A stretch of DNA of 64,000 nt from Halalkalicoccus tibetensis (lineage in GTDB: Archaea > Halobacteriota > Halobacteria > Halobacteriales > Halalkalicoccaceae), in contig NZ_JBBMXV010000006.1 in NCBI RefSeq assembly GCF_037996645.1, forward strand, positions 1 through 64,000, read 5' to 3'. The position numbers and the translations under genes are program-made. Shown here in pieces: positions 1 through 64,000 of this stretch (its first letter is position 1; each line of letters starts with the position of its first letter). The notes below the pieces were generated by a model. The model did not search any database. It worked only from the letters and a program-made list of their open reading frames with translations, and was not told the origin of the DNA.

Positions 1-1179
1 TCAACCACCACAGAAGACCCTCCAACACTCCAGGAAGGGCTTACACAGTTCCTCGAGGCCAAAGCCAAAGGCGACGACTCAGGAAACTACCGGCGCAACG
101 CAAATCGCGTCATCAGTCAGTGGATCGATTGGCTCGCCCAACGAGACATCGAGCGCTTCGAGCAGCTCGATGAAACCGTTCTCGCCCACTACGCCGAACA
201 TCTGCGCCGGCGTGTCGCTGCGAGCGAAGCCGAGACGACCGACGGAGGTATCGCTCGCTCCACTGCCTGGACCTACTACAACACGATCTCTGCCTTCCTT
301 GGCTGGGCCTCCAAATGGGGCTATCTTCAGGAGAACTATGCCCGAGCGGGTCTCGCCCAAGAGTCGATGCCTGACCGATCCACAACACAACAGTCCCAAC
401 AGCAGTTCTGGACCCCAGCTCAACGAGAGCAGATCCTCAATTACGTCAACAAACGAGCTCACGACGCTATTGATGAGAAGGGTCTCAGCGCCGAGATCGA
501 AGCACGCGATCGGGCTCTCGTCGCTGTTCTCGCGTTCACAGGAGTGCGTGCATCCGAGGTCTTCCGCTCCGAGCACGACAACCGCACCGGCCGCCAGGGC
601 ATTCGCTGGCGTGATATCAATCTCGAGGAACAGACGATCTCCGTTCTTGGAAAGAATCAGCAACGCCAGTCAGCATGGCTCCTCGAGCAAGCGATTCCCG
701 CGGTCGAACGCTATCGGACGATTAGCGATCCCCCATCGGATGACTGGCCCGTCTTTCCTACGAGACACGCGCCATCGCTGTATGAGAGTGCTCGGACGCA
801 TCTTCGCGAAGTAGATAACGAGAACGAAGAATCGATAGAAGTAATTCTCGACGAAAATCCGATCGAAGAGGTGTTGCGAGAGTACCAGATCGTTCCACCC
901 GCGATCACGACGACAGGCGCTCGAAGCGTCATGAAACGGCTCTGTGAGGCCGCAGAGCTCGATATTCCGACTCCACCGGAAGGTCCTGGGTATCTCCAAC
1001 TCCACGGGGCTCGCCGTGGGATCGGTGATACGTTCTACCGCATGGATCGTGGGACTGCACAAGATCTCATGCGTCACCAGAGCCTCGAAACCACGAAAGA
1101 CCACTATTCACACATCGACGCGACTGAGGGAGCAAAACGTGCGAGTGAAATGCTCGACGAGTCTAACGCCGATCAGTGA
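1..1179 (+). CDS. Tyrosine recombinase/integrase (5' end outside window)
   Basis: The frame is open from base 1 and ends at TGA 1177-1179, so the start lies upstream of the window. The N-terminal part (about residues 1-120 seen here) looks like a SAM-like core-binding domain of XerC/D-type recombinases. The C-terminal catalytic domain has the expected set: Arg in FTGVRASEV, His and Arg in LHGARRG, His in MRHQSLETT and the nucleophile Tyr in KDHYSHI. Such enzymes cut and rejoin DNA through a 3'-phosphotyrosine and serve integration or dimer resolution of plasmids. Its place beside ParA and Orc1 genes fits plasmid maintenance or integration. An att site could not be seen. Confidence 0.93.
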   Translation, partial: STTTEDPPTLQEGLTQFLEAKAKGDDSGNYRRNANRVISQWIDWLAQRDIERFEQLDETVLAHYAEHLRRRVAASEAETTDGGIARSTAWTYYNTISAFLGWASKWGYLQENYARAGLAQESMPDRSTTQQSQQQFWTPAQREQILNYVNKRAHDAIDEKGLSAEIEARDRALVAVLAFTGVRASEVFRSEHDNRTGRQGIRWRDINLEEQTISVLGKNQQRQSAWLLEQAIPAVERYRTISDPPSDDWPVFPTRHAPSLYESARTHLREVDNENEESIEVILDENPIEEVLREYQIVPPAITTTGARSVMKRLCEAAELDIPTPPEGPGYLQLHGARRGIGDTFYRMDRGTAQDLMRHQSLETTKDHYSHIDATEGAKRASEMLDESNADQ

Positions 1180-1219
1180 TCGTACTTGGTTCTATGCAGT
1201 CCATTCCAGAGGAGTGAAA

Positions 1220-1711
1220 TTATTGCCGACTGCCACTGGTAGTATCTTCCCCCAGATCCGGTTCTTCAAACGTAAGCGCCTCCACAACTGCTGCTGGTAA
1301 TTCTGGGCGAGGGGCTGCTTCGTGACGAGTGATTTTCTCAGTCTTACGTGTGTTCTCGTACAATGCGCGCGCGATTGGCAATCCACGGAGATACTTATAT
1401 TCGTAGAGGATTTCTACACCACGCTCAGTAAATCCATAGAACTGAGACGGAAGATCCCGCGTGCCTTTACTTGGTTCGTAGGTGTAGCGAGCAACGACCC
1501 CTGCCTCGGTTAATGTCTCTAACTGGTCTTTGAGTGCTGCCTGGCTTTTCCCGACCATATACTCCAACTCGGCAAGCGACATGAGGTGAGCAGGATGGCC
1601 AAGAAGTTCCTGAATTATGAGGTGGCGCGTATCCTGTGAAAGGAGCTTAAAGAGACGCTGTTGCTCCGCAAACGGCCCGACATCGGCGTTCCCCGTGTCG
1701 CTCTCACTCAT
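1220..1711 (-). CDS. Winged-helix (ArsR-like) transcriptional regulator
   Basis: A 163-residue protein. Residues about 15-90 form a winged helix: LFKLLSQDTRHLIIQELLGHP, then a recognition-helix region around VGKSQAALKDQLETLTEAG, then the wing. The C-terminal half is less typical (FTERGVEILYEYKYLRGLP). The haloarchaeal ArsR-like group is a good match in length and layout. It is convergent with the integrase gene (stops 41 bp apart) and divergent from the next gene, so it may control either. No ligand-binding cysteines are seen, so metal sensing is not supported. Confidence 0.85.
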   Translation of the reverse strand: MSESDTGNADVGPFAEQQRLFKLLSQDTRHLIIQELLGHPAHLMSLAELEYMVGKSQAALKDQLETLTEAGVVARYTYEPSKGTRDLPSQFYGFTERGVEILYEYKYLRGLPIARALYENTRKTEKITRHEAAPRPELPAAVVEALTFEEPDLGEDTTSGSRQ

Positions 1712-1825
1712 ACCTGCTACTACGATAAGCGCTGTATTAACAGTTTGGGCGCTCCAAGTAGGTTAATATTCGAATTGCCAAAGTGGTTCAGAAGAAATAA
1801 GCCACAGTAGTCTGTGCCTAGAGCA

Positions 1826-2623
1826 ATGAGTAATCCAACGCCGCCACCGAATTCAACGGAAATTATGAGTGTTGTTCACGATGCTGTTGGAGGTCTCGAA
1901 TTGGAGCCCGCAGAAAAACGGGAAATCTGGCGATTCGCACAGCGCGAACTGCCATACCTCTGGAGCCAACGCACTTCGTATTTCGTTCTCGGTAGTTACC
2001 GTGATCCCTATATTCGCCGCCTTCGGGCGGTTCAGAACGAACTCGCAAAGCAACTTGGTGCCTATCCGTTCATTATGGGTGATCTTCTGGAGCTACCAGC
2101 AGATCGACTTAACGCGTTCGACATTATGTTTGCGCTCCTTGCTACGTATAGCGATTATATTGTCGGCGTTTTCGAGAAAGAAAGCGGCGGGGAAGCACCT
2201 GAGCTAGGAGAGATTGATGATACGCCATACTTCGAGAAGTCCTATGTGTATCCTCGTGATTATACCTGGTTTACGGACTCAAACCTCGACTCAGAACACC
2301 ATGTCGCTCAAGCCGCTATTGAGATCGCATTCACCGAGGATCTAACGAGAGAAGAAAAAGGAGCGAAGATCTCGTCACTAGCCGATCGTGCACAGAAACA
2401 CGAGATTGAGGTTAGTGATCAAGATCTCTGGGACGTGGTTGGTGAACGGAAGGCGGAGAATGGCGAGAAGGCAACATATAGCTGGGTCCATATCAACAAG
2501 TTCCGAAAATTCGAGTTGCACGATCGATGTTTCCCGTGGGCAACAGTTCAAGAGCTTCGTACTGCAGTCTCTGAACTACCGCCGCCAACTCCGCGTCCAG
2601 TTTGGGAAAGTCAAGAAGAATAG
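1826..2623 (+). CDS. Conserved-looking hypothetical protein
   Basis: About 265 residues. ATG at 1826 was chosen because an A/T-rich box lies some 26 bp upstream, as in leaderless haloarchaeal genes. A GTG at 1814 in the same frame is the alternative. The protein is soluble and acidic, with aromatic-rich segments (YFVLGSYRDPYIRRL and YVYPRDYTWFTDS). No catalytic motif was recognised. It sits between a regulator and the parA region and reads toward parA, but about 280 bp with repeats separate them, so it is probably its own transcript. Function unknown. Confidence 0.75.
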   Translation: MSNPTPPPNSTEIMSVVHDAVGGLELEPAEKREIWRFAQRELPYLWSQRTSYFVLGSYRDPYIRRLRAVQNELAKQLGAYPFIMGDLLELPADRLNAFDIMFALLATYSDYIVGVFEKESGGEAPELGEIDDTPYFEKSYVYPRDYTWFTDSNLDSEHHVAQAAIEIAFTEDLTREEKGAKISSLADRAQKHEIEVSDQDLWDVVGERKAENGEKATYSWVHINKFRKFELHDRCFPWATVQELRTAVSELPPPTPRPVWESQEE

Positions 2624-2639
2624 TTCAGTCTCTCTCAAC

Positions 2640-2850
2640 TGGCATCGACATTCTGTACAGCTATTACTGTAGTAACATGCTGTACATTCACGACATTATA
2701 GACAGTAGAGACAGTACAGACCGTAGCAACAGTCAGAGTGGTGCGCAATTAGTATGCTAATCGTTCTGCTTATACATGAAGTAGTGTACGTACTCTACTG
2801 AGTGTTCTACAATGACAGAATGTAGAAAGAGTACGTACTGTAGCCACAGT
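2640..2850. repeat. Iteron-like and palindromic region upstream of parA (possible parS/operator)
   Basis: At 2701-2736 four 9-bp units follow each other: GACAGTAGA, GACAGTACA, GACCGTAGC, AACAGTCAG. Further on are GTAGTGTACGTACTCTAC (2781-2798), a near palindrome, TTCTACA (2805-2811) with its inverse TGTAGAA (2821-2827), and a second GTACGTAC core at 2831-2838. This density of short related repeats just before a ParA gene is what plasmid partition sites and autoregulatory operators look like. The function is inferred. Confidence 0.6.
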
Positions 2851-2905
2851 TAATACACTCATGCAGGCCAGTACATTTTATAATGTTACGGTGAGAGGAC
2901 CGAAT

Positions 2906-3778
2906 ATGGTCGACGAAAATCAGAAGAGTCCACGGGCAATCGCGATCAATGTTTTAAAAGGAGGGTTTGGAAAATCAACGACTGCCATCAATCTCGCACG
3001 GGAGCTGGCGGAGCGAAATGATCAAGTGCTACTTATCGATCTCGATGACAACGGTCATACAACGTTTAATCTTGGCTACCGGGACCGCTATGAAGGTGAG
3101 AACCATGTACAGAATGTTCTCTTGGATGGAGAAAATCCATCAGATTTCATCGTTCCTGTCGTTGAAGATCTTGACCTCTTTCCTTCGCATGAGGCTCTTG
3201 AGGAGGTAGAAACAAATCTCAAGTCGGCAATGGCGTCAAGTCAACGCCTGTTTCGAAATGTTGTAGATCCGCTGCTTGGAGACGTCTATGATTACATTGT
3301 CGTTGACACCCCAGCGAATAGAGGAAAAATAAACGACAATGCACTGTTTGCGACGAAGAATCTCATGGTCCCGCTTCGACCGGAGAGTGGTTGGGAATCG
3401 GGTATTACGCAAACGAACAAGCGGCTGATTCAAGAAGCACAGCAGTATTTCGAGCTCAAACTGCTTGCGCTCGTTCCGACGGATCTAAGCGAACGCTTGG
3501 ATCAAGATACGCGAGATCGGAACCTACTGCAAGCCATTAACAGCCGCGATGCCTTAGAGCCATTTGTTCCAAACTTCGCACATCTCTCTGAGTCAGATTG
3601 GGAAGCAATCGATGCTGGCGAGTACAATAATGAACTACCAGGCATTCGACACCGAGCGAGTATCGATAAAGCTCACCGAGCGCGAATACCGCTTCGGGAC
3701 TTCGATCCCCACTGTGATCAACTCGAGTATTACGGCGAACTCGCACAGATCGTCGAGCAGGGAGAGGTGGTTCGATAA
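2906..3778 (+). CDS. parA: ParA-family partition ATPase
   Basis: A 290-residue deviant Walker ATPase. The P-loop is KGGFGKSTT near the N-terminus (NVLKGGFGKSTTAINLA), followed by the Walker A' stretch LLIDLDDNGHTT and a Walker B-like IVVDTPANRG. ParA proteins segregate plasmids by binding nonspecifically to DNA with ATP and being stimulated by a centromere-binding partner. ATG 2906 lies about 25 bp after TTTATAAT, suiting a leaderless start; ATG 2861 in frame is an alternative. The stop overlaps the ATG of the next gene by 1 bp, which marks a two-gene operon. The repeat-rich region upstream is the likely site of action or autoregulation. Confidence 0.95.
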   Translation: MVDENQKSPRAIAINVLKGGFGKSTTAINLARELAERNDQVLLIDLDDNGHTTFNLGYRDRYEGENHVQNVLLDGENPSDFIVPVVEDLDLFPSHEALEEVETNLKSAMASSQRLFRNVVDPLLGDVYDYIVVDTPANRGKINDNALFATKNLMVPLRPESGWESGITQTNKRLIQEAQQYFELKLLALVPTDLSERLDQDTRDRNLLQAINSRDALEPFVPNFAHLSESDWEAIDAGEYNNELPGIRHRASIDKAHRARIPLRDFDPHCDQLEYYGELAQIVEQGEVVR

Positions 3779-4245
3779 TGCCATTCGAGGATATTTCCGA
3801 CGACAACGAGGAGCAACCCGATCCAGGTGATGAAGCACTTGATGAGCTTGCTGGGACTCTCTCAGGAGAGACCACACCTGAGTCGGCCAGCAAATCGACA
3901 GCGACTGAGGACACAACCGAAGAAAGCGGTGAGGAAGCTACTACAGAGGTAGCAGCATATGATCCACAAAGTGAACCTGCATTTCCAACTGCGAAATCTC
4001 AAACACAGCACTCTATCTACTGTCTTCCAGAGACATGGGAGGATATAGATGGATCGTCAGGTTTGCTGTTTGAGGCCGAAATTACCCTCCGTCGCGATGG
4101 ATACGATACGGTTCAAAAAAGAGAGTTGCATAATGCGATCCTCCGTGCCGCAGCAGAGTCCTTGACGGCTGATGATATCGCCGAAGCGTTTGTCAATACC
4201 CGTGAGGACCGAACCAACGAATCTCTCCTCGAAGAGGACTCGTAA
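3778..4245 (+). CDS. Small acidic partner of ParA (putative partition protein)
   Basis: A 155-residue protein whose ATG overlaps the parA stop (TAATG). The first half is low-complexity and very acidic (runs of E, D, S, T). The second half (about residues 70-150) is folded-looking, with the segment EITLRRDGYDTVQKRELHN and a helical tail. No ParB HTH or nuclease domain is visible. By position and size it is a candidate centromere-binding protein or adaptor, as in plasmid par operons where the second gene is small and poorly conserved. That role is inference; the gene itself is well supported. Confidence 0.82.
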   Translation: MPFEDISDDNEEQPDPGDEALDELAGTLSGETTPESASKSTATEDTTEESGEEATTEVAAYDPQSEPAFPTAKSQTQHSIYCLPETWEDIDGSSGLLFEAEITLRRDGYDTVQKRELHNAILRAAAESLTADDIAEAFVNTREDRTNESLLEEDS

Positions 4246-4273
4246 GAAGCTAGTTGACAGAAAAGAGGGGCAG

Positions 4274-5545
4274 CTACGTCAGTTCTTTTGCAGTTGCGAT
4301 TTCAGTTAAATCACTGACAACGTCATCGATACGAGTATCCTCCCCGAGAATATCGAGAGTAGCCTCTAGATCAGTCTTCAATTCGAATCGGTAGTGTGAG
4401 CCGCCCTGAATACCTGTGTTTCGAGTCTCTGCAAGGAGGAAGCCCTGCATGCCAAGGCTCTGGAGATGATCACGTACGCGGCGCTCAACGAGTTGATTGC
4501 CATCAAGTCGGTCGACGATTGATTTGTATTTCTGGTATACCTGCCTGGTTCTGGCAGGTGTTTCGCCGTCGATCTCGAGAGCTACGACAGAGAGAAGAGC
4601 AAACTGATCCTGTGTAGTTAGACTTCGCATCCCCTCTTCAATTCGTTTTCGTTCGAGAATGTCACGTGCTTCACGAACATGTGTTTCACTGACAGTGTCG
4701 TTACCGTGGTTGAGCGCTAATTCGCCGGATTTGTACAATAGACGAATCGCTTGGCGAGCACTCCCCTCGTCTTGAGCAGCGAATGCCGAGCAAAGAGGAA
4801 TAACATCGTCATCAAGTACATCATCGATAAAAGCGCGCTCTGCTCGACGCTCAAGAATTGACGTGAGCTTTTCAGCGTTGTACGGAGCGAACTCGATCTC
4901 CGAGTCATACAGTGAGTCTTTGACCTTTGGAGAGAGGTTGTCGCGAAATTGGAGGTTGTTGCTAATGCCGATAACGCTCACCCATTGATCGTTGATATGG
5001 TCGTTTTTTCGTGCTCGTGGAAGTTCGTAGAGGAGCTCGTCGTTACTCCCAATTGCGTCGATCTCGTCAATAACGATAATGACTGTTTCCTCTAAATCGC
5101 TAATTTCCTCATAGAGGAGATCGAACATGGACTGTTGGTCAATACCACTTGGCTTCTTTCTGCTATCACGAATCTCTTTGATCAGATGAGCACAGAGCTG
5201 GTAGCTTGTCGTTTGATTGTTTGCGCTAGTCTTGATGACACTCAAATTAAAATCGTCTTGACTGGCGGCATAGTCCTGTAGTAAAGCCAGTTCGTGATCG
5301 ATAGCGACTGTTTTTCCTTGCCCAGTCTTACCATAGAGAAACAGATTGTGAGCATTTACACCTCTTGTTGCGGGGGCGAGAGCATTCCTGATCTCGTCAA
5401 GCTCTGCTTCTCGTTCAGGTAACTTCTCAGGTTGCCAATCCTCTTTTAAAACGCTTTCATTGGTGAAAATGTCTACAGAGGAACGATAGGGATTGTCCTC
5501 AAATGACTCGTATGGGTTTCTGGAATCGGTTTCGTCACCGACCAT
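4274..5545 (-). CDS. orc: Orc1/Cdc6 replication initiator
   Basis: About 423 residues. Walker A is GKTGQGKT (residues 72-79) and Walker B is VIIVIDEID (155-163) in an AAA+ domain, followed by a sensor region (WVSVIGISNNL) and a C-terminal winged helix that binds origin boxes. ATG 5545 was chosen because a longer in-frame start at 5644 would run through the origin box at 5631-5658 and add a non-conserved tail. In Archaea, Orc1/Cdc6 binds ORB elements next to its own gene and loads MCM. Here matching boxes lie directly upstream (5.60-5.97 kb), so gene and origin form one replicator. Confidence 0.96.
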   Translation of the reverse strand: MVGDETDSRNPYESFEDNPYRSSVDIFTNESVLKEDWQPEKLPEREAELDEIRNALAPATRGVNAHNLFLYGKTGQGKTVAIDHELALLQDYAASQDDFNLSVIKTSANNQTTSYQLCAHLIKEIRDSRKKPSGIDQQSMFDLLYEEISDLEETVIIVIDEIDAIGSNDELLYELPRARKNDHINDQWVSVIGISNNLQFRDNLSPKVKDSLYDSEIEFAPYNAEKLTSILERRAERAFIDDVLDDDVIPLCSAFAAQDEGSARQAIRLLYKSGELALNHGNDTVSETHVREARDILERKRIEEGMRSLTTQDQFALLSVVALEIDGETPARTRQVYQKYKSIVDRLDGNQLVERRVRDHLQSLGMQGFLLAETRNTGIQGGSHYRFELKTDLEATLDILGEDTRIDDVVSDLTEIATAKELT

Positions 5546-5630
5546 GTTGGATGACACCAATAGTATGAAGGATAATAAACCCCTGTGTCCGGAGCGTCCG
5601 TCGTGTCCGCATATTGGAGAGGGATATATA

Positions 5631-5658
5631 CCCCCTCCCCCCACCTTGTCCGCATAAT
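5631..5658 (-). promoter_or_regulatory. Origin recognition box 1 (minus orientation)
   Basis: On the minus strand this reads ATTATGCGGACAAGG followed by a run of G interrupted by one A. It is the box closest to the orc start and also overlaps where the orc promoter should be, so it may couple initiation to autoregulation. Confidence 0.8.
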
Positions 5659-5818
5659 ATTCTCCACGAGACCACCCTTTCCAAGATTACACGATCGACT
5701 CAAGGATAGGAAAGATTTAAGAGTGTAGCAGCACAACCAGATCCGTACTAGAATATGAAGAAAGATGCTTCTAGCGGAGAGTGTTCTAGACCGGGGTTCT
5801 GAACCCTAATGAGGCTGA

Positions 5819-5843
5819 ATTATGCGGACAGGGTGGGGGGTAT
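5819..5843 (+). promoter_or_regulatory. Origin recognition box 2 (plus orientation)
   Basis: Reads ATTATGCGGACAGGGTGG followed by more G. It differs from boxes 1 and 3 by one base in the centre and faces box 1 across the presumed unwinding segment. Confidence 0.8.
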
Positions 5844-5946
5844 AGAAGGGTCGCGCCATCGTGGTTATTGCTGACCAATCGGGATGAATATGAACTCAAG
5901 ACTTGTCTTGCTTGCAGTTCAAGTTGGTACCTCCTGTCACAATTGG

Positions 5947-5972
5947 ATTATGCGGACAAGGTGGGGTGGGGG
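5947..5972 (+). promoter_or_regulatory. Origin recognition box 3 (plus orientation)
   Basis: Reads ATTATGCGGACAAGGTGG followed by a G-rich tail. It has the same core as box 1 in the opposite orientation. Confidence 0.8.
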
Positions 5973-6038
5973 CCTGGACTCACCGAATTCGTCAGGCTTC
6001 GGAAACGCACTCGGATAGGCAGTTGACAATATTTGTAG

Positions 6039-6082
6039 CCTTGTGCAACGTTTCGATCGATACCATCTATTGTTGCACAAGG
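6039..6082. repeat. CCTTGTGCAAC dispersed inverted repeat, copy 1
   Basis: Arms CCTTGTGCAAC (6039-6049) and GTTGCACAAGG (6072-6082) are exact inverses around a 22-bp centre. It lies between the origin and the end of the SMC-like gene. It belongs to a family of eight copies in this window whose arms are conserved and whose centres are not. No target-site duplication is visible. Confidence 0.9.
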
Positions 6083-6200
6083 TTCCGTAATATCATCATT
6101 CTATCGACAATGCTTCCACAGTATTCTCCGATGGTTTTCCAAAGTAGAATACGGAGGCACATGGCGATCTCCCCTATGTTGAATGGTGTTGATCCTGTTT

Positions 6201-8099
6201 TCAAATTTCCGTGATCCGCTGGTAGTCCTCATCAAGTGCATCGGCGTCTTCTGAGAGAAGGGCAACCACTATATACGAGGCGTACTCCTCGAGATACTCG
6301 ACCAACTGCGAAATGCGTTCAGAATCGATCGCTTCCAGTGAATCCAGCAGGATGAACGGCATCTCTTCGTGGACCTCGTGGACGAGATAGCCCGCCAACG
6401 CAAGTATGAGTCCGGTTACTTCGCGCTCGCTCTCGCTGAGGTGCTCAACCGAATCCTCGTAGGTCGTCCCATCGTCCGTCTGGCGTGTCACATGGAGCTC
6501 AAAGCTCGCGTCGTCGTTGCCCTCCGCATGTCGGTATTCGAGCCAAATCCGTGCGAGGTTCCCGTAATCGAGCAGCTCGACGACCGTCTCCATGTGCTCA
6601 TTGAACGCCTCGATCGCCTCGCGCTCGACGCGCTCGATGCGCGTTCGAAGCTCCTCGAGCTCCGTGTTGATCTCTTCGCGACGAGCCTCGAGCTGTTCGC
6701 GCTCTTCGAGTCGAGATTCGAGCTCCTCGATATCATCTTCGAGCGCATCGCGCTGGCGTTCGAGTTGGTCTCGTTTGAGTTCGAGTTGGGTCACCTCCTT
6801 CTGTGCGGCCAGAAGCTCTTCATCGTCTTCGTCGGTTTCGACGGTCGACTCCAAGTTCTCGATCTCCTCGAGAAGCTCCTCGCGTCGCGATTCGAGCTCG
6901 TCGATCTGGTCGGTCCTGTCGGCGAGTTCCGATTTGGTTGTCTCGAGCGCTCGTTCGAGCTCGGTACGCTTGTCCCTCGTTGCGGCGTGGTCTTTGCGCT
7001 GAGTTTTGAGCTCCTCGAGTTCTCGATTGAGTTCGTTGCGCCCCTGGACTTTCTCTTCGCGAAGGTCCTGGAGGCGCGACACAGTCGATTCGATCTGATC
7101 AGTGTCGACCTCCGAGCCACACGTCCAGCAAGTGACCTCATTCGACTGGTCTGCGACCAACTGATCGGTCACTGAGCCACCATCCGCTTCCGTTTTGGCC
7201 GCCGCTTCGTCGCCGAGAAGATCGGTGACTCCATCGTCGGTAATCTGCTCGTTGAACTGAATGACTGTCTGGAGCTGGGAGATTATCTCATCGAGTTCGC
7301 GCTTTCGACCCCGAATTCGTTCGATCTCGTTGGCTAGATCATCGAGCTCGTCCTCATCAACCGTCGGGAGCTCCTCAAGCTCCGCTTCGATATCGGCATG
7401 TTCGTTCTCGAGCGACGAGACGCTTTCCCGCTCGGTCTCAAGATCGTAGTTGACATCCTCGAGCTGAGACTGTGTTTCCTGCAGTTCATCGAGTTGCTCC
7501 GAGTCTGTACTCTCTGAATCGGATTGTTGGGCCGTTTGTAGTGACTCACGCGCGTCTTCGAGGTCGGCTTCGGCGTCCTCAAGCTGCTTTGTGACGCGTG
7601 CGTGCTCTTCTTCCAGCGAACCGTGTTCACGCTCGGCTTCGGAGAGCTCCGAGAGTTGGTCGTCGATGCTGCGTTTTTCGGCCTGGAACTGGCTGATTCG
7701 GGCCTCGATCGCATCGACATCGACCGGCCGAAGAATGAGTTCTCGAAGATCGTCGTTACGGACGACGGCGCGCCGAGCCGGGTTGGATTCGAGTAGAAAC
7801 GCGAACAGATCGGCTAGTTGTGGATCGTCGAGGTAGGGATCACCGGCGAACGCGACGCCACTCTCTGTGCGCGTCAGCTCGCGAGTATAGGTCTCCTCGT
7901 CGAGCGCAAGCGAAACCGAACCATGATCGGCGTCGCCTTTGAGTGATGCTCGGTCGCTCCCAAGAGCAGCCATCAGCGATCGAAGGAACGACGTTCGGTT
8001 AGTTGCGTTTCGTCCCGCGAGGATCGTGACACCCGGGGTAAATTCGACTGCAGCAGTGTCGATCCCGCCGATATTCTCGACCTCGACGTCAGCGGTCAT
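6201..8099 (-). CDS. Rad50/SMC-like coiled-coil ATPase (archaea-specific SMC-related)
   Basis: About 632 residues. The N-terminal ATPase lobe has the P-loop AGRNATNRTS. Two long Glu/Arg-rich coiled-coil arms flank a zinc-hook-like CWTCG in the middle. The C-terminal lobe has the ABC signature-like HLSESEREVTGLILALAG and a Walker B-type FILLDSLEAID. The layout is that of a short Rad50, matching haloarchaeal SMC-related proteins thought to act on chromosome organisation or cell shape. ATG 8099 is used; ATG 8117, six codons upstream, is the alternative. The P-loop has Asn-Arg before Thr instead of Gly-Lys, so nucleotide binding may be altered. Its gene sits beside the origin, suggesting a role in replicon segregation (inference). 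Confidence 0.93.
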   Translation of the reverse strand: MTADVEVENIGGIDTAAVEFTPGVTILAGRNATNRTSFLRSLMAALGSDRASLKGDADHGSVSLALDEETYTRELTRTESGVAFAGDPYLDDPQLADLFAFLLESNPARRAVVRNDDLRELILRPVDVDAIEARISQFQAEKRSIDDQLSELSEAEREHGSLEEEHARVTKQLEDAEADLEDARESLQTAQQSDSESTDSEQLDELQETQSQLEDVNYDLETERESVSSLENEHADIEAELEELPTVDEDELDDLANEIERIRGRKRELDEIISQLQTVIQFNEQITDDGVTDLLGDEAAAKTEADGGSVTDQLVADQSNEVTCWTCGSEVDTDQIESTVSRLQDLREEKVQGRNELNRELEELKTQRKDHAATRDKRTELERALETTKSELADRTDQIDELESRREELLEEIENLESTVETDEDDEELLAAQKEVTQLELKRDQLERQRDALEDDIEELESRLEEREQLEARREEINTELEELRTRIERVEREAIEAFNEHMETVVELLDYGNLARIWLEYRHAEGNDDASFELHVTRQTDDGTTYEDSVEHLSESEREVTGLILALAGYLVHEVHEEMPFILLDSLEAIDSERISQLVEYLEEYASYIVVALLSEDADALDEDYQRITEI

Positions 8100-8301
8100 A
8101 TTGTGAAGCGAAGGCATTGTATAGTCCTTCTTTTGGGTTCGTCTTCAATAAGCGTTCAGATGCCCGTTTTCTAGCGAATTCAACTGAACACCGTTTTGGA
8201 TAAGAGACACCACCTCCGTACGCTGCTTTGCTCGCCCTCGCTTGGTGATATTTCGAATGAACGTTCCGTTCCCCTCCCGGAGATAGCAACTACTCCGGAC
8301 C

Positions 8302-8347
8302 CCTTGTGCAACAATATTAATAGAAGGGCGCTCGTTGTTGCACAAGG
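8302..8347. repeat. CCTTGTGCAAC dispersed inverted repeat, copy 2
   Basis: Arms at 8302-8312 and 8337-8347, both perfect 11-mers, with an A/T-containing 24-bp centre. The right arm ends 4 bp before the ATG of the next plus-strand gene, and the whole copy lies between two divergent genes. It therefore overlaps the core promoter or leader of that gene, the strongest positional hint of a regulatory role in the family. Confidence 0.9.
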
Positions 8348-8351
8348 TAGA

Positions 8352-8702
8352 ATGGCTCCGACTGCACCTCCCTCGCTTCCGAACTACCTCGCCGACGGGC
8401 TTCCCAAACAGGACGACGAGACCCTGCGGGAGGTCCAAGAATACGTTGATGAGCTGCTTGCCACTCGTGAACAGCGTCGAAGTGAGCCAGTCACCGAAGA
8501 CGAACTGCCTGAGGATGCCCAGGTTCTTGCAAACGAATCGAGCGGTGCTGTGTATCTCGAGTATCGTACTTGCGGTGATGAGAGCTGCTCGTGTATGAGT
8601 GGTGGTGCAAAGCATGGTCCCTACAAGTATCGGGCCTACCGCGATGGAGACACTGTGCGGCGGGAGTATCTTGGCAAAGCATCCAGTAGCGATACGGACT
8701 GA
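8352..8702 (+). CDS. DUF6788-like small cysteine-rich protein
   Basis: A 116-residue protein. The C-terminal 60 residues show YLEYRTCGDESCSCMSGGAK then HGPYKYRAYRDGDTVRREYLG. This C-x(4)-C-x-C...HGPY...YLG pattern is typical of DUF6788 proteins, often found on plasmids and near integrases. The first half is charged and probably helical. ATG 8352 is favoured because it directly follows repeat copy 2. It is divergent from the SMC-like gene. Biochemical role unknown; the Cys/His set suggests metal binding or nucleic-acid contact. Confidence 0.85.
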   Translation: MAPTAPPSLPNYLADGLPKQDDETLREVQEYVDELLATREQRRSEPVTEDELPEDAQVLANESSGAVYLEYRTCGDESCSCMSGGAKHGPYKYRAYRDGDTVRREYLGKASSSDTD

Positions 8703-8745
8703 GACAATTGCTACCAATTTCTAAGCGATGATCGTCTTCAGGAAT

Positions 8746-8895
8746 CTATTTCGTCTCGTTTCCCCAGCGGCCGTGCGTTTCGGGCGCCCAGTCGTCAGGA
8801 ACGACCCGATCCGGATTTCTGGGACAAACCGCCTTATGCCCGTTCGCCGCTCGATCCGTCAGGAACGCGTTCCCACACCGCTCACACTCCCTCAT
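8746..8895 (-). CDS. Very small zinc-finger protein (49 aa)
   Basis: ATG 8893-8895 to TAG 8746-8748, 49 codons on the minus strand. It starts MRECERCGNAFLTDRAANGH and continues to a VCPRNPD segment, giving Cys-x2-Cys and His-x3-Cys ligands for one zinc site. A TATA-like ATATATAA stretch lies upstream at the distance expected of a leaderless gene. Haloarchaea encode many such micro zinc fingers, some involved in regulation or motility, so this one is probably real. It is convergent with the gene at 8352. Specific role unknown. Confidence 0.72.
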   Translation of the reverse strand: MRECERCGNAFLTDRAANGHKAVCPRNPDRVVPDDWAPETHGRWGNETK

Positions 8896-9061
8896 TTGGA
8901 ATCCGCTGATAGTTGAAACTCAATTGTTATATATTTGACGAACATAAGCATCTGCTGACACTATCCCCATTCAGTAGAAGGGAAGAGCAGTACGGGTCAT
9001 AACAACTGCTACCAGTACTCTCATGCCGGTAGATTGCTAGTTGATGAACGGAGTATTCCAG

Positions 9062-9481
9062 ATGGAACTCTCAGATACCCTTCTGTGTTTGTTTGGCAGT
9101 GAGATCGATCACCAGGATGGATCCTACACGATCGATATTCCTGGACGAGAGGTCGAACTTGGAGATCTCGAGCCGGAACGGTCGTATCGCATCGCGATGA
9201 TTCCGCAGGCTCGGACCCAGCCCGACTCGGATCCTGATCCGAATGAAGAATCAGCACAATCAACAGCCGAATCTAGCCCGCCAGTTACGGAGGGTGATCA
9301 TCGAACCGTCGAGATCGAGACGATCGGCGATCAGGGTGACGGGATCGCACGCGTCGAACGAGGCTACGTGGTTATCGTTCCTGATACTAATCCAGACGAG
9401 CGTGTCGAGATCGAGATTACGAGTGTCACAGACACTGTCGCCTTCGCTGACGTCGTTGAACGCTACGAGGACCACGAGTAG
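9062..9481 (+). CDS. TRAM-domain protein
   Basis: About 139 residues. The N-terminal segment MELSDTLLCLFGS is typical of haloarchaeal TRAM proteins. A central linker rich in Pro, Ser, Asp and Glu follows. Residues about 85-139 form a TRAM beta-barrel (IETIGDQGDGIARVERGYVV then PDERVEIEITSV). TRAM domains bind RNA, and single-TRAM archaeal proteins act as RNA chaperones, some cold-responsive. ATG 9062 is preferred; two in-frame upstream starts (TTG 9041, ATG 9044) would add seven or six non-conserved residues. It stands alone. Confidence 0.88.
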   Translation: MELSDTLLCLFGSEIDHQDGSYTIDIPGREVELGDLEPERSYRIAMIPQARTQPDSDPDPNEESAQSTAESSPPVTEGDHRTVEIETIGDQGDGIARVERGYVVIVPDTNPDERVEIEITSVTDTVAFADVVERYEDHE

Positions 9482-10095
9482 GAACGTTCTAGTATTGTGC
9501 TGATCAGAGTGGCGCCCCTACTGGAGTAGAAAGTATCCGCAGAATCCCGCTTACTTCACTCGTTGTTGCGAGAAGCACTTAAACAGACTCGGCTGCTTGC
9601 AGTGTCTTTCCTATTGAATATTTGAGTGACGACGGTAATGGCGAAACCAGAATAATTGAAGCGATTACCGACTGCCAGCGCAGTGAAAAGGGAGCTGTGA
9701 GGCCATAGCCAGCAGTGAGACGGTGAGAGACCACCTTCAATTGTTACTGTCAGACTTGTAGACCTTGCTATCTCGAAATCCGTGCCATAGCATGAGCTTT
9801 AATTGATACCCTCCGTCCGTAATTGGGCCTCAGTAGCTGCTATTCGTTTGATCAAACTTTATGACTACCTCCAGAAATCGGTTATATAGCAGCTAGCTGT
9901 CTATGCAGCGTTGTCGGGCAACTGGACGGTGTCATCCGTACGCTCTTCACCAGCCATGCCCTTCGAGAACTCTCAGTTGAGTTCGCCCACAGAAGCTCAT
10001 AGCTATCGTCAATTCGATTATCGGGCTCAGCGTCTATCCGACGTGTAAGGGGGATATCTGGTTTTTCATGGTAGTAAGTTTGCTGTAATTGGGTA
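9482..10095. other. Intergenic region with no supported gene
   Basis: About 610 bp between a TRAM gene and the end of the HTH-10 gene. The plus strand has a short open stretch near 9595-9700 (reading EYLSDDGNGETRIIEAITD) and the minus strand a stretch ending near 9900 (EERTDDTVQLPDNAA). Both lack starts and look like worn remnants. No transposase, RNA gene or clear repeat was seen. Confidence 0.5.
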
Positions 10096-10794
10096 TTATC
10101 TTTCGTTTCGAACTGCTAAATTAATGTACGGAAGAACGAACTCGATGAGTTGCTTCTCTACCTTTCGCAAATGGTTTGATGCAGTTGTCTTTGTAATATC
10201 CATCTCTTGTGCAATCTCCTCAAGTGTTACCTGTCTGGGAATCTCAAAATATCCTCGTTCAGCAGCCGTGTTTAGAATTTTACGCTGCCGAGGGGGAATT
10301 GACGAAAGTAGTTCCTGCCACTCAGAGCGACTCGGTATAATTTCGCGTCTGAAATCCTGTGTAATCCGTTCAACTCTAACACTCCCAAAATCCGAGAGTA
10401 AATCAATAGCTTTCGATAGTTCATTGCGATCATCCAGCAACAAATCAAAGCACTCGCGTCCATTGACTAACTGTGTTGGACCGAGAGGAAGATATCCGTC
10501 GTACATCAGTGCCTGTAGCGGCGTTACTTCATTCAGTCGTCCTCGGAGCAACATTGTTGCAGCACATCGCCTTTCGCTAGTCTCATACTGCTCAACAAGA
10601 TCAATGGTCTCTACTGTATCGTGTGAACTGATGATTTTGCGAACAGCATCACAATCTTGAGATTCGATTGCAAGCATACCGACATAGCGATTGTTCCGGA
10701 ATGTGGAGGCGATAAACTCGCCAAACACATCGTGCTTCGCGACTTCTGCCGTCCAGTCACCGTCATATTGGACACTTACCCTTGCAGTGAGCAT
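10096..10794 (-). CDS. HTH-10 (Bat-type) transcriptional regulator
   Basis: About 232 residues with the bacterio-opsin-activator layout. A divergent N-terminal sensing part is followed by the C-terminal HTH-10 domain: LSSIPPRQRKILNTAAERGY, then PRQVTLEEIAQEMDITKTT and a helix with SNHLRKVEKQL. ATG 10794 was chosen because it begins the conserved MLTARVSVQYDGDW; the longer frame to 10842 overlaps the upstream intergenic. It follows the PrpD-Rieske-amidohydrolase genes on the same strand with a gap of about 60 bp, so it is a good candidate to control that block. The inducer is unknown. Confidence 0.9.
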   Translation of the reverse strand: MLTARVSVQYDGDWTAEVAKHDVFGEFIASTFRNNRYVGMLAIESQDCDAVRKIISSHDTVETIDLVEQYETSERRCAATMLLRGRLNEVTPLQALMYDGYLPLGPTQLVNGRECFDLLLDDRNELSKAIDLLSDFGSVRVERITQDFRREIIPSRSEWQELLSSIPPRQRKILNTAAERGYFEIPRQVTLEEIAQEMDITKTTASNHLRKVEKQLIEFVLPYINLAVRNER

Positions 10795-10854
10795 AGCTAG
10801 TAAATGACGGGGAGGGATAGTATAATTTCCCTGCGAACGCAACAGCCTTGCTTA

Positions 10855-12147
10855 TTACCAATATCTGAGTAGTCTCGCGATCGACTGGTCTTCATTCTGT
10901 AGGTCAACAGAAAGACCTTCAACTGCAGCCTTTGATAACGTGGGCGAAATAAGTTGGCGTGCTTTTTCCAATCGCTCTTCGACAGACAACGGTATATCCC
11001 GTGAGCCACGACTCGATGTTACATCGGATCGGTATGTCCTCTCAGTAGTTCTCACAGCTACACGAGCTAGACACTCTTCTGGAAACCGGCTGTCCAAGTC
11101 GTTGTCGACAGCGAATTCGACATGGTTAGCAATTGCTAATATATCGGAATCTTCCCGTGCTGATTCGGACAATTCGGATTGCGCAAAGCGACCCCGGAGG
11201 AGTGCAGCGGCGACTGGATAGGCATATGAGTACTGTGCTTCTTCCGGTGTCTTCGGCTTACGAGTCTGCAGATGTACTGCTTCCTCAAAAGTCGAAATTT
11301 GTACTGACCGAATACTCGTTGGCTCAATCTCGTACTGGGATGCCAACATTAGGACTGCTTCAACACCAGGTTGTGCCCAGCGACAGCATGGGTATGGTTT
11401 GAGATACCCCTTTGTCACGTGGAATACATCGTTTAGTGTGTCGTCCACTGATGCATCATCGAAGACAGTCCCAGACCCTGTGAATCCCATTTTAGCGAGT
11501 TGCGCAGACACAAGACCGGTGTACGCTCCCCATCCGATCCCATCTTTAGTCATGCCCGGTTTCTCCACACCACGCATAATTGGTGTCCGAGGAGCGTGAT
11601 ACTCAGCGACGCCAAGTGCATGTGTCGTCTGCTCTGTTGAGAATTTAAACAGCCGAGCAACTGCTGCGGCGGCTCCGAATGCGCCCCACGATCCAGTACC
11701 TGTGTAAATTTCATCAACCGTATGAATTGCTAACCCCGCGCGAACGGCGAGCTCGTAGCCCACAAAAACAGCATTGAGAAATTGGCGTATCGAGGCATCG
11801 ACTTCTTCTGCGGCCGCTAACGCAGGGGGGACAACCACTGCAGCAGGATGCCCCTTGACCTCACGGTGTCCATCATCGATATCGAGTGCGTTTGCAGCAA
11901 CGCCGTTAGCTAATGCCGCACCGCCGACAGATACTGTGTCTCGCGATTTATCAAGAAGTGTCCTTTCGCCCTCACCAAGATGCTCTATAGCATACTGGCG
12001 GGCAATATCAACACCTTCCTGCCGATATCCGGCAGTTATGGCTGCCAATGTGTCGAGCACGCGTGCCTTTAGTTGTGCCTCGACGTTATCCGGCGCGTCT
12101 GCCATCTTCGCTGACCGCGCGAATTCCACTGCTCGAGCGGTATCCAT
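10855..12147 (-). CDS. MmgE/PrpD family protein
   Basis: A 430-residue protein. N-terminal helical domain with DTLAAITAGYRQ and the family signature VAANALDIDDGHREVKGHPA (His ligand region). Central GTGSWGAFGAAAAVARLF, then YLKPYPCCRWAQPGVEA, conserved in 2-methylcitrate dehydratase and the related iminodisuccinate epimerase and cis-aconitate decarboxylase. Members catalyse dehydration, epimerisation or decarboxylation of small polycarboxylates. The genes for propionate oxidation (citrate synthase-like, lyase) are absent, so a methylcitrate role is not supported. The ATG overlaps the Rieske stop (TAATG), so the two are translationally coupled. Substrate unknown. Confidence 0.92.
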   Translation of the reverse strand: MDTARAVEFARSAKMADAPDNVEAQLKARVLDTLAAITAGYRQEGVDIARQYAIEHLGEGERTLLDKSRDTVSVGGAALANGVAANALDIDDGHREVKGHPAAVVVPPALAAAEEVDASIRQFLNAVFVGYELAVRAGLAIHTVDEIYTGTGSWGAFGAAAAVARLFKFSTEQTTHALGVAEYHAPRTPIMRGVEKPGMTKDGIGWGAYTGLVSAQLAKMGFTGSGTVFDDASVDDTLNDVFHVTKGYLKPYPCCRWAQPGVEAVLMLASQYEIEPTSIRSVQISTFEEAVHLQTRKPKTPEEAQYSYAYPVAAALLRGRFAQSELSESAREDSDILAIANHVEFAVDNDLDSRFPEECLARVAVRTTERTYRSDVTSSRGSRDIPLSVEERLEKARQLISPTLSKAAVEGLSVDLQNEDQSIARLLRYW

Positions 12148-12611
12148 TACAGGTAGACAACAACCTGCTGGTCTTCGACATCCACTTCATACGTGTCCAC
12201 TGGTGGTTGATCACCTTCAACGGCCCCACAGTCACAACCCCCATCGGCAGCGCTTTCTTCCGAAGTGTCGCCGCTTGTAGACTCAACAGCAGTATCAAAC
12301 GACCTTGCACGAACCTTGTGGGGATTGAATACGGACTCGCCCGTTGCAATATCGAATTCCCAGCCGTGCCACGGACAGCGCAAAATCTGGCCATCGTCTT
12401 CCCATTCTACCTTCTCAGGGTCTGTAGCCGATGTCGTTCCTGTCACTTTCCCCATACAGAGTGGAGCTCGTTGGTGTGGACAGTCATTTTTGAGTGCGTG
12501 GTACTCTCCATTGACGTTGAATACGCCGATTGAATGGCCGTTTAATTCAACGATTGTTCGTTTACCGGGTGGCAGTTCGTCAGTCGAACATATTTCGAAG
12601 CGTTTCTCCAT
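12147..12611 (-). CDS. Rieske [2Fe-2S] ferredoxin-type protein
   Basis: About 154 residues. The two Rieske motifs are intact: Cys44-x-His46 in NDCPHQRAPLC and Cys79-x2-His82 in LRCPWHGWEFD. A Cys-x-Cys stretch (GGCDCG) in the insert before the last strand is unusual. There is no catalytic oxygenase domain, so this is an electron carrier or a small subunit. ATG 12611 is used; a TTG one codon upstream is possible. It lies between an amidohydrolase gene (10 bp upstream) and the PrpD-like gene (overlapping), so all three are one operon. A terminal oxygenase or reductase partner is not in the window. Confidence 0.93.
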   Translation of the reverse strand: MEKRFEICSTDELPPGKRTIVELNGHSIGVFNVNGEYHALKNDCPHQRAPLCMGKVTGTTSATDPEKVEWEDDGQILRCPWHGWEFDIATGESVFNPHKVRARSFDTAVESTSGDTSEESAADGGCDCGAVEGDQPPVDTYEVDVEDQQVVVYL

Positions 12612-12621
12612 CAAATCACTC

Positions 12622-13737
12622 TCAATTGGTGGGAAGGGTCGTCGGATTGTTCGGGAGCCCGTACAGTTCCTGTGCGTTACCGGCCATCACGGCTTGCTCC
12701 ATCTCATCAGACATCGGTGGCAGTGCGTACACCGGTGAATCCGTATCCCAGTGTGGATAGTCACTGGCGAACATCACCGTTTCCTCAGCATGCATCATTT
12801 CTAGAATTTGTAAGAGATGCTCGGGGTTATCCGGCTCCTCGATAGGTTGAGTCGTAAACCGAACTTGGTCGCGAACGTATTCACTCGGTGGCTTCTGAAG
12901 ATAGGGTACCTGTGCACGGAGGGCTTTCCAGTCTTTGTCCATCCGCCAGAGGAAATGTGGAACCCAACTCAGTCCCCCCTCAATAACAACGAAATTGAGA
13001 TCGGGGAATTTCGCAAGGACACCTTCAGCAACGAGGCTGACGAGTTGTCCCATTGCATACGTACCCAGGAGCGTATGCCACTCAAAATAGGTGTTCGGAT
13101 GTCCTGCGCCCGTCGGCGGACGCGTTACACCGTGGCCTTCTGTGTAGGGATGCATAGCGATGGGCAGCCCCATCTCCTCGGCGGCTTCGTACATCGGCCA
13201 ATAGTACTCGTGACCGTAGGGGTGCTGCGAGGCCATCGGCATCACCACCTGGACAACGCGCGCATGGTCCCCCAGTTCCCGAATCATTTCAGCCATCCGT
13301 TCTGGCTTCTGTGGTGCAGCAAGTAACGATCCGACAAATGGCCCTCCCTCTGAAAGCCAGTTGTCGATAACCCATTTATTATTCGCGACTGCAAGTTCGG
13401 CAGCGTAGTCACGGTTTGGAAGAGCAGTGAGATTGAGATACGAGTTGCCTGTCAGAACCGCATAATCTACGCCGAATTCCTCAAAATGATGTTCCTTCAT
13501 TTTCTCGATGCTGGATCCCGCGGGACTGCCATCATCTGGGATCGCATCGCGTCGAGAGAATTCTGCGACGTTGTCGTAGAGAATACTAGGCGACTGCACA
13601 CCGCGATCTTTGTACTGGTCGGGAAGGTAGGCGATAACCTCCTTGGGATCTTTCCATTTTTGATGGATATCACAATCGATGAGCGTCGGAGCTGTGTCCT
13701 CTGACCCAGTCGATTGTTCGACTTGTCGTCCTGACAT
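12622..13737 (-). CDS. Amidohydrolase (ACMSD-like TIM-barrel) family protein
   Basis: About 371 residues. The N-terminus has the metal-site strand LIDCDIHQKW. Later come MHPYTEGHG, with His candidates, and MFASDYPHWDTDSP, the hallmark C-terminal Asp-His motif of the amidohydrolase-2 group. This group includes aminocarboxymuconate semialdehyde decarboxylase, gamma-resorcylate decarboxylase and metal-dependent hydrolases of aromatic acids. ATG 13737 (MSGRQVE) is preferred over 13749. First gene of the operon with the Rieske and PrpD-like genes, divergent from a nitrilase gene. The product is either a decarboxylase or a hydrolase; the sequence alone does not decide. Confidence 0.9.
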   Translation of the reverse strand: MSGRQVEQSTGSEDTAPTLIDCDIHQKWKDPKEVIAYLPDQYKDRGVQSPSILYDNVAEFSRRDAIPDDGSPAGSSIEKMKEHHFEEFGVDYAVLTGNSYLNLTALPNRDYAAELAVANNKWVIDNWLSEGGPFVGSLLAAPQKPERMAEMIRELGDHARVVQVVMPMASQHPYGHEYYWPMYEAAEEMGLPIAMHPYTEGHGVTRPPTGAGHPNTYFEWHTLLGTYAMGQLVSLVAEGVLAKFPDLNFVVIEGGLSWVPHFLWRMDKDWKALRAQVPYLQKPPSEYVRDQVRFTTQPIEEPDNPEHLLQILEMMHAEETVMFASDYPHWDTDSPVYALPPMSDEMEQAVMAGNAQELYGLPNNPTTLPTN

Positions 13738-14010
13738 CGTCTGGCACAACCAAACAGGGATACCCCCCTAAACCACAGGGCGAACTTGTAGCGGGTATAT
13801 ATACTAGCTGTCGCAGATGCTTTATCTAGACCCACAATCCTCCGAATTATCGTGCCCTTCTCATTAGGGGAACGAAACAGAAAAAAGTCAAATTTCTGCC
13901 AATAGTATTAGGAGGGGCTTCATTTAAGCACTGGAGATGTTCGTGTCAAAGATTACCGCATTTAAGAATTGAGGTACCCATATGTGTTCTCGAACGAGGT
14001 ATTTCAATCG

Positions 14011-14793
14011 ATGACAAATGCACGTATCGCTTCTTGCCAATTTGAACCGGATATTGGCGATGTGGACGCAAATCTCAATCATGTTGAGCAGCTTGCTGAT
14101 CAACTACCCACATCGACCGTCTTCGCTGTCTTCCCAGAACTCTGTGTAACCGGCTATGATCTCAGTGACGTTTCGGCAGCGAAAACACCGGTACCTGGAC
14201 CTATAACTGACCGAATCCAGAGAATCGCTCAAAGTACCGGTATTGATCTAATAGTTGGACTGCCCGAAGTCGCCGACAACAACGTTTACAATTCGCTTGT
14301 GTACATATCTAACCACGGTGTCGAGGCAACATATCGGAAGCAACAGCTATGGGGCGACGAAGCAGCGGAGTTTGCAGCCGGAACGGAACCAGTGGTCGTT
14401 GACACGCCAGTTGGACGAGTCGGGTTGTTGCTTTGCTATGACCTGAATTTCCCCGAACTCGCACTTGAGTACGACGAAGCTGATTGTGACCATATTGCCG
14501 TCAGCTCAGCCTGGCGGCAGTCGTTCGACAATGACTGGCGACTCCTTTGCTGTGCTCGCGCACTTGATCAAACCTGCTACGTTGTCGGCTCGAATCACTC
14601 CGGTACTCAATCCGGACGGCATCATGCGGGTGAAAGCCTAGTTGCAGGGCCACGTGGTGAGATCCTCGCGAAAGTCACAGATGATACCTCGACTGTTTCG
14701 GTCGAAGTCGACGCTGATTCGATTGAAACCGCCCGTATCAAGAACCCGGTTCGGGAATCCCGTTACGAGATGACCAGCACTTCTCGGCAGTAG
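14011..14793 (+). CDS. Nitrilase-superfamily carbon-nitrogen hydrolase
   Basis: About 260 residues with a complete Glu-Lys-Cys triad: Glu43 in FPELCVTGYD, Lys110 in YRKQQLWG, Cys142 in LLLCYDLNFPE. Members hydrolyse amides or nitriles or carbamoyl groups with release of ammonia. ATG 14011 (MTNARIASCQ) matches the family N-terminus; the frame continues 14 codons upstream without conservation. It is divergent from the amidohydrolase operon across about 270 bp and precedes the transporter operon by about 170 bp, so a pathway in which an amide or amine compound is imported and cut is plausible (inference). Confidence 0.92.
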   Translation: MTNARIASCQFEPDIGDVDANLNHVEQLADQLPTSTVFAVFPELCVTGYDLSDVSAAKTPVPGPITDRIQRIAQSTGIDLIVGLPEVADNNVYNSLVYISNHGVEATYRKQQLWGDEAAEFAAGTEPVVVDTPVGRVGLLLCYDLNFPELALEYDEADCDHIAVSSAWRQSFDNDWRLLCCARALDQTCYVVGSNHSGTQSGRHHAGESLVAGPRGEILAKVTDDTSTVSVEVDADSIETARIKNPVRESRYEMTSTSRQ

Positions 14794-14967
14794 CATCCCT
14801 CTGATAATAGAGTGGGCTTTCTTCTCCTTTCCGGGACTCAGCCCTCGTATTTATATATTCTTCGTGTATCTCATTCATAAACATTACTGCTCTATCATGT
14901 ACTTTGTTTATAAACAATTGATTAGTGTGGGTCAATACTTAGGGTCTTTGTCACAGAATGATTTGGC

Positions 14968-15918
14968 GTGCCAACTCAAAACACACGGCGTAGTCTCCTC
15001 AAGACGGGAGGTGGGCTCGCCGCCACAGCGATTAGCGGGGTGACAGCCGGGTGTCTCACCCTCGCGACACAGTTTCGGAGCGATTCAATTCCAATTGGAT
15101 CGAAGCGGTTCACCGAACAAGAGATTCTCGGCTACCTCGCGTACGAGTCGCTCGATGCAAACACTGACCTCCATGTTGACGACCAGACTGGTCTCGGCGG
15201 CACTACAACGAACTTCCAGGCAGTGAATTCCGGGGAGATCCAATTATACTGGGAATACACTGGTACGGCTTGGCAAACGCTACCACCAGAACAAGACGAA
15301 GTCATCCCCGATCCTGAGGAACTCTACAATAGAGTAAAAGAGGAATTCGAAACGGAACACGGACTGACTTTCTTGGAGCGAGCACCACTCGACAATACCT
15401 ACGTCCTCATGGCGAATCCCGAGTGGTCGGACCAGACTGGTGTAGAGTCGCTATCCGGACTCGCATCTTATCTTACCGAGACGGATACGGAGACTACAGT
15501 AGCGTTGAACGCTGAGTTCCAAGATAGAGCGGATGGCTGGCCCGGACTCGTTGATCACTACGAATTTCCCGAAGAGGGTCAAATAGACGTCCGAAATATC
15601 GAGTCTGGACTGCTGTACCAGGTCGTCGGCGAGGGTGAAGCGGATATCGGTGTCGGTTTCAATACAGACCCACGCATCCTACAGTTTGACCTACAGGTAC
15701 TCGAGGATGATGAGCACTTCTTCCCGGGCTATAATGCGGCCCCCATGATACCCACGTCGACGATCGAATCTCACCCATCGATTCGCGAACAGTTGAACGA
15801 AATAAGCGCGGATCTCACTACTGAACAAATACGCGAACTCAACAATCGAGTTGCGATCGACAATGCGAATCCACAGACCGTAGCCAGAGAGTATCTACGC
15901 GAAACGGGGGTACTCTAA
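14968..15918 (+). CDS. Quaternary-amine-type ABC transporter substrate-binding lipoprotein
   Basis: A 316-residue protein with a GTG start. The Tat signal has RRSLLK (residues 7-12) and a lipobox ending TAGC (Cys29), so it is exported folded and lipid-anchored. The mature part resembles OpuAC/OpuCC/OsmF binding proteins: GSKRFTEQEILGYLAYE, TNFQAVNSGEIQLYWEYTGTA, then GVGFNTDPRILQFDLQVLED. That family binds glycine betaine, choline, carnitine and similar compounds. First of four overlapping or close genes. Substrate not provable here; a catabolic rather than osmotic role is suggested by the neighbours. Confidence 0.92.
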   Translation: MPTQNTRRSLLKTGGGLAATAISGVTAGCLTLATQFRSDSIPIGSKRFTEQEILGYLAYESLDANTDLHVDDQTGLGGTTTNFQAVNSGEIQLYWEYTGTAWQTLPPEQDEVIPDPEELYNRVKEEFETEHGLTFLERAPLDNTYVLMANPEWSDQTGVESLSGLASYLTETDTETTVALNAEFQDRADGWPGLVDHYEFPEEGQIDVRNIESGLLYQVVGEGEADIGVGFNTDPRILQFDLQVLEDDEHFFPGYNAAPMIPTSTIESHPSIREQLNEISADLTTEQIRELNNRVAIDNANPQTVAREYLRETGVL

Positions 15919-16634
15919 TGTCTACGCTTGTCGATCCGCTATCACTGTTCGCAAACCAGTACGTCGAGTACTTCCTTACCAACAGAGAACTTCTATGGGA
16001 GTTACTCGTTAATCATATTATCGTTGTCATCGACTCCGTATGGTTCGCACTCCTCATTGGTGTCCCACTTGGAGTGCTCGCTACCTACAACGACCGCCTT
16101 GGAAAGGGCATTCTCTGGAGTGCGAGTATGATGATGACGGTGCCGAGCATTGCTCTTTTTGGACTGCTAATTCCTCTCGTCGGGATTGGGGAACTTCCGG
16201 TTGTGATTGCGCTTATCCTCTATGCACAGTTGCCCATCATCAGAAACACCTACCTAGGTCTCACGCAGGTTGATGAGGCAACCATCGAGGCCGGGCGTGG
16301 AATGGGGATGACAAAAACGCAACGGCTCCTGCGACTCCAACTACCCCAAGCAGTTCCAGTTATCATGGCGGGTGTGCGCAATGCCGTTGTTATCCTCGTC
16401 GGTATTGCCGCTATTGGAGCTTTCATCGGGGCAAATAATCTCGGTGATCCCATCTTTAACGGCATCAGCGAGGCCAACACCGCGGCAATCGTTGTCTCGA
16501 CAATTATAGTGTCGCTACTTGCACTGGCCTTTGATTACATCTTCCAAGTCCTCGAACAGGTCTTCAGACTTCAGAACGGCGAAGACATCGAATTAACCCT
16601 CGGTACGCGATTCATCCAGAGGTCGATAGCATGA
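15918..16634 (+). CDS. ABC transporter permease (OpuCB/OsmW-like), first
   Basis: A 238-residue membrane protein with about five or six hydrophobic segments. The EAA-type loop reads IEAGRGMGMTKTQRLLRLQL then PQAVPVI, which contacts the ATPase. Its ATG overlaps the stop of the binding-protein gene (TAATG) and its end overlaps the ATPase start by 4 bp. It forms one half of the transmembrane channel with the permease at 17693. Confidence 0.93.
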   Translation: MSTLVDPLSLFANQYVEYFLTNRELLWELLVNHIIVVIDSVWFALLIGVPLGVLATYNDRLGKGILWSASMMMTVPSIALFGLLIPLVGIGELPVVIALILYAQLPIIRNTYLGLTQVDEATIEAGRGMGMTKTQRLLRLQLPQAVPVIMAGVRNAVVILVGIAAIGAFIGANNLGDPIFNGISEANTAAIVVSTIIVSLLALAFDYIFQVLEQVFRLQNGEDIELTLGTRFIQRSIA

Positions 16635-17689
16635 CTAAGACAAACACAACAGGTATGACAGAAGCATCGGACACGATGATTAAATTCGATGGCGTCACCA
16701 AAATATACTCGGATCAGACCGTTGCTATCGAAGATATTAGCTTCAAGGTTGAACGTGGAACGACAACAGTCTTCGTAGGCCCATCCGGCTGTGGCAAAAC
16801 CACGACGATGACCCTCGTCAACCGAATGCAGGACCCAACAGAGGGAACAGTGTACTACGATGGCGCTGATATCCAGGAGCTGGACAAAGTCGATCTACGA
16901 CGAGATATTGGCTACGTAATTCAGGAGATCGGACTATTTAATCATATGACTGTTGGAGAAAACATCGCAACAGTCCCTGAACTCAAAGGATGGAATCAGT
17001 CCCGTATCGATGACCGCGTTGACGAACTGCTCGAGCTGATGGATCTCAAACCGGGAACGTATCGTGATCAATATCCCAACGCTCTCTCTGGTGGCCAACA
17101 ACAGCGAGTTGGTGTTGCTCGTGCGCTTGCTGCAGATCCTGATGTCCTCCTAATGGACGAGCCTTTTGGAGCGCTCGATCCCCTTACTCGCGAGGAACTG
17201 CAGGATGAGTTCCTCGAAATTCAGGAGCGAATCGATACGACGATTCTCTTCGTCACACACGATATCAACGAAGCGCTGAAAATGGGTGATAATATTGCAA
17301 TCTTCGATGTTGGTGAGCTTGTACAATACGGATCCCCCAAAGAGATTCTTCATAACCCAGCTACTAATTTCGTTGAAAATTTCATTGGAAATAACAAAAC
17401 ATTGAAAGAGCTTCAGATTACCCCTGTTCAGGATATTATGTCGGAGTCGGTACCTACAGCTGAGCAGCCAACGGCTTCATCTACTACCGACACTGGAGAA
17501 GACTCTACTGCGGCACTCGCTGACGGAACTGGGAATCAGTACCTTACTCCAACAGATACAGTCGACATCGCACTCTCTCGGATGATCGAAACTGATACAC
17601 AATCACTTCCCGTCGTCAAAGATGATGACATCGTAGGCACCATTACGGAATCTTCGATTCGTACGCATCAATCGAATGGTGGTGTATAA
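16631..17689 (+). CDS. ABC transporter ATPase with C-terminal CBS-like region (OpuCA-like)
   Basis: A 352-residue ATPase. Walker A GPSGCGKTTT, Q-loop region VIQEIGLFNHMTVGENIA, signature LSGGQQQRVGVARAL, Walker B VLLMDEPFGALDP and the switch His in FVTHDINEALKMGD. After about residue 260 a Ser/Thr-rich linker and a CBS-like segment (LTPTDTVDIALSRMIETDTQ then SLPVV) follow. CBS modules in this family sense ionic strength or adenine nucleotides. The start at 16631 overlaps the permease gene; an internal ATG at MIKFDGVTKIY is possible. It energises the two permeases around it. Confidence 0.95.
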   Translation: MTKTNTTGMTEASDTMIKFDGVTKIYSDQTVAIEDISFKVERGTTTVFVGPSGCGKTTTMTLVNRMQDPTEGTVYYDGADIQELDKVDLRRDIGYVIQEIGLFNHMTVGENIATVPELKGWNQSRIDDRVDELLELMDLKPGTYRDQYPNALSGGQQQRVGVARALAADPDVLLMDEPFGALDPLTREELQDEFLEIQERIDTTILFVTHDINEALKMGDNIAIFDVGELVQYGSPKEILHNPATNFVENFIGNNKTLKELQITPVQDIMSESVPTAEQPTASSTTDTGEDSTAALADGTGNQYLTPTDTVDIALSRMIETDTQSLPVVKDDDIVGTITESSIRTHQSNGGV

Positions 17690-17692
17690 TCG

Positions 17693-18367
17693 ATGGGACT
17701 AATTGATGCACTTATCGCAGCCTATGTCTACCTCGTAGCGAACTTTGACGAGTTTCTTGGACTGTTAGCAGAACATCTAGCCCTCGTTCTTGTGTCGGTC
17801 ACCTTGGCAATCGTGATTGCCATCCCAATGGGTGTCCTCGCGACACGAAATGAGCGTGCAAAATCTGTCGTCATGAGTTTCGGAAACGTCTCACAGACGA
17901 TTCCAACACTCGCTATCATTGCACTCGTCTTCCCCATACTTGGTCTCGGTTTCCTGCCTGCACTGGTCGGTCTGTTCGCCTATGCGCTTCTGCCGATCTT
18001 GACTAATACTGTTGCTGGTCTCGAGAACGTTGATGAGAGTACCGTTGAAGCGGCGCGTGGTATTGGAATGACTGAAAACCAGATTCTACGACAAATTCAA
18101 CTTCCGCTAGCTGTTCCTGTCATCTTTGCCGGTATTCGAACGAGTGCTGTTCTCAACGTCGGGACTGCATACCTCGCGTTCTTCATCGGCGGAGGGGGTC
18201 TTGGTGTCTGGGTTATCAGTGGGATTTCGCTCTTCAACACCCCTCAGCTGCTCGCCGGCGCCATTCCTGGCGCGTTACTGGCTATCGGTCTTGATTCGCT
18301 GTTTGGATTTATTGAAGGACGACTTAGCGGTGAGAGTATGCCAGAACAGTCTCCAGCGGCCGGGTGA
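17693..18367 (+). CDS. ABC transporter permease (OpuCB/OsmY-like), second
   Basis: A 224-residue membrane protein with the same architecture as the permease at 15918. Its EAA loop is VEAARGIGMTENQILRQIQL then PLAVPVI. It starts 4 bp after the ATPase stop. Presence of two different permeases plus ATPase and binding protein gives a complete importer, in the order binding protein, permease, ATPase, permease, as in the OsmF/YehWXYZ and OpuC types. Confidence 0.93.
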   Translation: MGLIDALIAAYVYLVANFDEFLGLLAEHLALVLVSVTLAIVIAIPMGVLATRNERAKSVVMSFGNVSQTIPTLAIIALVFPILGLGFLPALVGLFAYALLPILTNTVAGLENVDESTVEAARGIGMTENQILRQIQLPLAVPVIFAGIRTSAVLNVGTAYLAFFIGGGGLGVWVISGISLFNTPQLLAGAIPGALLAIGLDSLFGFIEGRLSGESMPEQSPAAG

Positions 18368-18467
18368 GGACGGTCCTTTGTATTGTTCTTTGAATTACTG
18401 AGGACAGTCGTGAAACTCGGTCAGCCCTATTTATGTTGACTACAATCGACTCATTCTTTAAGTGTTT

Positions 18468-18668
18468 CTAGATTTCTATAACCCGCTGGTAGTCGTCATT
18501 GAGCGCGGTTACGATCGCTTGATTGACCGTCTTAACGGGATAGGCGCTGTTCGCACCGAAATGAACGCGGATTTGGGTAGCGCTGATCGTCCCAGATTCG
18601 CCCTTGCCCGTGTTATATTTGACTGTGCGAACAACTCGGCTGATCATGTCTTCTGTGGCAGTGAACAT
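18468..18668 (-). CDS. Small protein (66 aa) with SMC-like C-terminal tail
   Basis: A 66-residue frame with a TATA-like TATATAAATA about 25 bp before the ATG on the minus strand. It ends NDDYQRVIEI, close to the end of the SMC-like protein at 6201 (DEDYQRITEI); the DNA around both tails is also alike (6212 and 18477 regions). The first 50 residues match nothing recognised. It may be a real small gene or a chimaera carrying a copied SMC tail. It is the only candidate between the transporter and 18859. Confidence 0.5.
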   Translation of the reverse strand: MFTATEDMISRVVRTVKYNTGKGESGTISATQIRVHFGANSAYPVKTVNQAIVTALNDDYQRVIEI

Positions 18669-18858
18669 CGGATATTTGCATATTTATATAGGGATGATTG
18701 ACTGGTCCGCTAATTCTCATCAGAGACAGACTTGCGAAGGTGGTTCCATTATTCTTTGAACAGGTTCATTCTTACCCTGCTACTCTGTGGGCGAAGTACC
18801 GATAGAGTGGGCAAAATATAAGTATCTTACCCACAATAGTGTAGATACAGACAGACCA

Positions 18859-19146
18859 ATGATGGACTCTTCGCAGGCGTCGGCGTTCGATCAGGCCGTG
18901 ATTGCTCACCTCAAATCAACCGATGAAGCCGCCGCAAGGTGGGCACGAAACGCGCTTGGAGATAGCCAATCGATGAGTCCGACTCAGGTCGCTCGTGAGG
19001 AGTCGGTGGCGGCCGATCCCGACGATCAGGCGGCCGTTGAGACGGTCGGGAACGCCTACGAAGCGTGGGTGGAGAATATCGGCTATGATCCTGCAACGAC
19101 CGATATGGCCGGCGGCGAGCTCGAAGCCGAGGAGGGAGAGAAATGA
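18859..19146 (+). CDS. Small hypothetical protein, upstream of AbrB-like partner
   Basis: About 95 residues from the double-Met start MMDSSQASAFDQAV. It is acidic and helical, with a Trp-containing segment (AAARWARNALGD) and a C-terminal acidic tail. Its TGA overlaps the ATG of the next gene (ATGA), so the two are coupled. Two-gene coupling with an AbrB-like protein suggests an antitoxin-toxin or regulator pair, but no toxin fold is recognised. Confidence 0.68.
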   Translation: MMDSSQASAFDQAVIAHLKSTDEAAARWARNALGDSQSMSPTQVAREESVAADPDDQAAVETVGNAYEAWVENIGYDPATTDMAGGELEAEEGEK

Positions 19147-19277
19147 AGGTCTACGTGGAGTCGAAAGACCAGATCCTCGAGAAACGGGCCGATAGTCGTG
19201 GCCGGGTGACGCTCGGTAGCGAGTACGCGAACAAGGAGGTGCAGTTGGCGGTGCTTGAGGTCGACGGCGAGGAGTAG
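19143..19277 (+). CDS. AbrB/SpoVT-like micro-protein (44 aa)
   Basis: ATG 19143-19145 overlaps the preceding stop; TAG at 19275-19277. The 44 residues read MKVYVESKDQILEKRADSRG then RVTLGSEYANKEVQLAVLEV. The SRGRVTLG element is the swapped-hairpin signature of haloarchaeal AbrB-like small proteins, which bind DNA or act as antitoxins. Role inferred from that motif. Confidence 0.72.
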   Translation: MKVYVESKDQILEKRADSRGRVTLGSEYANKEVQLAVLEVDGEE

Positions 19278-19308
19278 TCTTATGGGTGGCCAGTGATCGA
19301 GTTTTGTG

Positions 19309-19353
19309 CCTTGTGCAACGAGTTGGCTATCTAGTGGAGCGTGTTGCACAAGG
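19309..19353. repeat. CCTTGTGCAAC dispersed inverted repeat, copy 3
   Basis: Perfect arms at 19309-19319 and 19343-19353 with a 23-bp centre. It lies between two convergent genes, 32 bp after one stop and 45 bp before the other, so a terminator-like role would fit this copy but not the divergent copies. Confidence 0.9.
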
Positions 19354-19397
19354 GACGCTTGGAGTACGGCTGGTTTGCGGTCGGTTAGGAGCGATGT

Positions 19398-19658
19398 CTA
19401 TTGGATATTCTCGGCGGGCACGAGATCGTGGTGACGAAATGCGAGAGGGAGTGTCTCGCCAGTCTCGAGCTCTTCGAGTCTGTAGGAGTAGGCATCCGTT
19501 GGACGATCGGTGTGGCTGTCGAGATCGTCGGCCAATACGTCGACGACTTCACAAATCGTGCCATGAGCGTGGGCATCCGGGTCAGCTGGATCCAGATAGA
19601 TTTGGACCTCATCACCTGGGGCGTAGGGCTCTGGTGCTGGCTGGGGGATGTCTTCCAC
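19398..19658 (-). CDS. Haloarchaeal small conserved protein (DUF8139-like)
   Basis: An 86-residue protein starting MEDIPQPAPEPYAPGDEVQI and continuing with YLDPADPDAHAHGTICEVV, a beta-rich, SH3-like small protein. I recognise the pattern from haloarchaeal proteins annotated as DUF8139; the number is recalled, not searched. It is convergent with the AbrB-like gene across repeat copy 3. No catalytic motif. Function unknown. Confidence 0.75.
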   Translation of the reverse strand: MEDIPQPAPEPYAPGDEVQIYLDPADPDAHAHGTICEVVDVLADDLDSHTDRPTDAYSYRLEELETGETLPLAFRHHDLVPAENIQ

Positions 19659-19754
19659 TACTATGGGGTGGTTCGATGTGGTGTATCAGTCTATCGCTGG
19701 GTATAGTGGATCTGATTGGGAAGGTGCCTCCGACAGCTTCTCGGCGGTTCGTCG

Positions 19755-19934
19755 TCAGTGCAATAGGTGGGTCAGTTCGTTCTCGTCGAGGTCGTAGTGA
19801 GCGATGTCGCCGAGCAAGGCGTCGATCGTATCACACTCATAGCACCGGCAGTCCTCGTGTTGTGTATTCATGAGTGCGCGAGCGATCAGTTGCCAATCTT
19901 CGAACAGCCATTCGTCGGGAGTTCCGGCGGACAT
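19755..19934 (-). CDS. Small hypothetical protein (59 aa) with clustered cysteines
   Basis: The frame is taken from ATG 19934 (MSAGTPDEWLFEDWQLIARA). It contains CRCYEC (Cys-x-Cys-x2-Cys) in the middle, then an acidic helical tail. A far longer frame up to 20300 has no conserved sequence upstream of this start and was not used. The cysteine group hints at zinc binding. Function unknown. Confidence 0.6.
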   Translation of the reverse strand: MSAGTPDEWLFEDWQLIARALMNTQHEDCRCYECDTIDALLGDIAHYDLDENELTHLLH

Positions 19935-20277
19935 ACGCTGGGGTGGGTCCGTCTTCTGGGATAAACTCTTGTAGTGTCTTGAGCTTGGGAGTAGCGGAAC
20001 TGGATCGTAATCAAGGAGCAGTATACGTGAAAAGTCAGCCCGATGGGACGAGGGGCCGACAGCAATCTTTGTCGACGGCAGGAACTCCATCGGCGGTCGT
20101 GTTACATTGTGGCGCAACTTAACTCCCTCGTCTATTTTTCGGTTGGAGTAGAGCCTTGTGCAACATGGGTAGACGTGCTGACTGTTGCACAAGGAAAATA
20201 GCTGCTCTTCTGGTCGGCAGTACTGATCCGACCATACCTTGCAAAGGCTAAAAACCGAGCATTGAGCAATTTCTCCA
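19935..20277. other. Divergent intergenic region holding repeat copy 4
   Basis: About 340 bp between the start of a minus-strand small gene and a plus-strand acetyltransferase. Apart from the inverted repeat at 20154-20194, nothing further is supported. Promoters for both flanking genes should lie here. Confidence 0.6.
20154..20194. repeat. CCTTGTGCAAC dispersed inverted repeat, copy 4
   Basis: Perfect arms at 20154-20164 and 20184-20194, with a 19-bp centre, one of the two shortest. It lies about 85 bp before the acetyltransferase ATG, in a divergent intergenic region. Confidence 0.9.
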
Positions 20278-20811
20278 ATGAAACTTGTTGAAGCCACCAC
20301 TGGCGACCTTGATGCTCTTATCGAACGCTGGTACGATCTCGCGAAAACAATGGAAGACTATTCCGAGCTAAACAAATTGGTCTACGAGGACGTAAATGAG
20401 GTCCCCGACGACGGTTTTCGCGCTCACCTCAACGACGAGAGTATTACAGATTATGTCCTTGTCCATAATAACGAGACTATTGGCTTTCTCACGCTTTCTG
20501 AAGGCCAGCATTCTTCTCGCCACTACTCGCAGTATCTCCGTATTGTCAACCTCGCTATCGACGAAGAGTATCGGAATCAGGGCCACGGTACAGAGGTCAT
20601 CGAGCGCGTCAAAGAATTAGCTCGTGAACGCGGTTGCGACCATCTCAAGGTTTCCTGTGAGTGGCACAACGAGGATGCACGTCGATTCTATCGCAATACC
20701 AATTTCCAGCCGAAACAGGCCGACCACCACGGCCCACGTTCACTCACACCACGCTTGGACTGGCTATATAATAATGGAGAGAATACATACCTATATGGGA
20801 ACTTGCCCTAA
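20278..20811 (+). CDS. GNAT-family N-acetyltransferase
   Basis: A 177-residue protein with the GNAT core. The strand VNLAIDEEYRNQGHGTEVIE carries the acetyl-CoA pyrophosphate loop (Arg/Gln-x2-Gly-x-Gly) near residues 95-110. It is followed by LKVSCEWHNEDARRFYRNTN, the motif-B helix. Substrate unknown: GNATs acylate amino groups on small molecules, antibiotics or proteins. A-rich bases and TTGCAAAGG-like sequence lie upstream. Its last 17 bp overlap the start of a broken zinc-ribbon gene. Confidence 0.9.
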   Translation: MKLVEATTGDLDALIERWYDLAKTMEDYSELNKLVYEDVNEVPDDGFRAHLNDESITDYVLVHNNETIGFLTLSEGQHSSRHYSQYLRIVNLAIDEEYRNQGHGTEVIERVKELARERGCDHLKVSCEWHNEDARRFYRNTNFQPKQADHHGPRSLTPRLDWLYNNGENTYLYGNLP

Positions 20812-20951
20812 CTGCAACGACAGGGATGAAGGTCCCCGGATCGACCCGTACCATTCGTCACCCTATGGTCGACGGTGGTCCCTCCCGACATGAGAAGTAC
20901 CGCTGTACCAATAACGACTGTGGAAAGTCTTGGCACGAGCCGCCGCTGTAG
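20795..20951 (+). pseudogene. Frameshifted zinc-ribbon micro-gene
   Basis: From ATG 20795 the frame reads MGTCPNCNDRDEGPRIDPYH and stops at TGA 20891. In a neighbouring frame the sequence continues HEKYRCTNNDCGKSWHEPPL to TAG 20949-20951. Together they give the two Cys pairs of a zinc ribbon (CPNC and C-x4-C), so a single indel between about 20850 and 20890 broke the gene. It overlaps the end of the acetyltransferase gene. Confidence 0.6.
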
Positions 20952-20979
20952 CCCGGCCCGGCTCGCGTTTTCTTTTCGA

Positions 20980-21025
20980 CCTTGTGCAACAACCGTCCAC
21001 TGAGAAACGCCGATGTTGCACAAAG
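20980..21025. repeat. CCTTGTGCAAC dispersed inverted repeat, copy 5
   Basis: Left arm CCTTGTGCAAC at 20980-20990, right arm GTTGCACAAAG at 21015-21025 with one mismatch, 24-bp centre. It lies 29 bp after the zinc-ribbon remnant and about 70 bp before the next plus-strand gene. Confidence 0.85.
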
Positions 21026-21092
21026 TGGGCACCTCATCAAATGCTGTCAGCCCCCCAAAGACTATTTTAATTGAGAGGATAACACAAAACAG

Positions 21093-21482
21093 ATGTCACG
21101 TTCTATTGTTACTCTCCCTGATCAGTGGTGGACTCGAACCCGCCGCCTGCTGGACTACCTCGAAAGGGCCAAGAAATACGTTTCACTTCACATTACAGGC
21201 GAAGGGTTTGCATGGATGAGCGACTTCGACATCGATTTTAAAATTATCACGGTGTCTATAGCTGGCGTAGGTACGCTCCTATGGTTATTTCTAAAGCCGT
21301 TAAAGCGCCTGAATAAAGGCTTCGAGCGCTATGTAGGCCGTTGGATCAATCTCGAATCAGTTCGTATCGGCTATTCAGCATCCCAAAGCGAGATCGCGGC
21401 CATAACCTGTTCAGCAGACGATTGTAGCAAGACCAGCCCATGTACGAGTTGTCAGGAGCGGTTGGACTCCTACGATTCCTAA
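21093..21482 (+). CDS. Small hypothetical protein with one membrane segment
   Basis: A 129-residue protein with a hydrophobic stretch around residues 52-68 (IITVSIAGVGTLLWLFL), preceded by an amphipathic basic part. The C-terminus holds Cys residues (ITCSADDCSKTSPCTSCQE) that could bind a metal. No family recognised. A TATA-like AATTGAG region lies upstream, close to repeat copy 5. Function unknown. Confidence 0.6.
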   Translation: MSRSIVTLPDQWWTRTRRLLDYLERAKKYVSLHITGEGFAWMSDFDIDFKIITVSIAGVGTLLWLFLKPLKRLNKGFERYVGRWINLESVRIGYSASQSEIAAITCSADDCSKTSPCTSCQERLDSYDS

Positions 21483-21901
21483 CCGGTCCCCGGTGGATCA
21501 CGGTCTTCATGCAGGGGGTTGAACGCCCGAAAAACCAGTCGTCGATCTGCATAATTCCCGCGAACGCCGATGTGCATATCCGACCGATCCGACCCCGGCC
21601 GGTCGCCCCGATCGGGGACTCGAGCAGGGGACTACCGGACGCCCGATATCGAGACGTACGGTGGTCGACTCATAGACCTCCCCCACATAGTTCGGTGATT
21701 GAGGGTCCGCTGGACGCTGACGCCCCACCGTAGAGACTGCCGACGAGTCCTCGAGGTCAAGCGGCGCTTCGAGGCGGAGCCCGCGGAGGTATAGCACTTC
21801 GATCCCGACCCAAATGCCGGGGCGACGGCTTGTGAGAGACAGAATATCTTAATTGTTCAACTGATCGTGGCACTATTAGGAATGGAGAGGCTATCAGGAC
21901 T
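21483..21901. other. Intergenic region, no supported gene
   Basis: About 420 bp. Open frames on both strands have arginine/proline/serine-rich, non-conserved translations typical of chance frames. An A/T-rich promoter-like stretch (GAATATCTTAATTG near 21841-21856) precedes the next gene. Confidence 0.5.
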
Positions 21902-22921
21902 ATGCCACTTGGATATCTGTCTAGCTTACCTGAAGCATCTGGTGGAGCAATCATTGGTGTAGTTATAGCTGGTATTATACGCTTTTTGCTCGGATGGAAC
22001 GAAAATGTGAAACGCCAAATGAATTTGCGTCGTGCTCTAATTGCTGAATTGGAAGCATCAGGTCCTGCATTAGAGGAAGCATCAGGTTCTGCATTAGAGA
22101 ATTTTGACCCCGAATCTATAGATGTGAATCAGATTCTGTCCGATCTTCCGAGGGCAATCTTTGACGGTAATACGGACAAAATTGGTGAATTGTCAAGAGA
22201 GGAAGTATCTTCTCTCTCGCTTTTTTATTCTACCACAATGGTTAGACAGTTAGATAGGTATAGGGGCTCGCGTACTCCTGCGGAAAAAAGGGCTAAGGAG
22301 ATTCTGGAAAATCATTCACAAGAAGACGGAGACGACATTGTAGAAATAGTGAAAGACAATTTACAAGAAGATGAAGACTTCCTCGAGGAACATTCTGATG
22401 TTATTGAAGAAGAAATAATCAATTATATGAGTCAAAAAATCCGCTCTACTGAAGAGAAGACGACCAACAAACGCTATCTGGAAACATTGGATAGGAGAAG
22501 AGAGAGTGCTATCGAAAATCTTGAAGGCAATCTCCAGTCTAGAAAAAGAATAGTATTTTCAAAATTAGTGTATCCTCTTAATAGAATACGAGAGACAGAT
22601 TCAAATATGAATTCGGAGGACCTCACCCCAAACGAACGTATGATGTTGGTGGCAATAGCCCATATATACAGAACTTCCGCTTTCCATCGAAAAGATTTGA
22701 AGGAAAAGATATCCTCTGATGACATAAAAGGAAAATTCAATGATGAGGTTAAATATAACCCATACGAGTTACAGGAGCTAGCTTCGGCTGGTGTCCTCGA
22801 AAAAACAGATAGGAACCACTATAGGTTGACTGGTAAGGGTGCAAGCAAACTCTTGGCATCCACGTCTTCCCTTTGCGAGGTGAAAAATGACGCAGATCTA
22901 GACATGGGATGGATTCCTTAA
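21902..22921 (+). CDS. Membrane-anchored, coiled-coil hypothetical protein
   Basis: A 339-residue protein. One N-terminal membrane segment (AIIGVVIAGIIRFLLG) is followed by a long charged helical region and a C-terminal part that looks like a winged helix (RKDLKEKISSDDIKGKFNDE then LQELASAGVLEKTDRNHYRL). Codon use is A/T-rich compared with neighbours, a sign of transfer. A 24-bp tandem duplication in the gene (22051-22074 and 22075-22098, one mismatch) repeats EASGPALE/EASGSALE. It resembles membrane-tethered proteins found in defence regions, but no family is assigned. Confidence 0.75.
   Translation: MPLGYLSSLPEASGGAIIGVVIAGIIRFLLGWNENVKRQMNLRRALIAELEASGPALEEASGSALENFDPESIDVNQILSDLPRAIFDGNTDKIGELSREEVSSLSLFYSTTMVRQLDRYRGSRTPAEKRAKEILENHSQEDGDDIVEIVKDNLQEDEDFLEEHSDVIEEEIINYMSQKIRSTEEKTTNKRYLETLDRRRESAIENLEGNLQSRKRIVFSKLVYPLNRIRETDSNMNSEDLTPNERMMLVAIAHIYRTSAFHRKDLKEKISSDDIKGKFNDEVKYNPYELQELASAGVLEKTDRNHYRLTGKGASKLLASTSSLCEVKNDADLDMGWIP
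22051..22098 (+). repeat. 24-bp tandem duplication inside a gene
   Basis: Two units, 22051-22074 and 22075-22098, differ at one base and keep the frame, duplicating eight residues. It is probably recent. Confidence 0.9.
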
Positions 22922-23043
22922 GCTATTCTGCGCAATTTCAGGGGGAGAAGCTTGTGGCATTCCCCGTCCGGGCTCCCTAACTCCCACTCACCACCTACAC
23001 GCTCCCCCACGGGGTTACACAGTCGAAGATACTAATCGCGTTT

Positions 23044-23074
23044 TTGCACATCAACGCGCAAATCCAATGTGCAA
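23044..23074. repeat. Short inverted repeat TTGCACAT / ATGTGCAA
   Basis: Eight-base arms at 23044-23051 and 23067-23074 around 15 bp. The arms share TTGCAC with the dispersed family but point the other way, so it is not counted as a family member. Confidence 0.6.
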
Positions 23075-23204
23075 TGTCGACGCAAACGGCCCCGGGTCAC
23101 CCCCATATAATAACTAAATGACTTGAAACCGCGTGGTCGAGCCCGGCTAAGGCAGTTAGTACCTCGATCTGAGCCACTCTCTAAGGTGGACGTGCAAAAG
23201 AGCC

Positions 23205-24008
23205 ACACGGATCAACACTGACGGAGAGTATGCGTGGCGCCCCGACCTCCACGACCATGACGGTGAGCAGCTCGGTGAGAACATGTGCTCGGGTCGATCG
23301 AAACGAGTTATGAGTTCACCTGCGAGATGCTCGCGAACCGCGAAGTCGACGCCGACCCCCCGGACATGACCGAGAACTTGGCCCGGACGTTGTCGGCGAT
23401 TTCGGGCTTGATGACGGACCCGGCGACGTCACGAAGCGGTCGAAAGCCGAGCTCCGGGTTCGGAGCGTCGTCGCCGAGCTCGGCGTCGGGGCGACTATCC
23501 GAACCACGGATGTCGCCGAGGCGCTCGAGGCAGACGCCGAAATGTCAGAGAAAATGCCTCACTCCGCATCCGCCGCGTTCTCTATCGACACGCCGACCGG
23601 GACTTGCTCGAAAAGCAACGCAACCCTAACGACGGCCGCCCGAAGGTATGGATCGATACGGGACTCGCGTCGCTCTCTGAGGACGACGACGCTACAAGCT
23701 CCCGAAGCACCCCTCCGATCATTTCGACTCCGCTGGTCGAACTCGCGACCGAAGATCGGGAGACTTGGATGGGGGCGAAACCCCACCCGATCCCTGCCCG
23801 ATCGAACTCCCAAAACCCGATCGGTCCATCGAAAGAATTCGATCCAACCGCCGGTTGTCTAGCGATTAGCGAAGCGGCTCTCCACTCGATCGAGATGGAC
23901 ATACCATCGAGTGCGATGAGTGCGGCTTTCGATACGCTGTCGAGGAAGGCCGAACCGGCATGTGCCCCGTCTACCGGTAGAATCATTATTCAAAAAGTCC
24001 AGAAATAG
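23205..24008 (+). pseudogene. Degenerate plasmid/virus-type gene with winged-helix remnant
   Basis: Pieces of one protein can be followed across frames. They are GEYAWRPDLHDHDGEQLGEN (near 23222), VRSVVAELGVGATIRTTDVA (near 23460-23520), DLLEKQRNPNDGRPKVWIDT (near 23600-23660), and finally CDECGFRYAVEEGRTGMCP (near 23908-23970). The winged-helix-like middle plus a zinc ribbon recalls replication or regulatory proteins of haloarchaeal plasmids and viruses. Frameshifts and stops show it is dead. The flanks 22922-23204 and 24009-24161 hold no gene I can support. Confidence 0.5.
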
Positions 24009-24161
24009 TACTCTGATATGCGCTCTATTATTTTGCACACCCCCAATGAACTATCTAATACGAACAAGTAAACTAGCTGAATTCGGACTCTCAAAGCCAC
24101 GGTTGAAGCTACACTACGACCATCCTGAAGGTTTTTGTAACTACATTGGCCAGTAGAGGCC

Positions 24162-25124
24162 ATGAGACAAGGGTCACCCGAGGAATTCCATGAATTGGAA
24201 CCACAGGACGTGCGCGAATATTGGACTCACGAGGCTCACGATTTCACGCCATGGTTGGCGAACTCAATCGAATCTGAAGAGGTCTCTCATCTCGAGGACA
24301 TCCTCGGACTGGATTTGGAGGTGACCGAGATAGAGAAGAGTGTCGGAAAATATAATGTCGATATCGTAGCCGAGGTCGTCGACGACGGTCGCCAAGTCGT
24401 TATCGAGAATCAACTGAGTTCTTCTGATCACGACCATCTGGGGAAGTCTATTGCTTACGCGGCCGGTGTCGATGCGGACATTATCGTTTGGATCTCACCG
24501 ACGTTCAACGACGAGCACCGAGACGCTATCCAATGGTTGAACAAAAACAGCCGGGAGGGCGTCGACCTGTTCGCCATTCGGCTCGAAGTATGGCGGATCG
24601 GCGAATCACCCCCAGCAGTCCGGTTCAATCCAGTCGAAGACCCCAGCGAGTGGAAGGAGAAAGCCAAGCGGTCTGAGGGTGAGTTGACGGAGACGAAGAA
24701 ACTCCAGGAGGAATATTGGACGCAGTTCCGCGATCTGATCGACAGCAAGGATACCCCGTTACGAGCGCGAAAGCCGAAGCCACAGCACTGGTACAACAAT
24801 CCGATCGGGAAATCGGGCTACAAACTCCAGTTCACGGTCAACACGGTGGAGAATAGGCTGTACGCTCAGCTCATTATCAAGGACGACTCGGAGGCTTTCC
24901 AGTCCCTGGAGCAACAGAAAGAGCAGATCGAGGAGGAGATGGGTGAGTCGTTCATCTGGCACCCGCCGGAGGAGGCTCAGGGAGAGAGTAACCGGAGCAA
25001 GATTACGCTTCGTCGAGAGGGTCATCTAACGGAAAAGGGCGATTGGGATCAGTACCACCAATGGATGCTGAAGCGAGGAGAGCGATTCCATGAGGTATTC
25101 GCTGGTCGAATCCAACAGTTCTAA
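24162..25124 (+). CDS. DUF4268-like protein with PD-(D/E)xK nuclease-type N-domain
   Basis: A 320-residue protein. The N-terminal half has the restriction-endonuclease-like core VDIVAEVVDDGRQVVIENQL followed by SSSDHDHLGKSIAYAAGVDA and IIVWISPTFNDEHRDAI. Asp and Glu of VDIVAE...VIENQ fit the D...(E/Q)xK/N metal site. The C-terminal half (RARKPKPQHWYNNPIGKSGY onward) matches the DUF4268 pattern. Such proteins occur alone in bacteria and archaea and are suspected nucleases in defence regions. It is solitary here, next to another broken nuclease-like gene. Confidence 0.8.
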   Translation: MRQGSPEEFHELEPQDVREYWTHEAHDFTPWLANSIESEEVSHLEDILGLDLEVTEIEKSVGKYNVDIVAEVVDDGRQVVIENQLSSSDHDHLGKSIAYAAGVDADIIVWISPTFNDEHRDAIQWLNKNSREGVDLFAIRLEVWRIGESPPAVRFNPVEDPSEWKEKAKRSEGELTETKKLQEEYWTQFRDLIDSKDTPLRARKPKPQHWYNNPIGKSGYKLQFTVNTVENRLYAQLIIKDDSEAFQSLEQQKEQIEEEMGESFIWHPPEEAQGESNRSKITLRREGHLTEKGDWDQYHQWMLKRGERFHEVFAGRIQQF

Positions 25125-25281
25125 GCGAGAGTTTCGTGACCATCCGTATTCGGTTAAAGCTGAAATCGGGTGACGGCACGCTAATCGAGTGGGTTATTTC
25201 TGACGGTTGAGTGGGGAAGGGTGAACAAAACTCTCTCCAGATGCGATCAGTACCCTGTTGATTTCGGTATTTCCCTCCGAG

Positions 25282-25743
25282 ATGATTGACGACCTCGCAT
25301 GCGAGTGCGAAGTTGAAATAAATTATGAGATTAGTCCAATTCGGATCATGATGATGAGCACATCAATCTGGTCGTTGAGACAAAAAAGAGTACTGCATAC
25401 ACTATCGATTACGAGTATGGGACGAACAGCAGTTTGAAGATCACATCAATCAGCATATTGGGGAGCTTCAACGGCGAGGCTTCGACAACATCTATTTCGC
25501 CGTTATTTCGGGATCGTTCGTTGATGAGGCTCGCGAAGCGATTCGTGGGCTGAAGATCCGGACGCTGATTCGCGAAGTCCGGCTGCTTGAGGCTAACGCT
25601 GTTCTTGAACTGCTTGAGAACTCGCTCCGAGATCCGGAGTTTCAGCTTGGACCCGGTGGGTACCAGGGCGTTGGGCTGCAGGACTTCTTTGTCGAGAGTG
25701 GCATTCTCACTGAGGTCGATGTTCGGGAAGAGCTTGGGTTGTA
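25282..25743 (+). pseudogene. Broken nuclease-like gene
   Basis: Fragments in three frames: MIDDLACECEVEINYE, then HINLVVETKKSTAYTIDYE (an ETKK motif typical of restriction-type nucleases), then QFEDHINQHIGELQRRGFDN through to a stop after VREELGL at 25743. The last piece is a continuous 110-codon frame without a start. Probably a decayed PD-(D/E)xK protein. Confidence 0.55.
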
Positions 25744-25809
25744 GAGAGTAAATCTCCAATGAACGATAGTACTGAAAGGATATCTGATCTGATCAAGCCT
25801 AACCAATAG

Positions 25810-25842
25810 CTATTTTATTTGGAACAAGTCAGTTCATCTGGA
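25810..25842 (+). repeat. Left member of a 33-bp imperfect direct repeat
   Basis: TATTTGGAACAAGTCAGTTC and flanks resemble TATTTGGAATAGGTCAATTC at 29646-29665. This left copy serves as the TATA region and start of the small gene at 25842. Confidence 0.6.
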
Positions 25843-26057
25843 TGCCAGAGAAGAATAAATCGAAATTGTATAATCTTGATCCAGTCCTCGTAGAATACCA
25901 TTCACAGGGGGATTTTTGGACTATACACCGGGAGGAAGAGGCTAGTAGTGACAGGAAACGTTCTGGACAGTTAGTCCCATACGGAACTGCTATTCAACTC
26001 GAAAATGTTCGTCGTTGCACAGGCTGCTTTGATATGAGTGACTCATATCGTCACTAA
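25842..26057 (+). CDS. Small hypothetical protein (71 aa)
   Basis: Starts at ATG 25842 about 25 bp after a TATTTTATTT box, consistent with a leaderless message. It contains LVPYGTAIQLENVRRCTGCF with a Cys-x2-Cys pair. No family recognised. The promoter with start is copied in degenerate form at 29.65 kb, suggesting a lost paralogue there. Confidence 0.55.
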   Translation: MPEKNKSKLYNLDPVLVEYHSQGDFWTIHREEEASSDRKRSGQLVPYGTAIQLENVRRCTGCFDMSDSYRH

Positions 26058-26542
26058 CCTTTTTGCACATTGGCTTTAGATATCAGTTCATCTCGGATTA
26101 CGCAGGGCTATTATCTGGCGCTAATTCTCGATATCTCTCCGGAATAGGGAGGAGTACCTTGCCCTGGCTCTTCTTTTCCTTCGACTCTCTCAGTAGAGAG
26201 AGCGGGGCGCCATCTAGCTTGTGCAACAAATGTTTTGAATGGGAATGTTGCACAAGATAGATCTCTTTGTGGAATACGTAGGGTCTATCTGTTTTCGGAT
26301 TTCTTCCTCACCACTGGCCACCATCGTGTCACTCCCGATCTGTTGGTAGTACGCCTTCCGATAGTCCCGAGAACGAACTCACCCGGGCTCTATTCGTGGA
26401 GCTTAGTGAGTATTCAAGGGTAGTCAGAAAGCCCTAGTGTTCAATCGGACTGAAGAGAGCTGCAACGTAGCATTTGGAAACGGCTTAGATAGTATGATTT
26501 GTTTGGCGGTGAAATCAGGATGCCTCTAGCATGATATTCCTA
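26058..26542. other. Convergent intergenic region holding repeat copy 6
   Basis: About 485 bp between the ends of two convergent genes. It contains the inverted repeat at 26218-26256 and a smaller hairpin-like CTCTCTCAGTAGAGAGAG near 26186-26203, which could terminate transcription. No gene supported. Confidence 0.55.
26218..26256. repeat. CCTTGTGCAAC dispersed inverted repeat, copy 6
   Basis: Arms CTTGTGCAAC (26218-26227) and GTTGCACAAG (26247-26256), 10 bp each because the outer base pair is lost, with a 19-bp centre. Convergent context. Confidence 0.85.
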
Positions 26543-28315
26543 TTATAGATCTAAGAGTAACTCTCGCATTTCAGCACTGATCGCCATATCACTCCCCTCA
26601 GTGCTACTGACAAGATGAGCAAAGGTTGCAAACCTCCATAGAGTATTCGGATCAACGCCGCTAAGATTCTCCATCACAGGCGGTTTGATCGAGGGTGACG
26701 AACCACTGCGACCAGCGACAACTTGAACGGCTGTCAGTACCGGCGACCCTGATCCAAACACGTCATCAGCCTTCTTGAGGGCAGCATCCTCTGACCCAGA
26801 AACCAATTTCTGTTTAATCTCCACGAGAGCCTCCCGCTTCCTGAGGCTGAAATGAGGTGATGATACGTTCCTGTAACACCGGAGAGCTGCGTCAAATTCT
26901 CTGGCATCCTCTAATCGGATCGCCTCGGCTAACTCATCGAGTGTGTATAGAAGATCTTCATTTACGTCCGTCGACATCCTATCTAGATGATCTCGTGTCT
27001 CAACGATGTGGTCTTGCATACGGTCGAGATCACCATATTCAAACGCAGCGACCGCCGCAGCTTGATTTCCACGGAATTTGTGAGAACTAAGAGCTAATAG
27101 AATGGTTTCTTGGAGAGTCTTATCCTCCTCGAACTCTGAATCAAGCTGGCAAAGAACTCCGATAGCAGTTTCATGTAGTTGCCGGCTAGATTCCCATCCT
27201 CGAGCTGGACCCCATCCACGGTCAGGCTGTCGGACAGCCACTGCTTGAGATCGGAACGCGCGACTCATATATTTCACATACCGATTCGCATCTATTGGTT
27301 TGATGTACTCTGCTGCACTGATGAAATCCCTAGCAGCCCCCATAAAATTTGGATCGGGCCTTTGACGAGGATCTCGTTGGGACTGCCATTGGCGACTACT
27401 CTGTAGTTCCCCACTCGCTAACTTCTGATACGACTTGGCACGTAACACTCGTTCGTCGGACATTCGATCTTCAAAACAATTTACCAAAGTCTGGAGCTGC
27501 CAAGATGCTAACTGGAGCTCACCCCGCCATGGATTCTCACGTGACTTGTGCCGATAGCGTTCAACGATGTCCCTTCCATTGAGATAAAGATAGTCCGCTA
27601 CCACATCCAAATCTGGCTGTTCTAAGCGAGCAAGTCCAGTCTGCTGAAGTCCTACTTTTTCGGGATCAGCATACGGAGTGTTCACTGCTGCTTCAAGAAT
27701 ATCATCCGCGGATCGATCGTCATCCTGACGCCGGTCTGGCATGTCTGTGAAGAATCTCTCAATATGCGGATTGAGAACTACCATATCCGAACCAAAGGAC
27801 TGCATCGCTGCGGCAAATCTGATCTGCGCAAGGAGTTCGATTGTTTCCGTCGGGAGGTCCGGCGTCTCCGTGAACAAGGCGTCTACGAGCTCATAGATAC
27901 GCTCCGGATCGTCCTTAGCGTCGACGAGGTGTTCCAAGATAGTGAATACAACCGACCGGGGAGAAACGTGCTCAACGTTGATCGACTGGAAAGCTTCGAT
28001 CCGGTGATTGAGTTCAGCTGCAGTCGTAATGTGATATCGTCTACCAGCCTGACTATCTCGAAGAACCATATTTTTCAGCATTCGGCTAGCGTTGTCTTCG
28101 ACGAAAGTTTCGACTGTTCCTGTTGAATCTGTTTTCAAGCAGGTGTTGTAGAATGCGAGGTAGTCATCGAAGGAGTCTAACGAGGTTTTAGCTGCGTTAC
28201 GAAGCGTATCAAAGCAATCACTCTCATTGTCGAAGTCGGCAGCTATTTTGGGGAAGGTAGTGGAGCCTGACAGAAGATTGGTAAGGTAATCGTCAGTTGA
28301 GGCCTGAGTTGTCAT
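26543..28315 (-). CDS. Large helical hypothetical protein (590 aa)
   Basis: A 590-residue soluble protein, almost wholly alpha-helical in appearance, with repeating helix-pair patterns (for example VADYLYLNGRDIVERYRHKS and LYTLDELAEAIRLEDAREFD) like TPR or ARM-type scaffolds. No catalytic motif. It is divergent from the TIR-like gene at 28530 across about 215 bp. Being alone, large and next to defence genes, it could be a sensor or scaffold of the neighbouring system; that is inference from position only. Confidence 0.72.
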   Translation of the reverse strand: MTTQASTDDYLTNLLSGSTTFPKIAADFDNESDCFDTLRNAAKTSLDSFDDYLAFYNTCLKTDSTGTVETFVEDNASRMLKNMVLRDSQAGRRYHITTAAELNHRIEAFQSINVEHVSPRSVVFTILEHLVDAKDDPERIYELVDALFTETPDLPTETIELLAQIRFAAAMQSFGSDMVVLNPHIERFFTDMPDRRQDDDRSADDILEAAVNTPYADPEKVGLQQTGLARLEQPDLDVVADYLYLNGRDIVERYRHKSRENPWRGELQLASWQLQTLVNCFEDRMSDERVLRAKSYQKLASGELQSSRQWQSQRDPRQRPDPNFMGAARDFISAAEYIKPIDANRYVKYMSRAFRSQAVAVRQPDRGWGPARGWESSRQLHETAIGVLCQLDSEFEEDKTLQETILLALSSHKFRGNQAAAVAAFEYGDLDRMQDHIVETRDHLDRMSTDVNEDLLYTLDELAEAIRLEDAREFDAALRCYRNVSSPHFSLRKREALVEIKQKLVSGSEDAALKKADDVFGSGSPVLTAVQVVAGRSGSSPSIKPPVMENLSGVDPNTLWRFATFAHLVSSTEGSDMAISAEMRELLLDL

Positions 28316-28529
28316 GGAGATAAAAAAGGATTAATCGATAAAAATGCTAGGGTAGTATCACTAACCCCCAATATGTCGTCGTCTGGAACTCTTCCTCAAT
28401 CGCGACAATATGCTACTGATGGAGTAGTCTCTCAACATAACTTCACACAGATTACTATCAATCACCTCGAGAAACAGAGATGACATCCATCTCGAAGCGT
28501 TTTTACGTTTTGGCGGAGTGTGCTATCAT

Positions 28530-28961
28530 ATGTCGTATTCATTTAAAAGTAATGATCGGCGAAGCACCTATCGGCTCTTTCTCAGCCACTCGTGGAGTTA
28601 TGATGATGAGTACGAACGGATGGTTGATCTCTTAAACGAGAAATCTAATTTTTCATGGGATAACTACAGTGTTCCAGAAAAGGACAAGGTCAATGCGACG
28701 ACGACCGCTGGTCTCAAGCGAGTGCTTAAGAATAAACAGATTAAACCGGCAACCGTAGTTGTTATTCTCAGTGGTATGTACGCTGAACATAGCACCTGGA
28801 TCAAGCGAGAAGTGCGAATTGCAAACGAACTTGACAAGCAAATCCTCGCCGTGAAACCCCACGGGAACACACGGATACCGATCTACATCCGAAATAGAGC
28901 GGATAAGACCGTTAACTGGAGTACGAACTCGGTAGTTAGGGCTATCCGCGACCTCGCTTGA
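28530..28961 (+). CDS. TIR-like (DUF1863/ThsB-type) protein
   Basis: About 143 residues. It opens with a TIR-type first strand YRLFLSHSWSYDDEYERMVD, then the segment LLNEKSNFSWDNYSVPEKDK, then VVVILSGMYAEHSTWIKREV and LAVKPHGNTRIPIYIRNRAD. This is the layout of MTH538-type TIR-like proteins, the family of the Thoeris sensor ThsB, which make a nucleotide signal from NAD on infection. ATG 28530 is preferred to GTG 28518. Its stop overlaps the ATG of the next gene (TGATG), so the two are one unit. There is no ThsA gene, so this is not a classical Thoeris pair. Confidence 0.88.
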   Translation: MSYSFKSNDRRSTYRLFLSHSWSYDDEYERMVDLLNEKSNFSWDNYSVPEKDKVNATTTAGLKRVLKNKQIKPATVVVILSGMYAEHSTWIKREVRIANELDKQILAVKPHGNTRIPIYIRNRADKTVNWSTNSVVRAIRDLA

Positions 28962-29614
28962 TGAGCGATCCGACCGAAGAAGATGAGCGGAGTAAAACCA
29001 GCAATCATACTAGTGGAGAGACGGACGCATCAGAGGTATCTGCATCACTAGAGTCCCCTGCTGCCGAGCTTGAGCAATGGAAGTTCTACGGTCAATCTAC
29101 TCACCAAGTAAGCAACCGCCGGCTTAAGAATAATCGCTTCTATCTACGACTTCTAATTGCGCTACTAGGCGTTGCTGGTATCGGGGCAAGATTGGGGTAC
29201 GTAACTCCTGTCGGAATTATGTTTATCGGTGCTATTGGTCTTCCTTTCTGCGTTCTTTGGACGTTCCATATCCTCTCGTATAAGCAACTGAACAGCGGAA
29301 AATATCGTGTTCTGTGGAAAATAGCTGAAGATCTCCCGTATGACCCATTCAAAATGGAATGGGAACGCCTCAAAGAAGGAGAGAAACCAGAGGTCTACAT
29401 AAAGCATACTACCGTCGAGGTCTGGTGGCCGCGCGTGTTCGGATTCTTTTATGCCGTTTTGTTCGTTTATGGGACGCTCTCACTGCTGGGGATGCTGAAT
29501 TACTATTGGTGGACGATTGCTGCTCTCGCCATTATTTGGGGAGTTTATGCATTCTTCGTAATTCGAGGTGAAAGTCCGACGCAGAGATACTGGGATTACA
29601 CTGGGGAAGAGTAG
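28961..29614 (+). CDS. RipA-like multi-pass membrane protein paired with TIR-like gene
   Basis: About 217 residues. The first 50 are acidic and disordered. Then come SNRRLKNNRFYLRLLIALLG (segment 1), PVGIMFIGAIGLPFCVLWTF (segment 2), the conserved middle YKQLNSGKYRVLWKIAEDLP and FKMEWERLKEG, and two more membrane segments. I recall this pattern from small membrane proteins annotated as RipA that lie next to TIR-like genes. The overlapping start implies stoichiometric synthesis with the TIR-like protein. A role as a membrane-damaging effector triggered by a TIR-made signal is a hypothesis. Confidence 0.8.
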   Translation: MSDPTEEDERSKTSNHTSGETDASEVSASLESPAAELEQWKFYGQSTHQVSNRRLKNNRFYLRLLIALLGVAGIGARLGYVTPVGIMFIGAIGLPFCVLWTFHILSYKQLNSGKYRVLWKIAEDLPYDPFKMEWERLKEGEKPEVYIKHTTVEVWWPRVFGFFYAVLFVYGTLSLLGMLNYYWWTIAALAIIWGVYAFFVIRGESPTQRYWDYTGEE

Positions 29615-29641
29615 ACAGCCGCAGTTAGCCAGCGGGGTCTA

Positions 29642-29674
29642 CATTTATTTGGAATAGGTCAATTCATTTGGGTG
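29642..29674 (+). repeat. Right member of a 33-bp imperfect direct repeat
   Basis: Matches the promoter and start of the gene at 25842 in about four of five positions, but after the equivalent start (GTG) the frame ends within eight codons. A dead copy. Confidence 0.55.
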
Positions 29675-29732
29675 ACTAGTTACAGGCATCGGTAGCTAAA
29701 CCAAGAGAGATAAGGCAGATAAGTATTATTCA

Positions 29733-31241
29733 ATGGATATGAGCCTCACTCTCCAGGACCTTGATGCGTACCTGTTTAAGTGCGCAGACATCATCCGAGA
29801 CGCGGTCGATTCGACCGATTATAAGGACTACATTCTCCCGCTTGTCTTCTACAAAGCAATCTCGGATGAGTTCGAGAAAGAGTACGAGCAAAACCTCGAG
29901 GAGTATGGCGAAGAGTTCGCTCGCCGACCGAACCTCTACGACGTCCCCGTCGTTCCCGAAGGCTATCTCTGGGACGATCTCCGGCAGGTCAGCGACAACG
30001 TTGATCAGGCACTCAACGAAGCCTTCGACAAGATCACCGAGGAGAACGAGGAGCTCGAAGGCGTGTTTCGTGCAGACTTCGTCGAAGCGGACGCCCTCAC
30101 TGACGATCGCCTGAACACCCTTCTCGAGCATCTCGATACCTACGACCTCGACCGAGAGAGCGTCCCCGCAGACATGCTCGGCGAGGCTTACATGGACCTC
30201 GTGCGCCACTTCGCTCAAGAAGAGGGCAAGTCCGGCGGGCAGTTCTTCACGCCGCCGCACATTGTCCAGCTCTGTGTGCGCCTCGTCGACGAGTTCGAGG
30301 ACGGCCAGGAGTTCCACGACCCGACCGTTGGCTCCGGCGGGATGCTCATCGAGGCCGCGAGGTACTACCGTGAGCAACAGGAGAACGACCCGACGAAGCT
30401 TCGGTTCACGGGCCAGGAGATCAACCCCGACATTGCGGCGATCGCTCGGATGAACCTCGCCATCCATGCGCTGAACGGTGAGATAGCCCGCGAGGACTCG
30501 CTCCTCCGACCTCAGTTCACTGACGAGGAGACAAAGGAACTGGAGCGGTTCGACCGCGTGCTCGCCAACTTCCCCTTCTCGGCGGACTGGGCGAAGGATG
30601 ACCTCCAAGACGACCCCTACAATCGGTTCGACTGGGACGAGAAACTGCCGCGTGCCGATCGGGGAGACTACGCGTTCATTCAGCACATGGCGAAACAGCT
30701 GAAGACGCCCGAGAAGGACGGGACGAGAGGAAAGGCCGCGATCGTCATCCCTCACGGGGTCTTGTTCAGAAAACACGAGTCGAAATACCGAGAGCCGATG
30801 ATCGAGAACGATCTGGTCGAGGCCATCGTCGGCCTCCCAGGTAACTTGTTCCAGAACAACTCGATTCCCTCGGCGATCCTGGTGTTGAACACGGACAAGC
30901 CCGCTGACCGCGAGGGCGAGGTCCAGTTCATCCACGCCGCAGACGAGGCGTTCTATCGAGAGCTCTCGAACCAGAACGAACTGACCGACGAGGGGCTGGA
31001 TCACATCGTCTCGAACTTCCGCGAGTGGACGACCGAGGAGCGCGTCAGTCGGGCGGTATCGCTGGAGGAGATCCGCGAAAACGACTATAACCTGAATATC
31101 GCGCTCTACGTCGACACGACCGAGCCGGAAGAGGAGATCGACGTCAAAGAGGAACTGGCGACGTTGCGCGAGCTACAGGCCGAGCGCGACGAAATCGAGA
31201 GCCGAATGACCCAGCACATGGAGGCCCTCAGCTATGAGTGA
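29733..31241 (+). CDS. hsdM: Type I restriction-modification DNA methyltransferase subunit
   Basis: A 502-residue N6-adenine methyltransferase. An N-terminal helical domain is followed by the SAM site: GGQFFTPPHIVQLC, then motif I DPTVGSGGM (residues 196-204), then the catalytic motif IV as NFPF (279-282) where most have NPPF or NPPY. C-terminal helices contact HsdS. With HsdS it methylates one recognition sequence. First of four overlapping genes (HsdM, HsdS, HsdR, metallopeptidase), all plus strand. An A-rich promoter-like stretch lies before the ATG. Confidence 0.96.
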   Translation: MDMSLTLQDLDAYLFKCADIIRDAVDSTDYKDYILPLVFYKAISDEFEKEYEQNLEEYGEEFARRPNLYDVPVVPEGYLWDDLRQVSDNVDQALNEAFDKITEENEELEGVFRADFVEADALTDDRLNTLLEHLDTYDLDRESVPADMLGEAYMDLVRHFAQEEGKSGGQFFTPPHIVQLCVRLVDEFEDGQEFHDPTVGSGGMLIEAARYYREQQENDPTKLRFTGQEINPDIAAIARMNLAIHALNGEIAREDSLLRPQFTDEETKELERFDRVLANFPFSADWAKDDLQDDPYNRFDWDEKLPRADRGDYAFIQHMAKQLKTPEKDGTRGKAAIVIPHGVLFRKHESKYREPMIENDLVEAIVGLPGNLFQNNSIPSAILVLNTDKPADREGEVQFIHAADEAFYRELSNQNELTDEGLDHIVSNFREWTTEERVSRAVSLEEIRENDYNLNIALYVDTTEPEEEIDVKEELATLRELQAERDEIESRMTQHMEALSYE

Positions 31242-32649
31242 GGAGGCGACGCTGGACGAGTTTGTTGATCGGGACGAGAAGGAATCGAACCAATCGAAAC
31301 CGGTCACTGACGAGTTAGAACAGGAACAATTCGGGCCCTTCACGCTTTCAACTCCTGGAGAATGGACTGCGAAGCGGCTCGGAGACATCAAACAACTAAT
31401 CACAAGGGGCAAACAGCCAACCTACGATGATGACGGCGTCCCTGTAATCAATCAAGAATGTATCTATTGGAACGGGTGGCACTTCGAGAATCTTCGCTAT
31501 CTTGATGCGGAAGTTGCTGAGGATTGGAAAGATAAGTACTTCCCTCAGAAAGGAGATATTATTCTGAACTCTACCGGACAAGGAACTCTCGGTCGAGCAC
31601 AAGTCTATCCTGATAACGAGCGACGAGCTATTGATTCTCATGTTACGCTTCTCCGAACTACTGATGAACTGAGCCCCTATTTCCACCGTTACTTCTTAGA
31701 GAGTTATCTTGGACAAGCCCTTCTCTATTCGATGTGTGTAAACGGCTCGACTGGACAAATCGAACTCTCCAAAACTCGACTTGACCTCCAGCCTATTCCC
31801 CTTCCACCACTCGAAGAACAGCGCAAAATCGCCAGCGTGCTCTACAACGTCGATCAGGCGATTCAGAAGACGGAAGAAACGATAGGTCAACTGGACCGTA
31901 CTCGGAAGGGTATAGAACAAGACTTGCTCTCGCGAGGAATCTCGTCGACTGGATCTCTACGAGAAGAGGATGAAATAGAATATAAAAGTAGTTGGGTCGG
32001 AAAAATACCCCTTGACTGGGAGGTTCGACAATACGAAGAATTGATTACGAAGTCCTCTGTCGGAATTGTTGTCAAACCATCTCAATATTATGATAATTCC
32101 GGGAGTATCCCTATTCTCCGTTCCAAAGATATTGGCCGTGATGGGATTGTTGATGGTAATTTCAAATATATGACCGAGGAATCAAATAAAGAAAATCCGA
32201 GTAGCCAAGTACATACGGAAGATGTCATCACGGTACGGTCAGGGGATCCTGGATTATCATGTGTTGTATCACATCAATATAATGGAGTCAATTCTGCGGA
32301 TTTGCTCATCTCTACCCCGGGGCCCGAGCTCAATTCACATTTCGCGGCAATGTGGATCAACTCGTTCGCAGGACGAAAACAGATAGATAGATTCCAAGCG
32401 GGGTTAGCTCAAAAACACTTCAACCTCGGAGCACTTCGAAAACTACGGATTGCCGTACCCTCACTTGAAGAACAAACCCGTATAGTCGATACGGTGGCAT
32501 CGGTAACAGACGATATTGCTCAGGAAAACTCATATCTGAACCAACTCAAGCGTCTGAAACAGGGCCTCATGCAAGACCTCCTTTCCGGGAAAATCCGAAC
32601 CCACGACAAGGACATCGAGATCCTCGACGAGGTCGCCCAACATGGTTAG
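31234..32649 (+). CDS. hsdS: Type I restriction-modification specificity subunit
   Basis: A 471-residue protein with two target-recognition domains (about residues 40-190 and 250-410), each followed by a helical spacer ending PLPPLEEQRKIASVLYNVDQ and PSLEEQTRIVDTVASVTDDI. Each domain reads half of a bipartite DNA sequence. The recognition domains are visibly more A/T-rich than the spacers, as is usual for exchangeable DNA-recognition cassettes. It overlaps hsdM by 8 bp and hsdR by 8 bp. Target sequence not predictable from the protein. Confidence 0.95.
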   Translation: MSEEATLDEFVDRDEKESNQSKPVTDELEQEQFGPFTLSTPGEWTAKRLGDIKQLITRGKQPTYDDDGVPVINQECIYWNGWHFENLRYLDAEVAEDWKDKYFPQKGDIILNSTGQGTLGRAQVYPDNERRAIDSHVTLLRTTDELSPYFHRYFLESYLGQALLYSMCVNGSTGQIELSKTRLDLQPIPLPPLEEQRKIASVLYNVDQAIQKTEETIGQLDRTRKGIEQDLLSRGISSTGSLREEDEIEYKSSWVGKIPLDWEVRQYEELITKSSVGIVVKPSQYYDNSGSIPILRSKDIGRDGIVDGNFKYMTEESNKENPSSQVHTEDVITVRSGDPGLSCVVSHQYNGVNSADLLISTPGPELNSHFAAMWINSFAGRKQIDRFQAGLAQKHFNLGALRKLRIAVPSLEEQTRIVDTVASVTDDIAQENSYLNQLKRLKQGLMQDLLSGKIRTHDKDIEILDEVAQHG

Positions 32650-35614
32650 CCTCCCGTCCGAACAAGCCGTCGAACGTTCGCTCCTCCAGTGGCTCGACAC
32701 CGTCGGATGGGAGACACACGGCATGGACGGCGGGCGCGGCGCGGAGATCCTCGACGACACCTATGGCCGCGACACACACGAGGTCATCTACTGGGACCTC
32801 CTCGCCGAGCAAGTCATCGCCCTGAACAAGGAGATCACCGACGAGAACGTCGAGCGCTTCGTCTCCTCTCTGAAGCGTGATCTCGACCACGACAACCTGA
32901 TGGACGGCAATCGTGCGTTCTACCAGCTCCTGACCAAGGGCAAGAAGTTCAGCGTCACACGCAGGGATGGCTCGACGGAGTACGTCTACATCGACCTGAT
33001 CGACTTCACGCATCCCGAGACCAACCGCTTCCATGCTGTCAACCAGTTCGTCGTTTCCCGAGGGAGTGGGACGACCATTCGCCCGGACGTCAACCTGTTC
33101 GTCAACGGCATCCCCCTGGTGACGATGGAGCTCAAGGCGATTACCCAGGACAACGACTACTACGACGCGATCAGACAACTTCGCCGGTACGAGGAGGACG
33201 TCCCGCGGCTGTTCATCCCTGGCCTGTTCAACATCGCCGCCGACACCATGGAGCTTCGCTACGGGGCCGTCGGTGCACCCACGGAGTTCTACGAGGAGTG
33301 GAACGATGCGCCGCCGGAGTATCAGGATGACAACGAGATGAAACAGTCCGTCCAGGCGCTCTGTAACCCCGGGACGGTCTTGGAGATCCTGAAGCACTTC
33401 GTGTTCTACGAGCGTCGTGCGGGCGGTGACGCGAAGATCGTGCCCCGCTACATGCAATACTATGCGGTGAACAGAATCCTAGAGCGCGTCAACGAGGGTG
33501 ATCCGGTGGCCGAAGTCCTCAACAAAGGGCTGATCTGGCATACCCAGGGCTCGGGCAAGTCCTTCACGATGCTCTACGCGGCGCAGAACCTCCTCTCTCG
33601 AGACGTCCTCGATACTCCCCAGGTCTTCATCATTGTCGACACGGCCAAGCTGGCGAGCCAGATGCGCGACGTCCTTTCGAACATCGGATTCGAGCGTTCA
33701 GTGGTCGCTGACAGCATCCGCCACCTCCAGGAGTTGATCGAGGACGGTCAAAGCCAGCTCGTCCTCACGACTATCCAGAAGTTCGCCGACGTCGACCCCG
33801 ACGTCCAGGGCAATGACGAAGTAGTCGTTATGTCTGACGAGGCACATCGCTTCATGGAGGAGGACCTCGGAAGCCGCCTCGAGGCCGCAATGCCCGTTAA
33901 CTTCCACTTCGGGTTCACTGGCACTCCGATCCGAGAGGGCGAACGAGAAAAGGACCACAACACGTTCCGCGAGTTCTCACCCGAAGGCGAGGAGTACCTT
34001 CACAGATATTCCATCAAGCAAGGCATCGACGACGGACTCATCCTTCCTGTCTACTTCACCCTCCGACATCAGATGGAGTGGGAGGTCGACGAGGCGGGAC
34101 TCGATGAGGAGTTCGAACGTGAGTTCGCCGGTCTCACTCCTGACGAAAAGCGCGAGTTCATCCAAGAGCACGTCACCAGCCGAGAGCTGGCCGAACTCGA
34201 ACCACGTGTCGACCGCATCGTTGAGGAGATCGACGAGCACTACGCTGGCGTCGAGAAGAACGGTTGGAAAGGCATGGTCGTCACGCCGAGCCGTGAGTCT
34301 GCCGCGATGTACGGCGAGCGACTCATCGAACGCCGGGGCGAGGACGAGGTCGAGGTACTCTATACTGCGACCAGTGCTGACAAGCCCCTTATCCGCCAGT
34401 TCCATACTGATGACGAGGAACGGGACCAGATCATCAAGCAATTCAAGCAAGAAGAGAACCCGAAGCTCCTCGTCGTTCACAACATGCTCCTGACTGGCTT
34501 CGACGCGCCTATCCTGAAGACGATGTATCTCGATCGCAACCTGACGGATCACAACCTCATGCAGGCGATCGCCCGGACGAACCGAACCGCAGAGGGCAAA
34601 GAGAACGGCGAGATCGTCGACTTCCAGGGAGTCTTCGAGAACATTGACGAGGCGCTCGATTACGACACCGAGACGAAGGCCTACGCCGCCCGCGACAAGG
34701 ACGAGCTCTTCGAGGAACTTACTGATCAACTCGAGTACGTCCTCTCGATCTTTGACGGCATCCCGATGGACGACACGCAGGAGACGGTCGATCAGTGTCT
34801 CGCACGGGTTAGCACGCACCCGGAGAAGCGGAACTTCAAACAGGGCTTCCGCCGGCTTCAGGACCTCTACGAGTCCGTCTCACCCGATGGCCGACTCGTC
34901 ACCGAAGGCATTCAGGACGACTACAAGTGGCTCGTACGCATCCACACGGCCTTCCAACGCCACAACAATCGTGAGGAGAACCCCGAAGACTCGATGCGAG
35001 AGAAGACCAGAGAGATTCTCGAGAGCCACGTCGACGTCGGCGAGATCAAACGAGACTTCCCGGTCTACGAGCTCAGCAAGGAGCACTTGGAGGCGGTCGA
35101 GAGCATGAGCGAGCCCGCTACCCAGGCGACGAGTATCGCACATGCGACGCAGGATCACCTTCAAACTCGGACGGGACAGAACCCACGGTACAAGCGCTTG
35201 AGCGAGCGTGTGAACGAGATCGTCGAGGACTGGCAGCACGGGAACCGAAGCGACCCTGATGCTGTCGAAGCCCTCACCGCGGTCGAAGAAGAGATACTCG
35301 AGTTCGAGACGGAAGCCGAGCGACGGGGGATGACCGATGCCGAGTTCGCGATCTATACGCACCTTACAGAGGAGACCCCAGATGCTATCAACGGGGAGGC
35401 CCAGGCTGAACAAGTCGCACGGGATATCGTTGAGGCGTTCGAAGAGAGAGTCGACCGGGACTATCGCGGATGGAAGACCAACAGGACGACACTACAAAAT
35501 ATCGATCGGATCCTGTTAGATGTCGTCGTTGTTGACCACGGCCTGCGAGATCTGATGGTCGAAGGGAGTTTCGACGAGGGCGTTCGTGAATACCTGATCC
35601 GGAATTATGCCTGA
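32642..35614 (+). CDS. hsdR: Type I restriction endonuclease/translocase subunit
   Basis: A 990-residue protein. The N-terminal nuclease has IRPDVNLFVNGIPLVTMELK (Asp149, Glu163-x-Lys165). The SF2 motor has motif I TQGSGKS (301-307) and motif II DEAH (399-402), then FHFGFTGTPI (motif III) and motif VI LMQAIARTNRTAEGKENGE. It pumps DNA past the bound complex and cleaves away from the site. Overlaps hsdS and the metallopeptidase gene. The set is complete and intact, so the system is probably active. Confidence 0.96.
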   Translation: MVSLPSEQAVERSLLQWLDTVGWETHGMDGGRGAEILDDTYGRDTHEVIYWDLLAEQVIALNKEITDENVERFVSSLKRDLDHDNLMDGNRAFYQLLTKGKKFSVTRRDGSTEYVYIDLIDFTHPETNRFHAVNQFVVSRGSGTTIRPDVNLFVNGIPLVTMELKAITQDNDYYDAIRQLRRYEEDVPRLFIPGLFNIAADTMELRYGAVGAPTEFYEEWNDAPPEYQDDNEMKQSVQALCNPGTVLEILKHFVFYERRAGGDAKIVPRYMQYYAVNRILERVNEGDPVAEVLNKGLIWHTQGSGKSFTMLYAAQNLLSRDVLDTPQVFIIVDTAKLASQMRDVLSNIGFERSVVADSIRHLQELIEDGQSQLVLTTIQKFADVDPDVQGNDEVVVMSDEAHRFMEEDLGSRLEAAMPVNFHFGFTGTPIREGEREKDHNTFREFSPEGEEYLHRYSIKQGIDDGLILPVYFTLRHQMEWEVDEAGLDEEFEREFAGLTPDEKREFIQEHVTSRELAELEPRVDRIVEEIDEHYAGVEKNGWKGMVVTPSRESAAMYGERLIERRGEDEVEVLYTATSADKPLIRQFHTDDEERDQIIKQFKQEENPKLLVVHNMLLTGFDAPILKTMYLDRNLTDHNLMQAIARTNRTAEGKENGEIVDFQGVFENIDEALDYDTETKAYAARDKDELFEELTDQLEYVLSIFDGIPMDDTQETVDQCLARVSTHPEKRNFKQGFRRLQDLYESVSPDGRLVTEGIQDDYKWLVRIHTAFQRHNNREENPEDSMREKTREILESHVDVGEIKRDFPVYELSKEHLEAVESMSEPATQATSIAHATQDHLQTRTGQNPRYKRLSERVNEIVEDWQHGNRSDPDAVEALTAVEEEILEFETEAERRGMTDAEFAIYTHLTEETPDAINGEAQAEQVARDIVEAFEERVDRDYRGWKTNRTTLQNIDRILLDVVVVDHGLRDLMVEGSFDEGVREYLIRNYA

Positions 35615-36338
35615 AACCGATACGGCAGAATGTTTTAAAATGACGTTGGCCGGGAAACCTATCGAATATCGAGTCTTACAGAGTCGAGAGGCGGCTGAGC
35701 CTCGTATCGACGTCGACATTCGAGGTATTCGAGTGGTAATACCGTACGATAGGCAGGAGGATCCAGAAGAGCTCTTAGCTGACAACGCGGCCTGGATTCT
35801 CGAGAAGAAAGCCAAGTACGACCAGTACCGCGAGCAAGCACCTGAACGGGTCTTTGAGGCTGGTGAGACGTTTCCCTTCCTCGGCAAGGACCGCGAGCTT
35901 ATTATCGAACCCCGGGCGAAGCACGAACTCGATGGCAGTATAGTTTGCCTCCGTGAAAGTGCGGTTGCCCAGTCGTCCGTAAAACGAGTCCTCGAGAATT
36001 TCTATCGATCGCAAGCACGTGACTACCTGACTGAGCGAGCGGATCATTATGCTGACGAGATGGATGTCACGTACGAGAAACTGGAGCTACGGAATCAGCG
36101 TACGAGGTGGGGATCCTGTTCGACGTCGGGAACCCTAAGCCTGAATTGGCGGCTGATGATGGCTCCCCCAGACGTTATCGATTACGTCGTTGTCCATGAA
36201 CTCGCGCATTTACGGTTCCAGGATCACAGCCAACAGTTCTGGGACTGTGTTGGTCAATACGTCCCTGATTACAGGGAGCACAGCGACTGGCTGGACCAAC
36301 ACAGTGCCGAGCTAATTTTCAGTCAAGCTGACCTCTAG
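35607..36338 (+). CDS. YgjP-like (DUF45) zinc metallopeptidase in RM operon
   Basis: A 243-residue protein with the YgjP/SprT-like core RWGSCSTSGTLSLNWRLM and VVHELAHLRFQDHSQQFW, where HELAH (197-201) plus His207 bind zinc. Small metallopeptidases of this kind are a usual fourth gene of type I RM operons. They may trim or control HsdR, but the role is not established. It overlaps the hsdR stop by 8 bp, so it is translated with it. Confidence 0.92.
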   Translation: MPETDTAECFKMTLAGKPIEYRVLQSREAAEPRIDVDIRGIRVVIPYDRQEDPEELLADNAAWILEKKAKYDQYREQAPERVFEAGETFPFLGKDRELIIEPRAKHELDGSIVCLRESAVAQSSVKRVLENFYRSQARDYLTERADHYADEMDVTYEKLELRNQRTRWGSCSTSGTLSLNWRLMMAPPDVIDYVVVHELAHLRFQDHSQQFWDCVGQYVPDYREHSDWLDQHSAELIFSQADL

Positions 36339-37339
36339 AGGGTATGTTAACATAGAACATGTGGGAGGAATGCAAAAATCCGGTTGGTGGCAACATCCAG
36401 TATGTACATACAGACTGCCTCAGTGGATGTACCGAGCATAGTTAGTGAACTGATTTATTGAATCTTTTGAGGAGAATTATCTAAATACTTTTCGTACTAC
36501 GCGAGGCAACCGAATAAAGGAGGAAAGTCTACCTAATATCGTCTATATTATGTTGTATAAAGAGATTGTAACGGTGCCCTCCTGATACCATTCAAACAAG
36601 TTAGATTAGAGACTCATTTGGTAGATAGTCAGAGAGTCCCCGAGTTAATCTCGTGGCCTGTACTGCCCCCATCTGCTCTTACCCTCAGTGAAAAGTTCCC
36701 GAATGAGCTGCCGACACCACAGGCGGCCGGGTAAGGGGACCCCCGGTTCGAGAAACCGGCGTAATCTGAACAGAGAGATCAGAACTAAGCACTGTCCTGG
36801 GCATAAGCCTATTCAGTGATCGTCGACGAGAAAACTCTCTTTATCCTATTCAGAAACCCGAAGAGTGGATTTTGACTCGAAGTGCTATCGCTCCTATCCC
36901 GAGTCCACTATAAATCATTAAATCGAGGACATTCAGCGATCCTGCGTCCAGGAAAACTAGGATAGCGATCAGGAGCCCGATACAGACGCCTGCAAGGTAG
37001 CCATACGACTAGTAGCGAGAATTATCTACAACCATCACTGCACTCACGATAGAAACCGGAACTACTTACTAGAAGAGGCCATGCGGCAAGATACCTTGTT
37101 GAACAAGAACGGGAACGATCTCAACAATCAACCCGACACCTCTCTCAATGCCGTGATCAAGACCTAGCATCTATCAGGATGTTGCGGTACAATAATAGAG
37201 TGCTTCGTCTGTACCAACTTGTATCTAATAGCTGGTTACAGCTCTAACTGGCCCTCGGTTTCACTTTCAATTTGAATGGGGAACTAATATACGGTCAGCC
37301 ATACCACGTTCAAGAAACAGCGTTGTCGGAGGCACACTT
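36339..37339. other. Intergenic region of 1 kb with gene remnants
   Basis: No intact gene. Apart from the membrane-protein remnant at 36878-37169, there is a hairpin CCGGTT-CGAGA-AACCGG near 36751-36768 that superficially looks like a tRNA T-arm but has no matching acceptor, D- or anticodon arm. The rest is A/T-rich without structure I can name. Confidence 0.55.
36878..37169 (-). pseudogene. Remnant of a hydrophobic membrane protein
   Basis: On the minus strand one frame reads DHGIERGVGLIVEIVPVLV and, after stops, GYLAGVCIGLLIAILVFLD then GSLNVLDLMIYSGLGIGAIA, typical of membrane segments. Stop codons near 37070 and 37010 break it, and no start remains. Original identity unknown. Confidence 0.45.
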
Positions 37340-38437
37340 ATGCATATCCCCGAAGGCCAATACAATCTCAAGGAGTTCTGTCGAGTTATTTTCGACTCGC
37401 CAGAGTCTGTCCTAGAGGGATATCATGGACAACGCATCAAATCGTTCTTATACCTCTCAGATGATGGCTGGCGCGATTACCTTGACCAACATTACGAGAC
37501 CGAGGAACTCGGCGGGATAACGAAGTTCGTCGGAGAGTATACGAATAGGAAAGGAGCAGACCAGGCAGCTAAATTCTACGTCGGGGAGTATAAGGACGAT
37601 CTCCAAATGGTGCTCACTGCCGAAACCGAGGAGGCTATTCGACAAGCCTTACGCCCGGTGTCAGAGCACAGTGACTGCCTGTCACCGATGCCGATTATGA
37701 CTGAGGACTTCCAGACAATGAACGAGATCGTCCTCAGTAGTTACGATAATATGCGAATCGCCGAGTTCAAATCGAAGCGCGTGCCGAGTCTGGCGGACGC
37801 TCGAACCCGACCGGATGTTGATCGAGAGATCGAATACAAAGGTATCGACGGCCGCGACCGCCTCGACGAATTTCGTGAGGAGTACGGTGTTGTCCCGACC
37901 CGTATTCAATACGAACATGAGAATGTTTCCATTAGGATCGATACCTCTGGCAAGTTCACATTAGAGACCGTCAATCAGGAGAGCTTCAATATCCTGTTCG
38001 AACTGCTCAGCGAGGTGGTCGTGAACGTTCTCGAATTGCTCGATGTAGCGAATCAGATCAAGTTCGAGAAGCGTGAGGTGGAGCCGGGAAACTTGAAAAT
38101 CCAAGTGCCAGAGGTGAGTTCTGGTGAAATAGATTTTGATCACCCAGTGACGTTGATGCAAGCCGAGAGTTTCATCAAGGGGACTAAGAATAGCGATAAT
38201 CTGAACTTCAGCTTCACCGATGTCACAAAACAAGCCGGTTCACTGGACTTCTCCGCACAGGTAACGGACGAGAATAGAGGGTCGCTTTTCAACGTAAGTG
38301 CAACTGAGGAATCGATGCGGATTGTTCCGAAGCATAACTGCTCGTTCCCATCTCTCGTTGAGTTCTATCTCGCAGTAATCCAGATGTTGGACGGTGGGGC
38401 GAAGATGAAACTTTACGACTCTCAGACTGCAGCATAA
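37340..38437 (+). CDS. Unrecognised protein, first gene of a two-gene module
   Basis: A 365-residue soluble protein starting MHIPEGQYNLKEFCRVIFDS. It seems to have an N-terminal domain of about 130 residues, a middle with VRIQ/ISIRID-like strands, and a C-terminal beta-rich domain ending FYLAVIQMLDGGAKMKLYD. No catalytic motif. Its stop is 1 bp before the ATG of the nuclease-like gene at 38439, so they are a unit. Placed after the RM operon in a defence-like region. A sensor or complex partner is one possibility. Confidence 0.78.
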   Translation: MHIPEGQYNLKEFCRVIFDSPESVLEGYHGQRIKSFLYLSDDGWRDYLDQHYETEELGGITKFVGEYTNRKGADQAAKFYVGEYKDDLQMVLTAETEEAIRQALRPVSEHSDCLSPMPIMTEDFQTMNEIVLSSYDNMRIAEFKSKRVPSLADARTRPDVDREIEYKGIDGRDRLDEFREEYGVVPTRIQYEHENVSIRIDTSGKFTLETVNQESFNILFELLSEVVVNVLELLDVANQIKFEKREVEPGNLKIQVPEVSSGEIDFDHPVTLMQAESFIKGTKNSDNLNFSFTDVTKQAGSLDFSAQVTDENRGSLFNVSATEESMRIVPKHNCSFPSLVEFYLAVIQMLDGGAKMKLYDSQTAA

Positions 38438-38438
38438 T

Positions 38439-39524
38439 ATGACAAACGTTGACCCTCCCGATTCGGTGCCAGAGGGTCAAGAAACGACATACCGCGGGCT
38501 ATACGGCAAGTGTATTCATCATAAGTTCCGAGAGTTCCCGGAGCAGTCCAAACGTGAGACGCTCCGTGGAGAGATCGATGTCCAGCGCCACCACCGCAAA
38601 CTTATCAGCTACTCTATCTTCCCGTTCGCAGAAGGGAGCCCTGCGGGGTACAAGTTCATCACTGCTGAGCCGCTAGAGGAACTCGACGTTCCAAACTTTG
38701 ATTTCTTACTTTGGAACCTTGATGGGAGTGTGATATTCGGTGAAGCAAAATCTTCGATTCCCGATAGCGCAGCCACTGTTGTGAACCAGCTTCAAGAACG
38801 AAAAGAGGTGGCAGAAGATCACAAGGAGTACATCGAAGAAGAGTATCTTGGGAGCGAGATTAACCATATGGAGTTTGTGGTGGCGACATACGTCAATCAT
38901 GGCGACAAGATTGCGAAGGAAATCATCGAGACCGGTGCGGAATTTATTACGTGGGTAGTGGATGCTCACTCTGATACGCTGTGGATCCGGCAGGCAAGAC
39001 CCAGGTCATTTCCTGACAACTTGGAATCTGACGATCCTGACGCTATGCTTGAAGAGCTTGACCGCCGACATACTCACGACATTTCGTCTCTGAACAGTGA
39101 ACTGGATCGGGTGACCACGAGCTTCGGGCAGGCAGATGTTCTACCGACTTCAATCATTGTAGACCGTCTACGTGTTGTCGTACAGTCTCGCCGGGTTGAA
39201 GATCGATACCCGTGTGTTGATCGTGGAAATATTGAGAAGTATGTGTCGAATAGCGCGTTGAACTACTCCGATGAGCGCATCTCAGAGATCGTCGATGAGC
39301 TCATTGAATCGGGGAAGCACCTCAACTTCTTGTCTGAATGGGATGATGATCGAGCAGAGTTCAAGATCGTGTCCAACTACACAGCCAAAGATGATCTTGA
39401 GCGAGCACTCGAAAACAAGTGGGTAGACTGGCGGATCGAGGGAATGAAAGACCAGTTACGAGACGCGTGTGAGGAGCGTATTATTGCAGAATTCGGAAAG
39501 CAGAGTCAACTTGATGAGTTCTAG
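38439..39524 (+). CDS. PD-(D/E)xK-type nuclease candidate, second gene of the module
   Basis: A 361-residue protein. Residues 84-110 read NFDFLLWNLDGSVIFGEAKS, with Asp88, Glu102 and Lys104 matching a PD-(D/E)xK metal site, preceded by YSIFPFAEGSPAGYKFITAE. The C-terminal third has two winged-helix-like segments (CVDRGNIEKYVSNSALNYSD then RISEIVDELIESGKHLNFLS). It is tightly coupled to the gene at 37340. This domain set (nuclease plus wHTH with an unknown partner) is typical of defence genes, but I do not know a described system of this exact pair. Confidence 0.8.
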   Translation: MTNVDPPDSVPEGQETTYRGLYGKCIHHKFREFPEQSKRETLRGEIDVQRHHRKLISYSIFPFAEGSPAGYKFITAEPLEELDVPNFDFLLWNLDGSVIFGEAKSSIPDSAATVVNQLQERKEVAEDHKEYIEEEYLGSEINHMEFVVATYVNHGDKIAKEIIETGAEFITWVVDAHSDTLWIRQARPRSFPDNLESDDPDAMLEELDRRHTHDISSLNSELDRVTTSFGQADVLPTSIIVDRLRVVVQSRRVEDRYPCVDRGNIEKYVSNSALNYSDERISEIVDELIESGKHLNFLSEWDDDRAEFKIVSNYTAKDDLERALENKWVDWRIEGMKDQLRDACEERIIAEFGKQSQLDEF

Positions 39525-39734
39525 TGGTTCACGACGGCGGTATGTGCTCACTAGTCATCTCCACAAGTTCTAATTTCTTGATACGGTTATCCAAATCCAC
39601 AGATGGTAGTCTATCTTAACATGGGAATTTCGTTTAATTCCCCAGATATCGATCCTATACTGGTTCTTATGGGAATTTATTATGCCTAAATAGGCCGAAG
39701 TACGCCATATCCGTTTGAAATTTCTCTTAGTAGA

Positions 39735-39971
39735 TTATGACCGCGGGTCTTTGATGAGTTCGTATAGTCCCTCATACACCTTGCGTACGTTTCCATGCTC
39801 AACTAATCGACCAAGTCTATCACGAACGTACTGAAGGTTATAACCTGTTTTATCAGCGGCATACGGAGCCGTAATTCGCCCCTCATTTAACATGTCGAGT
39901 AACGCTTCATCTGCTGGCCCAAGATCATCTTCATTCAGCATTCGATCTCGGATAATAGTTATCTGGCTCAT
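39735..39971 (-). CDS. Small winged-helix DNA-binding protein (78 aa)
   Basis: MSQITIIRDRMLNEDDLGPA leads into a complete winged helix: ALLDMLNEGRITAPYAADKT, then the recognition helix NLQYVRDRLGRLVEHGNVRK and a wing (YEGLYEL). Many haloarchaeal plasmids encode such solo winged helices. Its start faces a hairpin at 40058-40078 and the small-gene cluster beyond, which it may regulate. Confidence 0.82.
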   Translation of the reverse strand: MSQITIIRDRMLNEDDLGPADEALLDMLNEGRITAPYAADKTGYNLQYVRDRLGRLVEHGNVRKVYEGLYELIKDPRS

Positions 39972-40057
39972 CTCTAAAGGGTGTATGGAGTAGATATTAG
40001 GCCTTAGTACCTAAGGGTTAAGTGGCTACAGCCAGTATATTTGACTAAGCACGAGCT

Positions 40058-40078
40058 GCCTCAGAAGGTCTCTGAGGC
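40058..40078. repeat. Hairpin GCCTCAGA-loop-TCTGAGGC
   Basis: Perfect 8-bp arms at 40058-40065 and 40071-40078 around a 5-base loop. It lies in the divergent region between the winged-helix gene and a zinc-finger gene, so an operator is likelier than a terminator. Confidence 0.65.
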
Positions 40079-40119
40079 CGGTGTTGATGCCACCGACCCC
40101 TCGTGCTGGAGAACCAGCA

Positions 40120-40326
40120 ATGAGCACTAGCAACTCAGCCGCAGAAAACAGTATCGCCTCCGAACAGACCCACCGAATCACCGGTCCCCACCGCGAACCC
40201 CCGTCGGTCGTCAACGCCACCACCTACTGGCGCTGTGAGGCCTGTTCTCGTGAATCCATCCGCGAGCAGGACCTTCACCGCGAGGCCTTCCACGCCGAGG
40301 ACTGTGAGGTGGCCGACCGATGCTGA
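40120..40326 (+). CDS. Small zinc-finger protein (68 aa)
   Basis: ATG 40120 follows a hairpin region. The protein reads ITGPHREPPSVVNATTYWRC, then EACSRESIREQDLHREAFHA and EDC. Cys-x2-Cys plus His/His/Cys gives one zinc site. A broken paralogue is at 61751-61926 (ITGPHLKLPEQ...YYRCENCGRES). Its end overlaps the next gene by 7 bp. Probably a DNA- or RNA-binding micro-protein. Confidence 0.8.
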   Translation: MSTSNSAAENSIASEQTHRITGPHREPPSVVNATTYWRCEACSRESIREQDLHREAFHAEDCEVADRC

Positions 40327-41084
40327 CCGAAATCTCCACCGACAGTACCCAACTGTTCGCCGGCGCGCGACTCTCCGACACTAACCCCGAATGCACCGCC
40401 TGCAACCGACCCCTTAGAGAAGGCGAACAGGTCACGATCTACGCCGCCCGCAAAGAGGACGCCCCCACGTTTGCAATCGAACGCATCTACTGTCGCAACT
40501 GCACCCCCGAGGAACTCACGAACCCGACGCTCGGCCTAAGCGAACACCTCCTCCAGAGCCGACTCACCCGAACGCTTGACGTTCGCACCCAGAGTGAGTT
40601 CCAGACACTCGGCGAAATCACGACACTCGATACAAGCGCCCCCAGCCAGGGCAGTGCCGAAGCCTACGAAGAAACCCCCACGGCACTCCTCCGAGATACC
40701 CACACCCAGAACCCCGCAAGCGCGGTCTATCACATTGACGACGGCGAGGGCCAGCCCCTCTGTAACTGCAACAGTGACGCCCACTACACGCCCGTTCCAC
40801 TCGCGGAAGCCGAGGCGAGCACGGCCCGCCAGTGCGAGAACTGCCAGATTGCCCGCCAGGGCAAACAGGCAACCCAGCCCTGTCCTCACTGTAACGCGCC
40901 GGTTGGGATGAGCGCCTGGCCCCAACACGTTCGGGCCTGTACGGGTGATCCGACCGACGCCGCCGAGGAGACCGATCCCGACGGCGACCCCGCGATCACC
41001 AATACCGACACCCGGACCCAACGCGCCACGAGCCCGGCCACACGCACGGGCGGTCGCACACAGCTCCACCAGCGCCAGGAGTAA
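40320..41084 (+). CDS. Multi-zinc-finger haloarchaeal plasmid protein
   Basis: A 254-residue protein with three or more Cys clusters: NPECTACNRPL with later YCRNCTPEE, then CNCNSDAH and QCENCQIARQ, then CPHCNAPVGM with WPQHVRAC. The tail is Thr/Arg-rich. The cluster spacing suggests several separate zinc knuckles that bind nucleic acid or protein. It is coupled to the small zinc-finger gene before it. GC content is clearly higher here than in the flanking regions. No enzyme motif. Confidence 0.78.
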   Translation: MLTEISTDSTQLFAGARLSDTNPECTACNRPLREGEQVTIYAARKEDAPTFAIERIYCRNCTPEELTNPTLGLSEHLLQSRLTRTLDVRTQSEFQTLGEITTLDTSAPSQGSAEAYEETPTALLRDTHTQNPASAVYHIDDGEGQPLCNCNSDAHYTPVPLAEAEASTARQCENCQIARQGKQATQPCPHCNAPVGMSAWPQHVRACTGDPTDAAEETDPDGDPAITNTDTRTQRATSPATRTGGRTQLHQRQE

Positions 41085-41258
41085 CCCGCGCCACAATGGG
41101 CGGGCTCTCTCACAGCCGTAGCGCTGCACGCCTATCGAGAGCCACGCCTGTACCACCCCGTATCTCGAGTGTAGTTACGCCGCTGAGCCACGCGTTCAGG
41201 TCGCTCGCCAGCCACGAGACGGGCCCGATCGTCTCACTTGCGACACACCGTATTTCCG

Positions 41259-41987
41259 ATGACTGAATCCACACCCACGACCACGAGTACGAGTACGACG
41301 ACCACCGACAGTACCGCTACCGACCAGCCGGCAACCGAGACCGACGAGCCAACGCTCGACTCGGTCTGTGAACAGCTCGAGGCGCTCACCGATCGCGTCG
41401 CAGAACTCGAGGCCGAAGTCGACCGCAAAGACGAGCGGGTTGAGGAACTCGAAGCAGAGCTCACCGAGTACAAGCGCTTTGCTGGCTCGGAGTTCGCCAA
41501 CGTTCGTGGGCGGATCACCGATGTCGAAGAACAGACCGAAGACCTGGAGACAACGCTCCAGGCAACGCCGACAGAGGCCACCGACGCTGAGGAGAACGGC
41601 TCCCAGACCACGACCATGGAGACACCGTTAGAACGCATCTGTACGCTCCCCGAGCACGTTGCCGACCGGGAGCTCACGACAAACCAGAAACGCGCTCGGT
41701 TCATCGCTCGTGACGTGCAGGACTACGCCGAGAAAGCGCCTGCTGGGCTCGTGCTCGATAGCCAGACGATCGCGAAGGTGATTACCGCCGCCGAAGGGTC
41801 GAAGCCCCACACGCAAACTGTGGCCCGAGTCATGGACTTCCTCGAGAAGTTGGGCAAAGACGACGTCGAGCAAACGAAGCGACGCGGCAAGAAGCTCGTT
41901 GTAGTTGATGAGGAGGCGGCCGACCGATATCACAATCGTTGTGATCGGGATATTGAGCAAGCCCCCGCAGGAAGCGTGATGTCCTAA
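41259..41987 (+). CDS. Coiled-coil protein with C-terminal DNA-binding-like domain
   Basis: About 242 residues from ATG 41259. The N-terminus is Thr-rich, then a coiled coil (VCEQLEALTDRVAELEAEVD through VEELEAELTEYKR), then a C-terminal domain with HVADRELTTNQKRARFIARD and KPHTQTVARVMDFLEKLGKD. The C-terminal third is duplicated at 49210-49424 as part of a 380-bp repeat. The domain looks like a winged helix. It may regulate the surrounding plasmid genes; not proven. Confidence 0.78.
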   Translation: MTESTPTTTSTSTTTTDSTATDQPATETDEPTLDSVCEQLEALTDRVAELEAEVDRKDERVEELEAELTEYKRFAGSEFANVRGRITDVEEQTEDLETTLQATPTEATDAEENGSQTTTMETPLERICTLPEHVADRELTTNQKRARFIARDVQDYAEKAPAGLVLDSQTIAKVITAAEGSKPHTQTVARVMDFLEKLGKDDVEQTKRRGKKLVVVDEEAADRYHNRCDRDIEQAPAGSVMS

Positions 41988-42154
41988 CAACGGACCAAGA
42001 GAAAGGCGCATAGTTCGAACCAACCACCCCAGGCAAGCCCTCCGGTCCTAGTCACAACTCCGAGCAGCCTCCTCCCATTATAGTAGTAGTAAAGGGAATA
42101 GAAACGGTTTCGTCGGTTCTACCTTCGGAAGCATATCACACCACGGTGTGATTA
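41774..42154 (+). repeat. Left copy of a ~380-bp direct repeat flanking the dehydratase island
   Basis: Covers the last 70 codons of the gene at 41259, its stop, the spacer with TATAGTAGTAGTA, and the palindrome TCACACCACGGTGTGA at 42136-42151. The right copy is 49210-49590, offset by 7436 bp, at visibly high identity (roughly six of seven bases) and with almost no indels. Third-position changes keep the protein sequence. Confidence 0.92.
42136..42151. repeat. Palindrome TCACACCACGGTGTGA, copy 1
   Basis: Seven-base arms around AC at the end of the left long repeat. The same 16-mer occurs at 49572-49587 and 51647-51662. Confidence 0.85.
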
Positions 42155-42599
42155 GATTGTGTATCTTGGTTAGGATTGTCACTGACTTGTTTAACACTAT
42201 CCTTTAGGACGGCATTTGATACTCGAGCCACTGGAGAACATGCCTCTCTTCATTCTTCGTCCGAAATATCACCAGCAAATCCATCTCTCCTCCATTACCG
42301 CAATCCAGCTGTCGTATCTGTGGATTAACCGCTGCTGCAGTGTTTCCTCTTCTTTCGCTTGTATTTACTAGGATCGCCACTCGCTATTTCTATTATTAGC
42401 CAGTTTTTATCGCCGCAAAATATATAATACGGAGAGAATGGCATTTCGCACGAATTAAAGTAAGATTGCCTTAACTAAACAAAATATGCGCTTATGTTTG
42501 CCAATATCTTATAGAACTTTAAAAATTGGATAAAATTAAGAATTATATTATTGAAAATAAATAAGGTTATATGCCGCGGGCAATTGGTGATGATTGCCA
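42155..42599. promoter_or_regulatory. A/T-rich promoter region of the dehydratase operon
   Basis: About 445 bp without a gene. The last 120 bp are very A/T-rich (TTAAAAATTGGATAAAATTA, then AATAAATAAGG about 50 bp before the ATG), giving a good TATA candidate. No cobalamin riboswitch fold was found, as expected in Archaea. Confidence 0.6.
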
Positions 42600-44321
42600 A
42601 TGGGTAACAATAATCCAGATTCGGAAGAGGTAGCACAAGCTACAGAAGAGGTGAAAGAGAAGCGTTCTAAGAGATTCGAGGTTCTTAATAATAGACCTGT
42701 CAACAAGGATGGGCTAGTCGAAGAGTGGCCAGAGGTGGGGTTTGTCGCAATGGAATCCCCGGACGATCCTGACCCCTCAATTACGATCGAAGATGGGACC
42801 GTTGTTGAGATGGATGGGATTGTACGAGAGGATTTTGATTTTGTTGATCAGTTTATTGCTGATTACGCGATAAACCCCAGCGTAGCTGAGGAAGCCCTCG
42901 AAATCGATTCAGTAGAGTTTGCTCATATGCTGGCAGATATCAATGTTCCTCGTGAGGAGATTAGACGATTAGCAACCGGGATGACTCCAGCGAAGCTCAC
43001 AGAGGTTGTTAATCAGATGAATACTGTCGAGATGATGATGGCGCTTCAAAAGGTCCGTACTCGTAAAAACCCTGGAAATCAGTGTCACGTGACAAGCGTC
43101 AAGGACCACCCAGCGCAGTTGGTTGCCGATGCGGCTGAGTCTGCACTTCGGGGTTTTGATGAAGCTGAGACAACAGTTGGGATTACACGTATTGCTCCAT
43201 TCAATGCCCTCTCCTTACTGATTGGAACTCAATGCGGTAGAGGTGGTGTATTGACACAGTGTGCAGTTGAGGAAGCGACTGAGCTCGAACTGGGAATGCG
43301 AGGGATGACCAGTTACGCTGAAACGGTCTCCGTGTACGGTACTGAGGACGTTTTCAAAGACGGCGATGATACACCATACTCGAAAGCGTTCCTCGCATCC
43401 GGATATGCTTCGCGAGGGGTGAAAATGCGATTCACATCTGGATCGGGATCAGAGGTGAACATGGGGCAGGCAGAGGGAAAATCCATGCTCTACCTCGAAA
43501 CGAAATGTGTATTGGTGACAAAAGGGTGTGGTGTCCAAGGACTCCAGAATGGGTCAATCAGTACCGTTGCTATTCCAGCAGCAGTTCCTTCTGGACTTCG
43601 ATGCATCCTTGCTGAAAACCTCATCGCAGGTATGGTTGATTTAGAGATGGCCTCTGGGAACGATCAGACATTCACACATTCGGAAACACGCCGAACAGCA
43701 CATATGATTCCCCAGATGTTCCCAGGGACTGATTTCATATTCTCTGGCTACAGTGCCGTACCGAACTACGACGATATGTTTGCCGGCTCTACTTTCGACT
43801 CGTCAGACTTTGATGATTACAACCTTATTCAGAGAGATTTCAAAGTTGACGGTGGTACCAAAGATGTCGAAGAAGAAGAGGTCGTCAAATATCGCAACCG
43901 CGCAGTCAAAGCGCTCCAAGCGGTTTTTGAAGAACTTGGTTTCCCACCAATTACCGACGAAGAGGTTGAGGCAGCCACGTATGCGGATGGTAGCGATGAC
44001 ATGCCTGACCGAAACCAAGCTAAAGACATCGAGGCTGCACAGGAGTTAATGGAGCGTGAAATTACGGGAGCAGATATCGCTAAGATATTGGCTGACCGTG
44101 GATTCGAAGATATCGCAGAAAATATCACTGGTATCCTTAGATCGCGTGTTTCTGGTGATTACCTCCACACCTCTGCGATTCTCGATGAGGAATTCAATGT
44201 GGTGAGCGCAGTTAACAATCCGAATGATTACGAAGGGCCTGGGACTGGATACCGGATTAGCGATGACCGCTGGGAAGAAATCAAGAACTATCGCCACGCT
44301 ATTGATCCAAAAGATGTCTAA
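42600..44321 (+). CDS. pduC: Diol/glycerol dehydratase large subunit (B12-dependent)
   Basis: About 573 residues, the normal length of the alpha subunit. Almost every active-site segment of the Klebsiella enzymes is present: NQCHVTSVKDHP (catalytic His), ETTVGITRIAPFNA (Glu), ATELELGMRGMTSYAETVSV, GVQGLQNGS (Gln) and MASGNDQTFTHSE (Asp). It converts propane-1,2-diol or glycerol to the aldehyde by adenosylcobalamin radical chemistry. ATG 42600 is preferred to TTG 42594. First gene of five in the same direction. Distinguishing diol from glycerol specificity needs structural comparison. Confidence 0.97.
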   Translation: MGNNNPDSEEVAQATEEVKEKRSKRFEVLNNRPVNKDGLVEEWPEVGFVAMESPDDPDPSITIEDGTVVEMDGIVREDFDFVDQFIADYAINPSVAEEALEIDSVEFAHMLADINVPREEIRRLATGMTPAKLTEVVNQMNTVEMMMALQKVRTRKNPGNQCHVTSVKDHPAQLVADAAESALRGFDEAETTVGITRIAPFNALSLLIGTQCGRGGVLTQCAVEEATELELGMRGMTSYAETVSVYGTEDVFKDGDDTPYSKAFLASGYASRGVKMRFTSGSGSEVNMGQAEGKSMLYLETKCVLVTKGCGVQGLQNGSISTVAIPAAVPSGLRCILAENLIAGMVDLEMASGNDQTFTHSETRRTAHMIPQMFPGTDFIFSGYSAVPNYDDMFAGSTFDSSDFDDYNLIQRDFKVDGGTKDVEEEEVVKYRNRAVKALQAVFEELGFPPITDEEVEAATYADGSDDMPDRNQAKDIEAAQELMEREITGADIAKILADRGFEDIAENITGILRSRVSGDYLHTSAILDEEFNVVSAVNNPNDYEGPGTGYRISDDRWEEIKNYRHAIDPKDV

Positions 44322-44381
44322 AAATACCTCCATCTGGTGCAAATTGATCAGCTACAAACTAAGATCAGGAAAACTACTACC

Positions 44382-44954
44382 ATGAGTCAAACAGAACAAC
44401 GAAAACGGACGGTCACGTTCGAAGATATTGGGCCTGCGGAGAAAGGTACCACCCCCGATGAGGTTGTCATCGCCTTGAGCCCGGGGTTCGGCGAAATAAG
44501 CACAGAAACACTGTCTGGGATCTCTCACGCCGAGATACTCCGTGAGACAATGGCGGGTATAGAAGAAGAAGGCGTCTCAATGCGTATTGTTCGCGTGTAC
44601 GATACTGTCGACCTAGGTCGGATGGGACTTATCTCCTCGAATCTCAGTGGTTCCGGTATTAGTATCGCGGTTCAAGCGAGAGGTACTACACTGATCCACC
44701 AGGAGGATCTATTACAGCTTGATAATCTAGAGCTCTTCCCCCAAGGACCGTTGCTAGTGCCGGAGACGTTCCGTGCAATCGGCCAAAACGCTGCCCGCTA
44801 TGCAAAAGGTGAGAGTCCAGCTCCTGTCACGGTTGAAAATGACCCTATGACACGGCCAAAATTCCAAGCAATGGCGGCTATTTGGCACATAAAAGAGACA
44901 GAACGACTCGGTGAAGATCGCGGACAAGTCGAATTAGACGTCAACTTCAGCTAA
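44382..44954 (+). CDS. pduD: Diol/glycerol dehydratase medium subunit
   Basis: About 190 residues. It has GTTPDEVVIALSPGFGEIST, RIVRVYDTVDLGRMGLISSN and LSGSGISIAVQARGTTLIHQ, all conserved in the beta subunit, which with alpha binds the cobalamin. ATG 44382 (MSQTEQRK) is chosen; the frame up to 44337 is not conserved. It starts 60 bp after pduC. Confidence 0.95.
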   Translation: MSQTEQRKRTVTFEDIGPAEKGTTPDEVVIALSPGFGEISTETLSGISHAEILRETMAGIEEEGVSMRIVRVYDTVDLGRMGLISSNLSGSGISIAVQARGTTLIHQEDLLQLDNLELFPQGPLLVPETFRAIGQNAARYAKGESPAPVTVENDPMTRPKFQAMAAIWHIKETERLGEDRGQVELDVNFS

Positions 44955-44967
44955 TACACTACCAACA

Positions 44968-45372
44968 ATGAACGATTCAGACAAAGTTGAGTACCCGTTA
45001 TCCGATAACCCTGATCAAGTAGAAACGCCAGATGGAACGAGGCTCTCTGAAATCACGCTTGAAGCAATTGTCAACGGAGACATTAATGGTGATGATATCG
45101 CTATCTCGCCAGAGACACTAGAAAAACAAGCACAGGTAGCTGAACAGGAGGGGCGACCACAGTTAGCACAGAACTTCCGTCGCGCAGCAGAGTTGACAAC
45201 TATTCCTGATGAACGGATCCTTGAAATCTATAATGCACTCCGACCTAGCGGAGCAGAGAAGCAAACACTCCAAGAAATGGCTGACGAGCTCGAAAATGAG
45301 TACAATGCCCAAATTAACGCTGATCTGGTTCGAGAAGCTCTTGAAGTATACGAAAAGAGAGGACTTGTATAA
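44968..45372 (+). CDS. pduE: Diol/glycerol dehydratase small subunit
   Basis: A 134-residue protein with VEYPLSDNPDQVETPDGTRL then SEITLEAIVNGDI, and ISPETLEKQAQVAEQEGRPQ with LAQNFRRAAELTTIPDERIL, the gamma-subunit signature. The Klebsiella gamma subunit needs a solubilising N-terminal tail; this copy is short at that end. Starts 13 bp after pduD. It completes the (alpha-beta-gamma)2 enzyme. Confidence 0.95.
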   Translation: MNDSDKVEYPLSDNPDQVETPDGTRLSEITLEAIVNGDINGDDIAISPETLEKQAQVAEQEGRPQLAQNFRRAAELTTIPDERILEIYNALRPSGAEKQTLQEMADELENEYNAQINADLVREALEVYEKRGLV

Positions 45373-45469
45373 TCTCTACATACTGCTTAAGCTGTAGAGT
45401 GTACCTTCCATCGTAAGAGTAGAGAGTAGATGGCCAAGAATAGATAATCAGCCCCAAACCAGAGAACAC

Positions 45470-47377
45470 ATGGATTATATCGCAGGCATAGACATTGGTA
45501 ATTCAAGCACTGAAGTGGCCCTCATTCGAAATAATAATGGATACGAATTCGTTGCAACCAGTCTATTTCGAACTACGGGCTTGAAAGGAACGGTAAAAAA
45601 TGTTCCCGGGGTCATAAATGCCCTTGAGCAAGCAGCCGAAAAGGCAGACATAGCTGTTGAGGACATAGACCGAATCCTCCTCAACGAAGCGGCTCCAGTC
45701 ATCGGTGATGTTGCTATGGAAACTATTACCGAAACAGTAATCACTGAATCAACGATGATCGGACATGACCCTTCGACACCAGGTGGTGTCGGTCTCGGGA
45801 CTGGAACGATCGTCGATATCACTGCCGATCGTGAAGCAATCACGGAGGAAGATGCAGTTATTGTCGTCGTACCAGCAGCAGTCGATTTCGCAGACGCTGC
45901 GGCGACGATCAATGAGTGGGCCGAACACGCTATTGATATTCAAGGTGCAATCGTTCAGAAAGACGATGCAGTCCTAATCAACAATCGCATTGACCAAGAT
46001 ATTCCAATCGTCGATGAAGTAACTAAAATTGAAGCAATTCCGAGAGGCCAACCAGCTGCTGTAGAAGTAGCTACCGAAGGTTCGGGCCAGACAATCGATC
46101 AACTGTCTAATCCGTATGGTCTTGCGACGCTTTTCGACCTTTCTTCAGAAGAAACACAGAAAATTATCCCTGTTTCCCGCGCTCTTGTCGGGAACAAGTC
46201 CGCCGTCGTTATCAAAACGCCTGCCGGCGATGTCGAAGAGCGAACAATTCCAGCCGGCTCCTTGACTATTATCGGCGAACATGGCAATTCGGTATCGATC
46301 AACATTGATCAGGGAGCCGATAATATTATGACACAAATTGATGAGCTCTGGCCGATCGAGGACATCCAAGGCGAGCGCGGATCGAACATTGGCGGTATGT
46401 TGAGCAGAGCACGTGAGCAAATGGGAGAGGTGACTGGGCAAGACCACTCAGAGATCAATATTCGGGATATCATGGCTGTCGATACGCTCGTACCTCAAAA
46501 AGTCGAAGGGTCAGTTGCAAGTGAACATAGCATGGAAACAGCTGTCGGACTGGCAGCAATGGTTAAAACGAGTGAACTTCCCATGCAACAAATTGCTGAT
46601 GAAATCGAAAATCGGCTAGAAACGGAAGTTAACATCCAAGGAATTGAAGCAAATATGGCGATCTTGGGATCGCTAACGACTCCCGGAACGGATGTCCCTT
46701 TCGCGATTCTTGATATGGGTGGTGGATCAACGGATGCTGCATACATCAACGGTAACCATGAGATTAGTTCTATTCACTTAGCCGGTGCAGGGGACATGGT
46801 GACGATGCTGATTGCGTCTGAGCTTGGTCTTGACGATAGGGAACTGGCTGAAGGACTCAAAAAATATCCTGTCGCAAAGGTCGAGACACTGTTCAGCATT
46901 CGCCATGAGGATGGAACAGTCACCTTCCTTGATGAGGCAGTCGATTCCGAGACCTTTGGTCAAGTGGTACTTCTCAAGGGTGATGGTGAAATGGAGCCAG
47001 TTGGCATCGATGAATCTGTAGAAAAAATCCGACGTACCAGGCGCCACGCCAAAGAGAAAGTTTTTGTCACAAATGCTAAGCGTGCCCTACGGCAGATATC
47101 TCCCACTGAGAGTACTCGATACCACTCGTTTGTCGTAATGGTGGGGCGATCAGCACTCGACTTCGAAATCCCAGAGATGATCTCTGATGCCCTTGCTGAG
47201 TATGGCATCGTATGTGGACGTGGAAATATTCGCAGTACAACTGGGCCGCGAAATGCAGTCGCAACGGGCCTCTGCCTATCCTATGTTGGCGATCAGGCTG
47301 AATTCGACGTGAGTGTTCCTAATGGACTTGCATCAGCAGTTGGATTGACGGAACTTACTGGCGATAAGCAATCATGA
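45470..47377 (+). CDS. ddrA: Diol dehydratase reactivase, large (ATPase) subunit
   Basis: A 635-residue Hsp70-like ATPase: MDYIAGIDIGNSSTEVALIR at the phosphate-1 loop, PFAILDMGGGSTDAAYING at phosphate-2 and HLAGAGDMVTMLIASELGL. Reactivases release damaged cobalamin from inactivated dehydratase so that fresh coenzyme can bind. Length matches PduG/DhaF. It is 97 bp after pduE. Confidence 0.96.
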   Translation: MDYIAGIDIGNSSTEVALIRNNNGYEFVATSLFRTTGLKGTVKNVPGVINALEQAAEKADIAVEDIDRILLNEAAPVIGDVAMETITETVITESTMIGHDPSTPGGVGLGTGTIVDITADREAITEEDAVIVVVPAAVDFADAAATINEWAEHAIDIQGAIVQKDDAVLINNRIDQDIPIVDEVTKIEAIPRGQPAAVEVATEGSGQTIDQLSNPYGLATLFDLSSEETQKIIPVSRALVGNKSAVVIKTPAGDVEERTIPAGSLTIIGEHGNSVSINIDQGADNIMTQIDELWPIEDIQGERGSNIGGMLSRAREQMGEVTGQDHSEINIRDIMAVDTLVPQKVEGSVASEHSMETAVGLAAMVKTSELPMQQIADEIENRLETEVNIQGIEANMAILGSLTTPGTDVPFAILDMGGGSTDAAYINGNHEISSIHLAGAGDMVTMLIASELGLDDRELAEGLKKYPVAKVETLFSIRHEDGTVTFLDEAVDSETFGQVVLLKGDGEMEPVGIDESVEKIRRTRRHAKEKVFVTNAKRALRQISPTESTRYHSFVVMVGRSALDFEIPEMISDALAEYGIVCGRGNIRSTTGPRNAVATGLCLSYVGDQAEFDVSVPNGLASAVGLTELTGDKQS

Positions 47378-47408
47378 ATCAGTCAATGCTTTCCATAGAG
47401 AGGTCTAC

Positions 47409-47795
47409 ATGACCGATCAGCAAGCCAAACCGGTAGCGAGTGATGGAGTCCCCCAAATCGTTATTCGATACGTTGAAAACGAACATTCTCTGGTCGAATA
47501 TATTGAGTACGGTATTGAGGAGGAAGGTGTCCCATGGCGCAAGCAACCCCTTGAAGACGATGCAGATCAACCGAAAAACTCGGCTACGGAGCTCGCTTAT
47601 CAAGCTGCTTCAGATTCAGGACTGAAAATCGGAATCGGGGTTTCGAGGGACAAGACACTTACACTGCATCATGCACGCCTCCCTATCGATAAACCTGTGT
47701 TAAGTGTGATAGACCCTACAAACTCGCAAGCAAGAACTACTGGGACGAATGCCGCTCGATTAGCGAAGCGAATGCCATTACGGGTTATTGACTAA
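47409..47795 (+). CDS. ddrB: Diol dehydratase reactivase, small subunit
   Basis: A 128-residue protein with VPQIVIRYVENEHSLVEYIE, KIGIGVSRDKTLTLHHARLP and TTGTNAARLAKRMPLRVID, matching PduH/DhaG. This subunit swaps with the dehydratase beta subunit during reactivation. Starts 31 bp after ddrA. With it the dehydratase module is complete; no aldehyde dehydrogenase, alcohol dehydrogenase, phosphotransacylase, cobalamin adenosyltransferase or microcompartment shell gene is in the window. Confidence 0.93.
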   Translation: MTDQQAKPVASDGVPQIVIRYVENEHSLVEYIEYGIEEEGVPWRKQPLEDDADQPKNSATELAYQAASDSGLKIGIGVSRDKTLTLHHARLPIDKPVLSVIDPTNSQARTTGTNAARLAKRMPLRVID

Positions 47796-47951
47796 TTTGT
47801 CCTTAGACGTTCCAATAGTCAAAATCCATTAAAAATCACTATAATTATTCTTCTGTCACTAGATATGTGCCTATTTTGTGGAAAAGGTGGATGAACAATA
47901 GAACTAATACGGCATACGACATTGTTATAAATTCACGATAGGTATCTTGCC

Positions 47952-48137
47952 ATGGTTGAAAAACACACCGCCTACATCGAAACACTTGCGCATATAAACT
48001 GTGGTGAGTGTGAGGAATACTGGGGTCTTAGCGACCTTTCTAATGGAATATTCGAGGAGCGCACACTCTATTGTCCGCATTGTGGCCACGAAGCAACTGT
48101 GGAAGATGTAGTAACTGGAGAAGAATCTGATCAATAG
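47952..48137 (+). CDS. Small zinc-ribbon protein (61 aa)
   Basis: MVEKHTAYIETLAHINCGEC begins a two-pair zinc ribbon (INCGECEEYW and LYCPHCGHEA), with a basic-acid mix and an acidic tail. Ribbons of this type are common small haloarchaeal proteins. It follows ddrB by 156 bp on the same strand, so it may ride in the same island. Confidence 0.78.
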   Translation: MVEKHTAYIETLAHINCGECEEYWGLSDLSNGIFEERTLYCPHCGHEATVEDVVTGEESDQ

Positions 48138-48185
48138 TATGACTGTGATTGACAACTAACACTCATTGTAAGGGACTATATGCTT

Positions 48186-48464
48186 CTATAACTGCGGATG
48201 GGAATTAACAGCACGCATATGGCGACAATCGGATCGACTAGAGGCATTGGTATGAACATAGCAATCACAAGTAGCTGCTTTCCCTTCTGATAATGTGACT
48301 ATATAATCACTCTCTCCGATATTCTCTGAGGATATCTGTACAGTCTCATCACCACAGAGAGTGAAGCAAAAATTCTCGGAATAATCGTTCCACTCCATCG
48401 GAGTGTTTCGATCGATCGTTTCTAATACGAGCTCCATCGAGACATTAGCACTATCCCCGTCCAT
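48186..48464 (-). CDS. SWIM zinc-finger small protein
   Basis: About 92 residues from ATG 48464 (MDGDSANVSMELV). Its C-terminus has the SWIM pattern CDCYVHTNASSRSDCRHMRAV, that is Cys-x-Cys ... Cys-x-His. The longer frame to 48548 starts at TTG and is not needed. SWIM domains bind DNA or protein partners; many haloarchaeal plasmid genes carry one. Convergent with the zinc-ribbon gene at 47952. Confidence 0.75.
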   Translation of the reverse strand: MDGDSANVSMELVLETIDRNTPMEWNDYSENFCFTLCGDETVQISSENIGESDYIVTLSEGKAATCDCYVHTNASSRSDCRHMRAVNSHPQL

Positions 48465-48551
48465 GGAACCCCCTTTACACGAAACCAGATAACTCCTCCC
48501 TCTGATTAGTACACCACTCCGTCTTTGCAAAAATCTTTGAGACAACAATGA

Positions 48552-48956
48552 TCACTGAATTGGCTCAAGTCCAGCCTGAGCGACAGTCATATCTTCTTCA
48601 GGAGACCCACCGCTAACACCGATAGCACCTATTATCTCTTCGTTGGATTCAATCGGAAAACCACCACCAAACGTGATAATACGTCCATCGTTTGTGTTCC
48701 CTATGCCATATAGTGCTTCACCGGGCTGGGCAGCTTCCCCGATCTCATCTGTTGGCATTTTCATCGCTACCGAACTGTATGCCTTGTTCTGCGATATTGT
48801 AATACTCGCAAGTAAGGCGGTTTCCATGCGATGAAAGGCAAGGAGATTCGCCCCCGCATCGGTAACCGCAATGCACATTGGAACTCCAACCTCCTCTGCT
48901 TTCTCTTCTGCCTCTGCGATCATTTTCTTTGCGTCCTCTAATGTTATTTCATCCAT
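48552..48956 (-). CDS. GlcG/HbpS-like (PduO C-domain type) protein
   Basis: A 134-residue protein: KKMIAEAEEKAEEVGVPMCI, then VTDAGANLLAFHRMETALLA, ITFGGGFPIESNEEIIGAIG. This is the haem-binding GlcG/HbpS/DUF336 fold, which in Pdu clusters forms the C-terminal part of PduO (a cobalamin adenosyltransferase). The adenosyltransferase part is not present. Its position at the end of the dehydratase island supports a link to cofactor metabolism; haem or corrinoid binding is inferred from the family. Confidence 0.85.
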   Translation of the reverse strand: MDEITLEDAKKMIAEAEEKAEEVGVPMCIAVTDAGANLLAFHRMETALLASITISQNKAYSSVAMKMPTDEIGEAAQPGEALYGIGNTNDGRIITFGGGFPIESNEEIIGAIGVSGGSPEEDMTVAQAGLEPIQ

Positions 48957-49209
48957 ATTGTCACCATTCTATGAGACGACTCTCATAGCCTTTCTGAATT
49001 ATAGTATTCCAGCTTAGTATAACTATGTATCATAAACCAACACGATAGCGTTGGATCGTAACCCTTGGTTGAAGAGTATTTGAGACTTCTCGAGTTTCTT
49101 TAAGTGCCTCTCATAATAGGGGTGTAGTAAGAGCGATTTTACAGGGTTTATAGCCGAGAAGGACATCTCTCTGGTTCTATATACATACAACCTACAGAGC
49201 GGCGTCTCA

Positions 49210-49424
49210 CGAAGGTCTTGACCACCATAGAAGGAACAAAGCCTCACACGCAAACTGTGGCCCGCGTTATGGATTTCCTCGAGAAGCTCGGGAAAGACGA
49301 GGTTGAGCAGACGAAACGCCGAGGGAAGAAACTCGTAGTCGTCAACGAGGAAGCGGCCGAGCGCTATCACGATCGTTGTGACCGGGAAATCGAGCAACCC
49401 CCTGCAGAGAGCGTGATGTCCTAA
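49210..49424 (+). pseudogene. Truncated copy of the gene at 41259 (C-terminal part)
   Basis: Reads KPHTQTVARVMDFLEKLGKD onward to the same stop as the intact gene, with silent changes, but without the coiled-coil half or a start. It is the coding part of the right long repeat. Confidence 0.8.
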
Positions 49425-49571
49425 CAACGAACCGAGAGGAAGGCGCATAGCTGGCGACAACTACCCCGGGCAAGCCCCCTCTCCTAGTTACAACTCCGAG
49501 CGGCCCCCTCCCGTTATAGTAGTAGTAGAGGGAGTAGAAACGGGTTCGTCGGTTCTGCCTTCGGAACCATA

Positions 49572-49587
49572 TCACACCACGGTGTGA
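49572..49587. repeat. Palindrome TCACACCACGGTGTGA, copy 2
   Basis: Identical 16-mer at the end of the right long repeat. Confidence 0.85.
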
Positions 49588-49651
49588 TCAGACACCTAGA
49601 CCGAATCCCGTTCTGGCCCAGATCAGATCGCGAGGCAACGATCTCTACTCA

Positions 49652-50953
49652 GTGCTTGGAAACAGAATACATACGTTCTATCCTCGAATAACGAACCCCG
49701 TGGACGACAACGATCGCTCCATCATTGGCTTCGTCATGATCGGCCACATGATGGTCCATACCTACGAGTTGTCGATTCCAATTCTCATGACGATCTGGCT
49801 GCTTGAGTTTGGTACCTCCACAGCAGTCTTAGGCATCGCGGTTGCTGTCGGCTACGGGCTCTTCGGCATCGGTGCACTCCCCGGAGGTCTCCTCGTTGAT
49901 CGATTTGGCTCACGGACGCTGATTAGTGCCTGTCTTGCAGGTATGGGACTCTCGTTTCTGGTTCTGAGCATCGCACCAAACGTTGGCAGCATCACGATCG
50001 CATTAGCATTCTGGGGCATCGCAGCGAGCGTCTACCACCCAGCAGGACTGACACTCATTAGTAACGGCGTCACAAAACGTGGCCGAGGATTTGCCTATCA
50101 TGGTATGGCTGGCAACGTTGGGATCGCTGGCGGACCGCTTCTGACTGCCCTTTGTCTGCTTGTGTTCGATTGGCGAATCGCAACGGCCATCCTTGCGCTT
50201 CCAGCACTGATTGGCGCCGTCGCTGGGCTGGCTATCAACTTCGACGCGACTGCTGGGGTCGAACTCACCAGCAATACACACGAGCGACAGGGTCCGTCAT
50301 CGATCAGTGAGTTCATCGAAGAAACACAGCGTCTGTTCACGTTTGGCTTTCTCCTCATTTTTCTCATCGTGGCACTCAACGGACTGTATTACCGCGGGGT
50401 TCTCACGTTCTTACCGAATCTTCTCAGTGATTTTCTGACAACAACGATCGGCGATGTTCGACTCGGTGTGTTTGCTCCGGGTAGTCCACTTGCAGACGAG
50501 TTTGATCTCGCCCAATACCTCTACGCCGGACTGCTAACCGTCGGTATCGGTGGACAGTATTTAGGTGGTCGTCTCACGGACATGATCGAGCCTGATCAGG
50601 GGCTATCGATCATGCTTCCTGTGTTAGCTGGAATAGCGCTCCTATTTGTCCCAGCCGCCCGAAGCGGTCTCTGGGGATTACTGATCGTCAGTTTCGTACT
50701 CGGCTTTGCCCTGTTTGCGATGCAGCCACTCACACAGGCGACAATCGCGAAATACTCGCGACCAGAATCACGGGGACTCTCGTTCGGGTATACCTATCTC
50801 GCTATTTTTGGAATCGGAGCTCTTGGAGCGGCGATCGTCGGCACAGTGCTCACCTATACCTCTGTATCGACGATGTTTCTCGTACTCGCAGGGTTTGCAG
50901 CGACCGGCAGTGGGCTTGCGATTTGGCTCCTACGGATTGTCGAGTCCGCCTAG
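49652..50953 (+). CDS. Major facilitator superfamily transporter
   Basis: A 433-residue membrane protein with about 12 hydrophobic segments. Loop 2-3 reads GGLLVDRFGSRTLISAC, the MFS motif A position, and ALAFWGIAASVYHPAGLTLI is typical of the fosmidomycin-resistance-type or sugar-type MFS group. GTG start at 49652. Substrate unknown. It begins 62 bp after the right long repeat, so it is not part of the dehydratase island itself but of the older neighbourhood. Confidence 0.88.
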   Translation: MLGNRIHTFYPRITNPVDDNDRSIIGFVMIGHMMVHTYELSIPILMTIWLLEFGTSTAVLGIAVAVGYGLFGIGALPGGLLVDRFGSRTLISACLAGMGLSFLVLSIAPNVGSITIALAFWGIAASVYHPAGLTLISNGVTKRGRGFAYHGMAGNVGIAGGPLLTALCLLVFDWRIATAILALPALIGAVAGLAINFDATAGVELTSNTHERQGPSSISEFIEETQRLFTFGFLLIFLIVALNGLYYRGVLTFLPNLLSDFLTTTIGDVRLGVFAPGSPLADEFDLAQYLYAGLLTVGIGGQYLGGRLTDMIEPDQGLSIMLPVLAGIALLFVPAARSGLWGLLIVSFVLGFALFAMQPLTQATIAKYSRPESRGLSFGYTYLAIFGIGALGAAIVGTVLTYTSVSTMFLVLAGFAATGSGLAIWLLRIVESA

Positions 50954-51459
50954 CAACTGTCGGAAGCGAAGAACTCGGCTTGATTGGCAGCGACGTGCTC
51001 GCTGAATCGCTTGATCTGGACAATGTTCGAGCTGTTATCAACACTGATGGTGCCGCGAGTGCACGGGATATGGTGGCAAACACCCAGAGCTCGGAAGCAT
51101 TGGGTGAAGTGGTGAACCGCGTCGAAGAGACTGGAGGCGAATCGATCACCGTCGAGCCAACTGTCAGCCCGTATAGCGATCATTGGCGCTTCTTGGAGCG
51201 AAATATTCCGACAGTCCAGTTAGGGAGCGAAAGTGATGATCGGGGACGAGGATGGGGCCATACCGAAGCGGATACGCGGGATAAAGTCGATCCGGAACAT
51301 ATCACTGCCCACGCGCGGTTAACCGCTCTAATGGTTCTAGAACTCACCCGTACGGACCCACCGCGGATTAGTGATAATCAACTCTGTGCTGAACTCGATG
51401 AAGCGAATCTTGAGCCAGGAATGCGAGCAACAGGCATCTGGCCCGAGGTATGTGAGTAA
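50949..51459 (+). pseudogene. 5'-truncated M28-type aminopeptidase
   Basis: The frame reads VRLATVGSEELGLIGSDVLA then AVINTDGAASARDMVANTQS and GRGWGHTEADTRDKVDPEHI, that is the metal-binding Glu-Glu, Asp and His of M28 peptidases, to a stop at 51459. The first 150 or so residues and any start are lost; it begins where the MFS gene ends (TAG 50951-50953), so a deletion joined the two. Confidence 0.75.
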
Positions 51460-51646
51460 GGAAGTTGAGCCAGCGGTCCGAACGTGTCGACTATTTTACA
51501 CTGTATCTCTATTATGATCCCGCTGTCCGCTTGCGCCAACACGTGAATATAGCTCTGCAGTGCCTCTGTACGGAATACTCACCGTTGGCCCCATTGTATT
51601 GATTGGTGGCTTGAACGCAGGTAGTGGAATCGTTGTCGCGAGTATT

Positions 51647-51662
51647 TCACACCACGGTGTGA
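51647..51662. repeat. Palindrome TCACACCACGGTGTGA, copy 3
   Basis: Identical to copies at 42136 and 49572; here without the long repeat around it. Confidence 0.85.
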
Positions 51663-51676
51663 TCAGTCAGACACTG

Positions 51677-51722
51677 CCTTGTGCAACGCCATGCCTTTTT
51701 CAAAAAGCTGTGTTGCACAAGG
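51677..51722. repeat. CCTTGTGCAAC dispersed inverted repeat, copy 7
   Basis: Perfect arms at 51677-51687 and 51712-51722. The 24-bp centre itself contains the small inverted element CTTTTTCAAAAAG. Next to palindrome copy 3. Confidence 0.9.
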
Positions 51723-51896
51723 ACCCGGTCTCTAAAACACTCCCACCACGCAACGCACTCGCTTGATAGTCGGTTCCACAATCATGGTTCGGTCTCAGGG
51801 TGATTCGTGACTCTGTTGAAATCCTCCACAGATGAACTGGTAAGGGTATCTAGCGCTATATACAGGATATACAAAGCTCGGCCAGAGCCAGTACGT

Positions 51897-52496
51897 ATGG
51901 GTAGCACGATCAGGGTAGCTACGGTGGAAGATGCGCCGGCAATCCGTGCAATCTACGCTCCGTTTGTGGAATCGACCCCGATATCGTTCGAAGTCGAGCC
52001 GCCGACGACTCAAGAGATGCGAGCGCGGATCAAGAGAACGCTCGATCAGTATCCGTGGCTTGTCTGCGAAACGGCTGACAACGAAGTTATCGGCTATGCA
52101 GCCGCAAGCGAGTTGCGAGCGACGCCGCCGTACATCTGGACGGTCGAGCTTTCAGCCTACGTTCGTCCGGATGCCCAGCAAGCAGGCGTCGGCACGGCAC
52201 TCTATACGTCACTCCTGGAGACACTGGAAGAGCAGGGGTACTACAACGTCTATGCAGTGGTGACGCTCCCAAATCCTGCAAGCATCAGACTACACAAACA
52301 GATGGGGTTCGACCCTGTCGGGACATTTCCTACTGTAGGCTACAAACAGGGTGAGTGGCACGACATCCAGTGGTGGTACCGACAGCTCACAGACCCTCCC
52401 TCTGATCCTGACCCACCCCAGCCACTGTCCTCGCTTCGGGAGACATCTGAACTACGGCAGGCCCTCAAAACGGGCCAAACTTACCTTGACGCCTGA
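51897..52496 (+). CDS. Phosphinothricin-acetyltransferase-like GNAT
   Basis: About 199 residues. IRAIYAPFVESTPISFEVEP, then TVELSAYVRPDAQQAGVGTA and YAVVTLPNPASIRLHKQMGF, are hallmarks of the Pat/Bar branch, which acetylates L-phosphinothricin, methionine sulfoximine or related amino acids. ATG 51897 (MGSTIRVAT) is used because a TATA-like stretch precedes it. The last 30 residues are a species-specific tail. Natural substrate unknown. Confidence 0.9.
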   Translation: MGSTIRVATVEDAPAIRAIYAPFVESTPISFEVEPPTTQEMRARIKRTLDQYPWLVCETADNEVIGYAAASELRATPPYIWTVELSAYVRPDAQQAGVGTALYTSLLETLEEQGYYNVYAVVTLPNPASIRLHKQMGFDPVGTFPTVGYKQGEWHDIQWWYRQLTDPPSDPDPPQPLSSLRETSELRQALKTGQTYLDA

Positions 52497-52780
52497 TCCA
52501 AACACTGAACTCTTCGTTAGCCAGTGCATGAATCCGTGAACTCTCACTGATCGGATCATCGTGTTCATCAACGCAGACGTCATGATGCAAGCCGGGTTCA
52601 GTTGAGTTATAGAGCTTGAGTAGAACACTCTACCTTGTTTCACGCCGTTTATCGCTACCGGCACTTTCACTGGCGCGAAGAACTGCAAGCAGTCGCTCAT
52701 CAAGCAAGAGGTCTGACTATGCGAGACGATTGCCGATTGCTCTCACTGAGGATCATCGCTGGACCTGGCGTCAGCCGATC

Positions 52781-53308
52781 TCAGCGGGCCAGCAGCGACC
52801 GAACGATCGAGAGAGTGTCCGAAGACGGGTCCTCGGGGAGGGTGATCCGCTGATCGGCTGAATCGCTGCGAAACTCCGATTCGAGATACGGTTCAAACAG
52901 CGCGATCAGCCCGGTGGGCTTGATAACCGAGCGCGCTTGATTGTACTCGATGACGCCATAATCGTCGAGTGTGGGAAGATGCGACTGATACAACGCGATG
53001 TACACGCGTTGGCGCTTATTCGAAGTCAATTGCTCGACGGGGATATCGTTCTCCCAGGCGGCAACCGCCTCGGCGACGGTGCGCATTTCGAACGTTTCCT
53101 GGTCGGGATGCGCGGAGAAATATCGCAATACGGCTCTTCGACGGCTGTTCTGCAAGAGGTGAAACAGATCGTCTTTCTTGATCGAGAGGATTCCATCGGC
53201 CGTCCCTCCGGTGACTGTACTGTCGGCAACAGAGGATGATGATTTCTGTACCCGACTGGTGATATGTTTCGCATCGTCCAGAGCAGTAGTTTTTCCATCA
53301 CCTATCAT
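52781..53308 (-). CDS. DUF7344-like haloarchaeal regulator-type protein
   Basis: A 175-residue protein with the core DDLFHLLQNSRRRAVLRYFS, then MRTVAEAVAAWENDIPVEQL and QRVYIALYQSHLPTLDDYGV followed by IEYNQARSV. This pattern is the DUF7344 winged-helix group, common in halophiles and presumed to bind DNA. N-terminus is low complexity. It stands alone between the acetyltransferase and the DUF4013 genes, and may control either. Confidence 0.85.
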   Translation of the reverse strand: MIGDGKTTALDDAKHITSRVQKSSSSVADSTVTGGTADGILSIKKDDLFHLLQNSRRRAVLRYFSAHPDQETFEMRTVAEAVAAWENDIPVEQLTSNKRQRVYIALYQSHLPTLDDYGVIEYNQARSVIKPTGLIALFEPYLESEFRSDSADQRITLPEDPSSDTLSIVRSLLAR

Positions 53309-53584
53309 ATTCTAACAGAAATCACGACGGTTTATATCATCACGGTAACCAGTAAGTAACCTGGAGTATTACGTTCAGGTAATCAGGTGAGAAGACGGCT
53401 ATTAACAGAGAAGGCTACAACCACCTGCGAGAGCCGCGGTCATCAACGATGAGGCAGTATAGGCAACCAAGGGGATCATAGAATGCAGAATTTTCATAGG
53501 TAGTTCTCATGTGTGTATCTGGAATCGGAGCTTGTCAAACGGGACTTTAGAGAACGGTTTGATCAATCGCGGAGCTCTGCAAGC

Positions 53585-54517
53585 TTAACTGGGCTCTTCG
53601 GAATCAGCAGCGGTAGTCGATTGGGTCTGAGCCGTCCCAATAAGAGGCGTTAGAACGGAACTCAGCAAAGCGTATCCGACGATGAGGAAATAGAAGTTCA
53701 CAAAGGACGCGACAACCAGGAACATGGCACTTTGTATACCAGTGGGAGTTGGGTGTGCGACAAGAGGGATAAAGCCGATATGCAGTAACCCCCAGTCAGC
53801 ACCGGCGGTTAAGAGCCGCCATTCGTTCCAGAGGATCGGTCCAACGGCACCCAGAAGCAAGAAGCCGATAGCAACACACCATCCAATACTGTATCTACGG
53901 GTCAGTGCCACTTTTGTGATTGAACTGAATTCAAATGCGGATCGAAGTGTTCGATTGACGGCGAAGTTCGCAAACGCGATCGGAAACAGGTAGACGCTTA
54001 CAAGAAGAGTCACTCCATAGATAATCCCGACAGATAGGACGACTGCATCGGCATTCAGAGTCGAAAGCAGCGGTACAACATTTCCGAACACCCCACCAAT
54101 AGCAGCGAGATCATAGACAGTCTGGACTACTGGTCTGAGGGCAATCGGGCTACCAATGTTGATCCCCAGACCATGAATGATAACGTTCTGTAGTTGTTGA
54201 TCGAACGTGGAAACGAGTCCCTCCGTAGCCAGTCTGGTTGAATATAGCTCGATCCAGAAAACGAGTCCAAGCAGTGGAATGGATACATAGACGATCCAGA
54301 GTATCAAGACCCGAACTCCATCAGAAGCCAGTGTCCACCACCGTTCGAAGCGAGGCGCCGATTCCGTCGCAGTATCAGGCGCGAGAACACGGACGAGATA
54401 CCCTAGGACAAATACTAACGAGAGAATGGTTCCTGTCGCCAGTAAGAACCCCCCGATAAGGAACGTCTTGATCGGATCTCGTGTCCTGAATGGATACCTG
54501 ACTGCGTCCCTAATCAT
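53585..54517 (-). CDS. DUF4013-like membrane protein, second of a pair
   Basis: About 310 residues and six or so membrane segments, opening MIRDAVRYPFRTRDPIKTFL then IGGFLLATGTI. It shares this opening and the FERWWTLASDGVRVLILWIV layout with the gene at 54510, so the two are tandem paralogues of the DUF4013 type. Its ATG at 54517 overlaps the end of the upstream gene by 8 bp. Function unknown; DUF4013 proteins are found in membranes of archaea and bacteria. Confidence 0.87.
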   Translation of the reverse strand: MIRDAVRYPFRTRDPIKTFLIGGFLLATGTILSLVFVLGYLVRVLAPDTATESAPRFERWWTLASDGVRVLILWIVYVSIPLLGLVFWIELYSTRLATEGLVSTFDQQLQNVIIHGLGINIGSPIALRPVVQTVYDLAAIGGVFGNVVPLLSTLNADAVVLSVGIIYGVTLLVSVYLFPIAFANFAVNRTLRSAFEFSSITKVALTRRYSIGWCVAIGFLLLGAVGPILWNEWRLLTAGADWGLLHIGFIPLVAHPTPTGIQSAMFLVVASFVNFYFLIVGYALLSSVLTPLIGTAQTQSTTAADSEEPS

Positions 54518-55424
54518 GAGTACCACGCTCGGCCTCGGTAGATTCGGCAGATTCAGACGATCGATAGGCTATTCCGAGAATAGTGTATGCGAGCATCGAC
54601 GTGCAAAAGTAAATTAAGGACATGGCGACGATCAGGTTCTCACTGACCTCATTTGCAAGCCCGTAGAGTCCATACTGCTCGAGGATAATCACACTGAGAT
54701 CGATTAGTGGTCCTTGATCAGCGATGGAGAGTTGCCATGAAAACACCGCGAGATATCCGAGCCACCAGAGCGAGAGAAACGGGAGCCAGACAGCTAGATA
54801 ATGCTTATCGAACACGATCGCTCGGATTTCTCCGAAATCGAACCCGGCCGAGAAGGTACTATTGCGAGCGAAATTTAACAGCGCTGCCGGAAGAACATAC
54901 CAGACAAGTATCAACAGTGTGTATGTATACGGATCAGCAGCAAGATGAACAGCTACCTGCTCGGTGGTGACTGTATTCGTTACCCCCCAACCTGCTTCTA
55001 GGGGCTCACTTGCCCCGAGGTCTTCGAAGAAGGCCCGACCACCGAACGGAATGAAAACGGCGAAGATACCACCACCGGAGATCGCTACGAGAAACGTCGC
55101 GAACAGCTCGTAGCCCTGATAGCCCTCAACTCCCTCATACACGTCGAACCAACCCAGCAGTAGGGCGTTCAGGAACGGGATACAGAGATAGATCAGCCAG
55201 ATCGCGTACGCTTTGACCCCATCGACGAACAACGCCATCCATCGTTCGAAGACTGGAGGCGACTCGTCGGCGGCTGCGCTGCGAAGGATTCGCATAAAAT
55301 ATCCCATAGTCAGAACCATTGGGAGAACGAAAAACACGCCGTAGTACGAGAAGAAGCCACCAATCAAGACAGTTTTGACTGGTTCGTCACTACGACGTAG
55401 ATAACGGATTGTCTTCCTGATCAT
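54510..55424 (-). CDS. DUF4013-like membrane protein, first of a pair
   Basis: A 304-residue membrane protein: MIRKTIRYLRRSDEPVKTVL then IGGFFSYYGVF, PVFERWMALFVDGVKAYAIW, with six or so hydrophobic segments. Tandem with the gene at 53585. It is 58 bp after the acidic lipoprotein gene on the same strand, so three genes may be one operon encoding a membrane complex with a surface lipoprotein. Confidence 0.87.
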   Translation of the reverse strand: MIRKTIRYLRRSDEPVKTVLIGGFFSYYGVFFVLPMVLTMGYFMRILRSAAADESPPVFERWMALFVDGVKAYAIWLIYLCIPFLNALLLGWFDVYEGVEGYQGYELFATFLVAISGGGIFAVFIPFGGRAFFEDLGASEPLEAGWGVTNTVTTEQVAVHLAADPYTYTLLILVWYVLPAALLNFARNSTFSAGFDFGEIRAIVFDKHYLAVWLPFLSLWWLGYLAVFSWQLSIADQGPLIDLSVIILEQYGLYGLANEVSENLIVAMSLIYFCTSMLAYTILGIAYRSSESAESTEAERGTHD

Positions 55425-55482
55425 TTCGCGTCTACAGCATAGGAACTGCTCGTAGCCGAGGGGATCTCCGTAGCGGACTCAT

Positions 55483-56457
55483 TCATTGTATCGTATTGAG
55501 ACTAGAACTGTCGTCTATCGTCTCTTCAGTTTCGGAATCGTTCTCTTCGGACTCAGCTGGGGGATCCTCGTCAGAGTCAGTGGAACTGTCGGCACCATCG
55601 GTATCGTCTGTCTCGTTGTCTTCGTCAGTCGAACCCGCTTCTGGCGATTCCGTTGTGTCGTCCGAATCGGTAGTTTCTTCCTCAGTTTCGTCCGAAGTAG
55701 GCTCGGTCGAACTATCGCTATCACCTGTCTCCTCATTCTCATCCGACTCTGGAGGGGAGTCAGTCTCTTCGTCGGGTTCATCAATGGGTTCATCTTCCTC
55801 CGGAGGAACATCTGTATCTGCACCAGTATCCGGTTCATCGGTGACTTCTTCGTCTTCGTCTTCCTCCTGTTCCTCCTGAGTATCTGAATCGTCGGCTTCA
55901 TCGGTTGGATCATCAGATGGCTCCTCTTGAGTATCTGAGTCGGTAACTTCTGACTCAGAAGTCTCATCATCGGGCTCCTCTGAGGGGGCCTCTCCGGACC
56001 GCACAACAGTGACCGTGAGGTCGACTTGGTCTGATTGATCAGTTGTTGCTCCCTCGGACACTATTTCTCCGTCGATGCTGATACGAACAGTTAGTATACC
56101 TTCCCCACTATCAGCTTTCTTGAGAGACGCTCGGATAGTTCGTCCGTTCTGGCCAGAGTTGTCTGTTTGCAGTAGTTGCTGGCCATTCCCGTTATCCTCT
56201 ATTGGGACTTCGATCGTATCAGGTCCACTTCCCTCAACCGTCTGGACTGATCCTGCATTTCCAACCGAGCCGGACCACTGTCCCTCATACTCAACTTCGA
56301 CTATTGCAACGTCTGCATCAGATGAAACTTCAACGTTATTGCTATCAGATCCTTCTGCTCCCTCATTATCCGTTGATTCAGTGTGGGTATTTTCGTTACA
56401 CCCTGTGAGTGAGAGAGACAGACCCCCCGTTAATGCGAGATATCGACGACGACGCAT
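55483..56457 (-). CDS. Secreted lipoprotein with long acidic Ser/Asp/Glu/Thr tail
   Basis: A 324-residue protein. RRRRYL then a lipobox ending LTGC (Cys20) gives a Tat-exported lipoprotein. Residues about 45-150 look like a small beta domain (VAIVEVEYEGQWSGSVGNAG, then LKKADSGEGILTVRISIDGE). The second half is a long run of D, E, S, T and P with no fold, a surface stalk suited to high salt and to glycosylation. Upstream in the same direction as the DUF4013 pair. Confidence 0.88.
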   Translation of the reverse strand: MRRRRYLALTGGLSLSLTGCNENTHTESTDNEGAEGSDSNNVEVSSDADVAIVEVEYEGQWSGSVGNAGSVQTVEGSGPDTIEVPIEDNGNGQQLLQTDNSGQNGRTIRASLKKADSGEGILTVRISIDGEIVSEGATTDQSDQVDLTVTVVRSGEAPSEEPDDETSESEVTDSDTQEEPSDDPTDEADDSDTQEEQEEDEDEEVTDEPDTGADTDVPPEEDEPIDEPDEETDSPPESDENEETGDSDSSTEPTSDETEEETTDSDDTTESPEAGSTDEDNETDDTDGADSSTDSDEDPPAESEENDSETEETIDDSSSLNTIQ

Positions 56458-56721
56458 ATTCCGAGGGTATTACAGCTAGTACAATAAACGCATCTGATCC
56501 TAACAATCATCTACATCCTATTCATTTCACATCTTATAATAACTACAAAACACGAAATAAGGCGCCAGACACCATCTATTCGATAGGAGTGTGCCCGACC
56601 GAGTTGCAGACACGGTAGTGATCGCTAACACGGCAGAATGATCGGATCAGATCGAGCCAAGAAGTAGGTCCCAGCGCTCTACAGCCCCAGAATCTAAATA
56701 GCCTCACTCTTGGTCGGGATC

Positions 56722-57051
56722 GTTATTACCCAACAGCGTCGGGATTCCACGTCGTTTACGGCTGAGGGTGTCAAGCTGACCGCCCACAGTCCACTTGCTG
56801 TTGGGGATGTCATCGACGACGAGACATTGACAGCGATCGGGGAACAATACGACAAGAGCGCAGCACAGATCACACTCTGGTGGCTACTTCAGCAACCGAT
56901 GGTATCGGCGATCCCGATGCCTTCCTCGCCCGAGCATATCCGAGAGAACTTCGACGTGTTCGACTTTGAACTCGGCGACAAGGACGTCCATGATATATTC
57001 GATCTGCAAGACGGACTTCCAGCCGATCTCGGCGATCGGCTCAGTGTTTAA
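56722..57051 (+). pseudogene. C-terminal fragment of an aldo/keto reductase
   Basis: Reads VKLTAHSPLAVGDVIDDETL then LTAIGEQYDKSAAQITLWWL and SPEHIRENFDVFDFELGDKD, the last third of the AKR barrel, which includes the cofactor-binding end. The N-terminal two thirds, with the catalytic Asp-Tyr-Lys-His, are absent, and no start is seen. Confidence 0.72.
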
Positions 57052-57142
57052 CGGCTCGTTGATCGATCGCGAAGCTTCCGAGAGAGCAAAGACAGAGACA
57101 AACGTCGTCTACTCCGATTGGAGCGGGAACCGAACACGGCTC

Positions 57143-57325
57143 TCATTCATCCGACTCAGCGTCAGGATTCGGCGTCCTGAAGCCATCCCGATAGCAGGGC
57201 CAACAGGAGAGATCGTCGACCGTTGGGAGACAATCACAGTCCGCTGGACGAGGATCTGCTTGCTGTTCACATCGCGGTGGATGCTCAAACGGTGTTCGTT
57301 CAGGCGACAGCTTTTCTGAGCTCAT
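57143..57325 (-). CDS. Small Cys-containing protein (60 aa)
   Basis: ATG 57323-57325. MSSEKLSPERTPFEHPPRCE, then CDCLPTVDDLSCWPCYRDGF, with five Cys in CDC/CWPC pairs that could bind zinc. It overlaps the stop of the zinc-finger gene upstream (ATGA). I recall similar DGF-x-PNPDAE endings in haloarchaeal micro-proteins. Confidence 0.62.
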   Translation of the reverse strand: MSSEKLSPERTPFEHPPRCEQQADPRPADCDCLPTVDDLSCWPCYRDGFRTPNPDAESDE

Positions 57326-57498
57326 GAACTCACCCCCAGATAGAACTGCCGACAGGAGCGACAGAGCGGGGAAGCTTCGCCAAACGTCCGGACAAGCTGC
57401 ACGTCCTCGCAGCTAAAGCAGTTTGGGGTACAGCAGATGCTGTGATCGCGATCGCGTGTTTGTTCTCTGGATGATGGTGGTGTTACATTCGTGCTCAT
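57322..57498 (-). CDS. Small double zinc-pair protein (58 aa)
   Basis: ATG 57496-57498 to TGA 57322-57324. It reads MSTNVTPPSSREQTRDRDHS, then ICCTPNCFSCEDVQLVRTFG and LCRSCRQFYLG. Cys-x2-Cys pairs on both sides of a short loop give one zinc site. It is coupled to the gene at 57143 by an ATGA overlap. Two-gene zinc-finger operon of unknown role. Confidence 0.65.
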   Translation of the reverse strand: MSTNVTPPSSREQTRDRDHSICCTPNCFSCEDVQLVRTFGEASPLCRSCRQFYLGVSS

Positions 57499-58321
57499 CT
57501 CTGATCAGTCTGAAACCGCCCGTGGTGCGAAGTACGCCTATCTGCTCATCTCCCTCGCATGCGGGATGGAAGAACAGCGATCTATTGTACTCTCGATTTC
57601 TATTGCTCTGAGGGTTATTCTGACGGGATATCGAAGAATGGAGCGTGTGACAGGCTCCACTTGATCAAAGGCCCTCTATCGCTAAAAGCACGCGCCAACC
57701 ATAGTGAAAGTGAATCACAACTGGATCACCAAATGATCTCTAAGAACAGCTGTGGTAGTGACTGGTACTTTTATAGCCATCACTACTGCCAGATGGAACA
57801 ATTACTAATATTCTTGCAGAAAGCGAGCAAGAAGTCGATGCTGGAGACGATCTCTTCGTTCTCAAGAGCGGCTAATTTCGCGAATTCGTTTCATAGCCTT
57901 CTTAGATAGCGACCTTTGGTCATTGCAACCGACTTCGCGAATCCCTCTCCGAACACAACCTCGGCGGCGATTTCGTGACACACTCATTTGGGGACGCCAT
58001 AGTGACGACCAGAGTAGCTTTTGGACCAGCACACCCCGCCAACTATTCGCAGCGAACCTGAAGTCTCTCTGCCGGGAGATCGAGAATCCCAACTCGAAAC
58101 CTGCACTCCTTCGAAGGTCAAGTTGGCTTCTATTCATCGTCCAACCCCCGCTTCGACCCGATATCCGAGTCTATAAAATGTTAATCATGACAATTAAACT
58201 AAAGTACTAGCAACGAGACAGTAATCATAACAGTGAATAATCCCTTTAGCCGTAATCGATTACGTCATAGATATCGCCATCCCACTGAGTATATTCGATA
58301 TAAAAATATAATAAAATACAT
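57499..58321. other. Region of 0.8 kb with remnants only
   Basis: A broken frame near 57930-58060 reads RLRESLSEHNLGGDFVTHSF then GDAIVTTRVAFGPAHPANYS and stops; upstream is a piece EQEVDAGDDLFVLKSG. These may be one lost gene. No start or family. A/T-rich promoter sequence (ATAAAAATATAATAAAATAC) precedes the gene at 58322. Confidence 0.5.
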
Positions 58322-59590
58322 ATGAAATTAGCCCAGAATCGTCGCCGGTTTCTCTCTACATTAGGTACTAGTTCGGTTGTCTTCACCGCGGGATGTATAG
58401 GACAGTCTGATACGAAATCAGATGATAACGCTAATCCGGATGAGACACCGTCCAACGAAGAGAATGAAAGCAAAGAAGACGATGAACCGGATTCTCCCGA
58501 ACGGATAGAGCTCAAGTGGTCAACGAGCTCAGACTGGGATAACGCCCAAGAGCGCGAGGGCGTCATGAATATCAACGTTGGCGGGCGGAATGCAGAATCT
58601 CTCGCGCTGGGCTATGATCCGACGGCTGATCGGATCAGTGAGTTCGACGCGTTTTGGCCGCTCGACGAGGACGATCCCGATGCCGATACGTTTGTCGACG
58701 CACTTGGCAGTGCCGACCTATCCCACGATCCCGAGCGATGGGGGTTCACCGATGATATCGATCCCTCTACCCCAGGACTGCTTGGAGGGACATCCGTCGA
58801 GTTCAGTGGGGACGACGCTATCCTGCATGAGGGGCTCCCCATCGATCCTAGCGAAAACTGGACGATGGGGCTATGGGTATGGTTCGACGGCCCTGAGGAC
58901 CAACCTCATTCAAACGCAATGATGCTGGAAAGCGTCACTGATGACGAGGCGCTCGGTCTTATGCCAAATGTAGATCCTCCCGCGTTCAAGATTGGGAGTG
59001 TAAACAATACGCCGGGGTCTGGAACGGAGATCGAACGGCAACAATGGCATTTCCATGTTATACGATATCAGGCTTCCGACACCAGAGTCCAGGGATATCT
59101 CGACGGAGAGTTCGACTACTCCATCCAACCTGAAGACGATTCTGAGGAATGGATCCCCGAGCTTCACGACGTCACGCTGGGACATCGCCGTGTCAGTAGT
59201 ATGGACAAGATCTTCAACGGGCGGCTCGATTCGGCGTGGATGACTCAGGGGTTGCTTTCAGAAGACGACATTCGATGGCTTTACAACATTACCAATAAGG
59301 GTGAGGGAAAATTAACAACGATGCCAAAACAGGCGCCTCAGCAGGCTGTGAACCTCAAAGCAGCGGCCGATATCCCGGATAAAACGACCGTTTTGGTAAC
59401 CATCCATCAAGACATCACCGGCAACGGCACAAGCGATACGTCACAGACTGTTGATATCAGTGACGGCGCGAACTCGTACGAGTTGGACGGATTCAAGGCG
59501 ATTGATGGCGGTACATACTGGACCACAATTGAACTCAAAACGGATGACCGAGAGACTACACCCCGTGTCGAGTCGGTAATAGTACGGTGA
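58322..59590 (+). CDS. LamG-like (concanavalin-type) secreted lipoprotein
   Basis: A 422-residue lipoprotein. Tat motif RRRFLSTLG (7-15) and lipobox ending TAGC (Cys25), then an acidic linker. Residues about 95-320 form a LamG/jellyroll domain: FDAFWPLDEDDPDADTFVDA, then VEFSGDDAILHEG, WTMGLWVWFDGP, WHFHVIRYQASDTRVQGYLD and TLGHRRVSSMDKIFNGRLDS. The tail has another beta domain. LamG proteins bind sugars or surfaces; a single-copy adhesion or glycan role is plausible. An A/T-rich TATA box lies just upstream. Confidence 0.87.
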   Translation: MKLAQNRRRFLSTLGTSSVVFTAGCIGQSDTKSDDNANPDETPSNEENESKEDDEPDSPERIELKWSTSSDWDNAQEREGVMNINVGGRNAESLALGYDPTADRISEFDAFWPLDEDDPDADTFVDALGSADLSHDPERWGFTDDIDPSTPGLLGGTSVEFSGDDAILHEGLPIDPSENWTMGLWVWFDGPEDQPHSNAMMLESVTDDEALGLMPNVDPPAFKIGSVNNTPGSGTEIERQQWHFHVIRYQASDTRVQGYLDGEFDYSIQPEDDSEEWIPELHDVTLGHRRVSSMDKIFNGRLDSAWMTQGLLSEDDIRWLYNITNKGEGKLTTMPKQAPQQAVNLKAAADIPDKTTVLVTIHQDITGNGTSDTSQTVDISDGANSYELDGFKAIDGGTYWTTIELKTDDRETTPRVESVIVR

Positions 59591-59656
59591 GGATGAAGGT
59601 ACCAAATCGTAGTCCTGGCACTACCGCACTAGCATAGCTTTATTTTTCTGTCAGAG

Positions 59657-59850
59657 CTAACAGCATTCGCTCGTCGAAATTCCGCTCGAGCCGGCCATAT
59701 TTCGAAGTGTAATCGCCGTCACGTCTCGATTGCGAACACTTTCCCGGAGCGCTTGGTACTCGGGGCGCTCATCGACGTCCTGCGTGACGGTTTCGGTCGC
59801 AATACCGTCGTCAGTTACGACCAAGACTACTACGTATTGTAAACAACGCT
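59657..59850 (-). pseudogene. Fragment of an unknown gene
   Basis: One frame reads YVVVLVVTDDGIATETVTQD, then ERPEYQALRESVRNRDVTAI and TLRNMAG before stopping at 59657. The sequence is protein-like but has no start and no family that I recognise. Confidence 0.4.
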
Positions 59851-59865
59851 TTAGTGTTGAGAATC

Positions 59866-60012
59866 CTACTCGCGAGTGATCTGTGTAATCGGAACAATTG
59901 TAGCCTCATCACACTCACGGCAAAACTCTAGCTTGTCTTTGTATGGAGCTCCACAACGCTGGCATGCATAGAGCCATAATTCTCGATTAGGATTCCGCGC
60001 ATCGTACGTCAT
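59866..60012 (-). CDS. Small zinc-ribbon protein (48 aa)
   Basis: ATG 60010-60012 to TAG 59866-59868. MTYDARNPNRELWLYACQRC, then GAPYKDKLEFCRECDEA. Two Cys-x2-Cys pairs make a ribbon. One of at least five such micro-genes in this window. Confidence 0.68.
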   Translation of the reverse strand: MTYDARNPNRELWLYACQRCGAPYKDKLEFCRECDEATIVPITQITRE

Positions 60013-60174
60013 TTGATTTTCCCCCCGCTAGAATTGCCCCTTCAAATATTAAAGCTACTTGTCCATAGGAGTCGAGCGAACGCGACAGAAATTTTGCTGT
60101 GGTAGAATAAAATACATCAACTATTGAAATAATATTATATTTACCAAATTCTACCACTTGAGACTCCGATAAAC

Positions 60175-60354
60175 GTGATCCGATCATATTATCAATCTCT
60201 CAGTGAAGATGGCTTCGGGTATACAGTCTCAGTGCCAACTTATAGCGACAAAACGATTACTGAAAACGGAGCGCTTGGTGATCCATATGAAGCAGCTGCT
60301 AAAGCTGGTAGCATCATATTGCAAGAGGCGTGGATACGTATGTTGATCACGTTA
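60175..60354 (+). pseudogene. Start of an unknown gene running into an antisense gene
   Basis: GTG 60175 opens IRSYYQSLSEDGFGYTVSVP, then TYSDKTITENGALGDPYEAA and AKAGSIILQEAWIR, which looks like a real protein start, but the frame then continues as the complement of the DUF5828 gene. Probably a truncated gene; alternatively a short protein. Confidence 0.35.
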
Positions 60355-60966
60355 TTAGTCGATCGAGTCCTCATCGGTAAGGCGCTCAGAGATCACACTT
60401 TTCAGATCGTCGTCATTCACATTGACCTCAAAGATGAATTCCTCCTCATCACCGGTCGTGACTTGGCCGAGGTTAGCACTCATCAATTCATTGTCAAAAT
60501 AATACGGTGAGATTTGGGTCATCACCTGGTCATAGACGGTCTCTTCGACTTTCCTGAGGGTCTTTCGTCCTGCCGTGTCGGCTGCCCGGGCGACGTGTTC
60601 CATGGATTCGCCCGCTTTATCGGTTGGACTCTCGTCATCGTCTTTTTCCAGTTCCTCCGAGGATTCGGTAAGCTTCTCCCCGGCAGTCTGAATGTCTTCG
60701 GTAGGCGATTCACCGACCTTCTCGCCTGTTCCCTCATCGACGCTGGCCTGCTCAGCGGTTTTCTCGCTGATGGCGTCTTCAAGTTGATCGTGGGGCTTAG
60801 GACGCCATTCGTCCCACTCCGCAAACGCGTCGGGGTAGCTTGAATTCGGTTTGCTCGATGCCGTATGAATCCCTGCATCCCGGAGCGCGCGCGTGATACA
60901 CTCGCCGTGTTCGATGATGTCGGCCCATGTGCCGCGGACCTTGAACCCTGAGACACTCTCTTCCAT
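60355..60966 (-). CDS. DUF5828-like protein
   Basis: A 203-residue acidic protein. It opens MEESVSGFKVRGTWADIIEH then GECITRALRDAGIH, the DUF5828 signature, followed by a long charged helical region (EKTAEQASVDEGTGEKVG...). The C-terminus has VYDQVMTQISPYYFDNELMS and EFIFEVNVNDDDLKSVI. Haloarchaea-restricted family without known function. It stands alone. Confidence 0.82.
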   Translation of the reverse strand: MEESVSGFKVRGTWADIIEHGECITRALRDAGIHTASSKPNSSYPDAFAEWDEWRPKPHDQLEDAISEKTAEQASVDEGTGEKVGESPTEDIQTAGEKLTESSEELEKDDDESPTDKAGESMEHVARAADTAGRKTLRKVEETVYDQVMTQISPYYFDNELMSANLGQVTTGDEEEFIFEVNVNDDDLKSVISERLTDEDSID

Positions 60967-61743
60967 CTCTCCGTCTGCGTATGTCTTCCAGAGGTTAATT
61001 TGTTACCACATATTATACTAGTGTTCTATATTCCGAGAGGACGCGAGCAGCGAGCGACTGCAGCAGTATAAGCCTGCGAGCTGGAGTGAAAGGCTACGTT
61101 TTAGTCAATCCCATTGCCTGCATTGTAAGCTTGCTCGAGAATACGATATCGACCATGTCTTCATGTTCGACCCCGACGACCTTCGGACGCTCGAGTTTAC
61201 CGTCGTTCCCGATGATACCGGCGAAGCGTGACTTATTCTTAGATGTTGGTATTTGTGTAGTGGAAACTCTCGGGTTTCTCGCTCCGCTCGCCTGTATTTC
61301 GACTACGGTCGTATCAAGGCGTAGTCGCTCAACTCCCCGGTTCGATCGTTCGTTTTTTGTGGTGCACACCGAACGATCCGCGAGAAGCGTTTGCTACGAG
61401 CGGCGAGTCGAAGTAATCTGAGAGTAGCCGGATAGTTCTCCGCTTCTGCTGCCTGATCAGAGATGATCCTAACCCTAACGCCATGACAGGTGCCACGAAA
61501 ACTGTGGAGGCGTTGATTACAGCCAGTACAACAGGACGAACATGACGATGCCACCGATCGTAACAGTTGGGAGGTCGATGAGTGGCTCCGCTACCCACCC
61601 TCGACGGAGTTCGAACTCGTCGAGCTCGTCGGGGAGATCAAAGCTCTCCAGAACAACGAAGACCAATAAGTAAAATGAAGGTCGTCATACTGGAGAGGGG
61701 TACGTTCGCTCTCTCCTCTTTCACTGATTCCTCTCAGTCGTCT
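60967..61743. other. Region of 0.8 kb with remnants only
   Basis: Minus strand 61094-61369 has a protein-like end (FAGIIGNDGKLERPKVVGVE then DMVDIVFSSKLTMQAMGLTK) whose upstream part includes the repeat-like GCGAGCGGAGCGAG. Plus strand near 61541-61670 has WEVDEWLRYPPSTEFELVEL then VGEIKALQNNEDQ. Neither has a credible start. Remnants of two genes. Confidence 0.45.
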
Positions 61744-61750
61744 TCAGGAT

Positions 61751-61926
61751 TCATTGGAGCGTGCACCCCTTGACATGGAACTCGGAGTGCTCTCCGTCCC
61801 ACGTCGGAGCGACTCGCGCCCACAGTTCTCACACCGGTAGTACGTCGCACCACCCTGCTCCGGCAGCTTGAGGTGCGGACCGGTGATTAGCGTCTCCTCA
61901 TCGCTGGTAGTTGCCTTGTGCAACAT
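61751..61926 (-). pseudogene. Frameshifted zinc-finger gene, paralogue of the one at 40120
   Basis: From ATG 61926 it reads MLHKATTSDEETLITGPHLK, then YYRCENCGRESLRR, and leaves the family frame. A second frame supplies WDGEHSEFHVKGCTLQ to a TGA at 61751, that is the missing His/His/Cys half. One indel near 61795 broke it. Its first codons ATG-TTG-CAC-AAG come from repeat copy 8. Confidence 0.68.
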
Positions 61927-61957
61927 CGCCTTTATTGGAGGAAGAATGTTGCACAAG
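61914..61957. repeat. CCTTGTGCAAC dispersed inverted repeat, copy 8
   Basis: Left arm CCTTGTGCAAC 61914-61924, right arm GTTGCACAAG 61948-61957, 23-bp centre. Both flanking frames start inside or next to the arms (MLHK on both strands). Confidence 0.88.
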
Positions 61958-62209
61958 AGCCATATATCGGTGTATTCGTTCGCTATCGAGGGTGGTAGGC
62001 CAAGTGGGGAAGTTATACCTATTGCTACCGAATCGCCTCACCTGACCCAATCATACGAGATTCGCAGTGAGCGGGAACTGCAACGGGAGCTATCGCGCCT
62101 CTTCCAATCTGCCTACAGGAATGACGTGCCAATCGGACCTACTTGGGTCTGTGAATACACAGACCGGCCAGATTTGGAAGTAATGGCGATCGAGCTTGCG
62201 GAGAACTGA
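61946..62209 (+). CDS. Small hypothetical protein (about 80-87 aa)
   Basis: Frame from ATG 61946 in the right arm of copy 8, or GTG 61970 (VYSFAIEGGRPSGEVIPIAT). Residues include SYEIRSERELQRELSRLFQS and GPTWVCEYTDRPDLEVMAIE. Folded and acidic, but no family recognised. Because a family-like start at GTG 61970 fits a leaderless gene, the ATG in the repeat may not be used. Confidence 0.6.
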   Translation: MLHKSHISVYSFAIEGGRPSGEVIPIATESPHLTQSYEIRSERELQRELSRLFQSAYRNDVPIGPTWVCEYTDRPDLEVMAIELAEN

Positions 62210-62367
62210 GACCAGAAAGGCGAGTCACGAGATAGAAACTTCGGACACCTCTTTTCGACTCACATTACACACTGACAGACTGTATTCGCCAGTTTGGAGG
62301 GTGATCTTCAGCGGTAAAACTACCCCTAAGAGCACAGCCTTATCTCGAGTAATAACCCCGCATATGC

Positions 62368-63030
62368 ATGGCGACGATCTTCGAATTCGAGGTCCCAACT
62401 GACAAATTCGCGCTTGAAAAAACGCTGACCGCATGCCCGGAGGCAGTCATCGAAATCGAACGAGTTGTTGCGGATGATCCAGACCAGATCACCCCGTACG
62501 TATGGGCGCACGCTGACGACTTTGCAGCACTCGAAGACACCTTCGACGACGATCCGACCGTCGAGGACCGAATCCTGCTCTCGGAGATGGGTGACGAACG
62601 GTCGTATCAAATGACCTGGGAGGGGATGATCGATCAAATCGTTCCGCTCCTGACCGATCATGAAGGAACCATTACTCATGCCACTGGTTCGGCAGATGGG
62701 TGGAGCCTTCGCGTTCTGTTTCCGGATCGGGCAGCGCTCTCTGAGGCTCATGACTATCTACAAGAGGCGGGCTTTTCGCTGACGGTTGGAGCGATATATG
62801 AAGCCACAGATGACGGCCATATCCAGCATGGACTGACCGAGACGCAACGTGAGACAATTGTTGCAGCATTTGAAGCCGGCTATTTCACCGTCCCGCGAAC
62901 GGTAACACAGACAGAGCTCGCTGAGCAACTTGGGTTATCACATCAGGCGCTTTCTGAACGGCTCCGACGGGCAACGGGCGAACTCGTTGAGTCGACGTTA
63001 ATCACCGGCGGTGACAAAAAGGGAGAGTGA
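62368..63030 (+). CDS. HTH-10 (Bat-type) transcriptional regulator
   Basis: A 220-residue protein. The N-terminal domain MATIFEFEVPTDKFALEKTL recalls the BAT sensor part of halophile HTH-10 proteins. The C-terminus is a full HTH-10: GLTETQRETIVAAFEAGYFT, then VPRTVTQTELAEQLGLSHQA and LSERLRRATGELVE. It stands alone. Targets unknown. Confidence 0.9.
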   Translation: MATIFEFEVPTDKFALEKTLTACPEAVIEIERVVADDPDQITPYVWAHADDFAALEDTFDDDPTVEDRILLSEMGDERSYQMTWEGMIDQIVPLLTDHEGTITHATGSADGWSLRVLFPDRAALSEAHDYLQEAGFSLTVGAIYEATDDGHIQHGLTETQRETIVAAFEAGYFTVPRTVTQTELAEQLGLSHQALSERLRRATGELVESTLITGGDKKGE

Positions 63031-63453
63031 ACTTTCCCTGCAGTATTGGGATTCTTTGAGTGGGTTGTCTCTTCGATCAGTTTTCGGCACGACCAGAAAC
63101 ACAGGATGAGCCGCCGGCGAGCGATTCAGGTACCTCATCACCCATAGTTGGGAGCTGGTTGCGGTGCAACTGGCCTGGCTGAGAATCCGCCTGACAGTCG
63201 ACCAGGCCACACCAGCGAAGCGGCCATCGATCGCTTGCTCTTGTCTTTTTCAATTCGTTCGGGACCCCGACGGCCGTATCATAATTCTCGTTCGGCGTGA
63301 GATAGTCCTCGTTCACGACAAATCCGAATAGCGGTCGCCGGTGTGCTCACCGTTCCGCTTGGCGGTCTCGAGTTGGGCGATCGTCCCTGACAAGTAGACC
63401 ATAGTTGTGAGACAATCAGAAGCTGTTTCTCACAAGTCCAATGATCACCTTCT
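63031..63453 (-). other. Region with two possible minus-strand micro-genes
   Basis: Minus strand 63313-63402 (29 aa, MVYLSGTIAQLETAKRNGEH then TGDRYSDLS) ends in GTGA, overlapping a GTG start at 63316 for a 79-residue frame to 63077 (NEDYLTPNENYDTAVGVPNE onward). The coupling is gene-like, but conservation cannot be judged here. Confidence 0.35.
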
Positions 63454-63834
63454 ATGCCATATCGAATCACTTAAACACTCATTGCACTCCTTTTGGTCAT
63501 AGTCCTCTCATTCAGTGGCTGTCTAACGCTCAGTCCATCAGTTACAGCGGATACGGATGCATCACCGGTGTTCAACACATTCTCGACCGATGAGCCCTGG
63601 GGTGGTCAACACGTCCGCACTGACGCAACCCCTGAAGCCAGCAACATAACGACAATAACGGTTATTGATTAGTCAGGACAGCTCTATAGCACAGTAAGTG
63701 TTGACGCAGGCCAGACCACAGTTTCCGTCTGTGTGCCCACGAACCAGAATCCGACTCTAGTTGCCAGCAACAGTGTTGACTCAACCACCATAGATACGAT
63801 GACCGCCACTGCAACCGGCGAACAGATCATCTAA
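63454..63834 (+). pseudogene. Lipoprotein gene with two in-frame stops
   Basis: One frame from ATG 63454 to TAA 63832-63834 (126 codons) is interrupted only by TAA 63472-63474 and TAG 63670-63672. It encodes a signal with lipobox (LIALLLVIVLSFSGC), then SPVFNTFSTDEPWGGQHVRT and, after the second stop, QLYSTVSVDAGQTTVSVCVP and a tail ending TATATGEQII. No indels. The frame is otherwise intact. Confidence 0.65.
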
Positions 63835-63921
63835 ACCGGTTTCACTATATGGACCGAGCAGAGGAGAACAGAGACGAAGAGGGGATGGGGGTTTTTGATA
63901 GCAGTACCAGTAAATTCGTGT

Positions 63922-64000
63922 ATGAGCCATCCCCCATACGATGAATCTAACATATACTGGGAATACGAAACGCTCAGACCTCCCCGCGGCGACACCAAAA
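63922..64000 (+). CDS. Start of a gene cut by the window end
   Basis: ATG 63922 opens MSHPPYDESNIYWEYETLRP and runs to the last base. Only 26 codons are visible, and no family can be called. It may be a real acidic protein, about 90 bp after the broken lipoprotein gene. Confidence 0.45.
   Translation, partial: MSHPPYDESNIYWEYETLRPPRGDTK

Follow-up and report, generated by a model that had tools for sequence, protein, structure and literature searches.

A haloarchaeal two-gene cassette encoding a PD-(D/E)xK nuclease-type protein with a PIP-box-like tail: a candidate mobile antiviral module

Archaeal defence other than CRISPR and restriction-modification (RM) is poorly known, and in a 2026 survey nearly a third of archaeal genomes had no system beyond these two (PMC12988326). 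Of the described systems that bear comparison with the locus considered here, type I and type II RM share with it the presence of a nuclease-type protein next to DNA-modification genes in islands, HEC-02 is a candidate defence system represented in PADLOC, and NucS/EndoMS is a DNA-repair nuclease in which the PD-(D/E)xK domain is combined with a C-terminal PIP-box (PMC4929162). The archaeal PIP consensus is QXXhXXaa, and the peptide KTTQSTLDSFFK has been seen bound to PCNA of A. fulgidus (PMC4929162); the corresponding motif in Haloferax is QxxLxxFx (PMC7776575).

The window, which is the whole stretch of 64,000 nucleotides analysed from a contig of Halalkalicoccus tibetensis, contains two genes, A and B, that are compared here with these systems. 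The preferred reading, with a probability of about 0.5, is that they form a mobile antiviral or anti-element nuclease module, in which PCNA would deliver B to replicating DNA and A would serve in recognition or control. The cassette comprises the following features.

37256-37339, forward strand: conserved cassette leader, containing the promoter block and the Shine-Dalgarno sequence; DNA similarity to other copies begins at 37256
37278-37294, forward strand: promoter block GGGGAACTAATATACGG with a TATA-like core, from an alignment of 11 leaders
37328-37332, forward strand: Shine-Dalgarno sequence GGAGG in the leader
37340-38437, forward strand: gene A, an ORF of 365 aa, encoding the partner protein of B
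38439-39524, forward strand: gene B, 361 aa, encoding a probable PD-(D/E)xK nuclease-type protein with a C-terminal PIP-box-like motif

The preliminary description of this DNA had proposed two genes coupled by a 1-bp gap, and the ORFs of the window lie exactly so on a common strand. When the whole window was compared with its relatives by blastn, each gave one long match that extended at most over 37256-39522, so that the DNA common to the copies is a leader of approximately 84 bp plus A and B, and neighbouring genes are not included. The GGGGAACTAATATACGG block is almost unchanged among the 11 aligned leaders; in the 3.6-Mb genome there is a single occurrence of this 17-mer with up to two mismatches allowed (none for the control), and a relaxed form of it occurs a single time per locus in most loci of the close clade. 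Because its own promoter lies within the shared DNA block, the module consists of two genes and a promoter. Purifying selection is strong on both genes: in comparisons with a measurable dS, A has a dN/dS of 0.016-0.034, and B compared with its nearest copy has 0.06. The pairwise identities of A and B have a correlation of 0.97, a figure to which shared ancestry contributes. A and B are thus real genes that constitute a discrete two-gene cassette. Upstream of the cassette, the approximately 1 kb of DNA up to the type I RM operon (36339-37339) has no recognisable gene and had no match in an Rfam search, and a search for noncoding RNA and tRNA genes near the pair found none.

The features assigned to protein B are these.

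38544-38963, forward strand: PD-(D/E)xK-like core, residues 36-175, predicted from the motif and a low-confidence model
38700-38702, 38742-38744 and 38748-38750, forward strand: core residues D88, E102 and K104, identified, as was the invariant W172, from alignments
39144-39383, forward strand: putative winged-helix-like stretch, residues ~236-315, predicted from the order of elements in the low-confidence model
39501-39521, forward strand: PIP-box-like motif QSQLDEF, residues 355-361 at the extreme C-terminus, from motif statistics and comparisons within the same genome

The residues D88 and E102-x-K104, to which the preliminary description had drawn attention, are invariant within the close clade, and the D...E-x-K pattern is found again in distant members, including some outside Halobacteria; outside the order it mostly takes the form FD...ECK. 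Strongly conserved positions are few in the 48-member alignment of B (F63, P78-L79, D88, W172, L204 and L358), and the D...(D/E)-x-K signature of the PD-(D/E)xK superfamily is present as D88, E102 and K104 in 30 of the 48 proteins. The structure model, which was built from ten close sequences with the diverse homologues left out, is poor (mean pLDDT of 42), although its elements follow the alpha-beta-beta-beta-alpha-beta order of PD-(D/E)xK proteins. Foldseek searches with this model gave weak matches that were mostly PD-(D/E)xK nucleases (EcoO109I, Nt.BspD6I, NucS 2vld, Card1, EndoMS 5gke and SduA), the best being EcoO109I with E=0.012 and none falling below 0.001. Judged from its motif, B is likely to have the PD-(D/E)xK fold, of which the model is no proof. 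Where two winged-helix-like domains had been proposed, just one is plausible in the low-confidence model, at residues ~236-315.

The C-terminus of B carries a PIP-box-like motif that was absent from the preliminary description. A strict form, Q-x2-[LIM]-x2-[FYW] in the last 35 residues, is found in 25 of 38 B proteins compared to 0.63 expected from shuffled tails, and in 15 of 609 neighbouring proteins; a loose form is found in 33 of the 38, and approximately one third of the tails differ from the strict motif, which is absent in a few. The high conservation of L358 is explained by its place in this motif, Q-x-x-L-x-x-F/Y. The predicted motif of B agrees with the PIP-box sequence Q-x-x-h-x-x-a(a) and resembles the C-termini of two established PCNA clients encoded by the same genome, FEN1 (QTGLDQWT) and NreA (QASLADFSA), and copies of B from outside the order have related tails, such as QSTLSQF. 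From its sequence the tail looks built to grip PCNA, to which B may bind.

This combination of nuclease core and tail is the arrangement of NucS, and the weak structural matches include 2vld and 5gke, as would be expected if B served the host in DNA repair, as a nuclease like NucS/EndoMS, and not in defence. That reading is very improbable, because no NucS match is listed in Pfam scans that covered B and related proteins (36 members), and because the genes belong to a minority of species, are absent from most near relatives, and are often on plasmids or in viruses. B further differs from NucS in that a C-terminal helical or winged-helix-like part is added, its partner gene is obligate, and it is mobile and patchily distributed.

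Protein A is conserved more strongly than B, which suggests that it may make contacts with a conserved partner. Invariant across 49 members are T93, R162, D170, G183, G204 and P330, and the signature is RP-x3-R-x3-Y-x-G-x-DG ... YGV-x-P. In a PHROGs search A matched phrog_24372 (E=2e-24), a family of viral proteins with no assigned function, of which A is a relative and by which B is not covered. Single sequences and whole alignments of A gave nothing above noise in Pfam, NCBIfam, PADLOC or PDB, and those of B gave no significant family in the same libraries or in PHROGs. The structure model of A, limited by a shallow alignment, is poor (mean pLDDT of 49), and Foldseek returned no significant match to it. 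Internal repeats were suspected from a beta-alpha-beta pattern, but a profile comparison of the thirds of A was negative.

Neither protein had a significant profile match among the known defence systems of PADLOC 2.0. Residues 87-159 of B align weakly to HEC-02B (E=0.02), an insignificant resemblance, and A is unmatched in that system. The check for a characterised pair across Pfam, NCBIfam, PADLOC, PHROGs and PDB thus came back empty: the pair is in no family or defence library that was searched, except for A as an unnamed viral family, and no description of such a gene pair was found in the open-access literature searched.

In single-sequence searches of 292 Halobacteria genomes, A was found in 47, or approximately one in six of the sampled haloarchaeal species, and B in 21. 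When 393 genomes of the phylum were searched with a profile, A was found also in families outside the order, with E down to 1e-95, and an independent search with a profile of B recovered the same genomes as A, fragments aside, and no solitary intact B. In every complete locus examined, approximately 54 distinct loci (46 haloarchaeal, of which approximately 44 are distinct, and ten further ones), A is followed by B, and in the haloarchaeal set the junction is mostly an overlap or gap of -4 to +5 bp. That the pair is more than a chance association is borne out by this conserved pairing, the occurrence of A in 47 genomes and the dN/dS of 0.02-0.06; the two genes were neither found apart from each other nor tied to a housekeeping pathway. 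One further genome (G119) yielded only a remnant of A. On plasmid pHSR-Est01 of Halapricum desulfuricans (locus L083), an in-frame TAG splits B next to an intact A, which is an isolated case of decay of the nuclease gene.

The pair occurs in Halobacteria and in families elsewhere in the phylum, on plasmids, and in the pleolipovirus Harhisp1, a provirus of Haloarcula hispanica in which the two genes are HarHp1_110-100. Close copies, with 78-98% identity in A and 76-94% in B, are spread over several families; the nearest is in Halovenus rubra, which belongs to another family, with A 98% and DNA 92% identical, and of the five other sampled genomes of the window's own genus, four have no match and one has only a distant copy. 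The distribution as judged from these sequences is patchy and horizontal. Searches of plasmid and phage collections by tblastn found the pair on haloarchaeal plasmids and in Harhisp1 and in no others, and scans of IMG/VR with A and three subfamily alignments, which employed back-translated patterns such that a non-match does not equal absence, found no relative. Plasmid pHLAC01 of Halorubrum lacusprofundi carries one copy, HLAC_RS16615-16610; this plasmid also has a virus-matching CRISPR locus and was lost from the virus-sensitive laboratory strain (PMC10544981). On contig4 of Haloterrigena sp. H1 there are two cassettes (L099 and L100) approximately 112 kb apart that share downstream genes, an arrangement as after segmental duplication.

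The neighbours of the cassette in the window, all outside it, are listed below.

28518-28961, forward strand: TIR/ThsB-like gene, a defence-type neighbour (PADLOC ThsB1 model, E=3.5e-13)
29733-36338, forward strand: type I RM operon hsdM-hsdS-hsdR plus the YgjP-like metallopeptidase gene
29733-31241, forward strand: HsdM, in the operon upstream of A
31234-32649, forward strand: HsdS, in the same operon
32642-35614, forward strand: HsdR, in the same operon
35607-36338, forward strand: YgjP-like metallopeptidase, the last gene of the operon, 1,001 bp before A

The type I RM operon that had been described as complete is so, with hsdM, hsdS and hsdR all identified, and the TIR/ThsB-like gene upstream bears out the statement that other defence-type genes are nearby. 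The latter is followed by a 217-aa gene of unknown kind (28961-29614) and accompanied on the opposite strand by a 590-aa gene of unknown kind (26543-28315); together these may be a TIR-based defence module. Downstream of the island, at 42600-47377, the protein sequence read by eye contains an apparent B12-dependent diol dehydratase-type cluster, which is metabolic. The A-B pair is not itself part of a type I or type II RM system, in that A and B are the only genes of the shared DNA block and A has no methyltransferase match; the pair lacks both a methyltransferase and a specificity subunit, and its movement does not involve the type I operon next to it.

Outside the order, a type I RM system adjoins the pair again in locus L120, and the ORFs of L121 are arranged alike. 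Other copies have as neighbours McrBC, TrlF and DUF262 genes, DUF499-DUF1156 genes, a helicase with a PLD domain plus an Eco57I-type methylase, an AddAB-like nuclease-helicase pair, or E1-E2-JAB (a ThiF-JAB-E2 protein), and some (L110, L124, L126) have metabolic genes around them and no visible defence genes. PADLOC families matched by 105 neighbours numbered 244, compared to 114 matched by 112 control genes of the same replicons; since these are counts of families and not of genes per locus, and some of the controls are themselves defence genes, enrichment is not claimed.

Some copies are in pleolipoproviruses or near Cdc6/Orc1 genes, and in Harhisp1 the pair lies directly before the Orc1-type rep gene. 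Such locations, like the PIP-like tail, would suit an accessory of the replication, repair or maintenance of mobile elements that rides PCNA and thereby acts on the replicating DNA of its own element, either processing or protecting it, and that is close to defence genes only since both gather on plasmids and islands. Although Cdc6/Orc1-type genes are near several loci besides Harhisp1, most copies of the close clade have no adjoining replication gene, the shared DNA is confined to the two genes and their promoter, and there are copies next to RM genes on contigs with no replication genes nearby; an accessory role is therefore considered unlikely.

The predicted active site of B is not universal. 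Among 48 proteins, D/E/K is intact in 30, E-x-E takes its place in three and S-x-K in a single one, and 14 have lost it; the lost state requires at least three changes on the tree of A. Because the catalytic residues are degenerate in these 14, cleavage by B would not be universal either; the tail motif is mostly retained, in strict or weakened form, in the lineages with a lost site. Seven of the lost-site loci, as well as Harhisp1, have an extra gene of 113-199 aa directly upstream of A, which encodes an N-terminal transmembrane stretch where complete and occurs only with degenerate-site B. Four loci of a nuclease-dead subclade, and Harhisp1, have a pentapeptide-repeat protein gene near A-B. 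These accompanying genes are as follows.

L065, L066, L068, L069, L071, L072, L073 and L093: 113-199 aa gene, directly upstream of A
L059, 7524-8984: pentapeptide-repeat gene, divergently upstream of A
L108, 7426-8892: pentapeptide-repeat gene, divergently upstream of A
L109, 7291-8817: pentapeptide-repeat gene, divergently upstream of A
L127, 10576-12096: pentapeptide-repeat gene, divergently upstream of A

A possible explanation for the extra genes beside a dead B is effector replacement, for which related loci are not independent observations: a B that has kept its tail would be accompanied by a transmembrane-anchored small protein or a pentapeptide-repeat protein beside A in place of its own nuclease. 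The same lineages bear on whether the pair acts in toxin-antitoxin or abortive-infection fashion, with B damaging host DNA at replication forks, not specifically that of an invader, and A restraining it until infection. The tight coupling of the two genes, the strong constraint on the first, the failure to find B intact and alone, and the prospect that the nuclease would target replicating DNA generally are all consistent with this. However, A differs from most antitoxins in that it matches B in size and is the better conserved of the two, and lineages with a dead nuclease retain both genes, a retention that would be unnecessary if the pair were purely toxin and antitoxin; this alternative is judged quite improbable. 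The broader proposal of a new restriction or abortive-infection system is supported in part: no characterised pair was matched, the genes are not conserved apart, and many copies are in defence islands. The degenerate site in several lineages and the pleolipovirus copies set limits to it, and it stands as a putative function.

Under the preferred reading of a mobile antiviral or anti-element module, the PCNA-type tail together with the frequent placement of copies in virus genomes and close to antivirus genes points to a possible attack on DNA while it is being copied. B would be a PD-(D/E)xK endonuclease that also contains a winged-helix-like region and docks on PCNA by a C-terminal PIP-box, so that the sliding clamp brings B to replicating DNA. 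A, which is always encoded first, would recognise the invader or license cleavage. Once the clamp is loaded and an invader, be it virus or plasmid, is replicating, the A-B complex would cut the invader's DNA; in an abortive version, the complex would cut replicating DNA in general. The pleolipovirus copies could then serve in superinfection exclusion.

A more far-reaching and tentative proposal, which is possible though doubtful, is that the cassette represents a new class of replisome-guided archaeal immunity: a clamp-delivered complex with a core of A and B and with effectors exchangeable by lineage (the nuclease of B itself, a membrane protein, or a pentapeptide-repeat protein), which pleolipoviruses would have taken over. 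If B is delivered by PCNA, the cassette would exemplify an arrangement that is in no paper found by the literature search, namely immunity coupled to the sliding clamp.
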